NCBI RefSeq assembly: GCF_963675165.1
Contig: NC_087378.1
Coordinates: forward strand, 4,645,205 to 4,709,204
Length of the DNA stretch: 64,000 nt
Reading direction: 5' to 3'
Source of the DNA: Halichondria panicea
Taxonomy: Eukaryota > Porifera > Demospongiae > Suberitida > Halichondriidae
Made by a program: the position numbers and the translations under genes. Each line of letters starts with the position of its first letter. Position 1 is the stretch's first letter. Shown piece by piece: positions 1-64,000 of this stretch. The notes beneath the pieces were generated by a model, which saw nothing but the letters and a program-made list of their open reading frames with translations, was not told the origin of the DNA and did no database searches.

Positions 1-573
1 CAGAAATATCGCTTCTCAATTCTTTTGCGAAAGTTTGTGTTTCGGCATCTGTGAATTGCTTGCACCGGATGCGGCTTGCGCACCTAAAAATATAACTAAA
101 CAAATTTTTGGTGGACTGGTCTGATTCTAGTTTGGCAATAAACCCTGACGATACGGCAAACACTACTCTATGGAAACGATGTAACAAAGACAGGACCGGC
201 TTGATCATCTTAACTGTTGCATTCTTTGCCTCGTTTAAGTCGATCAACAAGACATGATTCGGCAAAAAATCTTTTGTTTCGATTGAAAACTCCACCACTT
301 CGCTGCCAAGAACTCCTGTTACAGGCTTGTACTTGTCACTGATTTCCAATTGCTTTAACAGCCAAAAGAGCGTGGTTGTTTTTCCACATCCGGGACCACC
401 GAGCAGGCACAAAATGTTATGACCCTTTCTGTCCGGATTTGTAACGAATTCGTATGCTTTCTTCATTTCTGCTGTGACAATAATTGTTGACTTAATCCCG
501 AGCAGGTTTAGGGCTGGTGAATGTTTAAAAGGCACGTCATTGTCTTCATCCTCCCCCAGTTTAACAACACGGT
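1..573 (-). CDS. P-loop NTPase, internal/3' exon (partial)
   Basis: Open reading frame on the minus strand, running off the window edge, with no stop in about 190 codons. It starts after a good acceptor (poly-T then GCAG) at 574-577. It encodes an acidic stretch (GEDEDND), then a Walker A motif LGGPGCGKTT, about 50 residues from the exon start, and a Walker B-like segment HVLLIDLNEA some 50 residues later. This is an ATP/GTP-binding module. The family is not clear: a STAND/NACHT-like or transposon-associated AAA ATPase are both possible. No helicase or sensor motifs are visible before the sequence ends. Whether it is a host gene or part of a mobile element cannot be told from this exon. Confidence 0.55.
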
Positions 574-2740
574 CTGCAAAAAAGAAAAGACTGTGATAAC
601 AACAATCAGGGTTAGGTATGGGTATACATTACGCTGGCTTAGATGCCGCTTAGTTTTTTTTATGTACACTAGCCAGAGGGAAGCTTTAACGTTGCTTGAG
701 GCTTGTAGAAACTCTTGGTTGCAGAGTCTTCTTTGTGTTAATTCTTAATTAAAATTCTTATTTAAAACTGCATCGTAAACGATTAACAAGCAATATGGGA
801 TTAATTACTCGTGCTATTAATCCCATATTACACGAGTAACCATACTATTAATTATACTAATAGCGCTGATTGTAAAAATTAAGCATACATTCTTGCTTGT
901 GCCTTTTGGGGGGGGGGGGGTCACCAGTGTGCTTCAAATTCATCTGATCACTATTGAAAAAAAAGCATCATGGGTTAGATCATACTTTGCCTAAGCCAAT
1001 TTTCCTATGACCGCAAACACATGCAGGTGGGCGGTATCATAAGGAATAATGACGTCATAATGTTCTTTTTGTTAAAAATTTACAGAAGCAGCAAAAGCCA
1101 AGAACTTGGAACTACATGTCTATGGCATTTATGAGCACAGTTGATCTATAAGGCTTCTGTTCTACAGAGCCATATCAAATGCTTACAGTGTAGTGCTAAT
1201 GATCTTACAGTTCAGTTTATTCCCTAATAAGGTTATTGGAGAAACCTTAGTGGTAGCCAATCAAACGAGCTGGTAAGCAGCTATGAAGGAGGCGATTAGT
1301 TGGAAGAATGGAGTTGAAACGTGCTAATTCTGAGGTATGGTAGAGTGTGAGCCTTCGGTTTTGCCTAGCCTCGAGGCCTCATTAGTAGCATGGGAGAGAG
1401 AAAACGTCTGGTGTCTCTGGGTATACTTTTCTGGAATGAATGTTACAAATGCTAAGCAGCCAAGCCAACTACTAGTAGCTTTCAGGGCACCTAGTAGTCC
1501 AATTAATACTTGGCGTTGGCAAGGCATTGTTTAGGAAACTCACCCTATAAGTACCAGTGCAACCAGCAGCATACCATGGTTGGAATACATTTCCTCCTTA
1601 CGCTTATTCACAAAACCAGACAAGCCAGCTATTGGCAGTGGCTATACAGCCAAGATTATTATTATGACAACGCATTGTTGACTGTCTTTTTAGGTAGGTT
1701 TCATCTAAACGACTAGGCAAAGGGGTTGTTAGCCATGGCATGGGGGGCAGAGTTATTTGACCTCCCTTGGCCTTGTGAACTGGCTTTTCCTTGTACAATT
1801 AGAGGCTCTGCGTTACTTAATACAGTAAATCTTAACACAGTATATCTAACCTTCGGGAAGCCATTGAATAGACACTGAAGAGGTACAAAGGCTGGATAGT
1901 TCAGAGGACTAGGGAACTGGAGAACCAAGCAAAGTTAAGTAAACAATTTATACAAACGGAACAAGAACGGTTTATTATTTCCTACGTTGGAAGTTTGTGT
2001 GAACTATACAGTAGTAACTATACACAGCGATAAATTAAACAATTGAAGGCTTGCACACTAGTCTGAAGACAGAAGAGGCTTTATGGTTGAGTTGTCTTAG
2101 CAAGCAGCACTTCCGTTCGTTGTGACCGTCATTGTTTTACTGAGCATATACGATGTTATCCAGAGTCCCCAGTTTCTGGAGAGCGCTAACAGTACCAGGC
2201 CCATCTTCAGTGCGGCCTGGGATCGAGGCTAGGTGGGCATGAGCTCTGAGGTCACTTGATGGCTGAGATTTTGCCAAATATTACACATAAATAATTATTG
2301 CGCAAGTTTCAGCAATTACACAAGACAACAAAAGCAACAAAAGTCCATGGACAAGTTTAACTGTTCTAAAAAGGCTATTCCAAGAAGAAACCTAGTTAGC
2401 TGGCTCTACTCCGAGAACGAAACGTTGTTTTGCAAATCTACAAATTGAGATCCAAGAAAACGTGACTATAAGCGCGCCTTAGCTTGCACTTCATTATCAT
2501 TGAGATAGTCTACAAAGACTGCACACCACATGGACTATGGCTTTGGGCCAAAAGGCATTAACTATACAGCAAAATTAACTATACACCGCAAAATCCATAA
2601 AAGTAACCCGACGCATCTAAAATTTTGTAACTGACATTTTATAATCACGACACAAACGAACCTGCTTTGTTGAGAGAGATGGTAGAGCTGGCGGATAGGT
2701 AGAGTTCAGCTGTTGGAGACGGGTGCAAATTTCTGGTCGA
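574..2740. other. Non-coding, repeat-rich stretch
   Basis: No convincing exon seen; the ORFs on both strands are short and overlapping. It holds a hairpin at 793-828 (listed separately), a G homopolymer near 909-920, and a GCCTGGGATCGAGGCTAG motif near 2216 that recurs at about 31371. Confidence 0.5.
793..828. repeat. 13-bp inverted repeat, part of a dispersed repeat
   Basis: Arms ATATGGGATTAAT (793-805) and ATTAATCCCATAT (816-828) are perfect complements around a 10-base loop. The same sequence context, followed by AGTAACCATACTATT, recurs just after the stop codon of the transposase-protease gene (about 14963-15001). It is therefore a dispersed repeat, perhaps a transposon end. It has no obvious coding role. 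Confidence 0.6.
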
Positions 2741-2750
2741 GTCCAAAGCT

Positions 2751-2839
2751 GGTTGGGTGAGACGGTAGAGCTGGTTGAGTTGAGACGATACACCTAGTTG
2801 GGTGAGACGGTAGAGCTGGTTGAGTTGAGACGATATAGC
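2751..2839. repeat. Tandem duplication, two 45-bp units
   Basis: Two adjacent units with period 45, built on GTTGGGTGAGACGGTAGAG and TGAGTTGAGACGATA. A related, diverged half unit lies just upstream near 2677-2710. No gene is associated. Confidence 0.7.
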
Positions 2840-3508
2840 TGTTAGTGTGTGCAAAAACGATCCCACGAAGAAGACAGTAGGCAGACTGGTGTAGCTGCTT
2901 TTTATACTCCTAAATGTGCTCTAGTGCTCTAGTGCTCTGGTCACAAATCTGCAATCCGATTGGTGGGCAGTTCTATTTTTAGGTGTCTCTGGATTTTTGG
3001 TCATTACGTCAGTGCATGACTGTATCAGGAGAGGTTGGACGCGCGTCATTATCATCATAAGACAACTTTCTCTAAGTCCAATGGCTTCTTCTCAGAGTTC
3101 TTTTTTCAGTCCTTGCTCAATGCCAGGGGTATTGGTGGTTTTCTCAAAGGGAAGAAGAGTCATGGACTATATTGTCTATTGGCAAACCGTTCATGTACAA
3201 CCTACCCAATTTTGAGATCATGGCAGTCGAGTTGAAGTGGAGGTAGCAATTAACAATGGTTAAAATGAGATGGAGTCTGAGACGGAGTGTTTTGATGCGT
3301 TTGTTCGCTGTGATGCAGGGCTGTGTCGAAGCTACCCATCTACTCTCGTTGATCTCGATTGAACCCAGCACGATTATAGCCTCGCTTCGCTTCGCTCGGA
3401 ATTATGTGATCAATTATTATGCAGCCTGCCATCTTTGCTGCCTGTGTAAGCACAACGGTTTGTTTGCCATATGTAGTGGATTGATTTTGAAACGATGATT
3501 TTGAATCA
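2840..3508. other. No gene seen
   Basis: Short overlapping ORFs on both strands, with no splice-supported coding or recognisable domain. Confidence 0.4.
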
Positions 3509-3974
3509 ATGGAATTGCTTGCCAACGACGTTGAAGAAAATTGTGCTGACGAAGAAAGCATTCCATCTGATGACACATCTTCACAACTCCACAACTCTCT
3601 CTCTCAGCATCTCACACTGTCACGTTCAAGTGCATTGGTGCAAGCCGCTCTGTTGACTATCAAGATGCTCTGAAACAAGTCGCTGAATTGCAAAAGAATG
3701 GGATAGAGACACCTGTAAACATATTTTGTGAAACCATTAATCCATACGATGCAAGGGCAATTGCTTTTCGCTGCAAGCTGAAAGAAAAGTGGATACGATA
3801 GGTTATGTGGTGCGTGAAGCATTGGAGCATGTCCACTCTGCAATCACCAGAAATGTTGTTGAAGATGTTCAGTTTTCATGGGTGAAGTACCGCGTGGTAT
3901 AGCGTAGTGGTCCAGGATATTATGCTGGAATCAATATTACGATTAGAGGTGAATTTAAGTGTGAACAATTTTAA
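3509..3974 (+). pseudogene. HIRAN-like domain protein fragment, frameshifted
   Basis: Starting at an ATG at 3509 the sequence encodes an acidic N-terminal part (ELLANDVEENCADEE), then shifts frame. The next segment reads NPYDARAIAFRC, followed after another frameshift near 3795 by IGYVVREALEHV. The pairing of NPYDxxAIA with IGYVxRE about 15 residues later matches the core of HIRAN domains, DNA-end-binding modules known from HLTF/Rad5-type remodellers and also found in mobile-element proteins. An in-frame TAG at about 3898 and at least two frame changes mark it as decayed. The HIRAN call is by motif only. Confidence 0.45.
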
Positions 3975-4075
3975 TTATCTTGTTGTGTTGTATATCACCT
4001 AGCTGTCATGCGTGCCAATAATTTATGGTATCACTCAGTCATTATGTAACGACCTGATTCATCAATCACCATTCA

Positions 4076-4345
4076 TCAATCAAACATCAAAAGTTTACAA
4101 GACAATGACACATGGACTAGAGTTATTACACAAAAGGATATAAAATTGCAGCTAGAGTTGAGAATAAGAGTGTTCGCAAATGTGGACTGGGCACTTGGCG
4201 GAGGAGGAAGGTCAAGCGGCTTGTTATGGAACTGAGGTCTAATAGAAAGAGAGCCTCTTACTGGGAGAGGTGCTCGCCCAGGTACAAAAGAAGCAGTTTG
4301 CTCTCTTTGAGGGACTCGTTGCACTCGTTTTTCCTTTGTCAACAC
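4076..4345 (-). CDS. Possible proline-rich exon, unknown
   Basis: An 89-codon ORF on the minus strand with a coding-like first two thirds (basic start, then PLDLPPPPSAQ) and a hydrophobic end that may be intron read-through. No domain recognised. It could be chance. Confidence 0.2.
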   Translation of the reverse strand: MLTKEKRVQRVPQREQTASFVPGRAPLPVRGSLSIRPQFHNKPLDLPPPPSAQSTFANTLILNSSCNFISFCVITLVHVSLSCKLLMFD

Positions 4346-4866
4346 AGTTCCTTTGTAGCTGGCTAGCTATAACTCGAGAACGAACTTTAAAGTGAATTTG
4401 CGATCCGTGACTTGACATGTATGGGTGAGTGCATGTACATAGTAACTTCAGAGAACACAGAACCAGAGGAGGTTGGGTCACAAAAGAGCAGCAAGTAGAG
4501 TCAATTCTTCAATGCCAGAAAGCACAGCCATCCGTGAACTTCAACCTCTTGCACAATATTGTGCGCATGCGCACTCAGTCCCACATGTGTGAAAATCCAT
4601 TTGTGAGGTCTACATGATCCTGGTAGGCCACAATGCTTACCACATACACAACTCTTTTCTCTGGAATAATTAATGCTCGCCTAGAATACAATTCCTCTGC
4701 CTTGTAATTCACCCCAAATTTCATTGATGTTAAAAAGCACTTCTATAGATGGATTCTATAGATGTATGTACATGTATAATGCTTTATAGAGCTGATCAGC
4801 TCAAATCAGGCATTTCCATGTAAAAGCATACTTGTCAACCACATAGGTAGTCTCAAGAGCCTGACT

Positions 4867-5063
4867 AAGCCTGTACGTGTGTGTGTGTGGGGGGAGGGGG
4901 GGGGGCTATGTACAGTGCATTGGCTAAGCCTGTACGTGTGTGTGTGTGGGGGGGAGGGGGGGGGCTATGTACAGTGCATTGGCTATAAGCCTGTACGTGT
5001 GTGTGTGTGTGGGGGGGGGCTATGTACGGTGCATTGGCTATAAGCCTGTACGTGTGTGTGTGG
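4867..5063. repeat. GT/G-rich minisatellite, about four units
   Basis: Units of about 55-62 bp containing CTGTACGTGTGTGTGTG, a G-rich tract and CTATGTACAGTGCATTGGCT, repeated four times with the last unit truncated. The G tracts vary in length. Confidence 0.8.
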
Positions 5064-5584
5064 ATTAATTTAGTCAATAGATGCATTTAAGAGGGAACGA
5101 CAAATTAAAATTTTGAATCACATACAATGTATGATGTAATCTATTTTTCTCTAACTCACTTGTCCGCAGAAATTCTTGTTGTACACACTGTTAGAGTCGT
5201 CGTAACAACAGCCTGGCTTACTTACTAGTAGCCAACAGATGCACAGCCCCAAATGGTAGGTGGGCGGGGTAATCCCCATGAATGATGAGAGTGTGAGACA
5301 GGAGCGGGTTGGACCTGTGTGAGGAGGGGTGGTGTGTGTGTGATAGTTGTATGTCAAAACTAACAAATGCATTTAAAAGCGCATTGATCCTTGCCAGTCC
5401 TAACCCTAATACACACAAATGAAGCACAAGGATTATAACATGTACTAGGGGTTATTAACGGTACAGTATTTGTCAACAAATACCCCCCAAATACCACCAC
5501 CCTTGCCATCACTCTAATACCTTAAATTGTAGGAGCTAGGTGTACGAGTGTGACAAAATGGCTATATACAACCTCTGTACAGGT

Positions 5585-6390
5585 ACATGTTTATGGAAAT
5601 ACTAGCTATGTTCAGAATATGAACTCCAAAGCATTTATACATGGAGGTAAAAATGCTCACAAATGATAGCCGCCAGTGTGAGTACATATGTACATGTACC
5701 CCGACAACAGCTAATCGAATAACCAAATCAACAGGAGCGTGATGATGTAAAGGCAATGCTTAGAACACGAACTCGCACGTTAATACAAAGTACGTATGTA
5801 TGAATAATGCGTCAAAAGGGCTACAAATTAGTGTATAAGTTAGTATATCAAGGCATGCACATTCCAGAAAATCCCCAAGGCTAATATAAGCCCATGCTTT
5901 TCCTTCGAGAATCATACACTATTAAGCTCATACAATGTTAGCAATGACAAAGGTGCATATATAAGTACAATGCAGTTACATGTATATCATGTATATACCT
6001 TCATGAAAACTGGTCCGTCTTCTTTTTTGAATTGACAGCATCAGAACTTTGCTTAATTAATCCTAGGGGACAGGTTTAACAAAACCACAGCCAAAACCAG
6101 GAACAAAATCTGCGTGGACAGGTGAGTGCTTTAACAATTGATACAGAAAATTACCTAATGATGTGTACGTTTTATATGACTTCACGTACCGATTAATAGG
6201 TGTTAATGAAAGCAACATATCTACTCACTTTGCCCAGATACAAATTCCAAAAAGCTTGATGTGTGTACAAAATCCATGTGTTCATTCTTTCTTGCAGTGG
6301 TTTCTAGAATTGGAATGTCGTGGTGTGAATATGCGCAGACTGGCTAAATGCTAATTATTATGCCATAGGCCGCTATATGAATTTGTTGTG
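5585..6390. repeat. Duplicated block, copy A
   Basis: About 0.8 kb that recurs at 7905-8755. It shares long near-identical tracts such as TATGGAAATACTAGCTATG, CCCCGACAACAGCTAATCG and ACTGGTCCGTCTTCTTTTTT. In copy A the terminal part (6296-6390, containing TTCTAGAATTGGAATG) reads forward; in copy B the matching part is inverted. A minus-strand ORF over ACTGGTCCGTC ends at a possible donor in both copies, so the block may contain a fossil exon. Confidence 0.75.
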
Positions 6391-7370
6391 TTCACATGTA
6401 TTATGTACATGTTAGTCTTCTTTTTTTTTGCTTGCAAATTAGGCCTCCAGATTAGGCTACTACCTAGGGAGACCTTCCCAAAAATTGATATATTTCTGCC
6501 AAATCCAATTCAAGTAAGTAATCTTAATTTCAGGTCTGGTTTTATAGGCAAAGGCTTGTTGAACCTTTTGTGGGGCTCACAAAAATGAGAAATATGTCTA
6601 TGAATATACATGCTAGCAGACACAGGTACCAATTAAGCTCATGCAACTGCAGGCTTTTTATTATACTCGAATTGAAGGCCAATTATGCGAAGGTTATTAG
6701 TGAAATTTTTTTTGTTACAGATAGAGGAGATACCGTATACCGAGTTTCGAATGCGTAGCTAACCATTTGCGAATGACACTGTAAAAGCCTTATTGCATGT
6801 GCCTTTTGTTTGCGATCTATGCGGGGGGGGAAATCCTCGCAATCGAAACACGTATACGGTAACTCTTTGTGCGAATGGATGACACTAGCACGGTTCTGAA
6901 GAGTTAATTTGGGGCTTGGTCTGCTAGTTGGTTAGGACGCACATATGAGTCAGCTGGGAGTGTTTTCTCCCCGGATTCGGAAAGTCAGTCGTGACGTTAC
7001 ATTACACTCTTATGCCTACCTGCATAAAAAACATCTTGCCAGCCAGTACAGTGCAAGCTACATACAGCATCGCTAAACTATATACTCTACCCTAATCCAG
7101 TAGTCGGGTGTTATAAGCTGCCACAACGTTTTTTACAGTTATCTATGGTAATGTGAGCATCAACTTCATAGCACGCACTACAGAGGGACATAGAGGCAGG
7201 CTCTAAAGTTCTGTGGCTGCATTCTAATTTGGAATGCATATAATAATCATAACACTCTATAATTAATGCTAATAATCACTGACAAATGAAATCTCTATTT
7301 ACAAAGAGCGGATGTCATGAATGGACATGTACACGTATGTGAGAAACGAAAAACCTATATATCACATTGA
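6391..7370. other. No gene seen; MITE-like remnant
   Basis: Near 6729-6860 an ATACCGTATAC start is matched by GTATACGGTAAC, with a G tract between. This looks like a short element with CCGTATA-type ends related to those at 11757 and 46400. No coding exon recognised. Confidence 0.4.
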
Positions 7371-7375
7371 CTTAC

Positions 7376-7521
7376 TCTCTCTTATTGGTGAGTCTTCTAT
7401 TGCAATTGTCATTCTCAATCTGGGCGGCCATACTCTTGCTACCTCCACCTGGTGTTACGCAACCTGATTGGTCAGATCCATGAGAAGGCGTTGTATGGAG
7501 AACATTACAGGTGTGCTTGAG
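7376..7521 (-). CDS. Candidate internal exon, unknown protein
   Basis: Minus-strand open segment bounded by an acceptor (TTTTCTGCAG) and a donor (GTAAGTC). It encodes a polar stretch including TPGGGSKSMAAQIEND. An ATG upstream in the same frame (7572) would make it a first exon without the acceptor. No domain recognised and no partner exon identified. Confidence 0.3.
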
Positions 7522-7904
7522 CTGCAGAAAAGTGCGACAAAAAGCCATACACTTACAGTAACGGACGATCAAGTATCATTGGTATAGCCCAGAAGGTCGA
7601 ATACAAGACCTTTTCGTCCCTAATGTTTATTGTGCCGGGACTCATCAGTGGACTGCACGCGACGCGCACTCAGTAAATGTACTTTGCTCACACTATTAGC
7701 GGTTTCTAGAACTAATAAATAATTACTTGCATCCAGTGTAATTTAATTTTGATTGGAAAGTGGCCATGGCAATAGGCAAATGGACTAAGTGTACATGTAG
7801 TTAAGGACAGATTCTGTGGCTGTATCTATGCTAATTGGAATGTTGTGGTCTGAATAATTATTATGCCATAAGCCATGTATAAAATTGTTTCATGTACAGG
7901 TACA

Positions 7905-8755
7905 TGTTTTTGAATTATGGAAATACTAGCTATGTTCAGAATATGAACTCCAAAGCATTTATACATGGAGGTAAAAAATGTTCACAAATGATAGCCGCCA
8001 GTGTGAGTACATATGTACATGTACCCCGACAACAGCTAATCGAATAACCAAATCAACAGGAGCGTAACTTAGCTGGATGATGTAAAGGCAATGCTTAGAA
8101 CACGAGCTCGTACGTTAATATAGTATGTATGAATAATGCGTCAAAAGAGGCTACAAATTACTATAATTATGCAAAGTTAGTATATCAATTAAGGCATGCA
8201 CATTCTAGAAAATCCCCAAGGCGCCCATGCTTTTCCTTCGAGAATCATACACACATTATTATCAATGTTAGCAATGACAAAGGTGCATGTAATGACTATA
8301 AGTACAATGCAGTACATGTATATCATGTATATACCTTCATGAAAACTGGTCCGTCTTCTTTTTTGAATTGACAGCATCAGAACTTTGCTTAATTGAATGA
8401 TTTCCTAGGGCAGGTTTAACAAAACCACAGCCAACCAGGAACAAAATCTGCGTGGACAGGTGAGTGCTTGATAAAGAAAATTACCTAATGATGTGTACGT
8501 TTTATATGACTTCACGTACCCGATTAATAGGTGTTAATGAAAGCAACGTATCTACTCACACTTTGCCCTCCTACAGATACAAATTCACATTTTCAAAAAG
8601 CTTGATATGTGTGCGTACAAAATCCATGTGTACATGTACATAATAATTAGTGAACACAACAAATTCATATAGCGGCCTATGGCATAATAATTAGCATTTA
8701 GCCAGTCTGCGCATATTCACACCACAACATTCCAATTCTAGAAACCACTGCTCAG
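7905..8755. repeat. Duplicated block, copy B (with inverted end)
   Basis: Second copy of the block at 5585-6390, about 2.3 kb downstream and in the same orientation. Its end (8646-8752) is the reverse complement of the end of copy A. A further fragment of the same piece lies in direct orientation near 7800-7895. Confidence 0.7.
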
Positions 8756-9138
8756 CCACACATAATTATAGGATAAGTGTAACGCTAGGAGGTGGAACGG
8801 TTATGCGCATCCTATACATGTAGGCACACGTAGCTATTTAGGGCGCCACTCAGTATTTGTTTAGCAATGTTTTAGCGGCCTGAATACGGTACAAACATTA
8901 CAAGTACGTACCTCTTCAGCTTGAGAGTCAGCTTGAGAGTCCTCTTGTGTGTTTGTCTGATCTGTAAGTACGCAGGTACGCAATCACAATCACTATTAAT
9001 ACACCTGGCAGGGAACAAGACAGATCTAGCTGACACAATTTGTATGTATATACAACAATCATCACAACATCACAACATGCAATCATGGATAGATATAATC
9101 ATCTCACTTACCTTATTTTTCATAACTTGTGAATAGAA

Positions 9139-9231
9139 ATGGAGCTGCTTGGACTCATGGACACTGTCAGCGAGCTTGAGGACGACCTGTATACTAGTTC
9201 AAATCTTAGATACCCGGAGCCGACTCACACT
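9139..9231 (+). CDS. Candidate first exon, acidic peptide
   Basis: An ATG followed by 31 open codons (MELLGLMDTVSELEDDLY...) ends at a GTACGT donor. It could be an alternative first exon of the transposase-protease gene that begins at 10312, but its phase does not join cleanly to the next exon I can place. An intermediate exon or a separate gene would be needed. Confidence 0.3.
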
Positions 9232-9243
9232 GTACGTTCAAAG

Positions 9244-9290
9244 TTGAGATGCAACCGGTAGCTATGTTTTAAGCACTGGTTGCATCTCAA
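9244..9290. repeat. 13-bp inverted repeat
   Basis: TTGAGATGCAACC and GGTTGCATCTCAA are perfect complements separated by 21 bases, immediately downstream of the candidate exon donor at 9232. Confidence 0.6.
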
Positions 9291-9379
9291 TGTATTCCCA
9301 GTACACGGACCCCGTATATGAGAATAAACTGGACTGCGGGGCCACACTGTCATTAAACGCCTCTACACATACGTAGATG

Positions 9380-10200
9380 CAACAGTGACATCCAACCCCT
9401 AAAAATTGTGCCTAGGGTTTTTCCTCTGTGCTGGTCATGACCACGAAGTGACAACTCAGCTTGAAAAAAAAAACCACACCATAAAGCTGATGACATCACA
9501 TCCAACACAAAAAATAATGCTTAGGGGTTTTTCCCTCCCTGCTGGTCATTCATAAACACATCCTGTCTAGAGTGGGTAGGTAGATTTGGTAAATACTTCA
9601 GAAACAATCACACTGAGCCGGTAAAGATCCACTATAATGAACATTATAAAGGGTCGATCACACAATCTATTACCAGTTGAGATACATGGCTGGCATAGTA
9701 GTGTGGGTAGGTGTGGTTGTCTCTCCTCTGGGGGGGAGGTGGACCAGGAACTCCCTCGACGAACCTAGGGGTTAGGGTAGAGGGGGATAGGAGTTAAGAC
9801 AGTTATTTATGTGAGGTCAGCGTACGAGTACAGGACAAGAGAGGCATTAAAACTTCAATCTAGAACAAATTATCAGCACTACACTGTACGTACAGTGTGT
9901 AGCATGCACATGTAAAAGAGGCTAGTTCTGAACCAGGTCAGCATTTTCTTGGCCTGGCCTGGCTAACTAACTCATACCTTCCCTCCCCTAACCCCCCCCC
10001 CCCCCCCTACCACCATCAAAAGTAACCAATGACATCACTACAATCTAACAAGGTTTTTTCTGTGTGCTGCATGGTCAGACTAACCACAAAGTGATCCTAA
10101 CCACAAAGTGACCAGGTAAGCTCAGCTGAAAAAACCACAAACCACCACACTGGACAGCTAAAAAACCCCAGTATTTATTTTTAGATTGTAGGTTAGTTGC
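9380..10200. repeat. Diverged dispersed repeats
   Basis: Two adjacent copies of a unit containing CATCCAAC, GGGTTTTTCC and CTGCTGGTCAT (about 9389 and 9495) and a third diverged one near 10050-10150. The part at 9553-9660 (ACACATCCTGTCTAGAGTG, CACACTGAGCCGGTAAAGA) recurs at 17533-17650. A poly-C tract lies near 9990. No gene seen here. Confidence 0.55.
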
Positions 10201-10311
10201 ATATAAAGGCTACACACATACACAAACACACAAACAGCACTATTCATCTCACCAAACTCAGCAAGTTGATCTCACAGAGCAAGATATTCCAGGTGCAAAG
10301 ATAAGTCTGCG

Positions 10312-13300
10312 ATGTCCAGCATGGAAGACTCGCCTCTCACCCCAACAAAGGACTCAGAGGTTTGTACACCCTTGCTGCATGTACTTAGTGATAGAGTGGA
10401 AACTGCATTTGGTGGGCCGCATTTGTCAAAACAACAAGTATGTATTGTATACACGGCAACTACATATAATGCTCAGAAACCGGATATATACTAAGGAATT
10501 TAACCCACCTATATACAGGACTACTCTGAACAGGACAGGCTGCAAGAGTCCGACTCGCCCCCTACTCCAAAGAGGAGATGTCTGCTAGAGAGACAGGTGA
10601 GAAATAGTTACATCATCAGCACAACCACGTACAGTGCATATAATTATACATGTATGTATCATACATAGCCCCCAATTTTTTCCGTAAAATTGCCGTGAAT
10701 TTCGCACATGATATTTTGACTACGTATGCTATATTGTTTTTCGCGGCTTATAATTGGTTGAAATCCCGTCCCTATTTACGGTATATGCACGTACATGTAT
10801 ATATGCTAGATTTACCAGAGCAGACCATTATCACCCCCCTTCAGGATTCGCAACCGGGCACACCCCTCTCCACTGTGGAATACCCTCAAGATTCGGACTA
10901 TATTATAACACCAATGGACATAAAATGTACTAATGCGCATGAAAAGGCGCTTTGTTTTCTTGATTTGAGCCAGTTGGACGAGTTTGTCGAACGCCTCAAT
11001 GAGATTCGTCAGTGCCCTGAACCAGCTTGTAGGGGTAACCTTGTTCCCACCTCAGTCAAGAGGGGAATAGGTGGAGCTGCAACAATAACCTACAATTGTG
11101 ACGGATGCCGAGGACAAGAGCTCACACTGGGCACGTGCAAGGTACAAGAAGATGGAAGGAACAGTGAGATCACACGAGCACTGCATGTCGCCTTCATCAT
11201 CAGTGGTTGTACCTTCACAACCTACACCAAGGTCTTACGCTACTCGCTGGGGATTCAGTCTACATACGACGACCGGTTTCAAGAAACTATTCGCATTATG
11301 CACCCAGTGGTCAAAGAAATGGTGGATGAGATGTGCACAGAAGCCAGAGAGGCCATGAAACAAATGGAACCGGAAGAGCTAGGATCGTGGGAGAGAGCCG
11401 TCACAGTTGCAGATGGAGCATGGATGACAAGAGGTCATCATTCGAAGAACTTTACTTTCAGTATTCGAAACTATTTCACAAGTGAATTGCTCTTTCGAAA
11501 GCATCTGTGTCAAAAGGGCGGAGTTAACAAGGACGATCTGTACAAGGGGACGTCCAAGGGAGCGGAGGGCTATGCAGCCAGGATACTCTTCCAGCAAGCC
11601 AAAGAACAGGGGATGAAATTGGCAATAAACTGGCAGGTAATGGTTGGTAGATTTATACTCAATGGCATTATATCTATGATTAGACACTAGCTGATAAGAT
11701 CTACATGGGAAGTACATGGGGGAAAGTGCCTCAAGGAGGTAGACTATGGGACTTAGTACCATACGTATAGCGGGTAATTTTCGTGGGGTAAAAAATTCGT
11801 TATTTTCGTGGAAAGCTGACCTCGACGAATATTTTACCCACGAAAACCTACCGTAACGCACCCAATGCAGTGCACATAGGAAGCTGACGAAATTTTTACT
11901 CACGAAAATGTCCTTTTTCAAGATAAACGAAATTTTTACCTCACGAAAATTACACGCTATACGGTATACCTACAACTTACTTAGTATACCTAGTATCCCG
12001 TTGTCAAGTAATTGTATTGTAGAGGGCAAGGTTTGCGCATGCGCACTAGTATCTAAATGAGTTAGACACTGTTTTGTCGGTGTCCATGTGATTTAGAAGC
12101 CCTCAGGCACTAGTAGTACCCTCGCTATGCTCGGGATCTAAATCAGTGCCTTTGGGCTTCTAAATGCCATAGACACCTCCAAAACAGTGTCTAACTATTA
12201 TTTATATGCGAGCTAGAATGATGTAATTCCTGCCTTAATTGACAAGTGTGTCAAAATAATTACACCAACCCCTAATTGGCAGGATGATGACTCCTCCACC
12301 TCAAAGGCCATAAGAGGTATCTACGAGGACGTAGAAATAATGATGTGTCGTGGACACGAGGGAAGGTCTCATCTCAACCAGTTGCAAACGCTGATGAAAA
12401 TGAAAGCGTTCACCTCTACAATGTTTACAAGTCATCAGAAGCACATTGCAGACATAAAGAACGAGCCCTGCTCCTGTTCTGGAAAAAAGCACAAGAAAGG
12501 CTGCGGATGTTTCACTGACCAGTTCATCAGAAACTCCAGAAATTTGTTTTCCAAAATTCTGTCGAACAGTGAGTCCAAAGAGGAATTTGAAAAAAATACC
12601 CGTAGTCTCTACCATCATGCAATTGATGAACACGTGTGGGTTGGCGGATCTTGCGACTTTCACGCCCTAATAGTGTGCAGCTGTGGAGAGTGCCCCGACA
12701 AAACAAACTTTGTGTGCAAGGGACGAGAGTACCACACACGGGATAAGCTGACATGTCCTTTCCATATGATGGCCTACAGGACGGAGATTGAGCACAGGGC
12801 TCGAAAGTCATCATCGCTGATCCACCCAGAACTCAAAGCAGGGCACACGAACTCGATGGAATCATCACACAACATTCTAATTCGATTTAGGCCGAAGCAC
12901 ATCTCCTTGGAAAAGCTTCACTACGAGCTCTCCACAGAGCTGGGCCTCCTTCAAGCCAACCTTACCTCAATGAGAAAAAACAAAGGACCTCATTACAACT
13001 GGATTCCTGTGCTGTACCAAAGGTTGGGGCTGCCCCTCTATACAGGAATTGAGGATGCTCTGGAGAAGTACGGAAAAGCCAGAGACAAGCAATTGAGAGA
13101 AATCAAAGAGGATAAGCACAAGAAGAGAAGGATACGATATAAGGTCAAGAGAAAGATGGACGGGGAAGAAAGAAAAAATTGGTCAAAGAAACTCGGCGAT
13201 ACATACGGTCGTGAATGGAGGAGAAAGAGAACAGAGAAGGATCAAGCTGCCACGAAACTCTGCAAGTGTGGCTCCAGCGAACACAGAAACAAATCTCACA

Positions 13301-14925
13301 GAGACTGCCCACTGAACAAGCGACACGCAAGCAGGTCAGAGTTGTAATGAGATTTTAAAACAACATGCAGACATGCAAAAAATATTGTGTCCAGTTAATA
13401 AATATGATTGAATCACACCATTGCATGGATCTATACAATTTACTGATGTCCGGGTTTCTTATTTACATGCAGGGATGCCAGGAGTCATCCTAAATCAGAG
13501 AAACAAGGACCTTCTTCAGCTGAATCAAACGAGTGAGTAATACGTACACATGAATGCATGTGTATACTAACAGAAGCAATGTGTAATAGACATAAATGTA
13601 CAGCAGCCGCCACAATGGGATTTTGTGGTGTGATTGTGATAACATGCTTGCTATAAATATTTTTACAACACAGAAACAATGGGACAGACGCTAGTGTGAA
13701 CAGGGACAGCAGTGAAAGCGACTTCGAGGATCAAATTTTGCACGCAGAACGAGGCGAATGTATCTGCCCAAATCCCAAAGCACACAAGAGAGACTGCCCA
13801 GCGGGCAATAGGAACCGTGGGAAAAGGCTCTTCCAGCCTATCAAACCTGGAGACAAGGTAGCCATCCACGTTACGAGGTTGTCTGGGAAACACCTTGTCT
13901 GTCGCATTGCTCAAGTGACCAACAAGCGATACACACTCCATTCCAAGCGAGGGACCCTATTGAAGCGATTTGGAGGAAGTGAGCTACACAAATTGGAGGA
14001 AGACGAAGGATACGAGATTCCCCTCGACAACTGGCGCCAGAGCGAGGTCGTGTCAACCAGAGCACTGCAGGAAGAAGACATGGTGAGCTGCTCGTGTGCA
14101 ATCGACACTCCAGACTATCTGTACGTGGAGGACGATGATTCAGAAGAGGACCCAGACACACAACAGGGTGATAACACTATTAAAACATCCATATACTGTC
14201 TGTCATCAACTGACATCAACAACATTGATAGACCCACTGGATGGCTGAATGACATCGTCATCACTGCAAGCCAACACCTTTTGTACCAGCATTTCCCGCA
14301 CATCGAAGGCCTACAGCCTCCTACACTCCAAGCGATTAGAGGATTCAATGTGAACACAGGAGAATTTGTTCAAATTCTAAACGTGAGCAATACGCACTGG
14401 TGTGTTGTGTCTACTGTTGGCTGTAGCCCGGGGCAAGTAAACGTCTACGACACCCTGTACCACAGCGTTCAGAAGTCAACGATTCCAATTATAGCAAGCC
14501 TGATGTTATGCACCTTACCCAACCTCACAATCAACATGATGGACGTCGGTCTACAGAGAAACGGCTCTGACTGTGGTGTGCTAGCTATCGCCATTGCCTA
14601 TGACTTGTGTGCTGGGAACGATCCGTTGGCCGTGGTGTACGAGCACACATCCACAAGACAACACCTGAAGGAGAGCCTCAAGAAGTGCTTCCTTGATCGC
14701 TTCCCAATAAGGAATTTGAGGACCTCAACAGGTGTGATCCACGCTGAGCATGTCTCCCTGTACTGCACATGCAGAATGCCCGAGGAAAGCATCGAAGACG
14801 ATCCTATGGCAGAATGTGATGTTTGCAAGGGGTGGTATCATCGATCGTGCTTGAGCATTCCCAACGAAGTGTTTCAAGTTGATGGCGTCGAATGGAAGTG
14901 CGAGGCATGCACAGAACAATCATAA
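10312..14925 (+). CDS. Mutator/Kolobok-like DDE transposase fused to Ulp1 protease and PHD finger
   Basis: Six exons join in frame: 10312-10359, 10519-10596, 10845-11636, 12283-13334, 13473-13532 and 13674-14925, giving 1093 residues, all with GT/AG borders. Exons 1-2 are acidic and proline-rich. Exons 3-4 look like a Mutator-like DDE transposase: a Cys cluster (C99...CDGC at 127-130), DGAW with the first Asp near 232, NWQDDDSST at 304-312, and Cys/His knuckles (CSCSGKKHKKGCGC; CKCGSSEH...HRDCP). Exon 6 has a second knuckle (CICPNPKAHKRDCP), then a Ulp1/C48 cysteine protease with WLND at 867, THW His 918, YDT Asp 936, Gln 971 and GSDCG Cys 977, and a C-terminal PHD finger from Cys 1041. The triad is complete. 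Likely a nuclear mobile-element protein; the protease would cleave SUMO-like or precursor substrates, and PHD would bind histone tails. The catalytic acid of the third DDE position is not assigned. TIRs were not found. Start could be at 10312 or 10324. Confidence 0.8.
11757..11967. mobile_element. MITE with GCGGGTAATTTTCGTG ends, in intron 3
   Basis: Left end ATAGCGGGTAATTTTCGTGG and right end CACGAAAATTACACGCTATA are inverted repeats about 210 bp apart, inside the third intron of the transposase-protease gene. Inner parts are also palindromic (TTTTCGTGG...CCACGAAAA). The same family lies at 46400-46630. Confidence 0.75.
12061..12195. mobile_element. Foldback MITE in intron 3
   Basis: GTTAGACACTGTTTT...AGAAGCCC pairs with GGGCTTCT...AAAACAGTGTCTAAC, with arms of about 50 bp and a short centre. 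It is the second small element in the same intron. Confidence 0.75.
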
Positions 14926-15682
14926 CTCTAATAATAGACTGCATGTATATAATTAATAGAATTGCAATATGGGATTAATAGCACAAGTAACCATACTATT
15001 GATTTCTAATCGTGAATGATGAAGTTCTCTGCAGTTTTTATTAACATTTTCGGCCACGGGAGTTATTCGAAAACAATACGTTGTCGTTGACAGCGTGCAA
15101 TTTTGTCCTCCCCCGGGACACCCCTGAATTAAACGCTTCCCCCTCCCAGCTAAGAATCCTGTATGAAACCCTGTTAAATGAAAGCACCGCAAGTGCTGAT
15201 GCCTCGGTGGAGATACCAGAGCTATACATAACATAAAGCTCTACTAATACTAAATAGCTTTTATACATACTCCTAGTATTTACCATAAAAAGTTCTATTA
15301 TACTGCATGTAACAGCGGCAATTGACTATGCGGCTTAGCAACCAGATGATATTTTCCAAAAGGGGGTGAAATGGCGGAAAGAGTGTAGCAACGTTATGAC
15401 TAAATGTAAAAACTGATAAGAAGCTGTACGTAAATGCAGCACTATACAAATCTAGACATAGGCTTGAAACCCGTCCTCCCTTCTTTTGGGTGGACGGGCA
15501 ACGGTTAGGGTTAGAGGCGTATATAGGAGCAGTATGGAAGCAATATCACCCCATCATGCATTTTGTGGTTTGCAGGACAACTCTCACACGGCAACTTGCC
15601 AGTATTGGTGCTGCGTGAATGCTAGATAGGGCTGCAACCCGTCTCCCTTTTTGGAGGCGGACCACGCCCATCTACCCCCTAC
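14926..15682. other. Downstream region, no gene seen
   Basis: It contains a copy of the repeat seen at 793-850 (14963-15001). CCCGTC-type repeats occur near 15470 and, just inside the next candidate exon's flank, near 15640. No supported exon. Confidence 0.4.
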
Positions 15683-15838
15683 CTTGGGCAGCAGCCATTC
15701 CATTGAGGTTCTTCTCAATAAAGAGATGAGGTCCATCCCAATCACAATCCTCAGACCACCGCCTTTGGGTATCACAAATGAATGAGTAGCCAGCCCAGCA
15801 GACAATGGTGGAGACACTGCTCTGCCCTCAGGGGTTGT
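15683..15838 (-). CDS. Candidate 52-codon internal exon, unknown protein
   Basis: Minus-strand open segment in phase 0 between a pyrimidine-rich acceptor (CTCCAACACAAG) and a GTAGGG donor. It encodes a coding-like sequence containing PLSAGLATHSFVIPKGGGLR and ending EWLLPK. I do not recognise the family. It may belong with the minus-strand exons at 17663 and 18070. Confidence 0.35.
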
Positions 15839-16245
15839 CTTGTGTTGGAGAGAAGACACAATAATATACATATAACCTCCAATACGTGTATTTTTACCCT
15901 CCAATGCACGTGTACTTCCTCACCTGTGATACTCTGTAGAGTGCTGTCTTTGTCTATTTAGCACTGCCCTAAGGTATAGTATAGTAGCTAGCTACCTGGA
16001 CCCTAGGCCGTACTTATTTGTATAAAAAATTATTTGTATTTCTATATAAAGCACAGAGCCCAGCCCCTTTTTTCTGAGCTGACCTCTGACCCGTTTTATC
16101 TCGCTGACCTCTGAACTCCAGTACTACGTCATCCGGATGCCCAGCCCATCTGACCTCTGACCCAGACATGTCGTCATCCGGATTCTCATTTGCAAGCCCA
16201 ACCCTTTTCCAAACTGACCTTCATACCTAGCACCCTTTACCCACT

Positions 16246-16640
16246 CACCAGACCACGCCCAGCTACTTTCGGCCTTCATATCTAGAGAACCAAGCAAGGC
16301 ACTGAAAATCCAAGACCAGCACTAGAGAGCACTAATCAAGGTCTATCATCAGGTATATTAAAACATTTGCCGTAAATCGGATCGCTGGCTATACCTTAAT
16401 TTTGAGCGACCTCGGACAACCGCGGTTTTGTGTGAACACATGCGGCGGTGACTATTACTGGTAGCGGCCACATTACTAGGCCTTTACCCACTCGCCAGAC
16501 CACGCCCAGCTACTTTCGGCCTTCATATCTAGAGAACCAAACAAGGCACTGGAAATCCAAGACCACCACTAGAGAGCACTAATCAAGATCTATCATCAGA
16601 TATATTAAAAACATCTGCCGTAATCGGATCGCTGGCTATA
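16246..16640. repeat. Direct repeat, two copies of about 145 bp
   Basis: The tract from CCACGCCCAGCTACTTTCGG to GGATCGCTGGCTAT occurs at about 16256-16393 and again at 16499-16640 with a few substitutions. The second copy runs straight into the palindrome at 16602-16677. Confidence 0.8.
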
Positions 16641-16677
16641 TAGCCAGCGATCCGATTACGGCAGATGTTTTTAATAT
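16602..16677. repeat. Perfect 76-bp palindrome
   Basis: Two 37-base arms around a TA centre. The left arm begins ATATTAAAAACATCTGCCGT and the right arm ends with its exact complement. No mismatches. An AT-rich tract of repeated TTTAATATTTAAATAA follows. Confidence 0.9.
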
Positions 16678-16753
16678 TTAAATAATTTTATATTATATTT
16701 TTTAATATTTAAATAATTTTTAATATTTAAATAGACCTGACCTATTTTTAATA

Positions 16754-17495
16754 GACCTGAGGGGAGGGTTAGTAACAATGAACAAAGGACCATACGAGTA
16801 CGTCCGGTCCGGGTGGTACAGTATTTAAAACACGCACTCAAAGTAATGCCACATTCAAACAATTAAACAGCAGACGCCCTCACTGCAACGCGATCACCCA
16901 CTCACTTGTTAATGTGCTGGCTGCACTCTCCTGGTCTGTGTGACCACCCTCCAGGTCTCCTGAGAGTAGAGCCATCACACTCTCAGACCGGAGGGGAGGG
17001 TTAGTAACAATGAACAAAGGACCATACGAGTACGTCCGGTCCGGGTGGTACAGTATTTAAAACACGCACTCAAAGTAATGCCACATTCAAACAATTAAAC
17101 AGCAGACGCCCTCACTGCAACGCGATCACCCACTCACTTGTTAATGTGCTGGCTGCACTCTCCTGGTCTGTGTGACCACCCTCCAGGTCTCCTGAGAGTA
17201 GAACCATCACACTCTCAGACCTGAGGGGAGGGTTAGTAACAATGAACAAAGGACCATACGAGTACGTCCGGTCCGGGTGGTACAGTATTTAAAACACGCA
17301 CTCAAAGTAATGCCACATTCAAACAATTAAACAGCAGACGCCCTCACTGCAACGCGATCACCCACTCACTTGTTAATGTGCTGGCTGCACTCTCCTGGTC
17401 TGTGTGACCACCCTCCAGGTCTCCTGAGTAGAGCCTCACACCCTCAGTCACATAATACCTGAGGGGAGGGTTAGTAACAATGAACAAAGGACCCT
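16754..17495. repeat. 232-bp satellite, three copies plus a partial
   Basis: Units begin at about 16754, 16986 and 17218, with a truncated one at 17456. Each starts GGGGAGGGTTAGTAACAATG and contains CATACGAGTACGTCCGGTCC. The units are nearly identical, so the array is recent or homogenised. No coding function seen. Confidence 0.9.
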
Positions 17496-17662
17496 CAGAA
17501 AAAAGCATACAAAGGGGTTGTAAATGGTAAGCAAATAAACACATCCTCTACTCTACTAGAGTGGGTATTTGGTAGAGTGCAACAGTCACACTGAGCCAAA
17601 ACAGACGGTAAAGATCCACTAGATAATAAACATTAAGTGAGACATGACTGCACAGTACTCAC

Positions 17663-17866
17663 CGATTTTGTAGCTGGTCACGAGTTCCTTCGCTACTTGT
17701 TCCCCTCTCTCCGATCTTACTGAGATGATCAGCCAGCTCCCTCCATGTTGGTCCAGACGCTCCAAATGACAGTTCTTCCTGGATACTGAACTCATCAGGG
17801 AGGTTGTATAAAGACGAGGAGAAAAGTGTGCGAGCCACAGGATCCTTGCCAGTCCTAACCCTAATT
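17663..17866 (-). CDS. Candidate exon, possible Death-fold-like segment
   Basis: Minus-strand open segment ending at a GTGAGT donor. It reads through YNLPDEFSIQEELSFG and TWRELADHLSKIGERG. The WRELADHL phrase recalls Death-domain helices, but too little is visible to assert this. The upstream edge is uncertain because a repeated GGTTAGGACTGGCAAGGATC sequence overlaps it. It may be exon 2 of a gene starting at 18138. Confidence 0.35.
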
Positions 17867-18069
17867 ACGAGTGGAGTGTAACCCTCAAAATAACGACATA
17901 ATGAATGGCTATATACAACCTAGGGTTTTCCTCTGTGCTGCCCAGGTAAAAGCTCAATAAACGCCCATGTATGGGCGTGGCACTGTGGGTGGTAGACACG
18001 TGGAACTAGTGGGAAGCATGGCAGCATAGATACATGTGTACTATGGAGCCAGGTAGAGCAATACTTACG

Positions 18070-18138
18070 GTGTGTGACCTCTGTAGGCCTCTGTAGGGAA
18101 GAAGGATTCAAAGTACTGCTAACTGAATAGCTAGCCAT
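18070..18138 (-). CDS. Candidate first exon (minus strand)
   Basis: ATG at 18138 followed by 23 open codons (MASYSVSSTLNPSSLQRPTE...) to a GTAAGT donor. It lies upstream of the candidate exon at 17663-17866 in the same direction. The phases of the two do not match with the acceptor I would choose, so the link is tentative. Confidence 0.3.
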
Positions 18139-18931
18139 ACTTCAGTTTGTTAGCCACGTGTTCAAATAAACGCCCTCACATTAATCTACACCCACTACCG
18201 GATGTTCAATAACCGCCCGTTTCGCCCATCTCGTTTAAACGCCCTCTGCCCTCTCCTCTCTACAGACTTCTCTTAGGAAATAAACGCCCGGGCGTTTAAT
18301 CAAGCAAATACAGTACTCACCTTGCTCACCTTCACCTTACTCACCTCCTTCACAGGAGGAGAGTGCCTTTGACCTGTCGCAGAGTCCTAACCACATTTAG
18401 GAGACACGTACATTACACACTACACTACACTACACTACACAATTATTATGACAAAGACTGGTATACAATAAATGCAGTATAGTATGTATGGTTGGTGAGT
18501 TGAAGTGCGGTCAATCATGCATTAGTGAAGTATAATTATACGTACATACGTACGTACAGTGCAGTGTGCGCATGAGATGGTCATGGCTGGTTGCACTTCA
18601 ACTTCTAACTGCTGCTAACTGCTGCTAACCAACCTGAACGGTGGCACACATGAGGGGGTGGCAGCTGTATACAAGTACACATGTACGTATGCCACAACAA
18701 TTATACAGTACATATGACTATATGACAGTTGTTTCATTCAACAGGGCACAGCAACTAACTTTGATCGCACAAGATCAATCAATCGATTGATCAGATGTTT
18801 GTGGACCAAAATCCATAGTCGCTTACCTTGCTGTAGTGTAGATCTAGTGTAGATCTAGGAGCGCTTGCAAACTGCTTCGACTATATAAAAAGCACTCGAC
18901 CTCTCTGGCCCCCCCCCAGTCATCCTGATTA
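18139..18931. other. No gene seen; short repeats
   Basis: It contains several AAACGCCC/GGGCGTTT motifs, tandem ACACT repeats near 18420, and CGTACGTACGTAC-like tracts. No supported exon. Confidence 0.4.
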
Positions 18932-19385
18932 TGGCCGCGGCTTAGATGGCAAGCCCCGGATTGATTCGAATAGCCGCTGCTATTATTACAGTGGCCGCGG
19001 CTTTCCCCATTCATCCGGATCATGGCCGCGACTTTAGATGGCAAGCCCCGAATAATCCGCGGATTGATTCGAATAGCCGCGGTTATTTATTATAGTGGCC
19101 GCGGCTTGCCCATTCATCCGGATCATGGCCGCGACTTAGATGGCAAGCCGCGGATTGATTCGAATAGCCGCGGTTATTATTACAGTGGCCGCGGATTCAT
19201 CCGGATCATGGCCGCGGCGTAGATGGAATAATCCGCGGATTGATTCGAATAGCCGCTGCTATTATTACAGTGGCCGCGGCTTGCCCCATTCATCCGGATC
19301 ATGGCCGCGACTTAGATGGAAAGCCCCGGATAATCCGCGGATTGGTTCGAATAGCCGCGGCTATTATTCAGTGGCCGCGGCTTGC
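18932..19385. repeat. CCGCGG-rich tandem array, five units of 82-103 bp
   Basis: Five units begin ATGGCCGCG at about 18932, 19024, 19126, 19207 and 19300. Each contains GATTCGAATAGCCG and CATTCATCCGGATC. CCGCGG occurs many times within palindromes such as AATCCGCGGATT, in an otherwise AT-rich region. ORFs through it are by-products of the repeat. Confidence 0.85.
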
Positions 19386-19750
19386 TTCGGACTTATTAGA
19401 GTGCCGATCCTTTCTTGCCCCGTAGTTCTCGAGCTAGAGATGTTCAGCTCTCAAGAGTTGTACTGATGGATTAATCACGTCCTACTAAGTCAGCAGAGCC
19501 ACTTTTTAGAGCAAAACAGATTCTGTGACATCATAATACGACACGTGACGTCACTTTTGATCATGTGAGTTGTCCTACCTTAAAGGAAGCCTAAGTGATC
19601 TATTATAGGTAGTATTTCACGAATGGTGATATTAACAGGAAGGTTTCCATATGCTGATTCAGCAGTTTCGAATTATGAACGCCCTCCATATTTTTATTCA
19701 TGTCCACATGACCATGGTGTACTGTATAAGCAAGTTTAGATCTGATTTTA

Positions 19751-21664
19751 TGGCTGAGTTAGTGGCTCATAGTATGGCTTCATCGTTTGGAGGAGGCTTG
19801 CACAACATGGGCAATACATGCTTTGCAAACTCTGTACTTCAGGGTATGTTTTATACATCTCGTATACAGAAGGTATTGTGTGATGAACGAGTACCACATG
19901 GTAAGGAGAATATTAATAATGCACATTCAATTGTTCATGTAAAATTTGTAACAGACATAGTCAGGGAAGTGAACAGTTATGCATGGTGTGCACACTTAAA
20001 AGCCTGTACGACGAATGTCAGACGAGATCCCAAGTTCATCCCAAGTTCATCCCTCTGGCATATACTCTCAGCTGAAAAGTAAGGAAGGAAATAATGACAT
20101 TGTACGTTAGTGCATACAAGCTGCTTACTTTTTATTGAATATACCGAAGGTTTGATGCATCACTGGCAGCCATGCAGGTAATCAAGAAGATGCTCACGAG
20201 TTCATGTTGGCAATTCTTGACAGAATAAACAGCCACCTAGTTGTAGACGAGAAGTAAGTGAAGTAAGTGTAGATATTAATTACACTCAGTCAGTATTGCA
20301 AACATCACATGCACAGCATGACTCAGTCAGCAATGGATAAAGTAATGGCAACTCTCTTATCGACCACTGGTATGCTTTAAATATTGATAGTACGTGACTA
20401 TACTTGTTCCTTCAGTTAAATGCAGTGAGTGTGAGCAAGTTTCTACTACATCTATGGTTTCTAGCCACATTCTAATTGTACGTAAGAATAATAATTATAG
20501 GGAATTATAATGATCACAGGGAGAAAGTATAGAGAAGTGCATTGAAGCTACTTTTAGCGAGGTGCACCTCAGTGGGTGTAATCATGTAACAGGTATAATT
20601 ATTAGAAGATTATAAGAGACGTGTGAAAACACAAAACATTATCCTTCAGAGTACAAAGGTACACAATGTAGGAAATGAGTGTATCTCACAAGGTGAGATG
20701 GTTGCCTATCATATAAAAACTTTTATTTACATACTATATGTCATTAGAATTGATACTACAGGGGCGGATACAGGAAAAACAAAAGGGGGGGGCTAGCTAG
20801 AAAGGGGCGAAGCCCCGTAGGAGAGCCGCCCAGGGCAGCCTCGCCGGAGGCGATTTTTTTCAAGATTTGACCTTTGAACTTTCATATTAATGAGTAGAAT
20901 ACGTTGACCTCTGCACTTACTTTTAATACTATGGTGATACTGTACTGATCAGATGTACGTACGTAAGTACAGCTAGCTAGCTAGCTAGGTACGTCCAGCT
21001 AGCTACCCTAGATCCTTTATACTCCTAGTAGCTGTTGTCTAGCATCTCTCAAGTGATTTCAAGTGAGTCTACAGATGCATAATTGGTGGTAAAATTGTTG
21101 TAGAGTCAGACTACAACACATGGTAGTTTTTTCAAAAGGGGGGGGCTTCAGCCCCTCAAAATCCCTCAAAATCACCCCTGGATCCGCCCCTGTACTACTG
21201 TGCTGCAAGGATGTACCTACACTGCATTAGGGTATGTAATGGTGGTAAGTACGTTCAAGAATCTGAGATAAAGGGTAACTTGCCTGATGAAGTGGTGGAC
21301 GAAGATTTGATCAGTATCCAATCTTACTTCTCTAAGAAACTCCTGGATAAAAAAGGTACAATAATTTGGTATTGATTATTGCTCTTCTTAGTTCAAGCAA
21401 AGAGAACAGAATGGAAAGAGAACAGAATGGAAATGTGGAGCCATTACGTCAAAGTGGAACATGGTTATGTGTGATTCATGTTTTGTCTGGTATCATTGGT
21501 AAGTTTGGGACCGAAGAATAAAAATTAATGTAGCTACTACATACATTTTTAATAACTATCTCTTGTATAGGTCTTGCACTGACATTGAAGTAGAGAAGAA
21601 TACTCCTTCAGAAGATACAGATTGGTACTGCAGGAACTGTGCAAAGAAAATCAGATTTTTATAA
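19751..21664 (+). pseudogene. USP-type deubiquitinase plus PHD finger, decayed
   Basis: The first exon carries the USP cysteine box GLHNMGNTCFANSVLQ. Later segments give GNQEDAHEF (near 20180), KCSECEQVSTT (near 20420) and SIEKCIEATFSE (near 20530), the usual order in USP36/42-like ubiquitin proteases. Damage is clear: a frame change before GNQEDAHEF, and a TGA at about 20677 where the second Cys of a CxxC zinc pair is expected. The His box is missing, and a MITE occupies 20759-21192. The 3' part encodes a PHD-like finger (CDSCFVWYHW, then SC...WYCRNC across an intron at about 21500-21570) and stops at 21664; a 16-bp tandem duplication near 21391-21424 breaks its frame. The pairing of protease and PHD resembles the 10.3-14.9 kb gene. 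Whether the two halves were one gene is inferred. Confidence 0.65.
20759..21192. mobile_element. hAT-like MITE, CAGGGGCGGAT ends
   Basis: Starts CAGGGGCGGATACAGG and ends CCTGGATCCGCCCCTG, inverted repeats with one or two mismatches, flanked by TACTA on both sides (20754-20758 and 21193-21197). The CAGGGGCGGATCCAG terminus is typical of hAT-type MITEs, though an 8-bp target duplication would be expected and only 5 bp match. It sits inside the USP/PHD pseudogene and carries no ORF. Confidence 0.75.
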
Positions 21665-23125
21665 TAATAAATTTTATTTAATATTAATTTTTGTAGACTA
21701 CTTTTTACTATCTATTCCATAGCCCTCCATCTTCTTACCTTCTTCACAGTACACAGTAGACTGGAGTAGTGTAGATGAGCTAGTACAGTCTCAGTGTGTC
21801 AGCATATGGAAACCTTCCTGTTATTAGTCGCTTTCGTCTTTCACTTAGTATTCGTCTGTATCGATCTAAGGCTTGATCCAACTTATTAGTAGCCTTATAA
21901 GAAGCTTTCCTCCTTTAATTTAGTACTGGTATCATTGCCATTGTGCTTAGTAGTAACAGGCCTGATGGGATGGGTGATCACATCATGGAGGGCCCAAGGA
22001 AACTGCGTGGAATTGTCGTATAACATTTATATTGATGGTTCCCCCAGATGGTGGTAAGTGTCGGAGGCCTGAGAAACGCTAGTCTATTGGCTAGGATGTA
22101 AGTGACATTGATATTGTGTCTATCTTAACTTACTACTTATCTGTAGGTTGTTATGGAGTGTTTATGAGGACAAGTGGCACGGGATACGTACATCTAAAGA
22201 AACAAGAGTGGATCTGCGCCAAGCTAGCTAGCTAGATAGCTGCTCTTTCTAATGTATTTCTGTTGCTAAATTATGTTTGTTAAGAAGTGGAGCTATAATA
22301 TACCTGGCTCCTCTTGATGATTGTAAGTACTGGGCTGATGAAATAGTCCTGTACAAGTTGTCATCTTTTATTTGTTAAAAATAATTAACAATAATAGGGA
22401 AATTCCCAGGGAATTTCCCCTCACGTAGACAGTAAATTTCATTGTAAAAATGAACGTTCGGTGAGTTTCTTCAACGTCCGCGCTTGACCTGTTTAAAGCT
22501 TCGTAGAGACCCAAATTTTTACAGGTAGGTAGAGGAAGGGTTGAAGTTAGCACCTGTGAAAAAAAAATTTGTTGCCCATGTTTTTCATTTCTACTAAATT
22601 GGCCTATAGCTTAATTTAATTATTGCCGCGTTAAGGTCCGTTTTCATTGGCCCTGTCACATTTGACTCATTTGACTCTGACAATCGCGACTGATTATTAT
22701 CACCAAGTCAACTCTGCACAAGCAACTCTGCACAAGTCAACTCTGCACGCACAAACTGAATGATGGATTGTCAGCAAATTAAAAATTAATGATTAGGCTG
22801 GTTTCCAAGACACCATGAGGTACAGCCTTCATCTCGTTTTTTTAAGGTGCTTCGCCAGTAGCCCACATGCACCCAAAACTCAGTATAAATAATTATACTG
22901 AGTTGCGATTGTTCGATTCAAACACATGTAACCTTACACATGTAACCTTACACGAACATCGTACATTGTACAAGTTACCATTCATGGGGTTTGGGAATGT
23001 GCAGTTGTCGCAACATCTCAATCTGTCACGTCTTTTGATACTTTTGGCAAGGGCCGGGCCGGGTCAAAGTAATCGAACCTCCGACAAATTATTCTCCACA
23101 TACCGTCTCACAGTATCAACTTCTC
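21665..23125. other. No intact gene; possible fossil exons
   Basis: Weak coding-like fragments at about 22040-22100 and 22147-22210 lie between GTAAGT and TAG borders but have no recognised family. CAACTCTGCACAAG is repeated near 22715-22750. Otherwise non-coding. Confidence 0.3.
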
Positions 23126-23429
23126 TCATCTTGTAGCCTTCCGCTGTGGAACATTAGATGGCTTCCAGTACATAGTGGAAGCTCCACCTCTTCCTGCTCT
23201 ACCACACTCCTGAAAGTAGTCATCAATTGACCCATAGTGGATCGTCTGAGTGAGGCCAACACAATCGATTCCCATGCCTAGAGCCATCGTAGCAAACACA
23301 ACACGAACAACGCCATCAACATTCGTCAAGCTGGTTATTATGACATCCTTGTTGTGCTGAGGAGTTTTAGAGTGATACATTCCAAACAATCTGAAGTCAC
23401 TTAACTTTGGAGATCCTCCCTCAAATCTG
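23126..23429 (-). pseudogene. RecQ-type DNA helicase fragment (motifs V and VI)
   Basis: The minus strand encodes GMYHSKTPQHNKD, VRVVFATMALGMGID (motif V) and SIDDYFQECGRAGRGG (motif VI), the C-terminal half of a RecQ superfamily 2 helicase core. The ATPase motifs I-III are absent from the flanks, so this is an isolated exon or dead fragment. Many copies of such helicases are carried by mobile elements in early-branching animals; this is likely one. It is open for about 95 codons. Confidence 0.7.
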
Positions 23430-23537
23430 CCTGATGGTCACAACACTTGTACTGTCGAGGAGAGTTTTTCCTTTATAAACATTGTTTCCACAAACCCTGC
23501 AGAATTTCTGTAGTGCTGAGTGGTGTTCTCCGCTCAT
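23415..23537 (-). pseudogene. Zinc-motif N-terminal exon fragment (FCRVCG)
   Basis: ATG at 23537 starts a 40-codon ORF containing LQKFCRVCGNNVYKGKTLL, then a stop. The FCRVCG motif resembles the start of a zinc-coordinating domain common in transposon-derived sponge and cnidarian proteins. It abuts the RecQ fragment in a different frame, so the two are probably unrelated pieces placed side by side. Confidence 0.4.
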
Positions 23538-25487
23538 TACAAGCTGACATGTACAAAAATTACCTAAAGTTTAATATGCTATATCTATTGAATAAAAAGT
23601 GTGACAGTCCTATGTTTACAAAAATACAAAACTACTACATCTACTTTGGTTGTTGCAACAAACTGTTTGTACTGGTAAAATTCTGTGTTGATAGGAGACC
23701 GCTTTGATTTGGTTTACTCTAACCACTAATTTACAACATGGCTAACTACAAGCAAGCAACCACCTGTATGCGCACTACCATGTGCTTTATTTTTAGACTG
23801 CGCACTGGTCATTAACTTCTTATGTAATGTTTAATAATCATTTCCATGACAAAAATAGTGCACAAAAATCTAAAAAAAGAACAGTAAGTTCAGACGAAAA
23901 AAATGGTACATAACCACACCCACTTTTCATAATAAGTCCTTGATTCGAATATTAAACTAAGTGACCAGCTTGAAACGGCTGTGTGGAGGGAGAAATAACT
24001 TCCATAGGATTACTCAGTAGAGCAGAAAGAAAGCAGACTAAAACAGTCAACTAGAGCACTAAAGTGCAAACCCTCGGCTGGTGACATGATTATAAAGAAA
24101 CCATGCAGTGCATTGCCATATAGTGATGTTGTTATTATAGTGATGTTGTTGTTATCTTGCACAGCAAGCAATAAAACTAAACCAGGCACACTATAGATAT
24201 GATATATGCACTGAGGATTAGGATCACAGCAAAGAAGCCTGGAGGTGCATGGAGTAGCAGTAGGAGTTAGTGACCCTGACCCTGTTCTTGGTACAGGATC
24301 ACTTCAGTTATAAGTGTTCAAGCTACATTTTGCTCGCTTTTTCGCTTTTATTAGACAACGTAGACAACGAAGCTTTTAACATCGAAAGCTGCCACTATCA
24401 AAAGTACTAACTTGTTGTATGGAGGCACATCAAAGCTTGTTCAAGCTTCTTAGCTTTTGCTCGACAAAGAAGCTTTAACACTGCCACTATTTAAACCAAG
24501 ATATTGTTGTGTGCAGGCTATCCATGGTGAGTATATATACCTGTGACCAACAGACTACTATACCCGTGGCCGCCCACGCGCGCCTCAGGTAATGAACGTT
24601 GTTCACAAGTCTCAACGTGCAGCTATAGCACGTACAGTAAGTCTTACTGTTCTATCTATGATGAAACTGAGCTAGACTACGCCTGTTGAACATAAGCGCC
24701 ACCGCACATAATTTAAGCGCTAGCTTGGGCTGAACGCAATTTTTTGTGCTGTAATTATATCAATTACGGTATAATACAGTGCATGATAGTGATGTTGTTA
24801 TCATGATATGTATGACTTGCACAGCAACTCCGGAGCAATAAAAAAAACCCACAATCGTGACGTAAGGTATTCTCCCACGCATTCAGAGTGCATTCAGAGT
24901 ACTGTACTGTACACTGTGCTGTGAGTCAGATCAGCCTAAGCTAATACTATAGACTATAGCATGTAGAAAGACACAAGAAAAGCAATCTAGACTAGTAGAT
25001 CATCTAGCTAAGCCTAAGGTATAGCTAGTTCCAGTCCTTGTCCAGCTTGCTGCAGGCAAAGTTTTATTAGTCAGCGTGGGTAGGCCATCATCTCTAGTCC
25101 TTCTACCACGGCTCTCCTTTTTCCTAACTCAACGTCTATTTCTTTCTTATTCCTCCAATTAACTTATTCCTCTAATTAATACCGTACTTTAGTAAATTGA
25201 ACGAGTGATAAAGAGAGTGATAAAGAGAACAGAACAGAAAAAAAGAAAAAGGAGAGCCTGTGTGTATTATAGGTACTTCTGACATTAAGTACCTGACATT
25301 TGCATGTGCTTTTCTTTTCCTTGCATCTTTTCCTTGCATCTGGTTGCACACACCTCCTCATCTGCTACTTAAAGTGCAAACTGCACACTGTAGTGTGCAA
25401 CCAGTTTCCCAATACGTGTGCGACAGTCACACTAATGCACCTGGTGTGGTCTGCTTTCGCAATTTTCGTTTCAAGACTTTCAGGCGA
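23538..25487. other. Non-coding with a dispersed repeat
   Basis: About 24040-24600 holds one copy of a repeat that also occurs at 35218-35565 and, inverted, at 59690-60470. Shared tracts are CCCTCGGCTGGTGACAT, CAAAGAAGCCTGGAG and CAACAGACTACTATACCCG. The rest shows nothing recognisable. Confidence 0.6.
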
Positions 25488-25605
25488 TTAACCCTTTCCT
25501 TGTTGAAGCCGTCATATGACGGCCACTCTAGTGGTCATTATCAAAAATTCGCTACGCTGTAGGTACCAGCACATGCGCATTGAGCTGCTCTGTCACGTTT
25601 GCCGT
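25488..25605. mobile_element. piggyBac-like MITE end
   Basis: Starts TTAACCCTTTCC and contains the palindrome CCGTCATATGACGG. It matches, inverted, the end of the element at 43300-44074. TTAA plus CCCTTT fits piggyBac-type termini. Only about 115 bp remain before unrelated transposase sequence begins. Confidence 0.55.
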
Positions 25606-25625
25606 TTGATAATGTTTCGTAGTAC

Positions 25626-27198
25626 ACAGCTAAATTTGATATGCCTCGTTCATGGATTCAGTCTCGCATGGGTTTTACTAAACGGATGGGAACTACTACA
25701 CGACCTCCAATCCCACCAGAACTGTACAAGGAATGTTAATGGAGTACTTGAGGGGCATCAAGGACAAAATAAAGAAGTTCAATATTCCTGTGCTTAATGC
25801 CGACCAAACTCTATCATCTTATATTCTCTGCGCACTTAAGGCCCGGGTCCAGATTTCAACACCAAAATTTACACTATGTTCATACTGCTGTATTATTTGC
25901 AATATACAGTGTATGCTGCATTAAAATGATCCAAAATAAAGCTCAATGTTTTCTTTTTCCAAAAAACTAATTAGCTTAATTCAATTATGCTAATTAGTCC
26001 CATAAATGGTGATGACGTCATGGCACTTTCAGAAAGAGAAGTGCAAATACGGCGTTGAAGATGCCAAGATCAAGCTTCAAAAACAAGGCTAGATGAACAT
26101 CTCATAGCTAGGTACTAGTATCCTTGATGGGAAGAGTAGGAGTTATTGTATTCTTGAGATACACAAAATAGCCTACCTCTAGAGTGGCTGTCAGAGCTAA
26201 AGAAGCTAGCATAGCTAAGAAAGTTTTGGACATTTTTACTTCCCATCAAGGAAACATAATCATAACAACATACTCTATCTTTTGAGGGCCTAAACAGCTA
26301 CTCTTACCTTGTTTAAGTCCGCCGTATTTGTTGCCAAAGATAATCTATAATAGTTCTAGCAGCTAGCTAAGCAAATACATTGACCTTATGACGTCACATG
26401 CAATGAATAACATTAATAAACATTATGAATCTCATTAACACTACATGATCTACATGATCTACATAAAATGTTGGCAATGAATAAAATTAATCTTATCAGT
26501 GCCTGACCCAGGCCTTAACTGCGCAGAGTTTCTGTTGGAAAGATAACGATGGCCAAGAGTGGATCAAAATCAATGTTTAACTGATAAGCGTAATATTTTT
26601 GTTGTTACCTTGGCTGGTGATTTTTTTTGCCACTACAAATTATATATCAAGGAAAGACTACAGAAACATTGGTCCAACGAGACAGAAACTCTGAAATTGA
26701 TAGATGAAGTGATTAATCCTTACGTGGTAAAGAAGAGAGCAGAGTTGAAACTAGACCTAACACAAAAGGCCTTGGTTATATGGGATATGATAAAAGTAAT
26801 GGAAAAGTTGCATTCGTTACATTGTGAATTTGTTCCTATACCTGCCAACATGACATATATTTCAGCCTCTGGATCTAACGAGGCTGGATTTAACTGTGAA
26901 TGGATCATCAAAGAATTATATGAAAAATAAATTCATTACCTACTATAGTGACGCTGTCAAAAAACAACTTGATGATGGAAAAGCTCTGGATGATATTGAT
27001 GTGGATTTTAAGTTGACTACCATGAAGCCACTACATGCTCAGTGGCTTGTGAGTATGTATAACTTCTTCACTACAGAGAAGGGAGCACGTATAATTTTAA
27101 AAGGATGGAAGAAGGCAGAAATAGTTGGCATTGTGGATGAAAGTATAACTATTCCAAGTGAAGACCCTTTTATTACCATATACACCAATACTAGTTAA
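25626..27198 (+). pseudogene. pogo/Tigger-type (DDE_1) transposase, disrupted
   Basis: Before 25826 the sequence encodes GFTKRMGTTTRPP and LNADQT, the region of the first catalytic Asp, with an in-frame TAA between. A 703-bp MITE (25826-26528) follows; after it the frame resumes with SVGK-like residues, then HWSNETETLKLIDEVINPYV and CEFVPIPANMT. A frame change comes just before the expected FQPLDLT motif (second Asp region), which survives in another frame with a 15-bp in-frame duplication. The C-terminal part (FITYYSDAVKKQLDDGK ... HAQWLVSMYNFFT) is open to 27198. This order is that of pogo-like transposases. The protein cannot be active here. The part from 25826 on is repeated in inverted orientation at 31591-33482. 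Confidence 0.75.
25826..26528. mobile_element. 703-bp MITE with CTCTGCGCA ends
   Basis: Begins CTCTGCGCACTTAAGGCCCG and ends GGCCTTAACTGCGCAGAG, an imperfect inverted repeat of about 27 bp. It lies inside the pogo transposase frame, flanked by TT. Other copies are 32755-33482 (inverted) and a partial at 44075-44412. It has no ORF. Confidence 0.75.
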
Positions 27199-27669
27199 TT
27201 CTACTGTACTGTATTTCTGTGCTCACTTATCACCTGCATAGGAAACATGATAACATTAATTAATACAATGTCATTTCAATTTCATAGACTGGCGACGCCG
27301 CCCTCGGCGCGTGTAGCTACACGCGCTCGAGGTCATTTCAAATCGCTAAAATTAGTACCCGCCAAATGCAGTATCTCAGCAAACCGCTAAAATTAGTACC
27401 AGCCAATAATACCAACCTTAAGCCGTGATGATAATTATGGTAGGGATATAATTATAACTGCATGATTGGTTAATGCAACAACTGAAGAAGTTAAGGGTCA
27501 GTATAATCACTGATGGGGGGGGAAAGGTTTGAGATGGGTCGTACGCTGGAGATGGTGTTTGATACGATGAATGTGGTATGTAGCTGGTGCTGGAGTGAGG
27601 AAACGAAGGAGGACTACTAACCATGTTCATGTTCATCATTGTTCATCATCTGAGACATAAAACCCATCA

Positions 27670-28571
27670 TCATGTTTGCATGCGTTCCTCGTGATTTCGC
27701 TCCTCTTGCCTCTCTTGCCTCCTTTTCCTCTCAATTTCTGCCTCTAGCTTCACTCTCTTCAGTTCCCTCTCTTCTGCCTTCTCCTCCATATCACAAATGA
27801 TTGTGATGAGCTCTGAAGAGGTGCTCGACTTAGTGGAGCGTTTTCTTTTTTGTGCTATACATTAATTGAAAACAAACAATGTTATCATTCCAAACACCTA
27901 GGTAATGAAGCAGGCGTAGGGTACCTCCTTCAATTACTAGATCACTATCATGAGTCCCACCTCCACCACCTGCTATATCTTCACCGTGCGAGTAATCTTG
28001 TGCAACCAAATATAATTATTACGTCAAGTGCTTAAACATTATACCTTCAGTGTCATGCGCTAGTGAATGTTGTGGTTGAGACACACCAGAATCAACCTAC
28101 ATTAAAGCACTGGGCAATGCTGCAGTTGAGTATATTCCACACTACAATAGCTATATACCATTACAATAGCTATATATATACACGTACATGCATGTAGATT
28201 ATAGCGTGGTTCCCTTACCATCGGTAGTATCAGTATTGCTGTGGAGGTTTTGATGCTGCTCTTGTGTCCTCATAAAAAGGACAGGTTGACCTGCCCTGAC
28301 CAGTTATTCGATTATTGTCTTTAACCTAGCTATAGTAATACCTTTCTATACCTTTCTATACTTGTTGTGTGAGGTTCTTTATTTTAGTCCTACATTGCTC
28401 CCAAGTCCAGTTGTATCCAAGGTCTTGGAGATCTCTAGACACTTTCAGGAAGATGTCTCTGTTCCTCTTTACAGAGTCTAGCTTGCTCTGGACATCCCAT
28501 ATAGCGCGTGTAGCCTCGCTGTCCCAACCACAAGCACTGCTCTTCCTCTTCTGCTGCATCTCCATGGCCAT
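27670..28571 (-). CDS. Myb/SANT (trihelix-like) DNA-binding protein
   Basis: Exon 28571-28362 starts at an ATG and encodes a Myb/SANT-like DNA-binding domain: WDSEATRAIWDVQSKL, then WTWEQCRTKIKNL, ending at a GTATAG donor. Later exons are 27996-27925 (HGEDIAGGGGGTHDSD) and 27854-27670, which join in phase and end in a highly charged coiled-coil (EEKAEERELKRVKLEAEIE) before TGA. Middle exons near 28248-28210 and 28083-28035 are likely, but the phase of one join fails, so the gene may be damaged. A methionine-rich MMMGFMSQMM segment typical of this family's C-terminus follows the stop in another frame. Such proteins accompany PIF/Harbinger transposases or are host regulators; no Harbinger transposase is visible here. 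Confidence 0.6.
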
Positions 28572-28971
28572 GTCTGCCTAATCTAGTAGATCTATAGCTA
28601 GCTAGAGCACCTGCACGTGCAAGGCTGCATAAAAATTCATTGATAATACTGTGCAATGCGCATTCAATCCTCCTCTGGGATTGGGTCAAAGCAGTTGTAA
28701 TTCGAATTCGCGCAATGCGCATTGGGTGTGGACACACTCAATTCAGTTTGAGTGTGGACAGGCCTTAATATGGCTGGACGATTGAAAAACTCACTGGGCC
28801 ACATGAATGAAGCATTTGCTCGCTGAAGGAGCAGAACCTGCTGCCTTTGAGAAGAAGGCATTTTCGACCTGGTGACCTATGCTGAGCGGCACAAGAATGC
28901 TCATATGTGAGAGATTTGCACAATCATACTCCAACCTGGAAGAGGAAAGATGTACAGCTACGAAACTACGA

Positions 28972-29040
28972 AGTCCAGACAATACGTCAGCTGGAGGCCC
29001 TCAGATTGATTGTGACAGGCACAGCTGGCACAGGGATGCG
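28972..29040 (+). pseudogene. Pif1-like helicase Walker A fragment
   Basis: A short segment reads RQLEALRLIVTGTAGTG, which matches the Walker A region of Pif1-family helicases carried by Helitrons and other elements. The codon for the catalytic Lys is replaced by ATG (Met) and the frame closes soon after. Only a remnant, and the call rests on one motif. Confidence 0.35.
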
Positions 29041-29104
29041 CTGTTAGGTGACACCCTCAAGGTCTCCACTTGGGGTCTCCGCTCCAAGTGGGGTAGCAAT
29101 GCAG

Positions 29105-30300
29105 AAGGTAAACAGATGTGCATACAACTCCTGGTTGGAAATTATCGTTGCCTATGCATTCTCGATGGATCAATGAGCACAACCTTATGAAGTTACGTAC
29201 TATAATGTCATCACAAGTTATTGTAATAATTATTATCGAGACCTGCCAATGCTTATGGATACGGGGATTAGCAATGTAAAATTAATGTAAAATTAATGTG
29301 AGTGATGTGAGTGACGTATCTTGGTCGTATATTAACCGAAGTGAATATTCGCATATTTTGTTTAAAAAATTTATAACTCATGAACCGTATATTAAAAACA
29401 CTTGTAACAAAGTTCCACAGGTAGACTGTCGCATCATCATTGTTGCCTAGCAACCAACCAACCACCACCCCACAAATAACAATTGTTAACAAAAATACAA
29501 TTGTTAACAAAAATTCATCAAAGTGACTGAACACATGATATAAGTGTTCAGAATGTTCTCACGGTGACTCAGGACTCAATCAGGATCTGCAGAAACTTGT
29601 ATTTGAGGTTCTATCGGCAGACGCCCTTTTCCCGGGAAATATTTTCTTCGCCTACACACAGGTTTACAAGTGGCTCATGATGTCCACTGTTGTACTAACT
29701 AGCCTAAACAAACCTATAGAAGCTACAAATGCTACTCTATAGTGACTTACCAGGTTCAGGAAGATGGTCCACCTCAAGTGCGTCTTCCTCAGGATTCTCA
29801 GGCTCTTTCTTTTTAGCTTGACCTCTCTGAAAGGAAGCTTCCTACCTAGCTATGATCCCAGTCACTGTCCTCTCACTCATACTCATAGGCATCGATATTC
29901 TATTCTCACTCTCTAGCTTCCCTAGAACCTCCCTGAAGTTGTACTACGAAGAACGGTCACTTTTCTTTCAACGATTCTGATTGAACCGTACCTCGAAGCA
30001 AAATATTAAAAATACCACGTGGAAGAGCAGCTCAATGTGCATGTGCTGGTACCTGCAGTGTGCGCATAGCTCCAACACAGCTTGCACAATGACTTTTTGA
30101 AATTTATCAGTAGCCATGCCGACTATAGCGGGGAAAGGGTTAAACGACGACGAATGTGTGTTGTCATTGCGTATCTATGAGAGCAGCTCAGCTGCAAATG
30201 CTGACTATGTAGGTATAACACCATAGATACATAATTATGCTTCAGTGCGCATGCGCATGCCCACTTGCAAATTATATACATTAGACCAAATTATTCAGCT
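29105..30300. repeat. Dispersed repeat split by a TTAA insertion
   Basis: 29105-29270 and 30143-30300 match the ends of 35867-36250 (CATACAACTCCTGGT, ATTATTATCGAGACCTGCC, ACGACGACGAATGT, CGCATGCGCATGCCCACTTG). At 36090 the two parts are joined across a single TTAA. This copy holds 29392-30143 in between, so it is the filled site. Confidence 0.7.
29392..30143. mobile_element. piggyBac-like MITE, 0.75 kb, at TTAA
   Basis: Flanked by TTAA on both sides; the right end reads GCGGGGAAAGGG-TTAA. It shares its interior (GTTGCCTAGCAACC, GCAGACGCCCTTTTCC, CATCGATATTCT) with 43300-44074 and in part with 42380-42655. The left end lacks the CCCTTT terminus and is probably truncated or rearranged. No intact ORF. 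Confidence 0.65.
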
Positions 30301-30383
30301 GTATGTGGTAACACATACATTTAACGGAACGTTCTGCCGTTCTGCCGCTGTCCTCCGGAGACGACCCCCACTAGAAATCTATG

Positions 30384-31346
30384 GGCGAACAACTAGGCCT
30401 GGTACTAGTTGTCTGCGCATGCGTCAGTCGTTCGTCAGATTCTGACGAATGGATATTCTCGTTCACTTTCGTGACATTTATATTCGTGTACTATCGTGTA
30501 CTAGAAGTCAGTTTTATCATTATTGGAATCGGCTCTTAGCTGAAGCTTCTCTCTTCTCTGAAGCTTAGAAAACATTGACTGAACAACAAGGGAAGAGGTA
30601 TAAAGCTTTGTCAAGCTTGTTAAGGTCAGATATTTTTGTTTTTTGTGTGGGCCCTATGCTATTCAAGTCTTGTTCATGTTTGGTAAGATATATCTATATC
30701 TAGGTAGACTATAGTATCATCATTAATAATATGGTGGATCAAGTGAAGAGTGTGACTTGGTGCTGCCATCATCAGCTAGTCGACAATGACACTATAACTT
30801 GTTTAACTTGTTTAATACGATATGTATAGATCTACACTATAGATCTACACGTATTTAGAATGTCTACTTCTCTGTACAGGAGCAATGCTCTTGGCTATAC
30901 TAACGGACGAGACTGGACAGTTTAAGGTAAGGGTTTAACCGTGTTTGGTTTCTTTTAATATTGTCCTATACTTACAGGACTGGAGTATGACCTGCTCGTT
31001 CGAGCGTTGGTGGGTAGCTCAGAGGCATCTACGTTTTCTTAAGCAAAGTTTAACTGAGTTACGAGTTGGGGCATAGAATCAGAGAAGTCCAGCAGCCTGC
31101 TAAATCACGTAATTTGAAGGCATTCAATCATCTTGAAGTTGCCCTGGGTCACTGTAATCGTGCTGCAGCACAACTGGCAACTCCCCAGGCCCTTGTGAAG
31201 CAGCTCCCTCTATGTGCATCTTTTGTGCTCACTCTGTGCATTTTCTGTGTACAAATTTCGATTATAAATATTTTTGCCGACCAACAAATACAATATGAAA
31301 ATTTGACCCATGCGCAGACAACTAGTACCAGGCCTAGTTGTTTGCC
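30384..31346. mobile_element. TIR element, 963 bp, 38-bp ends
   Basis: AACAACTAGGCCTGGTACTA...GCGCATG at 30384-30421 is the inverted complement of 31309-31346, with one mismatch near the tip. It lies in the middle of the foldback. No target duplication is clear and no transposase is seen; 31066-31389 is an open frame of unknown meaning. Confidence 0.7.
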
Positions 31347-32097
31347 TAACCGTTATAAAAGCGAAAACTCGGCCTGGGATCGAGGCTAGTACCGAACAGA
31401 AGTAATTAACATTAATTATAATTATAGCACTCTATATCATTTGTTAGTACATAATTCTTTCCCCTGTTCTTTAAACAAACGTTTATGCGCACCTACAGTG
31501 CTGCATCAAAACACCTGTACTGCTCCCCCATCACACCTTGTGTCACCCTAGTAAGTGTCACCCTAGTAATTTATACCTGCATGTATGGCAGAGGAGCGAA
31601 ATCACGAGGAACGCATGCAAACATGATGATGGGTTTTATGTCTCAGATGATGAACAATGATGAACATGAACATGGTTAGTAGTCCTCCTTCGTTTCCTCA
31701 CTCCAGCACCAGCTACATACCACATTCATCGTATCAAACACCATCTCCAGCGTACGACCCATCTCAAACCTTTCCCCCCCCATCAGTGATTATACTGACC
31801 CTTAACTTCTTCAGTTGTTGCATTAACCAATCATGCAATAATTATATCCCTACCATAATTATCATCACGGCTTAAGGTTGGTATTATTGGCGGGTACTAA
31901 TTTTAGCGGTTTGCTGAGATACTGCATTTGGCGGGTACTAATTTTAGCGATTTGAAATGACCTCGAGCGCGTGTAGCTACACGCGCCGAGGGCGGCGTCG
32001 CCAGTCTATGAAATTGAAATGACATTGTATTAATTAATGTTATCATGTTTCCTATGCAGGTGATAAGTGAGCACAGAAATACAGTACAGTAGAATTA

Positions 32098-32745
32098 ACT
32101 AGTATTGGTGTATATGGTATTAAAAGGGTCTTCACTTGGAATAGTTATACTTTCATCCACAATGCCAACTATTTCTGCCTTCTTCCATCCTTTTAAAATT
32201 ATATGTGCTCCCTTCTCTGTAGTGAAGAAGTTATACATACTCACAAGCCACTGAGCATGTAGTGGCTTCATGGTAGTCAACTTAAAATCCACATCAATAT
32301 CATCCAGAGCTTTTCCATCATCAAGTTGTTTTTTGACAGCGTCACTATAGTAGGTAATGAATTTATTTTTCATATAATTCTTTGATGATCCATTCACAGT
32401 TAGATCCAGCCTCGTTAGATCCAGAGGCTGAAATATATGCGTCGCGTCATGTTGGCAGGTATAGGAACAAATTCACAATGTAACGAATGCAACTTTTCCA
32501 TTACTTTTATCATATCCCATATAACCAAGGCCTTTTGTGTTAGGTCTAGTTTCAACTCTGCTCTCTGCTCTCTTCTTTACCACGTAAGGATTAATCACTT
32601 CATCTATCAATTTCAGAGTTTCTGTCTCGTTGGACCAATGTTTCTGTAGTCTTTCCTTGATATATAATTTGTAGTGGCAAAAAAAATCACCAGCCAAGGT
32701 AACAACAAAAATATTACGCATTGATTTTGATCCACTCTTGGCCAT
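32098..32745 (-). pseudogene. pogo-type transposase remnant, inverted copy
   Basis: Minus-strand copy of the C-terminal transposase in the right foldback arm: ERLQKHWSNETETLKL, then KPLHAQWLVSMYNFFT to a stop near 32098. It shares the 15-bp duplication in the LDLT motif with the left copy and has an extra 7 bp near 32437. Its N-terminal part, including the first Asp region, is absent because the arm ends at the MITE tip. Confidence 0.7.
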
Positions 32746-33510
32746 CGTTATCTTTCCAACAGAAACTCTGCGCAGTTAAGGCCTGGGTCAGGCACTGATA
32801 AGATTAATTTTATTCATTGCCAACATTTTATGTAGATCATGTAGATCATGTAGTGTTAATGAGATTCATAATGTTTACTAATGTTATTCATTGCACGTGA
32901 CGTCATAAGGTCAATGTATTTGCTTAGCTAGCTGCTAGAACTATTATAGATTATCTTTGGCAACAAATACGGCGGACTTAAACAAGGTAAGAGTAGCTGT
33001 TTAGGCCCTCAAAAGATAGAGTATGTTGTTATGATTATGTTTCCTTGATGGGAAGTAAAAATGTCCAAAACTTTCTTAGCTATGCTAGCTTCTTTAGCTC
33101 TGACACAGCCACTCTAGAGGTAGGCTATTTTGTGTATCTCAAGAATACAATAACTCCTACTCTTCCCATCAAGGATACTAGTACCTAGCTATGAGATGTT
33201 CATCTAGCCTTGTTTTTGAAGCTTGATCTTGGCATCTTCAACGCCGTATTTGCACTTCTCTTTCTGAAAGTGCCATGACGTCATCACCATTTATGGGACT
33301 AATTAGCATACTAATTAGCATAATTGAATTAAGCTAATTAGTTTTTTGGAAAAAGAAAACATTGAGCTTCATTTTGGATCATTTTGATGCAGCATACACT
33401 GTATATTGCAAATAATACAGCAGTATGAACATAGTGTAAATTTTGGTGTTAAAATCTGGACCCGGGCCTTAAGTGCGCAGAGCTTGACTAGCCTTTCTTA
33501 AGTTTGAATT

Positions 33511-33984
33511 GTGCGTGGCATGTTGTCAAAGTGTTGCATGCATGTAATTATTACTTTACATGTGAAAAAAAGCAGAGTGACAATTTCTTGCGTCTTCTTT
33601 ACATTTATGACCTTCACACGAACATTTACTCGATCAAACTCTTGCATACTTCTCAATTCCTCGACTTCGCACCAATGCTATCAATGCTATCAACATCAGC
33701 AACTTGAAACGTACGAGACGAGACATCAATTTTCGTGTATCGCTTTGAACATCACAGTTCTCGAGAAGCATAGGCTCTGGCTGAATTCCTCTAGCTTAGA
33801 CACTATCAAAACCAACGAGTCGCTCTTCTCATCTTCTATTTTTAATTGGAGAGACTTGAGCAAGCAATGCCTCAAGACTTACATGAGTGGACGGTTCACA
33901 TGCAGCTTTCTTGGGAGTCCTCTTCTATCGGATTCTGGTGTTGGCACGTCCTCTTGGAGCGATCTTTTTGGATCTGCAGCTTGA
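33511..33984 (+). CDS. 157-codon ORF, unknown
   Basis: The longest ORF between the foldback and 37 kb. It is Ser/Phe/Thr-rich (NSSSLDTIKTNESLFSSSIF) and ends SWSDLFGSAA. No domain recognised. The reverse strand also has open stretches (PTPESDRRGLPRK), so the coding strand is uncertain and it may be a fossil. Confidence 0.25.
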   Translation: MRGMLSKCCMHVIITLHVKKSRVTISCVFFTFMTFTRTFTRSNSCILLNSSTSHQCYQCYQHQQLETYETRHQFSCIALNITVLEKHRLWLNSSSLDTIKTNESLFSSSIFNWRDLSKQCLKTYMSGRFTCSFLGSPLLSDSGVGTSSWSDLFGSAA

Positions 33985-35217
33985 AAATCGTGGAAGCCTT
34001 TAAATAAATCTAGTCACAGTCACAGTCACAAGGAACAGTCACAAGGATCAGCAGGTTTGCTGGATTGTAGGATTGTACCCTACCGCATTGTACTCTACAT
34101 AAAATTGAGGAGTCACTGTAGACGTAGTTGCAATGGACCAACCAGATTGCAGGATTTACCCTACCGCATTGTACGATTTTATAACCGTTGTGCTCATTTC
34201 TGATCAACAATCTCAAACCTACCAGCAGTATAAAAGCTGTGATAAAAGCAGCACTGCAGTGCAGACTAGCTGGTATCAAGTCCAGCTTTTTTACAGAGCC
34301 AGGAATAGTGAAGACTGTAGGAATCAGAGAGGCAGAACTTTTGTTTCAAGAAGAAAGGATTAAGTTAAGAATCTGAGATTTGAATCTAGAAGATATGACA
34401 GAATAAAGGCTGGTATGAGAAAAAAGACAGAATGCGACACAAGCGAGAGGTAGAAAGAAAAGAGGGAAGAGGAAATGGGAAGAGAAAGAGACTGACAATA
34501 AGTCAATAATTATGTACAAATTCATCACCCATTGAACTGAACCAATTATGTAGCTGATCTGTTAAAGAATTCTTTATGTCACATTTTGTTTGGAAATCTA
34601 GCAATTTTTTGCACACGGTATTTCCAATGCCAACAATTCTTAAATGAAATAAAGGGATCTGTGTACAGAAAAGTAACCTCAGAACCAAGGTAGTTTATCA
34701 TCACGGACAAAAAAAAGCAGGTTGGCTTTTTTTGGCATATCTTTGTCTGGTCGTCTTGGTTGGTTGGCCATGGTTGGCCATGCATATATTATATATAAGT
34801 CTTTGTCGGCAAATCTTTGTCTTGGTTGGTTAGCCGTGCATATATAGGCCAACCAACTCTTCTCTTGGTGTATGGTAAACTTCTCTTGTTCGTGTCAATG
34901 AGAGAAGTTATGTTATCAGGTGCATGCGAAGCATCACGTCGAGCGTCGAGGTCACCAATTTAGTAGTTTAGTTACTAATAATATTTCATTCCAAATTCTT
35001 GTCCACAAACATAAAGTGACCACAAACATAAAGTGACGTGAATGTATGATACAGGTGTGTGATGATACAGGTGTGTGCGTAAGAGGCTAACAAAAGAATC
35101 ACAAAAAAGAGATGAATAAAGTAGTAGCGCATTGCGTGATTAAATTCTATTGCGTATTGCGTATTACGTAACATGATATAATAACGGAAAACTGGTAAAG
35201 GTGACTACAGAAATAGG
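33985..35217. other. No gene seen
   Basis: Contains CAGTCA tandem repeats near 34017, a TGGTTGGCCATGG repeat near 34760, and a 17-bp tandem duplication ACAAACATAAAGTGACC near 35005-35040. No supported exon. Confidence 0.4.
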
Positions 35218-35565
35218 TGACTACAAAAATCAACTAGAGCACTGACCCTCGGCTGGTGACATAAAGAAACCAGAAGAGTGATTAATGCAGTGCATGTAGC
35301 ATGTATGCATGTATGACTACTCAAGAGCAATAAAACTAAACCAGACTTGGAGGCATGCTGAAACATTTGAGTGGTACATGCTTTGAGTGGTACATGTCAC
35401 ATTAGACATGCACTGTGGATAGGGATGACAGCAAAGAAGCCTGGAGCTTAGACTTAGAGAGGTATGGCTCCTGCCAGGCTGGAGTATAGGATCCAGAGTC
35501 AGCCAACAAACAGACCAACAGACTACTATACCCGCTGGCCGCGGCACGGCCTCGGGTAATAATGG
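35218..35565. repeat. Dispersed repeat copy
   Basis: Second copy of the repeat at 24040-24600 (CCCTCGGCTGGTGACAT to ACTACTATACCCGCTGGCCG), same orientation. A 15-bp tandem duplication (TTTGAGTGGTACATG) lies inside. Confidence 0.65.
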
Positions 35566-35866
35566 TCTGATGCTGACACGTCAGTTTCCACTACAGGGAG
35601 AAGTGGTGTACCAATCTTATTGGTGGGAGATCTGCTTTGATTGCTGATTCAACGAACAATTGTATCTTAACACTTAACACTTTGGGAAGATGACATTGAC
35701 ACGCTACTACATGTCAAAGATGCTTGTCCGTGTTTTCAACGACGACTTTAGTCTCTCAAAAATTGACAATGTAAATGAACACACTACAGACACGCGGCTT
35801 GAAGGTGTAACTATAAACTATAATTGCTATCAAAGATTTTCAAAACTTCCAGAAGTGCAAAACAAT

Positions 35867-36250
35867 GCAGATGTGCATACAACTCCTGGTCTGGAAATTA
35901 CGACACTATGCTGATATGCATTCTCGATGGAGGATTGGTCAATGACTTATGAAGTTACGTACAATTATTATGTACAATGTCATCACAAGTGTTTCAAACA
36001 TTATTTTATTGCTTGCCTGAATAATAATTATTATCGAGACCTGCCAATGCTAGCAACGTAAGTGACCTCTATTATAATGCGTACGTATATTAAACGACGA
36101 CGAATGTTTGTCCATCAACCTGTCCATCAACCTTTAATCTATGAGGGCGGCTCAGCTGGTATATATAATAGACTGATTATGCTTCGGTGCGCATGCGCAT
36201 GCCCACTTGCAAATTCAAAACATGTATATACGTTAGACAAACTTGTTTCC
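35867..36250. repeat. Dispersed repeat, unoccupied TTAA site
   Basis: Matches both flanks of the piggyBac-like insertion at 29392-30143 and runs uninterrupted through the TTAA at about 36090-36093, so it represents the pre-insertion state. Confidence 0.65.
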
Positions 36251-37655
36251 ACCGATTCAGGCATCAGCGCTTTCTTTGAGTTATGATCTGAATTTTTTTG
36301 TGCATGAACTACAATAATTATCCTCAGCGGAAGTCTTAGACACTAGTAGGTACAGAGTACCTAGTTGTTTTGTTTTGAGGTAGTAAATATGTTAGGCATA
36401 GAACTTTTGAGTTTATGCTAGTTAATGAGCATGTACTGTAATAGTGTAGTTTTCATCTACATAATAGTTATAGGCTGAGTCCAAGGGCCCGAGGCTGTAA
36501 AGAAGACTCTGTTTCATCAAACCTCAAGCAACTTTGCTCTGGCTAAAAAAACTCACACTGAAGGCAGTTTGTCATGTTTCCGTCTCGTTATAGTTAGCTC
36601 TGCAGGTAGCTGCAAGAGTGAGATTAAAGCGGCACTGCAGAACACAAAGACTTTTAAAAATTAGTTTTCTGCTTACAGATGTTGCTAAGCATTCCATGTA
36701 TGTATCATGTTAAATGCATGTAGTGAACATATAATGGACCTCCGTAGAAGACCTCTGCAAGTAACCAATCAGATTGCACCATTTGTGACAAGCATCTCTT
36801 CGTTGCTAAGGCAGCCCTTCTTGCACAAATTTCTGCAATGATCATCCTGTTGTTATTTGCTACATCCAAAGCTGCCTACTGCACAATTGTTTCTGTTATC
36901 AAATTCAAAACAAGATGGCGTTTTTACGCACAAAACATATTTGCTTCTGTTGTACTGTTGTACTGTGCTGGCTCAAGGTATCTGTCTTATATACTATAAT
37001 AATACATCCAGTTTATCTTAAATACATGTGACCAGGCTCTGGGAAAACAGACCAATTGAGACTACAGTGCATAATCTCATAAAATTTTTCTTTGCTTATA
37101 GTTATATAACTACAGTCTTTTTACTACCTCTCTGCAAACATGCACCTTAATTTGGCAATCTTTGAGTGGGCGTTTCTCAATACCAACGCGCATAACTCAG
37201 GCATGGAACGAGGTATGTGCGTAGGCAATTCTTTGCTCTATCATCTGGTATATAGATCGCAAAAATTATAGCTTGCGCCAATTGGTCTGTTTTCCCGAGC
37301 CTGTTACATATACCTCCTGTACAAGAAAATCCCTCTCTTTGATAATACTTGCTCTGAAATATTGATTTTCTCAGAAACAAAAAATTGTTATTCTTGTTTT
37401 AGTCTGCAGCTATAAGATGCAAGATGGATGCAAGATGATTGTCTAAGCGCCAGAAAAAAATAATTCCAACAACTTTTTTAGGACCTAAAAAATTATGCTG
37501 ATGCTGATGTAGCGGCTGGCGCTATAATTACATCAACTTTACAGTATCACTTCTGGTTTCTTTATGTCATTTTTGTGGCAGCTGCAGTTGAACGGACCTA
37601 GCTAAGGTGTCTGGCTGTAAAGCATTGACTAAACAGACTCAACAAGACAGAAAAT
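36251..37655. other. No intact gene; MITE and fossil ORF edge
   Basis: Holds the MITE at 37028-37307. The last 75 bases (37580-37655) are, on the minus strand, the continuation of the ORF at 40949-41116 interrupted by the transposon that starts at 37656. Confidence 0.5.
37028..37307. mobile_element. 280-bp MITE related to the DUF7869 element
   Basis: Ends CAGGCTCTGGGAAAACAGAC and, inverted, CAGGCTCGGGAAAACAGAC. The interior GAGGTATGTGC ... CTCTATCATCTGGTATATAGATCGCA closely resembles the right subterminal part of the 37656-40948 transposon (40830-40905). It may be a non-autonomous relative moved by the same transposase. Confidence 0.65.
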
Positions 37656-38008
37656 GTGATGCAATCTGAGAAAAGAGACCACTTCGCGGTAAAAGTCAAT
37701 TAGAGCTATAGGCGTATTCATGACTCATGGTGTTAATTGATTAATAACGTTTTAATAGCTTATATGTATCTACAGACCTTCTGCTACCTGTCTACGAAGT
37801 CTGAAGCTCTGAATCCATCTCTTTCCACCCGAGCGAGCCGTCAGAAAACTGTCACTATTGTTCACTTTTTATAAAAAAATTTTGCCACGTAAACGATTTT
37901 TCCGCCTACGCGACACGGAAATATCCGGTAGTATACGGGGGGATTTTCCCCTTGCGGTAGAATTTACATCCGTTACTTAGCTACTAAAATTATAATGCAC
38001 GTTCACGC

Positions 38009-40334
38009 ATGGTCTATTCTGCATTGATGGCGACACATACGAGTGCAAGGGAAGCTTCTAAAGCTATAAATGATCTACTGCACTACTCTCTCGAGGACCA
38101 GGATGCCTTGCTAGATGTCCTAGATGAGTATTTCACTTCTCCTGAAGACCTGGAAGAAGACAGTGATGCAATGGACACCACAGGTAAAATACACATCAAA
38201 ATAAATACAGTATACGCTAAAATAAGACAGCTTGACATGCAAAACACATACATAATTATAAATGCACAATAATACTACCTAACATAACTACACAGAGTGT
38301 GACATAGAGGATGAGAGAGAAGAATTTAACAGTGACGAAGAAACAGACGTGGACGACGAAATTGACATTTCTACAGATACGACAGTAACAGAGGCAATGT
38401 CCAAATTACAGCAGGTTTGTGATGTTGAGGTGGAACTCACTCGATCAGACGCTGAAGAGAAGAAGGAGGTACACGATTTTTGCCGAAAAGAGTGTGGGTG
38501 TAGTCTGTGGAAACAGAAGTGCTGCTCGCTCCAGTTTTCAGTTCACGAAGTCGAAGACGTTCGTTCCCAGTGCGCAAGCCTCTCCCACGACGAGCTGGAT
38601 ATGGTTCTTTTAGGACAAATCATGGCCACATCCAACAATAGAGACACGGTTGTTACAGCATCTGGGCATAAAAAGTCACCGCGACAGAAAGCGTACACCA
38701 GATATTTTCACCAGGGATTGATTGTTTGTGCCAAAATGTTCTTGTTTTTCCATGGTGTTAGTCGCACACGTATGAAGGCCCTGGCCCAAAGATACAAAGA
38801 AAATGGATTGACCCCAAGGATCCATGGTAACACCAAGCGTTCCCCGAAGTGGACACTTTCTCTCTCTTCAGCTGAATTCGTTGTTGGTTTTTTGGTCCAC
38901 TACACTCAACTCCACGGGCTTCTTTTACCAGGCCGTGTGCCTGGTTACAGTCGATCAGACCTGAAGCTGCTACCCTCTAGTGCGACCAAGCGTTCAATTT
39001 GGATCGAATATCATCAATCGGCCATCAATGACAGCAGTATTCACACAGTTGTGTACAGCACCTTCTGTCGGCTCTGGCGTACTCTCCTACCACAAGTTCT
39101 CATAATGAAGCCAATGTCCGATCTCTGTTGGCAGTGTCAGCAAAACAGCACGGCTATCATTCGTTCTGCCAACAGCCAGGAATCCGATAAAAGCTCAACT
39201 CTCAAGGCTGCTGAAGACCACCTAACGCACGTACAGTTGGAGCGATCGTACTATCGAGCGATTTGTGATGACTGTCGACAAGAAGTCCGAACATGCTTCA
39301 CAGAAAACGGCACCTTCTCACCACCACTGCCTCACTCGGGAATCCCTGCAAACACCAAGAGAATAAAAGTGCATTATTCATTTGATTATGCTCAGCAAGT
39401 ACATTACCCATGTGATCCTCTGCAGCCTGGGCCAATCTTTTTTTTGACACCTCGGAAGTGCTCAATTTTTGGTGTTCATTGCGAAGCCATCCCCCGTCAA
39501 GTAAACTTCCTTGGAGACGAGGCAGGAGATTGTGGCAAGGGAGCAAATACCGTCATCAGCCAGCTTCACTATTACTTCGAACACCATGGCCTAGGGGAGA
39601 CGGAGGTGTACCTGCACGCTGACAATTGTACGGGTCAAAACAAAAACAGCTGCATGATCCACTACCTTTGTTGGCGTTGTATGACAGGACGGCACACGAA
39701 GGCCACAATCTCGTTCATGGTTGTCGGCCACACCAAGTTTGCTCCAGATTGGTGCTTTGGTCTTTTGAAACAGCGGTACAGAAGAACGAGAATTGGCTGT
39801 CTCACAGATATTGCTACCGTTGTCAACCAGTCTGCAGTCTGCAATGTCTCCCAGCTCGTTATTAGAGAGGACGGGACAACAGTTGTGCCTGTGTTTGATT
39901 GGACCAGTTTTTTTGCTGTCCGGATGAAGAAACTGACTGGTATCAAAAAGTTTCACCACTTTTACTTCGATTCGGCAAAACCAGGCGAGGTCGTTGTGAA
40001 AGTGCGCTCCGATTCAGCCGAAACGAAATACGAGTTGCTGAAACAGCCTTGGACTCCTGATCCTCAAACACTTCCCGACAAAGTTCCACCAAGAGGGCTC
40101 TCAAGTGAACGTCAGTGGTACTTATACGAAAAAATCCGTCCGTTCTGTCCCTTTGAATCACAAGACGTAACTTGTCCCTTGCCTACCGCTCCAAGGCCAA
40201 CCAGTCGCCATGGAACTCCAGCTACAACACCTCCTCCCCCTGAGTCATCCCAGCCACCTGCAAAAAAACGGAGATGTGGTTTGTGCAGGCAGGAAGGACA
40301 TGTTCGAACTGTTTGCCCTCAAAGACAAGACTGA
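38009..40334 (+). CDS. DUF7869-type putative transposase
   Basis: Two exons, 38009-38183 and 38296-40334, joined in phase to give 737 residues. ATG at 38009 or 38027 may start it. The N-terminus is acidic (DEYFTSPEDLEEDSD). The core has RNase H-like candidate acids: Asp 422 in SFDYAQQ, Asp 501 in HADNCTGQNKN and Asp 543 in KFAPDWCFG. The HADNCTGQNKN and GHTKFAPD motifs are those I associate with DUF7869 proteins, which are multicopy in cnidarians and sponges and suspected to be transposon-derived. Several CxxC pairs (DLCWQCQQ; AICDDC) suggest metal binding, and a CCHC knuckle (CGLCRQEGHVRTVC) closes the protein. Its position alone between matched TIRs supports a transposase role. The assignment of the three acids is inference. 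Confidence 0.8.
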
Positions 40335-40916
40335 ATTATTTTTTATACTTATAATATACTTATTACACTATTGCATACTTCACATGAAATGTTGTGACTG
40401 TTACTCATTCAAGTTAAGCAAGTTAAGCAAGAAACACACTAAAGGCTAGCTAGATCTAGGGTGTAATTTAACTTACTTGAGTTAGAGAAGGTATCCTTAG
40501 CCCTGGAGCTATCTTGCTTCCAAACGGTGAGATGTGTGACTGCTGTGCCCTATTCTGTTGTAGTCATTAGCTCAAGAGCTTCAGGAGTAAGCGATGGAAG
40601 TAGTATACTTTATCTACAAGGCCCTAAAGCTTTCTTAGAAAAATAATTTTAATATCTACCACGTGTGTACTATTTTTTGCATTACGTAATGCATTACCTA
40701 ATGCATAACGCGGAAAGATTACTAGAATGCAATATTGCATTCGAAAATTTGTCAATGTTTAAGGGGCGTTTTCTCAATAACGTTATTTCAGAGCAGAGAG
40801 TTTCAAACGATCATAACTTCGTCATACTATGAGGTATGTGCACGCTAAGCAGAGCATTACGTAGGTAATTTTCTGCTCTATCAGCAGGTGTATAGATCGC
40901 AGATTTTTTTGATCAA
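40335..40916. other. 3' part of the DUF7869 transposon
   Basis: Non-coding from the stop codon to the right TIR. The subterminal segment 40780-40905 resembles the MITE at 37028-37307. A GCATTACGTAATGC palindrome lies near 40679. Confidence 0.5.
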
Positions 40917-40948
40917 GCGAAGTGGTCTCTTTTCTCAGATTGCATCAC

Positions 40949-41116
40949 AAATTTTCTTTGAATCTTACTGTATGGGCATAAGTTAATAATAAATATTGGA
41001 TTTCCAACGAATGTTCCACAATACGATTGCCTTCGGACATTAAAATTGTCGAGAGCTGCTTTAATAAATGGGCCATCCTCTTTCTTGAATCCTTTCATGA
41101 TGAGTTTGTTTGGCAT
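40949..41116 (-). pseudogene. Transposon-derived ORF fragment interrupted by the 3.3-kb element
   Basis: Minus-strand frame from 41116 encodes FKKEDGPFIKAALDNFNVRR, SYCGTFVGN and KIQRKF, then hits the TIR. Across the insertion the frame continues at 37655 with LSLFSQCFTARHL. The VRRQxYxGTFVGN motif recalls a multicopy protein of uncertain function in sponges and cnidarians. No intact copy is present. Confidence 0.45.
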
Positions 41117-41552
41117 TCAGTTTGTTTGCTTGCAGGCATGGGTCACCCTCCTCACTCTCTCCTAGCACAATCATTGACTTCTTCCTACAAAATAATGTAA
41201 TTAAATCTCTGTCATCCGTGAGGGTCCTGGCTCTGGCAAAGTCGTGGGAGCCACCCCGCTATCCTGTTTTCACAGCAGTCTTATAGATGAAATACGGTAT
41301 AAAACGTTGTTCCGTTTGTGTGGAATAAACGGAATCAAACGGACGATTGTAATGTACGGACCTATTGCAATAACCGTCCTTACCGGAATCAAACATACAG
41401 ACACATACGGATAATAGCTTCTCTAATACGGAGATCCGTTGCGTTTGTGTAGATTCTCGCAAGCCACGCCTGTTCACAAAGTATCCCCTTCGCGTTAAGG
41501 GGCGTGGCTTGCAAGACTTTTGCAAAATACTCGGACTAGACTATACTAGACT

Positions 41553-42375
41553 ATGGCTACTCGTACTCCTGCAGACGATAATGATTCTCCTCATCCAAAG
41601 AAAAGGAAGAGAGCTTCTTTGTATTGTAAGCACTGTGACCGTGAAGGCACTGTGACCGTGAAGTGTCGAAATCTACCTTCTACCGCCATTGTGAGCAGTT
41701 TTTTGATCACTCATCCAAGGCTGATACCTGGCAACCGCCTGACCTCTCAAGATGTTAATACCAGTACAGCAGGTAATCTAAGGTTGCAACCCCAGAAACC
41801 AAGCCCAAATGGCCGAAACCATCTGATGGTTGTCATGGTTCATAGTTTAATACGCACACCAATTAATAATATGGCTTGCGGTATATAAAATCTTATTTAG
41901 CGACTAACCAACTTCTTACTTTTTGGCAGGTGATGACGCATCTCAAACCGGTAGCTTAAAAGACTCGGACTCCTCTGACAGTGATCAGGACCCTCCAAAC
42001 GTAGATACACACAGTACTGATCAGGTACAAACGAAGCTTTATAATAAATGTTGAACTAGAGTACACTTGATGCATAACAGATCTTCAGTAGTATTTTTCA
42101 TGATCTTTATACTGTAGATACATTGATTTTTTGTCCTTTTGATGTTCAGGTTGAAGAAATTTGGCCGTCCAGTGATAGTAGTGACAATGACACTGGCACA
42201 GATTCTGGAGAATGTACCGATAAGAATCAGCCTATTTGGCAACTGGTCTATTTCTTAGTCCTCTGGCAGTCCTTGTATCGTATTTCTAATGCTGCCCTCA
42301 CTGCTCTACTCAAGTTTTTGTCCCTTTTCTTTAGAATTTTTCAGCCATATGTCGTCCAAAGCCGGGAAAGGGTTA
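41553..42375 (+). pseudogene. Transposon-type C2H2/acidic N-terminal protein, truncated
   Basis: Exon 1 (41553-41772) begins MATRTPADDNDSPHPKKRKR and a zinc-finger start YCKHCDRE. A 17-bp tandem duplication near 41627-41661 shifts the frame, and the finger's remainder (STFYRHCEQFFDH) continues in another frame; a second shift returns to the first frame before the donor. Exons 41931-42024 (acidic, SDSSDSDQDPP) and 42150-42398 (ICTD-like acids, then a hydrophobic WQSLYRISNAALTALLKFLS) follow in phase. The last exon runs into a GGGAAAGGGTTAA piggyBac-like end near 42364. The hydrophobic WQS...SxAALxALLKFL segment is typical of large transposon proteins in cnidarians; the catalytic part is lost. 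Confidence 0.5.
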
Positions 42376-42379
42376 ATAC

Positions 42380-42655
42380 AACAGTGGAGCGTAGGTGAAG
42401 AAAATATTTCCCGGGAAAAGGGCTAGAACCAGATCCTGATTGAGTCCTGAGTGAGCCAACATTCTGAACACTTATAACATCATACAATAATTGTTTGTGT
42501 GTGAATTTTTGTTAACAATTGGGTGGTGGTTGGTTGCTAGGCAACAATGATGATTCCATGAATGCCACAGGTCCGGTTCTACCTGTGGAACTCTGTGGAA
42601 CTTTGTTAAAAGTGTTTTTAATAACACTTTTTAATTAAAGCAGGGAAAGGGTTAA
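42380..42655. mobile_element. piggyBac-like MITE, short copy
   Basis: Ends GCAGGGAAAGGG-TTAA at 42655 and shares TTTCCCGGGAAAAGGGC, GGTTGCTAGGCAACAATGATG and GTGTTTTTAATAAC with 29392-30143 in inverted orientation. Confidence 0.55.
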
Positions 42656-43299
42656 ATTGAGGTTTATGTTATTATACCGTATCTGTAACACCGTATCTGT
42701 AACAGGGAGAGTCCTAGCCTTAAGAGAGTCCTAGCCTTAAGGGTGCTGGGCCACCTACGCCCACACACTGTTGCTAAGGAAAACTAACTATGAAACTGCT
42801 GCCAGTAGAGACATGGGTCCTTTACTATACTAGTGCCTACAAGAATAAATATCACCCAGAAGAGATACAGCGAGCCATTTTTAGTGAATAGCTAAAAATG
42901 GTTAAAAATGGTTCCGCTTAGAAAACCACTAGTGCTAGGGACTTGATTTTTATATCAGAACGTTTTTTTAGGAACATCCTGTGTTGTTTAATTTATAGAA
43001 CTCTCTGTAATCTTGTTAACATGCGTTAACTATGCTAAATATAGGCCCTATCCTGCACGTGGAACTCCAGATTGAACGTTTTAACGCTTACCCTCTACGG
43101 TAATGGCTAAATAGCTTGCAGATGAAAGCCACGCCCCACGCCCCCAAATAATATTGCGGTAGTACGGTAGTACAATGTACATTGCGAGCGCAGCCACAAC
43201 TAATGAGATATAAGCACGCAGTGATTGTAAACTTTGCGTGTGCAATTATTGCAGCCAGCCATACTATCTGCATTCTTGTGGTTAAATGTGGTTAAATAC
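42656..43299. other. No gene seen
   Basis: Two short tandem duplications (CCGTATCTGTAACA near 42680-42707; GAGTCCTAGCCTTAAGA near 42709-42742). No supported exon. Confidence 0.4.
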
Positions 43300-44074
43300 A
43301 GAATAAATACAGAATAAATAACAATTGAAATGACTTGTAACTATTGACCCCAGAGGTATCTTGACACCATCTTCGTTGCCTAGCAACTGACCACCCCCAC
43401 TAATTAGCAATTGTTTACAAACATTCACAACTATGTACACAAATAATATTGTATGAAGGCACAGAGTGGCTAAAGACACTAAATAAGTGTTCTCAATGTT
43501 CTCACGGTCTGCGAGGTCGTATCAGCAGACGCCCTTTTCCTGGGAAATGTTTTCTTCACCTACACACAGGTTTACAAGTTCAATGGTGGCTCATGATGTC
43601 CACTGCTGTACTAACTAGCCTAAATACAGTTATACTGAAGCTATCAAGACTACAGGACTACAGATGCTACTCTAGACTTACCAGATCCAAGAAGTTGTTC
43701 CATCGCAAGAGCTTCTTCCTCAGGCCTTCCGGGCTCTATATTTTCTAGCTTTTTATCTAGCTATGATCCCAGTCCCAGTCCTCTCACTCAACAAGGCCAT
43801 AAGCATCGATATTCTCACTGTCTAGCTACTTTAGAACCTCACTGAGATTGTACTACGAAGATCTTGAATTGTCTTTCGACATTACTGTACAAAGCGTACC
43901 TCGAGGCAGCATATTAAAGATACCATGTGAAAGAGCAGCTCAATGCGCATGCTCAATGCGCATGTGCTGGTACCTACAGTGTGTGCATAGCTCCAACACA
44001 GTGGGCACAACGAATTTTTGAAAATGACCACTAGAGTGGCCGTCATATGACGGCTTCAACGGGGAAAGGGTTAA
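43300..44074. mobile_element. piggyBac-like MITE, long copy
   Basis: Right end contains CCGTCATATGACGG and ACGGGGAAAGGG-TTAA. The interior is shared with 29392-30143 in the same orientation (GTTGCCTAGCAAC, AGCAGACGCCCTTTTCC, GCATCGATATTCTCAC). The left edge is not defined. Its right end abuts a partial CTCTGCGCA-family MITE (44075-44412). Confidence 0.6.
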
Positions 44075-44412
44075 ATACCAAAATTTACACTATGTTCATA
44101 CTGCTGTATTATTTGCAATATGCTGCATCAAAATGATCGCTCTATGTTTTCGTTAACTAATTCAATTATGCTAATTAGTCCCATAAATGGTGATGACGTC
44201 ATGGCAGTTTTAAGATCAAGCTTCAAAAATGGCTAGATGAACATCTCATAGTACTAGGATCCAGCTGGGGAAGAGTAAAAGTTACTGCATTCTTGAGATA
44301 CAGCCTACCTAAAGAAGCATATTAATTTCCCCAGCTGGAAATCTACATCAAATGTTGGCAATGAATAAAATTAATGTTATTGGTGCCTGACCCAGGCCTT
44401 AAGTACCCAGAG
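44075..44412. mobile_element. Partial CTCTGCGCA-family MITE
   Basis: Shares ACCAAAATTTACACTATGTT, TCCCATAAATGGTGATGACG and TGCCTGACCCAGGCCTTAAG with 25826-26528. It has internal deletions and no left tip. Confidence 0.6.
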
Positions 44413-44423
44413 TCTATTGTAGT

Positions 44424-44713
44424 CTATTGTTCACTATAACATCAAAAAAGAAGTCCATGTGGATACATCTACGTTACAGCGCAAAACTGCCCAGCTATTC
44501 CTACTCAATGGGAAGAAGTACACTTTGCAGGTGGAAATATACTCAGATATCGAGGACCAAGTAAAAAGAATAATGGTACGAGTTAGCCATGACGAGGAAT
44601 GGGAATGCGAAATCAACTTATTCTTGACAGAAGTGAGCCCATGCATCCTGAACCTGATAGTTCCGAGCGATCTATATCCGACTAACATTAATCAACCCCT
44701 GCATTGTGCATAG
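44424..44713 (+). CDS. Single-exon ORF, unknown protein (C-terminal part?)
   Basis: Open from about 44424 (VHYNIKKEVHVDTSTLQRK) to a stop at 44713. Composition looks coding: TAQLFLLNGKKYTLQVEIYS, and the end has VSPCILNLIVPSDLYP. The alternating pattern suggests a beta-rich fold. No family recognised. The frame is open upstream of the first ATG (44459), so it may be the last exon of a gene or a captured fragment, since MITEs flank it. Confidence 0.4.
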
Positions 44714-46399
44714 TTTTTTTGTATACTTATTATGTATTGTTATATATTGTCATACTAGGGCATACGTATTCATATACGCAGGCGCCAAGCTCGGATTGAA
44801 ATTTATAACAGAGATACAGGGGATTGGAAACGAAATTTTTGCGTGAAGCGTTCCGCGTTATAGGGTGTGGCTAAAACTACAAAGGATTATATTTATAGTC
44901 AGCATGCTCATTACCTGTCTTGATTGCTCTACAATGTGCTGCGCTGTACATAGAAACAGTGAAATTGATCATTTTTAATGTTGATTTTTTTGAATTTAGC
45001 TGAAAAAAGTCGACTAAGCCATGCAGCCACTATTACTAGACAAATAAATGCTATGCAAGAAGAACTATGAAGTCGTAGGAGGGACAGGCCCGTGGTGTGT
45101 CTGAAAGTATACTAAAGCACTAAAGCAGTTTGAAGGACTATACTGCAAACGTTTATGAACAGTACAGCTTATTTATAGCATGAAGCCATTCTATGTTGCA
45201 CTTAGATACATAATAACCAAGTCAAGCAATGTCCTTTGCTGTTTTGACTTCACAGGAGGGACCGAGAAAAGTTGACATAGAGTAATTCAAGCTAAACTCA
45301 AAAAAATAGAGTAAAGACAACGGACTTAGAGCGGTGTAAGCTTACTTCTCTCACAGGCTCTCTAGTGGATAGGAGAGCTAGAAACCAGGGATACAAAACC
45401 GTAGCGCAGTCCTCCGCAATAATTACACGGAGTGCTTCACCGGATGTCAGTCCTTTTACATAGGGCGTGGGCGTGGGCGAATCCCCTTTCTTTTGTATCT
45501 CTGTTTATGGTGAATAATCATATGACATTTTCGAAGAACATCAAATAATGATAAAATAACTTGTAAGAATTGTTAGTTACGGGAAACATTACTAATGATT
45601 TTGTTCGGAGTGTATGAAAGTTGAAGGATCGGCCATAAGAATTTTATTTGTTTGTCAGTGGCACTTGTGATTGTGTCATTTGCTTTATGATTGGCAAGGA
45701 GTGACGATGACAAGTTTAGCAGATAGTTGTTTCAGCTTGTTGACTTGTACGACTTGTACTAATTGTCCTGTTGGAGAAGTGTGATGTGTAGTCACGGTGC
45801 TACTGAGTAGAATTTATGAGCTGACCTTTCTTCATCCGACTGCTGCCGCCTAGCTGTGGCTCTTCGGTCTCTGTCCTGTTGTGTGTTTCTCTCTAGCTGC
45901 TCTGTAGAGAGAGCTGCATGCCGGTTTGCACTACGAGAGCGGGTGGCTAGCTAGCTAGCTTGCACGGGTACGGGTACGGTACGCCACGCTCATTGCAATG
46001 GCCACGCCCTAGCACATCGTTTTCTTCTTTATTGACTCGTACTGCCCCCCGGGGGAGCCCAACCCACATCCGTTGCAGACATATATACAAATATACAAAT
46101 ATATCCACATGGGCCAGAATCAGGTAGTACGATTATTCGCCTCGCTTCCCGCTCGGCAATAATATTATGTAGCGATCAAAAACTATAATTATATATAGCA
46201 TGGGAACGACAAACAGTATTCAGTTAAACCATAATGTTCAAGCAATCTCCAGTCGGTCTAGCATGCCACGTCTAGCATGCCACGAGCGCGTTATTTTTTT
46301 CTAAACTACTATATTATAGTATCATGCTAGTATAGCTATATCATGCATACTATATATATATCACGTACATACTATATATAATTATTATCATGCATTATA
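44714..46399. other. No gene seen; possible TIR element
   Basis: AGAGATACAGGGGATTGG near 44808 and, inverted, GGGGATTCGCCC...GTATCTCT near 45478-45502 could be the ends of a 0.7-kb element related to the TIRs of the 49068-53823 element (both share GGGATT and GGGCGTGG). No target duplication is seen. Nothing else supported. Confidence 0.3.
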
Positions 46400-46630
46400 T
46401 ACCGTATAGCTGGTAATTTTCGTGGGGCAAAATATTCGTGGTTTTCGTGGTTGGAGGTATGACCACGAATATTTTACCCACGAATATTTTACCCACGAAT
46501 ATTTTACCCACGAATGAAGCGACCTTGCCTACCTTTACCGACAATCCAAGCAGCAACCACGAAAATATTATGTCTCAATATTGCTGAACCACGAATATTT
46601 TGTCCCCCGAAAATTACCCGCTATACGGTA
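46400..46630. mobile_element. MITE, ACCGTATAG...CTATACGGT ends
   Basis: Starts TACCGTATAGCTGGTAATTT and ends AAATTACCCGCTATACGGTA. It is related to the element at 11757-11967. Inside is an 18-bp unit (CCACGAATATTTTACCCA) repeated three times. Confidence 0.75.
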
Positions 46631-48312
46631 TCATGCATACTATATATCATGCATACTATATATATCATGTACTGCATACTATATATAAATTATCATGCAT
46701 ACTAATAATTATATATCATATGTATGGATACTGAAGATTATCACGAGTCTGTGCCTGCAAGGCACGAGTGACAGTTAGAGTGACAGTTACATTACATTTA
46801 TTGCTTGGCAACCAAAATGCAGGTTGAATCTGCCAGAAGAATGCGTAGACAAAAAAAGACAAGAAAAACGTTGACAACCAGCAACCCGTTTTGAAAATGG
46901 ATAGTTCTGAAGCATGTGCTTGCTTTCTATCATGCTCCAGTGTATCAGAAGAGGAAACATGCACCGCTATAACGTGTGACAACCGTTTTTGAAGCCAAAA
47001 CGACTTTATACAAGTCCGAACAGGCGGTGCAGTACAATTCTACATGTCTGCTCAAAGCACCCACTCCCAACACTGATGCCTGTTTGATGCGAACACTGAC
47101 AACCTCAGCTTCACTAGTGATACAGAGCTACAGAGCATCAGAAAACAAGAAAAGAACATTGCAATGCAGTGTGTAACTATGTTCTCTCACTGCTGAAAAT
47201 GTTTTATTCCAAATAAGAATCACTGCATTAACAAGTGTGCAATAATACTTCCGGGTGGAAAAATATCTGCACAGTCGGTGATGAGTCGCTTGCTGTGCAA
47301 TTTGAATGTAAAACGCTGATGTCAGCACTTATTAAAAGCTATCATGTACATACTATATATATATCATGTACATACTATATATATCATGTACATAATATAT
47401 CATACTATATATATCATGCATACTATCATGCATACTATATATAATTATCATGTACATACTATATTATTATTATGTACGTACATACTATATATATCATGCA
47501 TAACTATGTACAACATATGTATATCACTCGTATACTATAATGAATTAGCTGCATCACGTGACTAGAGTAAGGGCATGCCCAGTGGCACAAAAAAGGAAAA
47601 GAAAATGGCTGCCAACAGTCCAAGTCCAAGTATTGTACAAGCTCTAGCTGGTTCTACCAGTCAATCCCAAGCTGCTACTCCTGGGTCTTCACGCTCCCAA
47701 GAAAGAAAAACCCAAAACTCACAGAAGAATCCCGACAGAATTGGCTGAAAATATTGGTTAGATGTCATCAGAAGAAAGTGGTGATGAAGATAAGGTGGTC
47801 CCTTCCTTGGAGAAAGGACTATGTAAATCAGATGTTCAATAAAATCTACAATTACAATTTTGCAAGGAAGAGTGCTAAGGGTAAGAGGCAAATGAAAAAA
47901 AGGACACCTTCTGTGGTTTGATAAACCACAAGGACAAAACTGACACTATTTATTCAATTTTGCCCAATCATTATTCATCATCAGTTATTTTGTCACAGTT
48001 AGAACTGAATGAAGTTAAATTATACTGCAATGTGCCATAATTATGTATGAAATTTGATCGGAGTACTGTGGACATATTATGCATGAAATTTGAACATTAA
48101 GCTGAACAGTCTTTTAGTTTGAAACTTGAATGAAACCTGAAACCTGACCTAACAGAATTACCACATTTCTCTATACTATCCTGTACCTGTAAATGTGTAG
48201 GAAATTTGTACATTTCAGGCAGTTGGGCATTCAAACATCACCTGACGTGCCACCCACATTTCAAACAACAATCCTATAGTATGAAATTTTAATTTTCTCC
48301 CAGTGCATTGAC
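46631..48312. other. AT-rich repeats and weak ORF fragments
   Basis: 47343-47520 is a degenerate array of TATCATGTACATACTATATA. Coding-like fragments occur at 46895-47215 (MDSSEACACFLSCSSVSEEE; a segment near 47150-47215 resembles 56510-56580) and at 47574-47745 (KKMAANSPSPSIVQALAG, Ser/Gln-rich), all closed by stops. Probably transposon remnants of unknown family. Confidence 0.4.
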
Positions 48313-49067
48313 GTGTGCAAAAAAGAGTTGCTACGACTAGAGTTGCTACGACTGACTCGAATGATTGGAGTGTCTAGAAGTACTCTATACCGGAAGCTTC
48401 AGGATTTTGATATTGACTCGGATTCGTACTCTGATATTGCCCCTTCAGATCTGGATGACCTACTGAAAGAGATTAAAGTTGAACAACCAGTGAAGTAATT
48501 CTGCAAGGTCGCCTTTTACACAACTGCGTCCTCTATTCACAGAATTGATCACTCAAATACAGTAGCTAGGCGCTCTCGGGTGATCAATCGACGAGTGTAT
48601 TCTGTGCCCTATCCCAATGCTGTATGGCATATAGATGGGAATCATAAAATGAGTCCATGCTGGTGTAGATGGTTTTACACGGCTAATTGTGTTCATCAAC
48701 TAATTGTGTTCATCAAGTGCTCTAACAATAACTGTTCGTGCTTGATGCATTTCGAGAAGGGATAAACTACATATGGTACACCAGATTGCGTAAGGTCTGA
48801 TCACGGCGGTGAAAATGTTTTGGTGTGGAGACCATGTTAGAAAGACAGTTATAACTGGACGATCCACCCATAACGAAAGGGATGTGGCTAGTCAAGCACT
48901 TTTATCAAATTATTCTCTGCACTTGAAGCAGATGGTACCAGTGAATGATATGTTCTGTCTTCATTTTGTGTTCTTATCTCCAAGATTTTCAGGGAAGCTG
49001 GAATTGCCACCGACTTTCAAGTGAAGGAAGTATGTCTCCCATGCAACTGTTTGTGGAAGGTCAGAGC
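48313..49067 (+). pseudogene. Integrase core-domain (rve) protein, 5' part
   Basis: Segments in successive frames encode MIGVSRSTLYRKLQD (helix-turn-helix), YSVPYPNAVWHIDGNHK (first catalytic Asp), SDHGGENV (second Asp, near 48801) and MQLFVEGQS (C-terminal part, 49041-49067). This is the order of the rve integrase-core proteins found in cnidarians, fish and sponges, related to Ginger/retroelement integrases. Several stops and frameshifts make it non-functional. A 15-bp in-frame tandem duplication lies near 48327. The frame is cut at 49067 by a 4.76-kb insertion and resumes at 53824 in the same frame. Confidence 0.75.
49059..49067. repeat. 9-bp target-site duplication (left)
   Basis: GGTCAGAGC, identical to 53824-53832, on either side of the 49068-53823 element. 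Confidence 0.85.
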
Positions 49068-50002
49068 ATAGATGAAGGAAGAGAAAGGGATTGGAAACGA
49101 TGGGCGTGGTTGAATCCAGGCGCGTTACGGTGATGTAATCATTATTTAGGGATACATTGCGCGCGAGATTGGCGCCAATAAGAGAGGCTGCTGTGGCAGT
49201 GAATCAAAGCTTGTCTTCTTCTCATCAAAGGGCTAACATGGTAAGATATCTTGCACAGGTCATATTAAAAGTCATAATAGACAAGCTAAAATAGTCAGAA
49301 TGCTGAGAAGTCTGCTTAGACCTGGTAACTTCTGACAGGAATAATAATACACTGAAATACACTTCCACGATAAGACTGAAGAGTTTTGAGCTCAAAGGAA
49401 TGACTACGGTCTCTATTCACAGAATAATGAAAAGGATTAGAATGAGATACTGCTTTAAGTTCTATACAGTACAACTTCCATATTATAATTAAGTGGTTGT
49501 TTTATAAAAAAAAAATAATGATAATGTAGACATACATTTGTAGTTGGTTCACGATCGGTAAAAGTTATTATCAGAGGACTTATCAAAGGACACAATGTAA
49601 TATTAGAATCACTTGAGGACTTCGTTTGCACTTCCATCTTTGGCACACCAAGCCAGCCGTCTATCTCTTGCAGCTTTTTTCCAATGCTGATATCTTCTTC
49701 CGTGTGGCATTCCTATTAAAAGTAAGTATACATTACGATACAGTAAAGACTATTCTCCCTTGCTATGAATGCCAGAAGGGCTAATAATCGATTAGTGTTA
49801 GAATAGAGGGATTAAAGTGAAAGCATAACGGCCTGTACAGCTTCCTGTGCGTGCAAGACTAGCCATGAGGGTTAGCTATATGACACTGACATGCTAATTG
49901 CGCGCACTGACAAGTGTGATAACACCTATCCAAACTGTCAAGCAATCACTCACCTCTTGTCACTCACCTCACTCACCTCATTACCTGTCAATCACAGTAA
50001 AC

Positions 50003-50655
50003 CATGGAACCTCCATCTAAGAGAGCAAGAAGAGAGTGTGCAATCTGCCACAAACAATATGCCAAGCTTACAGACCACCTGGCAAGGGTTCACCAGCTGG
50101 ATACGAAAGAAAAGAGAAAACCCTTCATGGATGAGGCAAGACGCCTGACTTAAGATTGATCAGTAAGTAACCTACTACTACCAGCATGCTAATTATACAT
50201 CTTTTCTTTCAGAGAGACTAGGAGTTGAAAAAGCCAGAGAGTTCACTCCGGTAAAGAGGACTGCTTGGGACTGTCCATTCTCGGACTGCAATGCTGTATC
50301 CAACCGATTGGCAGACCATTTGGTGGCCAAGCACAATCTAAAGGGTGGTGTATGGAAACCTTTCCGCCAGAGGCTCCTGAAAATAAGTAGAGAAAATGAC
50401 GAGAACCTCTACCAAGAGGAAGTTGATATGCTGGAAGGTTTAGTGGGGAAGGTGGAGGATTTCCAGGGAGATACCATATCGTTGAACTATTTAAGGCCGG
50501 ACTGCGAGCAACTCATAGAAGAGATGATGTTTCCAGTGCCAGAATGGGCACAAGGAGAGTGTCTGAGGAAGAGGGTGTGTGAGGAAGAGGGTGTGTACAC
50601 AAACATACGAGGAAGCAGAGAGTGTGTTTGTTGGTGCACAGCCAGACCTCAATAG
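50003..50655 (+). CDS. C2H2 zinc-finger protein, two exons, possibly frameshifted
   Basis: Exon 1 starts at ATG 50003 with a basic stretch (PPSKRARRE) and a finger ECAICHKQY...HLARVH. Exon 2 begins after TTTCAG at about 50213 and encodes WDCPFSDCNAVSNRLADHLV (second finger, ending AKH) and an acidic helical tail to a stop at 50655. Exon 1 meets a TAA before its GTAAGT donor, so one frame change is needed to join the exons. It may be the N-terminal, DNA-binding part of the tyrosine-recombinase protein encoded on the other strand of the same element, since fingers of this kind precede such recombinases. That link is inference. Confidence 0.5.
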
Positions 50656-50769
50656 TCTGATGGAGCAGATGAAGAGAAAAAGTGGCAGAAAGAGAAAGAG
50701 AGACTAAGATTAAACTTACTATACATCACTTTGTCTTTGTCTTTTAATAACTTATTTGGTATTGTCTTA

Positions 50770-52450
50770 AGTCTTAGCCTAGCCAGGAGGGCCGTGACCA
50801 AAGTCACCAAATGTCTCCTGCATATTGTTGAAAAAGAACAAAGTTGTAGCCTAGCCAGGAGGGCTGTGACCTAACCTAGCCTAGCCAGGAGGGCCGTGAC
50901 CTAGCCTAGGGCCGTGACCAAATGTCTCCTGCATATTGTTGAAAAAGAACAAAGTTGTAGCCTAGCCAGGAGGGCCGTGACCAAAAGTCCTAGCCTAGCC
51001 AGGAGGGCTGTGACCAAAAGTCCTAGCCTAGCCAGGAGGGCTGTGACCAAAAGTCCTAGCCTAGCCAGGAGGGCTGTGAGCTGTGACCAAATGTCTCCTG
51101 CATATTGTTGAAAAAGAACAAGCTGACCAAAAGTCCTAGCCTAGCCAGGAGGGCCGTGAGCCATGACCAAATGTCTCCTGCATATTGTTGAAAAAGAACA
51201 AGCCTAGCCAGGAGGGCCATGACCAAAAGTCATAGCCTAGCCAGGAGGGCCGTGACCAAATGTCTCCTGCATATTGTTGAAAAAGAACAAAGTTGTAGCC
51301 TAGCCAGGAGGGCCGTGACCAAAAGTCCTAGCCTAGCCAGGAGGGCTGTGACCAAAAGTCCTAGCCTAGCCAGGAGGGCTGTGAGCTGTGACCAAATGTC
51401 TCCTGCATATTGTTGAAAAAGAACAAGCTGACCAAAAGTCCTCTAGCCAGGAGGGCCGTGAGCCATGACCAAATGTCTCCTGCATATTGTTGAAAAAGAA
51501 CAAGCCTAGCCAGGAGGGCCATGACCAAAAGTCATAGCCTAGCCAGGAGGGCCGTGACCAAATGTCTCCTGCATATTGTTGAAAAAGAACAAAGTTGTAG
51601 CCTAGCCAGGAGGGCAGTGGCCAAAAGTCCTAGCTTAGCCAGGAGGGCTGTGACCAAATGTCTCCTGCATAAAAATTATTGTTGAAAAAGAACAAAGTTG
51701 TAGCCTAGCCAGGAGGGCTGTGACCAAGCCTAGCCAGGAGGGATGTGACCAAAAGTCCTAGCCTAGCCAGGAGGGTCATGACCAAATGTCTCCTGCATAT
51801 TGTTGAAAAAGAACAAAGTCCTACCCTAACCATGAGGGCCAAGCATACTAGCCATGGGGGTGACCAAATGTCTCCTGCATATTGTTGAAAAAGAACAAAG
51901 TTGTAGCCTAGCCAGGAGGGCTGTGACCAAATGTCTCCTGCATATTGTTGAAAAAGAACAAAGTTGTAGCCTAGCCAGGAGGGCTGTGACCAAATGTCTC
52001 CTGCATATTGTTGAAAAAGAACAAAGTCCTACCCTAACCATGAGGGCCAAGCATACTAGCCATGGGGGTGACCAAATGTCTCCTGCATATTGTTGAAAAA
52101 GAACAAAGTTGTAGCCTAGCCAGGAGGGCTGTGACCAAATGTCTCCTGCATATTGTTGAAAAAGAACAAAGTTGTAGCCTAGCCAGGAGGGCTGTGACCA
52201 AATGTCTCCTGCATATTGTTGAAAAAGAACAAAGTCCTACCCTAACCATGAGGGCCAAGCATACTAGCCATGGGGGTGACTAAATGTCTCCTGCATATTG
52301 TTGAAAAAGAACAAAGTTGTAGCCTAGCCAGGAGGGCTGTGACCAGATGTCTCCTGTGTATTAAACAAAGTCCTAGCCTAGCCAGGAGGGACAAGCATAC
52401 TAGCCATGGGCCATGACCAAAATATAATGTCTCCTGCATTATTGTTGACA
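50770..52450. repeat. Minisatellite with higher-order structure
   Basis: About 1.7 kb of a unit of 62-64 bp (GCCTAGCCAGGAGGGC, TGTGACCAAATGTCTCCTGC, ATATTGTTGAAAAAGAAC) interspersed with shorter 31-bp units (AAAGTCCTAGCCTAGCC). Larger blocks repeat too: 51840-52047 is followed by an almost exact copy at 52048-52255. Long ORFs across it are produced by the repeat and are not genes. It lies wholly inside the 49068-53823 element. Confidence 0.9.
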
Positions 52451-52572
52451 AAGTTCTCATTCTGATAACAACAAAACAATGTACACACTAAACAAAACAA
52501 AACAATACAAGCTATATAACTAAATAATAAACAAAACTATGTACACACTAAAAGCTAACTTTAGTTCAATGA

Positions 52573-53444
52573 TCACTTTCTCATCTGCCTAATGAGAGTC
52601 TTTACTTTGTCTTGAATTTGCTGCAAGCTTCTTCCGGAGAAGTTGCCCCCTTTCTGGTGTTCTCTCAGGAAAGCGCCTGCTCTGTCCGAGTTTGGTGGTT
52701 TCATATCTTTGCTTGGTTGAAAGTAATCACTTATTAGTCTGTTCTCCGATTCGGTGAAAAACCTCCTCTTTTTTGTTGGTGGTTCCTTTTCAGAGTGAGG
52801 TATAGACCGATACTGCCTGCTCCGTTGTTGCCAGGTGTTGGTAGCTTCCCCTGGCAACATCCACTGAGTGTGTCATGAATTTGGCCACTTAATTGCCTTT
52901 CTTCCACTTCACTGCACACTCTGCCCACTTGTGTTGCTATTGCCTTCCTATTCAGGGTGGGTGTAATCTGCAGCAGTTTGTTGCAAGTGAGAGCAGATTA
53001 AAACAAGTACTAGTTCAACTCTTAAATTAAAACTTACAGCAAACTTCTTTCCAAAGGAGTCCCCCAGCTTTGTCAGTTCTTCTGCCATGTGTGTAACCTT
53101 CCCCCCAGAGGCAGTGGTAATTACCAAGTTTGTATCCTCCCCTTGTGGTGAATGCTCCATGATGATCTCGTATACCTTTGCAGGCATCACAATCCTAGCA
53201 GCTCCATGGGCTGTTACCGTTTTGTGCCCCCACACCGACACCACCCGAAACTTGTTCTTCTCCTCTGCACTTCTCAATTCCCCCATTGTCATGTTTGTCA
53301 CTGCGCTGGAAATTTGTGTATACCAAGTGGTTGGATAGATGCATAATTATTAACATGTAGAAGGCTTACCTTCTGAGTATGACTTCGTCTCCTCCCTTCA
53401 AAACTTCCTCCAGGGTGCCCTCAGCCTGGAGGAAGTTGATGAGG
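52573..53444 (-). CDS. Tyrosine-recombinase-like protein, 3' exons
   Basis: Minus-strand exons 53444-53370 (INFLQAEGTLEEVLKGGDEV), 53305-53038 (FRVVSVWGHKTVTAHGAAR ... LTKLGDSFGKKFA) and 52967-52573 join in phase at good donors. The last exon begins TPTLNRKAIATQVGR, then MTHSVDVARGSYQH in a shifted frame, and finishes, in a third frame, with ENRLISDYFQPSKD and SLQQIQDKVKTLIRQM. The RKAxAT ... HS ... Y arrangement fits the C-terminal catalytic part of eukaryotic tyrosine recombinases of the Crypton-related type, and the final segment matches the Myb-like tail they carry. The frame changes in the last exon suggest decay. The upstream exons, including the first catalytic Arg, were not located. 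Confidence 0.5.
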
Positions 53445-53823
53445 TCTAAAGCAAACAAGAAAGGGGAAAGACCATACATTAAAGTAGTGTACATAGAGTC
53501 TATTTCATGAAAGAAGCTAGGCAAGATAGCTTTGAGTAGCCGATTAATATGCAATTTAAAGAAAACTGACCCCACAGCACATACATTTCATGTTCAGACA
53601 ACTTTCCAAGAGTAGCACAACTTTGTACTTGGTATTTTCTTTATGAAGCACATCTCAGTCAATATCTAGCTGTGATTACAGACGAAAATAAGTTTCTTAG
53701 CTTAGCAGCCTAGGCGTAACGCACCTAGACTTCAAAGGGTTTCGCCCACACAACGTACAAAACATAGTAAAACGTGACGTCAAATGACGTGCGTTTCCAA
53801 TCCCTTTCTCTTCCTTCATCTAT

Positions 53824-54033
53824 GGTCAGAGCGCCCGCAGACAATTCAGTCACACAACAGAATCAGATGCTATTTCTAGTGTATTACCATCGAATCCAAC
53901 AACTGTGGAGACACTATCTAACAATACTACAAGGCAACTGTATCAAGGTTGTGTTAAACTAGTTGGACAACATTTACGTAATGGTTGCAATTACTGTAAA
54001 AATGATGTACGAAATGGAAATGTTGTTTTATAA
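53824..54033 (+). pseudogene. Integrase core-domain (rve) protein, 3' part
   Basis: Continues the frame of 48313-49067 after the insertion. It begins with the duplicated GGTCAGAGC, runs RRQFSHTTESDAISSV and RQLYQGCVKLVGQHL, and stops at 54031-54033, a plausible C-terminus. It stays open for 69 codons, which supports the element boundaries. Confidence 0.7.
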
Positions 54034-54529
54034 TTACCATTAACAATTAGGATAATGAACATAATTATACTAATGGCTAATTAACTGCATGATATTCAAA
54101 TAGTTCCAAACCTACCAATGGTTCGGTTCCGGTTCGGTGGTGATAAATGTGAGATAAATATGAAAAACAACAATGATAATCAACACTGAACTGCTCAAAT
54201 AGTTCCAAACCCGTAATATCCCTTGATACAGAAGTTCTGAAATTGTTCGAACTGCCATCTTCCTTGGAAACATCAGTGATACGTCACACGTGGACACAGT
54301 GGGCAAACAGTCAACATCTGTAAATCTGATGGTGGACGTTTTTGGAAATCCTGTTGCAGGAACTCATAACATCCGCTTGAACATCCGCCAAGCGTACTTC
54401 GCCGGTCTGTTTCAGAAAGACCAAAGACCGAAGATGTACTCGTTCCAATTATACATGATGGCTTCTTCGATTGGTGCGATTGTTAGAACACAATAATCTA
54501 TCGATATAAAATCACACAAGAGCAGGTGT

Positions 54530-55650
54530 CACTTCAAAGTCCTCTGACGCAGCAACACCTGGCTTATCGTGAGTAACTCAAACTGAAGAGTTTCAAAGAG
54601 ACCTTTACGTAGCTGATCAAGCTCTGCGTGTACTTGGACCAAACACAATGAACCAAACACAATGAGTGATATCTTCCTTGTCTTCCAAATTGATCCGAAA
54701 AACTGGTTTGCTATATCCACATTGAAACCTAAAACTAAAGTCATCACTTCCCACGAGTGACTGCAGCTCTTCCGTACATTTCGCAGACTGTACCTATGGA
54801 AAAAACATTTTAAGGGTGACTGACCATCAGCAACATTTTTTAAGTCATTCTATTACTGTCTTCCAGGCTGCACACACGACCGTACGCAATGTAATCAGCA
54901 CATCACCAGTCTGAACAATGCCGATATAGAAAAACGTGTTGTCAGAAACAGCCTTGATGTTATGTCTGGGTACGACATGGCCACTGAACAGTGAGGTGTA
55001 AAAACTCCCTCCGGGGCCCTCCCTCATCTGACCTCCTAAGAATCTAAGCTGCTTCTAGAGAACTGACAAAGAGCGTCCGAAAACAAGTTGGATCGTCGCA
55101 CATGGATTCGTTGCACATCTTCAACATCAACTGACAGTATCGCTCGGCATTGATGTTGGAGTTTCATTACATCTTTGTTGAACACATTATTATAATTATG
55201 CAGATGAATAAGTGAAGTGCTAAAATACTTTGTCCGCCCACGTGGGCTGTTGCACACATGTACCTCTTTGTACTATGTACAGTGCAGCACCGATTAGTAG
55301 TGCAAAAACTTAGACCATAATGCATAATGCTTACTATAATTGTACTAACCTTCCTTTCCCCGTTACTGATATCGCTGGTAGTTCTGATTAACTATCCTCG
55401 CCTGAGTTGTCTGGCGTTTCTATCAGGTCAACAAATTCCATAAAGAGTATTCATCACTGAAAATTCAATGGACAGCACACACACACACACACCCGTCACG
55501 CTGAGCCTGACTGCTGCAGTCACTTGTGGAGTGCCTACCAGGCACTTCACCACCACCGGAAGTGGGCACCGTACTCTTAACACCCGACACTTCACCATCA
55601 GTCACTTCAGTACTCATTTCACCACCACTATCCGACTCAGCCTAACAAAA
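54530..55650 (-). pseudogene. HECT ubiquitin ligase (G2E3-like) remnant
   Basis: The minus strand reads in order: an acidic exon (SDSGGEMSTEVTDGEV near 55600), FVDLIETPDNSGED near 55400, then IHVRRSNLFSDALCQFSR near 55080 (start of a HECT domain), DEGGPGGSFYTSLFSG and PRHNIKAVSDNTFFYIG near 54990, FQCGYSKPVFRINLEDKEDI near 54700, and ELDQLRKGL near 54620. This is the N-lobe order of G2/M-phase-type HECT E3 proteins that are multicopy in sponges and fish. Several stops and frameshifts and the missing C-lobe with the catalytic Cys mark it as dead. Family assignment is by motif order. Confidence 0.55.
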
Positions 55651-57837
55651 ACAAAACGATTACACGTAATAATGAGTCTGATAGTTGTAAGTTTCAAAAC
55701 TTACGTACACGTACATAAATTACATACACATACCCCAAGCATGCACACACCCCAAGCCAGGCTCACAACATTTTTAGAGTTGCAGAATAAATATCAAGTT
55801 AGCGCTAAGATGCGCTGGCACTTAAGGTATTACGCCATAATAATGAATTATTATGGCGTATTGTATCAAAGATGACGGTAACCACCCCACACTCGTACCT
55901 ATACACGACACTTAAAAAAAATTTGTTTAGTTAGGAAACTGTAACGAAGAGGTACCCAAAATAGCGAAACAGTTTTGTGAAGAACTGATGATTTCGGTGA
56001 AAGTTAGTGGGTACCCAGTCTCAAGAAAGTACGAAGCCAAGCACTCGAGCATCTACGAGTACAGCATCCACAAAGGAGGATAGAAATTAATAGCTATGAA
56101 AGCGGTGCTGCACGAGATCAGACAGGAGATGGACAAAACAGGGTTACTCACCGCAAACGTACCCCCCCCCCCCCCTGATGAAGCTGATCAACCATTACAC
56201 ACGCTAGTTGACAGACACAATATTTACGTTGAGTTTATATCCAAGGAATGACAGAAATGGCCAAATGTGCAGATTGCTAGCAAACCATGCATGGAAATAC
56301 TCTCATCGTTACTATAATATATACCTGGCAAAAGTATTGCATTTCAATGCGAAAAAGAAGGTTCAGGGATCGAGGAAACAAACCTGGAGCAAAACTAGCT
56401 TGGACATTGGACGCAGACAATCACTGCTAAGTCAAGCACCGAGAACCCTTACAAAGAAAACTCCCACGAAGAGAACGAGGAAGGGCATTAAGAAGCTGCA
56501 TTGTATGATTATAAGAGGGCAAATTATTGTTTTTCTTGTTCTCTCACTGCTGAAAACATTCATTCCAAGTAAGAAGCACTTTCTAAAAAACATGATATAA
56601 AAGTTGTTGTAAATCACGATTGGTGTCCTTGATCACTCTGAAATCATTTGCATAACATGAGAGTACTACAATAATATAACTCACTGGTTAGCAATCCTAC
56701 ACGAAAATTATTCTTTAATTTAGAATTATCTGCTATAACGTACAAAGATTTAAAGGCGTGGCTTCCAGTAAGCAGCCATTTTGCGAACATTTAGAGGCCA
56801 ATCCACAAAATATAAGTGCCTCGAAAATTTCACGCTAGTTATATACAATATTACTACAGTAGAACTTCGGTAATCTGGACCTCTTTAGTCCGAAACCTCG
56901 CAAATCCGGACAAAACGGCAAACTGAAAAAGAGGAGGGGCTGTCAGTATAGAATAGACTATTGCGCATGCGCAATCTAACTAAAGCAACAATAATTTTAT
57001 TAGTAAACTGTTCAAACAATGGCCACTGCAAAGAAAACGAAGAGCTCACAAGACTCAAATGTATTGGAGAGGAAGTTGAGATAAAAGACTTTCTAGCCAG
57101 CAGCCTCCCTTCTGACCTCATTAATATTGTACAAAAGTGTCTTCGTTAATGACATTCATAATCAATTAATTAGAATTACATGCTATAACTTGCAAATATT
57201 TACGTGGATTCCGGTAAGCAGTCATTCCGCGAACAGAAATGCTTTTAGAGGCCATTCCATTCCACGAAATATAAGTACCTCGAAAATTTCGCGCTATACA
57301 GTATGCTGTAATAAGCATGTGGGCGGTGGTTGTGACGTCAGCATTATTATAAGAGTTTTTCCGTGCGTGAAGAATCTCACACACGGACCAACCCTTTGAT
57401 AAGTAGCTTACCAGTTCCTCTCTGAAGGCGTAGTCTCCAGTCTAGTCTAGAAGGACGCACATAATGAAAAGTACTTGAGATTGTCTCCCAGACCTAGTAT
57501 TAATTCAACTTTTTTCTAGCACTAAATTCTACCAGCTGATGTATGACTAATTTTCTTTGGCTTGGGGTGATACCACATGATTTACCAACAAGCATACTGA
57601 AGGTCACAGATGACAACATGGGATGGACTATGTCCGTACGTCCATCATATCATATCAGTGGACAGAACAAGGTACATGTACGTATAAATCGTTTAGGCTG
57701 ATCTAAGCACAAGCTTTCAACCAGTAATTCCAACAAAGAAATTAGGTCGCCCTCTGTAACTTTGCTAATAGCTGCTAAGTGGCTAACATGTATAAAATGT
57801 GGCAGAATTTATCAAGCTATGAATATTCTTACCTTTA
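55651..57837. other. No intact gene; weak ORFs and MITE relatives
   Basis: A coding-like plus-strand segment near 55975-56075 (ISVKVSGYPVSRKYEAKHSS) and an ORF at 56208-56600 rich in Lys have no recognised family; the end of the latter resembles 47150-47215. Two related short palindromic repeats (56700-56840 and 57176-57306, with CTCGAAAATTTC and GCGCTATA ends) are probably MITEs. A poly-C tract lies at 56161-56175. Confidence 0.35.
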
Positions 57838-58103
57838 GGCCACTCCAAGTGATACTCTGGTTTCTGGTCCACCGCCCGCATCAGATTTTATTCTTGGATT
57901 TTTATCTCATTATTGGATTTCTATCTCATTATTTCTACTACGCATGCGCAGAATGGTCCATGCGGTACAAAATAGTGTGATAATGATATTCATTTGCAAA
58001 ATAATGAGGTGAAATTGATAATGACATAATGAGAAAAGCCGCCCGCCCGCATGCAATTAGAAAAACTTCAGGACCAGAAACCAGAGTGTCACTTGGAGTG
58101 GCC
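57838..58103. mobile_element. PIF/Harbinger-like MITE, TTA target site
   Basis: Starts GGCCACTCCAAGTGATACTC and ends in its inverted complement over about 33 bp, with one mismatch. TTA lies on both sides (57835-57837 and 58104-58106). GGCC-type ends and a TWA target are those of Harbinger MITEs. 266 bp, no ORF. Confidence 0.8.
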
Positions 58104-58283
58104 TTAGGCGGGTTGAATCATGCCCAAGCATGTTTTAAAGTTATAAAGCCATCTTACCCGGTAGAAGTCTAGAACAGAGCTAAAAGAAAGCTGCATACAC
58201 AAAGTATATTATTGCCTCAAGGAATCGTTCAACAGCACTATCTGACTGCATTATATCAAAAGTTTATGATAGAGATATCTGTC

Positions 58284-58432
58284 ACAAGCTTGGAATTTGC
58301 ATACTGACCAATCCAAGTGTGGGTGATGTCATCTATCAAGAAAGTAGATTACATCACCCACACTTGGATGGGTTGATAGATTACATCACCCACGCTTGGA
58401 TTGGTCAGTGTGCAAATTCCAAGCTTGTGACA
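58284..58432. repeat. Foldback element, about 150 bp
   Basis: GTCACAAGCTTGGAATTTGC...CCAATCCAAG at the left pairs with CTTGGATTGG...CAAATTCCAAGCTTGTGAC at the right. An internal 25-bp unit (GATTACATCACCCAC) is also tandemly repeated. It ends about 140 bp upstream of the PPM1D start codon. Confidence 0.8.
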
Positions 58433-58573
58433 GATACAGGAAGTCACGTTACTCTCCGCATACATCTGATACACAGTATGCCTACGTTCGATACTCTCTC
58501 TCTATCGTAAACTCTTGATTAAATATCTCCACGGAAACAACCAAGAACTTCAAAACTATGCTCAATCTTTATA

Positions 58574-61500
58574 ATGTCTGTTCAAGATACATCCAGAGGT
58601 ATCACGATCAGCGTTACAGCTGAAACGAATGCTGGTGGTCGCAGGCACATGGAAGACTACATTGCAGTTAACCTTGCTCCAAGCGAAGGGAGCTTCAAAG
58701 ATATAGGCTACCTTCGGGAGCAAGCTTATATTGGAGTATTTGATGGCCATGGAGGCAAGGAAGCAGCCCAATGGGCCAAAGAGAGGCTGTGGGAAGTTAT
58801 CCAGAAACAACCCAAGTTCAAATCATCGGATTTAAAATGTGTTCAAGAATCGGTTAGTGAAGGATTTATGGCCTTACACAAAGAGATGGAACCTCTAAGA
58901 GGTACGTTGAATTTTATACTCTTATCAGTTGTACTGTTATTGTAGTGAAGCATGGAACCACTTGTGTAATGAGAGACTATTTCTCATTTATGGCTATCAC
59001 TCACTACATTCCTCTAGTCAGTCTGTGGCGTTGTAACACTCCAAAACAGGCTGAATAGTACCTGTATTCGGACATTCCCATTGTGTTGTGTTGCGTTTCA
59101 ATTCGTGGTCAGTGACCAAACCCGGCCTGGCTGTGAATAGATCCTTGTGTGTATCCGTGGTGTGATATACAGTTTGAATGGTGTTCATGTTCTATAGCAT
59201 TGCTCTCTGCGAGCGCTAATGAAATTTATCACATTATAGACTTGTTAAATTAGCAGCTTGTGCCAAGCGATGTATTTATCCAAGCACAGGATAATGATCC
59301 TGAAAGCATTCTAAGTAAACCATACACTATCTAAGAATATCCACAATCACAATCACAAAGATACTGGTGCCCTTTCATTTTATTATACCATATATTTCTC
59401 TCTGCAGCTAACTGGAAAAAGAACAAGATGGGTGATCTGAGCACTGCAGGTACAACAGCCTCTACAGTCATCTTCCGACAAGATCACATCATTGTGGCCA
59501 ACGTTGGTGACTCCACTGCTGTACTGGGTAACTACATTCTCTGTGTGTGTGTATAAATGGCAATTCTTAGGATAGCTTCATACCACCATCAGGATCTCAC
59601 ATGATGTAGGATGTGATGTTATTATGTTTAGTGCGGAGTGTTGCAAGGATTCCATGGGCAAGTTGAATCCTGCACTAGGTGTTGCTTTGTCATTATTAAC
59701 CCGAGGCACGTGGGTGGCCACGGGTTATAGTAGTCGTTTGGTTTGTTTGTTTGTTTGTGACAGGTGAGTCTGCTTACCTGGATGCCACAGCACTGCGTTT
59801 ACAGCATGGATAGCCTTCATACAACAAGTTATTAGTTTTAATAGTGGCAGAATTTCATGTTAAACCTTCGTTGTCAAATAAAAACGAGCAAAAGCTAAGA
59901 AGCTTGTGACTGGGTCTGCTTACCTGGATGCTCTAGCACTGCGTTTACAGCATGGGTAGCCTCCACACAACAAGTCAGTACTTCTAATAGTGGCAGCTTT
60001 CGGTGTTAAAGCTTCGTTGTCTAATAAAAGCGAGCAAAATGTAGCTTGAACAGAACTTGCACATGCGTTACTTATAACTGAAGTGATCCTGTACCAGGTC
60101 CAGAAACAATGGAACAGGGTCACTAAAATAGAAAGCTGTATATACCAGGAACAATGGAACAGGGTCACTAAAGTAGAAAGCTTGCTTGCTGACTGGGATC
60201 CATGCAGGACCTGGAGCCATACTTCTCTGAGACTCCAGGCTTCTTTGCTGTGATCCTAATCCACAGTGCATTACCACTACCTGTTCTCAAATGTTTCAGC
60301 ATGCCTCCAGTCTGGTTTAGTTTTATTGTTCCTTAGTTGCTGTGCAAGTCATACGTGATAACAACATCACTATAGTCTATATGCACTGCATTATATTTCT
60401 GGTTTCTTTATAATCATGTCACCAGCCGAGGGTTTGCACTTTAGTGCTCTAGTTGACAGCAGTGTCACTAGTGCACTGTCAGTGTGGTAGGCAGGCAACA
60501 CTATTCATTTAAAACTAACATGTGATAGCATTTCCAAACATGGGTAGTTAATCATCGCCTCCCCCCACTTCATCTACATTACACTACATTACAGCGTACA
60601 TTGTAGTCATGAATACACTAACGATGCTATTGGCTCTAGCACTGATTGTTGACAATTATCGTGAATGTTGTTTCACAAGATTTTACGTACACTACTGTCC
60701 CCCATAGTAGTACTCCCTAAATAGCCATTGCTGTGTTTTGAGATTAATATTATTTGCGGCTGTTTAAGGTATACTGTACTACTCTTGTGCAGCTGAGGTG
60801 AACCCACTGGCAGGACAGGAGGGTCAACACTCTGTCAGGGCCAACACCCTCACCATTGACCACAAACCAGAAGACCCAAATGAGATTGCACGAATAGAGA
60901 CACAAGGTCACCTATCTATCCTATTGATACTGTTATGTAATGTAGTAACATTCTGTTAGGGTGGATCATAATGGCTACCATAGAGCACACGTGTGTGTGT
61001 ATTGCTATTCAGACTCAAACTGCATGTTGTTGGCAGCTTTACAGAGTATAGATTGCAGGAAGTGTTGTATTCTATTATAGTCGTAACAGAGTATAGATTG
61101 CAGGAAGTGTTGTATTCTATTATAGTCGTAACACACCTTGATTCTGTGTTTGCTAACACTACATATTGATTTGCAAGTTCAGTCTTGCCTGGCCTACGTT
61201 ATAAATGTTTAGAGGACTTCCTCCCATTAGCGATTCACTTAAGAGGCCACTAGTGGCTTGATTGCATACCTCGGTCTGAGCATTTGCTCGCTTTCTCTGT
61301 CATGTGTTGTACAAAGCATAGGTATGTACCTATACAATACCACTCTGTCTCCCTCTACAGGTGGGAAGGTCATGCGCAGCAGGAAGGGAGTACCTCGTGT
61401 TGTGTGGCAGAAGGAGAGAAAGACACCTAAGGCTACTACCACAGACTCGACTGACGGCCCTGCACCCCCGGCTGCTTACGAAATAATTCCTTTTCTAAGT

Positions 61501-62223
61501 GTAGCTCGATCACTGGGGGATTTTTGGTCCTTAAGTCCGACCACACAGGAATTTGTCGTCTCTCCATGCCCTGATGTTCACATACTCCCTCTAGTTCCGA
61601 AAGAACAGAAATTTGTGGTGATAGCTTCGGACGGCCTCTGGAACGTGATGACTCCGACTGAAGTGGTCCAGTTTATCTGGGATTACGAACACGATGAGCA
61701 GACCTGTCACCAGCCTAGAGATGTGGTTAAGGCTATCATAAACGAAGCTCTAAAACGCTGGAAACAAAAGAACTTACTCGCTGACAACATCTCCGTCCTT
61801 ATCGCTTTCCTATTGGAGGAAGACGTTGCTAATACCACTGACCCTGTATCCCTCAAGTCAACTACCGAAGCATCTCCAAGCTCAAACACTGTCCTACCAA
61901 GAGAAGGTTTACTGGCAGCTACGAGTGAGGCCTCCACAAGCTCTCCTGTGATTGTAGAACTACACACACGGACCAAACTAAGGCATCGCAGAAGAGAGGG
62001 TTCATCGAAGCATTACATCACGACACTGAGCCCCTACAGTGAAGAGGAAGCGAATCAACGGAAACGAAAACGGGTCAGGTGCGAAGAAGCTGAAGTGTTG
62101 TCACCAACCAAAAAGAATACGTTTGAGACTGATTTTGGTTTTGAGGCGGACAATCCACTCATGGAGACTACTCTGGAAAGCCCTATAGACAGCACCAAGA
62201 GCTTATCTACTCTTGACAGCTAG
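58574..62223 (+). CDS. PPM1D: Protein phosphatase PPM1D/Wip1 (PP2C family)
   Basis: Four exons, 58574-58901, 59408-59527, 60793-60906 and 61361-62223, joined in phase 1 throughout, give 474 residues. PP2C metal and phosphate motifs are all present: RRHMED at 23-28, FDGHGG at 56-61, TAxxVIF and NVGDS in exon 2, DHKP in exon 3, ARSLGD (Asp 241), ASDGLWN (Asp 278) and ADN (Asp 329). The GGKVMRSxxGVPRVVW stretch and proline-rich PAPPAAYEIIPFL insert resemble the PPM1D-specific loops, so this is PPM1D, not another PPM. The tail carries a basic nuclear signal (KRKRVR, about residue 425). In animals PPM1D is a nuclear Mg/Mn-dependent Ser/Thr phosphatase that reverses the DNA-damage kinase response. 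The TAG at 62221 is followed in frame by 31 coding-like codons, so the true end is uncertain. Intron 2 contains an inverted copy of the 24-kb repeat. Confidence 0.9.
59690..60470. repeat. Dispersed repeat, inverted copy in PPM1D intron 2
   Basis: Reverse complement of the family at 24040-24600 and 35218-35565: starts CCCGAGGCACGTGGGTGGCC and ends ATGTCACCAGCCGAGGGTTTGC... It includes internally duplicated segments (TCTGCTTACCTGGATGC twice; AACAATGGAACAGGGTCACTA twice). It is intronic, with no effect on the reading frame. Confidence 0.65.
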
Positions 62224-62229
62224 AGTGAG

Positions 62230-62327
62230 GGTGTGGGAGATGAGGAAGATAGCAGCAGTGGTGTCAGCTCTGATAACACTGAACCTGATGGCATGCCTCA
62301 GCATGATACACTGCTGTGATTATACAC
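62230..62327 (+). repeat. 98-bp segment duplicated downstream, coding-like
   Basis: Identical over 98 bases to 62960-63057. In the PPM1D frame it encodes GVGDEEDSSSGVSSDNTEPD and ends HDTLL-stop at 62317-62319. It begins just after the TAG that closes the annotated frame. Confidence 0.85.
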
Positions 62328-63393
62328 TTGTTATGAGTACAATAGTTTTGTCTTGTTAAGACCACATTTTGTCTGCATTGATTTGGTAGAAAGTTACAAA
62401 TGTAAGTACTCTAAGGTCTAGGCATGTTTGATCTTGCTTTCCCACTGTTTTGTAGTACTAGACTCTTGAGAATGCTGAGTGTTGTCTGATACACTTGCCA
62501 CATTTTAGGCTCTAACCTGTAGAGGCATGCTTCGTCAAGTTTATGATCCTAGTTTGTCAGAGTATGTGGTTATTCATTTGAAGCCATGGATATGATTATA
62601 GTCTGCCTACATTTAACCTCCTGTGTGTGTGTGTGTGTGTAGTGTACATGCATGTGTGTGTAGCTAGATGTTATGTATACCAGGTGATCACATGCCTAAT
62701 CTTGGTTCTATTCTCCACAGCTCACCAGCTACTGTTTTGGAATGCCCCACTTGAACTCTGTTTACCAAGTGACCACCACAAGATATACCACAAGTAAGTA
62801 CCTTTACAAGCATACACTAATACATAATTTTAATTATAGCCTTATAATTTATGGTATTGGTACACTGACTATAACTGCTTTGTTTTCCCCACAGAGTAAG
62901 AAGATAAAAAGACACAAGCAAACACAACTGGGACTATTATATTACAGCGCTAATCTAATGGTGTGGGAGATGAGGAAGATAGCAGCAGTGGTGTCAGCTC
63001 TGATAACACTGAACCTGATGGCATGCCTCAGCATGATACACTGCTGTGATTATACACATTAGATGCCCAGCCATGCATGCAAAGTATATTATTTATGTTT
63101 ATAGTTTTATATGTATAATAATAATTATTTTACAACTTGGTGGTTTGACATTTTTTGGCATTAATTTTCACTGGTATTGAAAAATCACTAAAATCCTGCA
63201 ATAGTTGAGAGTAGTGTGAAATAAATACAGCAGATATAATATATAAGTATCGTAGAATTGAATTTAGTGCATAAAAGAAAGAAAGTAAAGAAAAACCAAA
63301 TTTAATATACTACTCTACATGCCATGAGTTTTTCTCAGTCTAATGTACTATAAATTATGTATCACAGCTACTCTGATGGAGTGACTGTTAAAA
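62328..63393. other. PPM1D 3' region and intergenic
   Basis: Contains a (GT)n tract near 62622-62640, an open segment 62721-62794 bounded by CAG and GTAAGT, the second copy of the 98-bp segment (62960-63057), and AATAAA near 63220. The ORF at 62742-63062 reads the 98-bp copy in a different frame from PPM1D. A downstream alternative exon of PPM1D is possible but the frames do not join. Confidence 0.35.
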
Positions 63394-63954
63394 TTAAGTC
63401 CATGCTCCATTCTCTGTCAAAGTGTTTACTTCTTCTTTAACTTGGTAGGGGACTTTTGAAATCTGCATCTGCAATGAGATAGACAAAAGGGAGGGTCAGT
63501 AACGAAGATACATGTAGCTATATTACATACATGTAGTTTGAACAGAGGCAATAAATATAATTTTTAGGAGTTACAAATTAATTTAGTGTTACGTATAGTG
63601 TACATGTACATAATTATATGTAAGATAGTAAAATTAATGGCACCACATAATTATAAGCTGCATGGACTACAACAAAATATTTTGTATATTTATGTGAACA
63701 CTTGTAGCTAGCTAGCTAGTGCATTTGCTCACCACCGTCTTGTCTAGATTACTGCCAAGTGCAATGGGACTCTTTTGTTGACTTGTGGATTCCTCTTTAC
63801 TGACACGAGAGCCACAATCTGTGTTCACATATCCAGCAGAATTAATGGGAAACATAAACTTGAGCAACTAGTCGAGCAGAATAACAGGCACTGAGAAACA
63901 GAGCACTGCAAACCACTCGGTCAGGTTGAGCGGTGTTATTTGGAACACGGTCTG
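63394..63954 (-). CDS. SERCA-type calcium ATPase, C-terminal exons (in-frame stop)
   Basis: Minus-strand exon 63954-63733 and last exon 63468-63394 join in phase 0 (donor GTGAGC, acceptor TCATTGCAG). The first encodes FQITPLNLTEWFAVLCFSVP followed by VILLD, the last membrane helix of an ER/SR calcium pump, where SERCAs have VI(L/G)LDExLKF. Here the codon for that conserved Glu is TAG (63868-63870), after which the frame continues LLKF and a polar tail rich in Ser and Lys to a TAA at 63394. The pump moves calcium from cytosol into the ER using ATP; its other exons lie beyond the window. The gene is convergent with PPM1D. The TAG may be a real mutation, a pseudogene, or a sequence error. SERCA membership is by helix 10 only. 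Confidence 0.65.
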
Positions 63955-64000
63955 CTAGGAAGGGAGAAAGACATAGACCCTCGTTCAGTTAGCTGTTCGA

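Follow-up and report, generated by a model that had tools for sequence, protein, structure and literature searches.

A 3,293-bp element located at positions 37656-40948 of the analysed window (a 64,000-nt stretch, C2:4645205-4709204, of the 131-Mb, 39-contig genome of Halichondria panicea) was found to comprise terminal inverted repeats (TIRs), AAAT flanks and a predicted gene for a DUF7869 protein. It is probably a complete cut-and-paste transposon of the Sola2 kind, likely to have been mobile recently, for which the DUF7869 protein would serve as the DDD transposase. All coordinates without a contig name refer to the window.

Extent of the element and its empty sites

The two ends of the element are fully complementary over 32 bp and each is adjoined by AAAT (Table 1). 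Both features had been reported in the first-pass annotation of this DNA, and its broader claim of a complete transposon of the DUF7869 family was likewise borne out by the defined ends, the 4-bp target and a Pfam match at E 4e-17. An inverted-repeat search reports 33 bp, since base pairing extends to the T/A at 37655/40949, which already belongs to the duplicated AAAT. The resulting alternative, a TIR of 33 bp and a 2-bp duplication (AA), was rejected and 32 bp with AAAT preferred, because 12 of the 16 other two-ended copies described below carry a matching AWWT tetramer in the 4-bp register.

The boundaries of the element are fixed by two paralogous empty sites. The flanks joined with a single AAAT gave four matches in a genome search, namely the window's own two flanks and the sites C12:3528060-3528108 (96 % identity) and C14:3313272-3313312 (90 %), both uninterrupted across the junction. 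The tetramers at these empty sites are ACAT and AAAC, not AAAT, and zero bases were gained or lost at the junction. A minus-strand ORF rejoined by removal of the element had earlier been put forward as independent proof of the boundaries. The ORF does exist but does not fix them. In the 1.2-kb joined sequence, 12 stretches stay open for 50 codons or more, and this one, of 73 codons, was therefore rejected as such a proof.

In two cases, the only sites that this observation covers, the empty target is palindromic beyond the tetramer: in the window, where 37649-37655 is joined to 40953-40957 (AGAAAATTTTCT), and at the ends of the related copy L045 (TACTGTATATACAGTA).

Table 1. Features of the element, with window coordinates and the basis of each assignment
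Feature	Position	Strand	Basis
Left target site duplication, AAAT	37652..37655		Register backed by other copies and empty sites
Left TIR, 32 bp	37656..37687	+	Fully complementary to right TIR; genome pattern count
Predicted exon 1 of transposase gene	38009..38183	+	Frame and GT-AG only; ATG at 38009, alternative ATG at 38027
Predicted 112-bp GT-AG intron	38184..38295	+	Coding match of a 98.6 % identical copy interrupted at this position, where the copy has a 12-bp insertion
Exon 2 including stop	38296..40334	+	Spliced product of 737 aa, DUF7869 (PF25273)
Asp 422 (HYSFDYAQQV), proposed first catalytic Asp	39384..39386	+	Alignment of copies; probable counterpart IIDGMDQ in the distant lineage
Asp 501 (LHADNCTGQNKN), proposed second catalytic Asp	39621..39623	+	Alignments of both lineages
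Asp 543 (VVGHTKFAPDWCFG), proposed third catalytic Asp	39747..39749	+	Alignments of both lineages
CCHC zinc-knuckle-like motif C-x2-C-x4-H-x4-C (CGLCRQEGHVRTVC), near the C-terminus	40275..40316	+	Read off the translation
Right TIR, 32 bp	40917..40948	-	Fully complementary to left TIR; genome pattern count
Right target site duplication, AAAT	40949..40952		Register backed by other copies and empty sites

The predicted gene and its product

The gene had been described as one unbroken frame of 737 aa. This length is obtained after predicted splicing, but the gene is not unbroken and consists of two stop-free exons. The longest single frame comprises 683 codons (38283-40334), and the only other frame of at least 120 codons inside the element, of 140 codons, is antisense to the DUF7869 gene. 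Alternative GT-AG pairs likewise preserve the frame, so that the 112-bp intron is a predicted choice, supported because the 98.6 % identical copy shows its gap at the same place.

In a Pfam search the product matched DUF7869 (PF25273) with 62.8 bits against a curated cut-off of 26. The matched part is the putative catalytic half, and Pfam assigns no function to the profile. Pfam gave no match to any named transposase family, and NCBIfam returned 0 families. Searches of solved structures gave chance-level matches only, one each (E 0.061 and 0.95), and searches of viral contigs found no relative, one pattern search giving no match and another 35 pattern matches with 0 relatives among them. The zinc-knuckle-like motif, which also occurs in the related copies L042 and L045 and may bind DNA, had no Pfam match in the window protein.

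Copies sharing the TIR of the window element

The TIR pattern, with up to 3 mismatches allowed, was present at 35 places in the genome and the reversed control at 0. Two of these belong to the window element itself, one to a long copy on C1, and one (C17:3494297) was not cut out; the remaining 31 fell into 20 places that were cut out for inspection. Two recognisable ends were held by 16 of the 20, the other four (L022, L025, L027 and L029) having one. Perfect 4-bp duplications flank 12 of the 16 two-ended copies (L011-L021 and L023). All are of the form AWWT (6 ATAT, 4 AAAT, 2 ATTT) and adjoin GTGATG. In L024, L026, L028 and L030 no matching tetramer was seen.

These 12 short copies, which lack the gene, have lengths of 417-419 bp and a mean divergence of 1.5 % (maximum 2.2 %), and recent activity is probable. 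At their outer parts they match the ends of the window element with 74-81 % identity, and they are therefore relatives of it and not its simple deletion products. A related transposase probably mobilised these gene-less copies of ~419 bp in trans.

The long copy on C1 is 98.6 % identical to the window element over element positions 1-3285. ATAT flanks its intact end, ATATG precedes a 3' TIR from which 7 bases are missing, and the reading frame of the copy has one base deleted. It differs from the window copy by 13 substitutions in 1,070 aligned non-coding bases and by 8 in the coding sequence, of which 4 are silent and 4 non-silent.

Other TIR families with DUF7869 genes

A protein search of the genome yielded 90 matching stretches. 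Three long cousins with a DUF7869 gene, L042 (~6.0 kb), L043 (~4.1 kb) and L045 (~7.9 kb), have TIRs that start GTGACAGG, with ATAT at both ends. The cousin TIR pattern GTGACAGGGCCTAGGAAAAC (up to 2 mismatches) was present at 312 places in the genome, and the control at 0. From the matches listed, the first 20 pairs with a spacing below 1.7 kb were taken as a sample, the 7.9-kb pair of L045 being passed over as already examined. A perfect 4-bp duplication was seen in 15 of these 20 pairs and not in the other 5. Among the matches listed the 15 tetramers were 8 ATAT, 2 AAAT, 2 AATT, 1 ATTT, 1 AACT and 1 AGTT, 13 of them AWWT. No matching tetramer was found at L040 and L041, which lie inside a segmental duplication, and L044 yielded only an inverted repeat flanked by T-runs, with no clear element end.

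Introns follow SFDYAQQ and HGLG (HSLG in L042) in all five cousins examined (L041, L042, L043, L044 and L045). Neither is present in the window copy (39384-39620), in which the predicted first intron is kept, a pattern that would fit 3' intron loss via cDNA.

A DUF7869 profile search of the genome gave 57 stretches, some of them belonging to a second lineage, whose identity to the window protein across the domain is 22-26 %. The TIR of this distant lineage (up to 3 mismatches) was present at 24 places, with 0 in the control, and four copies with both ends, 8.6 to 11.2 kb apart, were recognised among the matches listed. Three of the four bear a 4-bp duplication (AAGA, ATAG and ATAT) if the element starts AACACATTCACTG, a register that was assigned, including the terminal AA, from the same flanks that show the duplications. 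AWWT is not universal in DUF7869 elements, as the distant lineage has AAGA and ATAG besides ATAT.

The ends and target lengths of other copies had been proposed as a check on the first reading. A length of 4 bp was recovered in the three TIR families (12/16, 15/20 and 3/4 copies), but the ends differ between families, being GTGATGCAATCTGAG, GTGACAGGGCCTAGG and AACACATTCACTG, alike within a family and unlike across DUF7869. The 4-bp duplication is common to the DUF7869 lineages examined, whereas the TIR sequence and the target preference differ.

Conserved aspartates

The candidate acidic triad Asp 422, Asp 501 and Asp 543 had been numbered correctly for the 737-aa product, with spacings of 78 and 41 residues, and proved to be conserved. 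D501 and D543 are invariant in all seven aligned sequences (five of the first lineage, two of the second) and, in a separate alignment, in six of six first-lineage sequences. They are among 18 columns invariant across both lineages, D501 lying in ADNC in the first lineage and LDNT in the second, and D543 in KFAPD and HEDID, respectively. D422 is kept in the first-lineage copies that cover the position, with the exception of L045, which has Glu. In both second-lineage copies inspected the motif IIDGMDQ lies upstream of the aligned part and is the probable counterpart of D422. The conservation thus holds in copies ~50-60 % identical as well as in the lineage that is 22-26 % identical. The PF25273 matches in both lineages start downstream of the first Asp. 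The profile itself seems to start past this residue and would then contain two of the three.

Judged from the alignments, the motif order would be compatible with a nuclease of the RNase H-like DDD type, but the helices that an RNase H fold should have were not evident in a crude Chou-Fasman profile.

Probable relationship to Sola2 and alternative explanations

The Sola superfamily, including the Sola2 transposons, was reportedly described by Bao et al. in 2009, and to our knowledge no other superfamily with AWWT targets has been described. Kolobok elements have the target TTAA. The same target is given for piggyBac in two sources (PMC5199201; PMC7351741); both groups resemble the window element in their cut-and-paste mode and 4-bp target duplication but differ from it in the target, AWWT in the window element, and a Pfam match to either is absent. 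For Sola2, PMC3627910 describes AT-rich 4-bp AWWT duplications (ATAT, AAAT, ATTT), TIRs and one large transposase of 888 aa. The same three tetramers occur in the present material, with AAAT in the window and AWWT duplications in the short copies and the cousin family, and perfect TIRs and one large putative transposase are found in the window element. Its TIR of 32 bp differs from the 12, 13 or 21 bp given there for amoeba Sola2 elements, and its protein of 737 aa from the 888 aa. For Sola elements in general, PMC10741241 gives sizes of mostly 2-9 kb, TIRs of 11-1124 bp, duplications of 4 bp and a transposase of the DDD type. The window element falls within this size range, and the DDD label would fit the three aspartates, proposed as catalytic, that are conserved in the DUF7869 copies with one Glu at the first position (L045). 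The probable membership in Sola2 is drawn from such described features (target site, TIRs, DDD); no Sola-named model was found among the Pfam and NCBIfam matches of the window protein.

In the reading preferred here, the DUF7869 protein would be an RNase H-like DDD nuclease in which Asp 422, 501 and 543 would hold two metal ions. Such a transposase would bind the TIRs, excise the element and insert it through cuts staggered by 4 bp at AWWT; filling of the gaps by the host would then produce the duplicated tetramer.

A chance occurrence of inverted repeats and AAAT around a host gene is hardly credible: nothing was found in its favour, and it is opposed by the 35 ends in the genome versus 0 in the control, the 12 further copies with duplications and the two empty sites. 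The DUF7869 protein might instead be a passenger of an element that another transposase moves via the TIRs. The ~419-bp copies are too small for such a gene and so must be mobilised in trans whichever explanation holds, but this one is very improbable given that the DUF7869 gene is the only long frame of the element (the 140-codon antisense frame being the only other one of at least 120 codons), that copies with the gene occur in all three TIR types, and that two of the proposed catalytic aspartates are among the 18 invariant columns.

Another view is that DUF7869 transposons form their own superfamily, and that convergence or a very remote common origin accounts for the AWWT targets and DDD chemistry found also in Sola2. 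The missing Pfam and NCBIfam matches to any named transposase family, the absence of DUF7869 from the literature searched and the TIR sequences that differ between lineages speak for it. Nevertheless it is considered unlikely, since the tetramers ATAT, AAAT and ATTT and the DDD label coincide with what is described for Sola2 (PMC3627910) and Sola (PMC10741241), and the missing matches say little if Pfam and NCBIfam contain no Sola model. It is rather improbable that DUF7869 is the transposase of a non-Sola2 superfamily with at least three TIR types, a 4-bp duplication of lineage-specific preference and, possibly, end-to-end circles. The suggestion in the first-pass annotation that this copy could define the superfamily is weakened because DDD, TIRs and 4-bp AWWT duplications coincide with features of Sola and Sola2, although the copy does provide ends, a target and a candidate triad.

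The element is probably a Sola2 member, and the evidence points to DUF7869 as a DDD transposase core; the domain gains a probable function, and the element does not represent a new kind. A domain so far listed as unknown would become a probable DDD transposase core for which residues, ends and a target can be named, and genome annotators could label DUF7869 genes as transposon genes. No statement of such a role was found in the literature searched, which was one paper collection queried by the domain name and the DNCxGQN motif. The link between DUF7869 and a transposase may merit publication even with Sola2 long known.

Copies of unusual structure

One copy of the distant lineage, L035 with L048 (C3, around 1893843-1893847), looks circularly permuted in comparison with the C8 copy L033 with L047. 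A single base separates its 3' end from the 5' end that follows (GAATGTGTT-C-AACACATTC), and both outer breakpoints map to one internal position of the C8 copy. An assembly fault could account for this, as could the insertion of a circle or a deletion within a tandem pair; circular Sola intermediates were not found in the literature searched.

In the window itself, a small stretch at 37041-37296 has 18-bp inverted arms; parts of it resemble the right end of the main element at 75-79 % similarity, and it is probably an old short relative.
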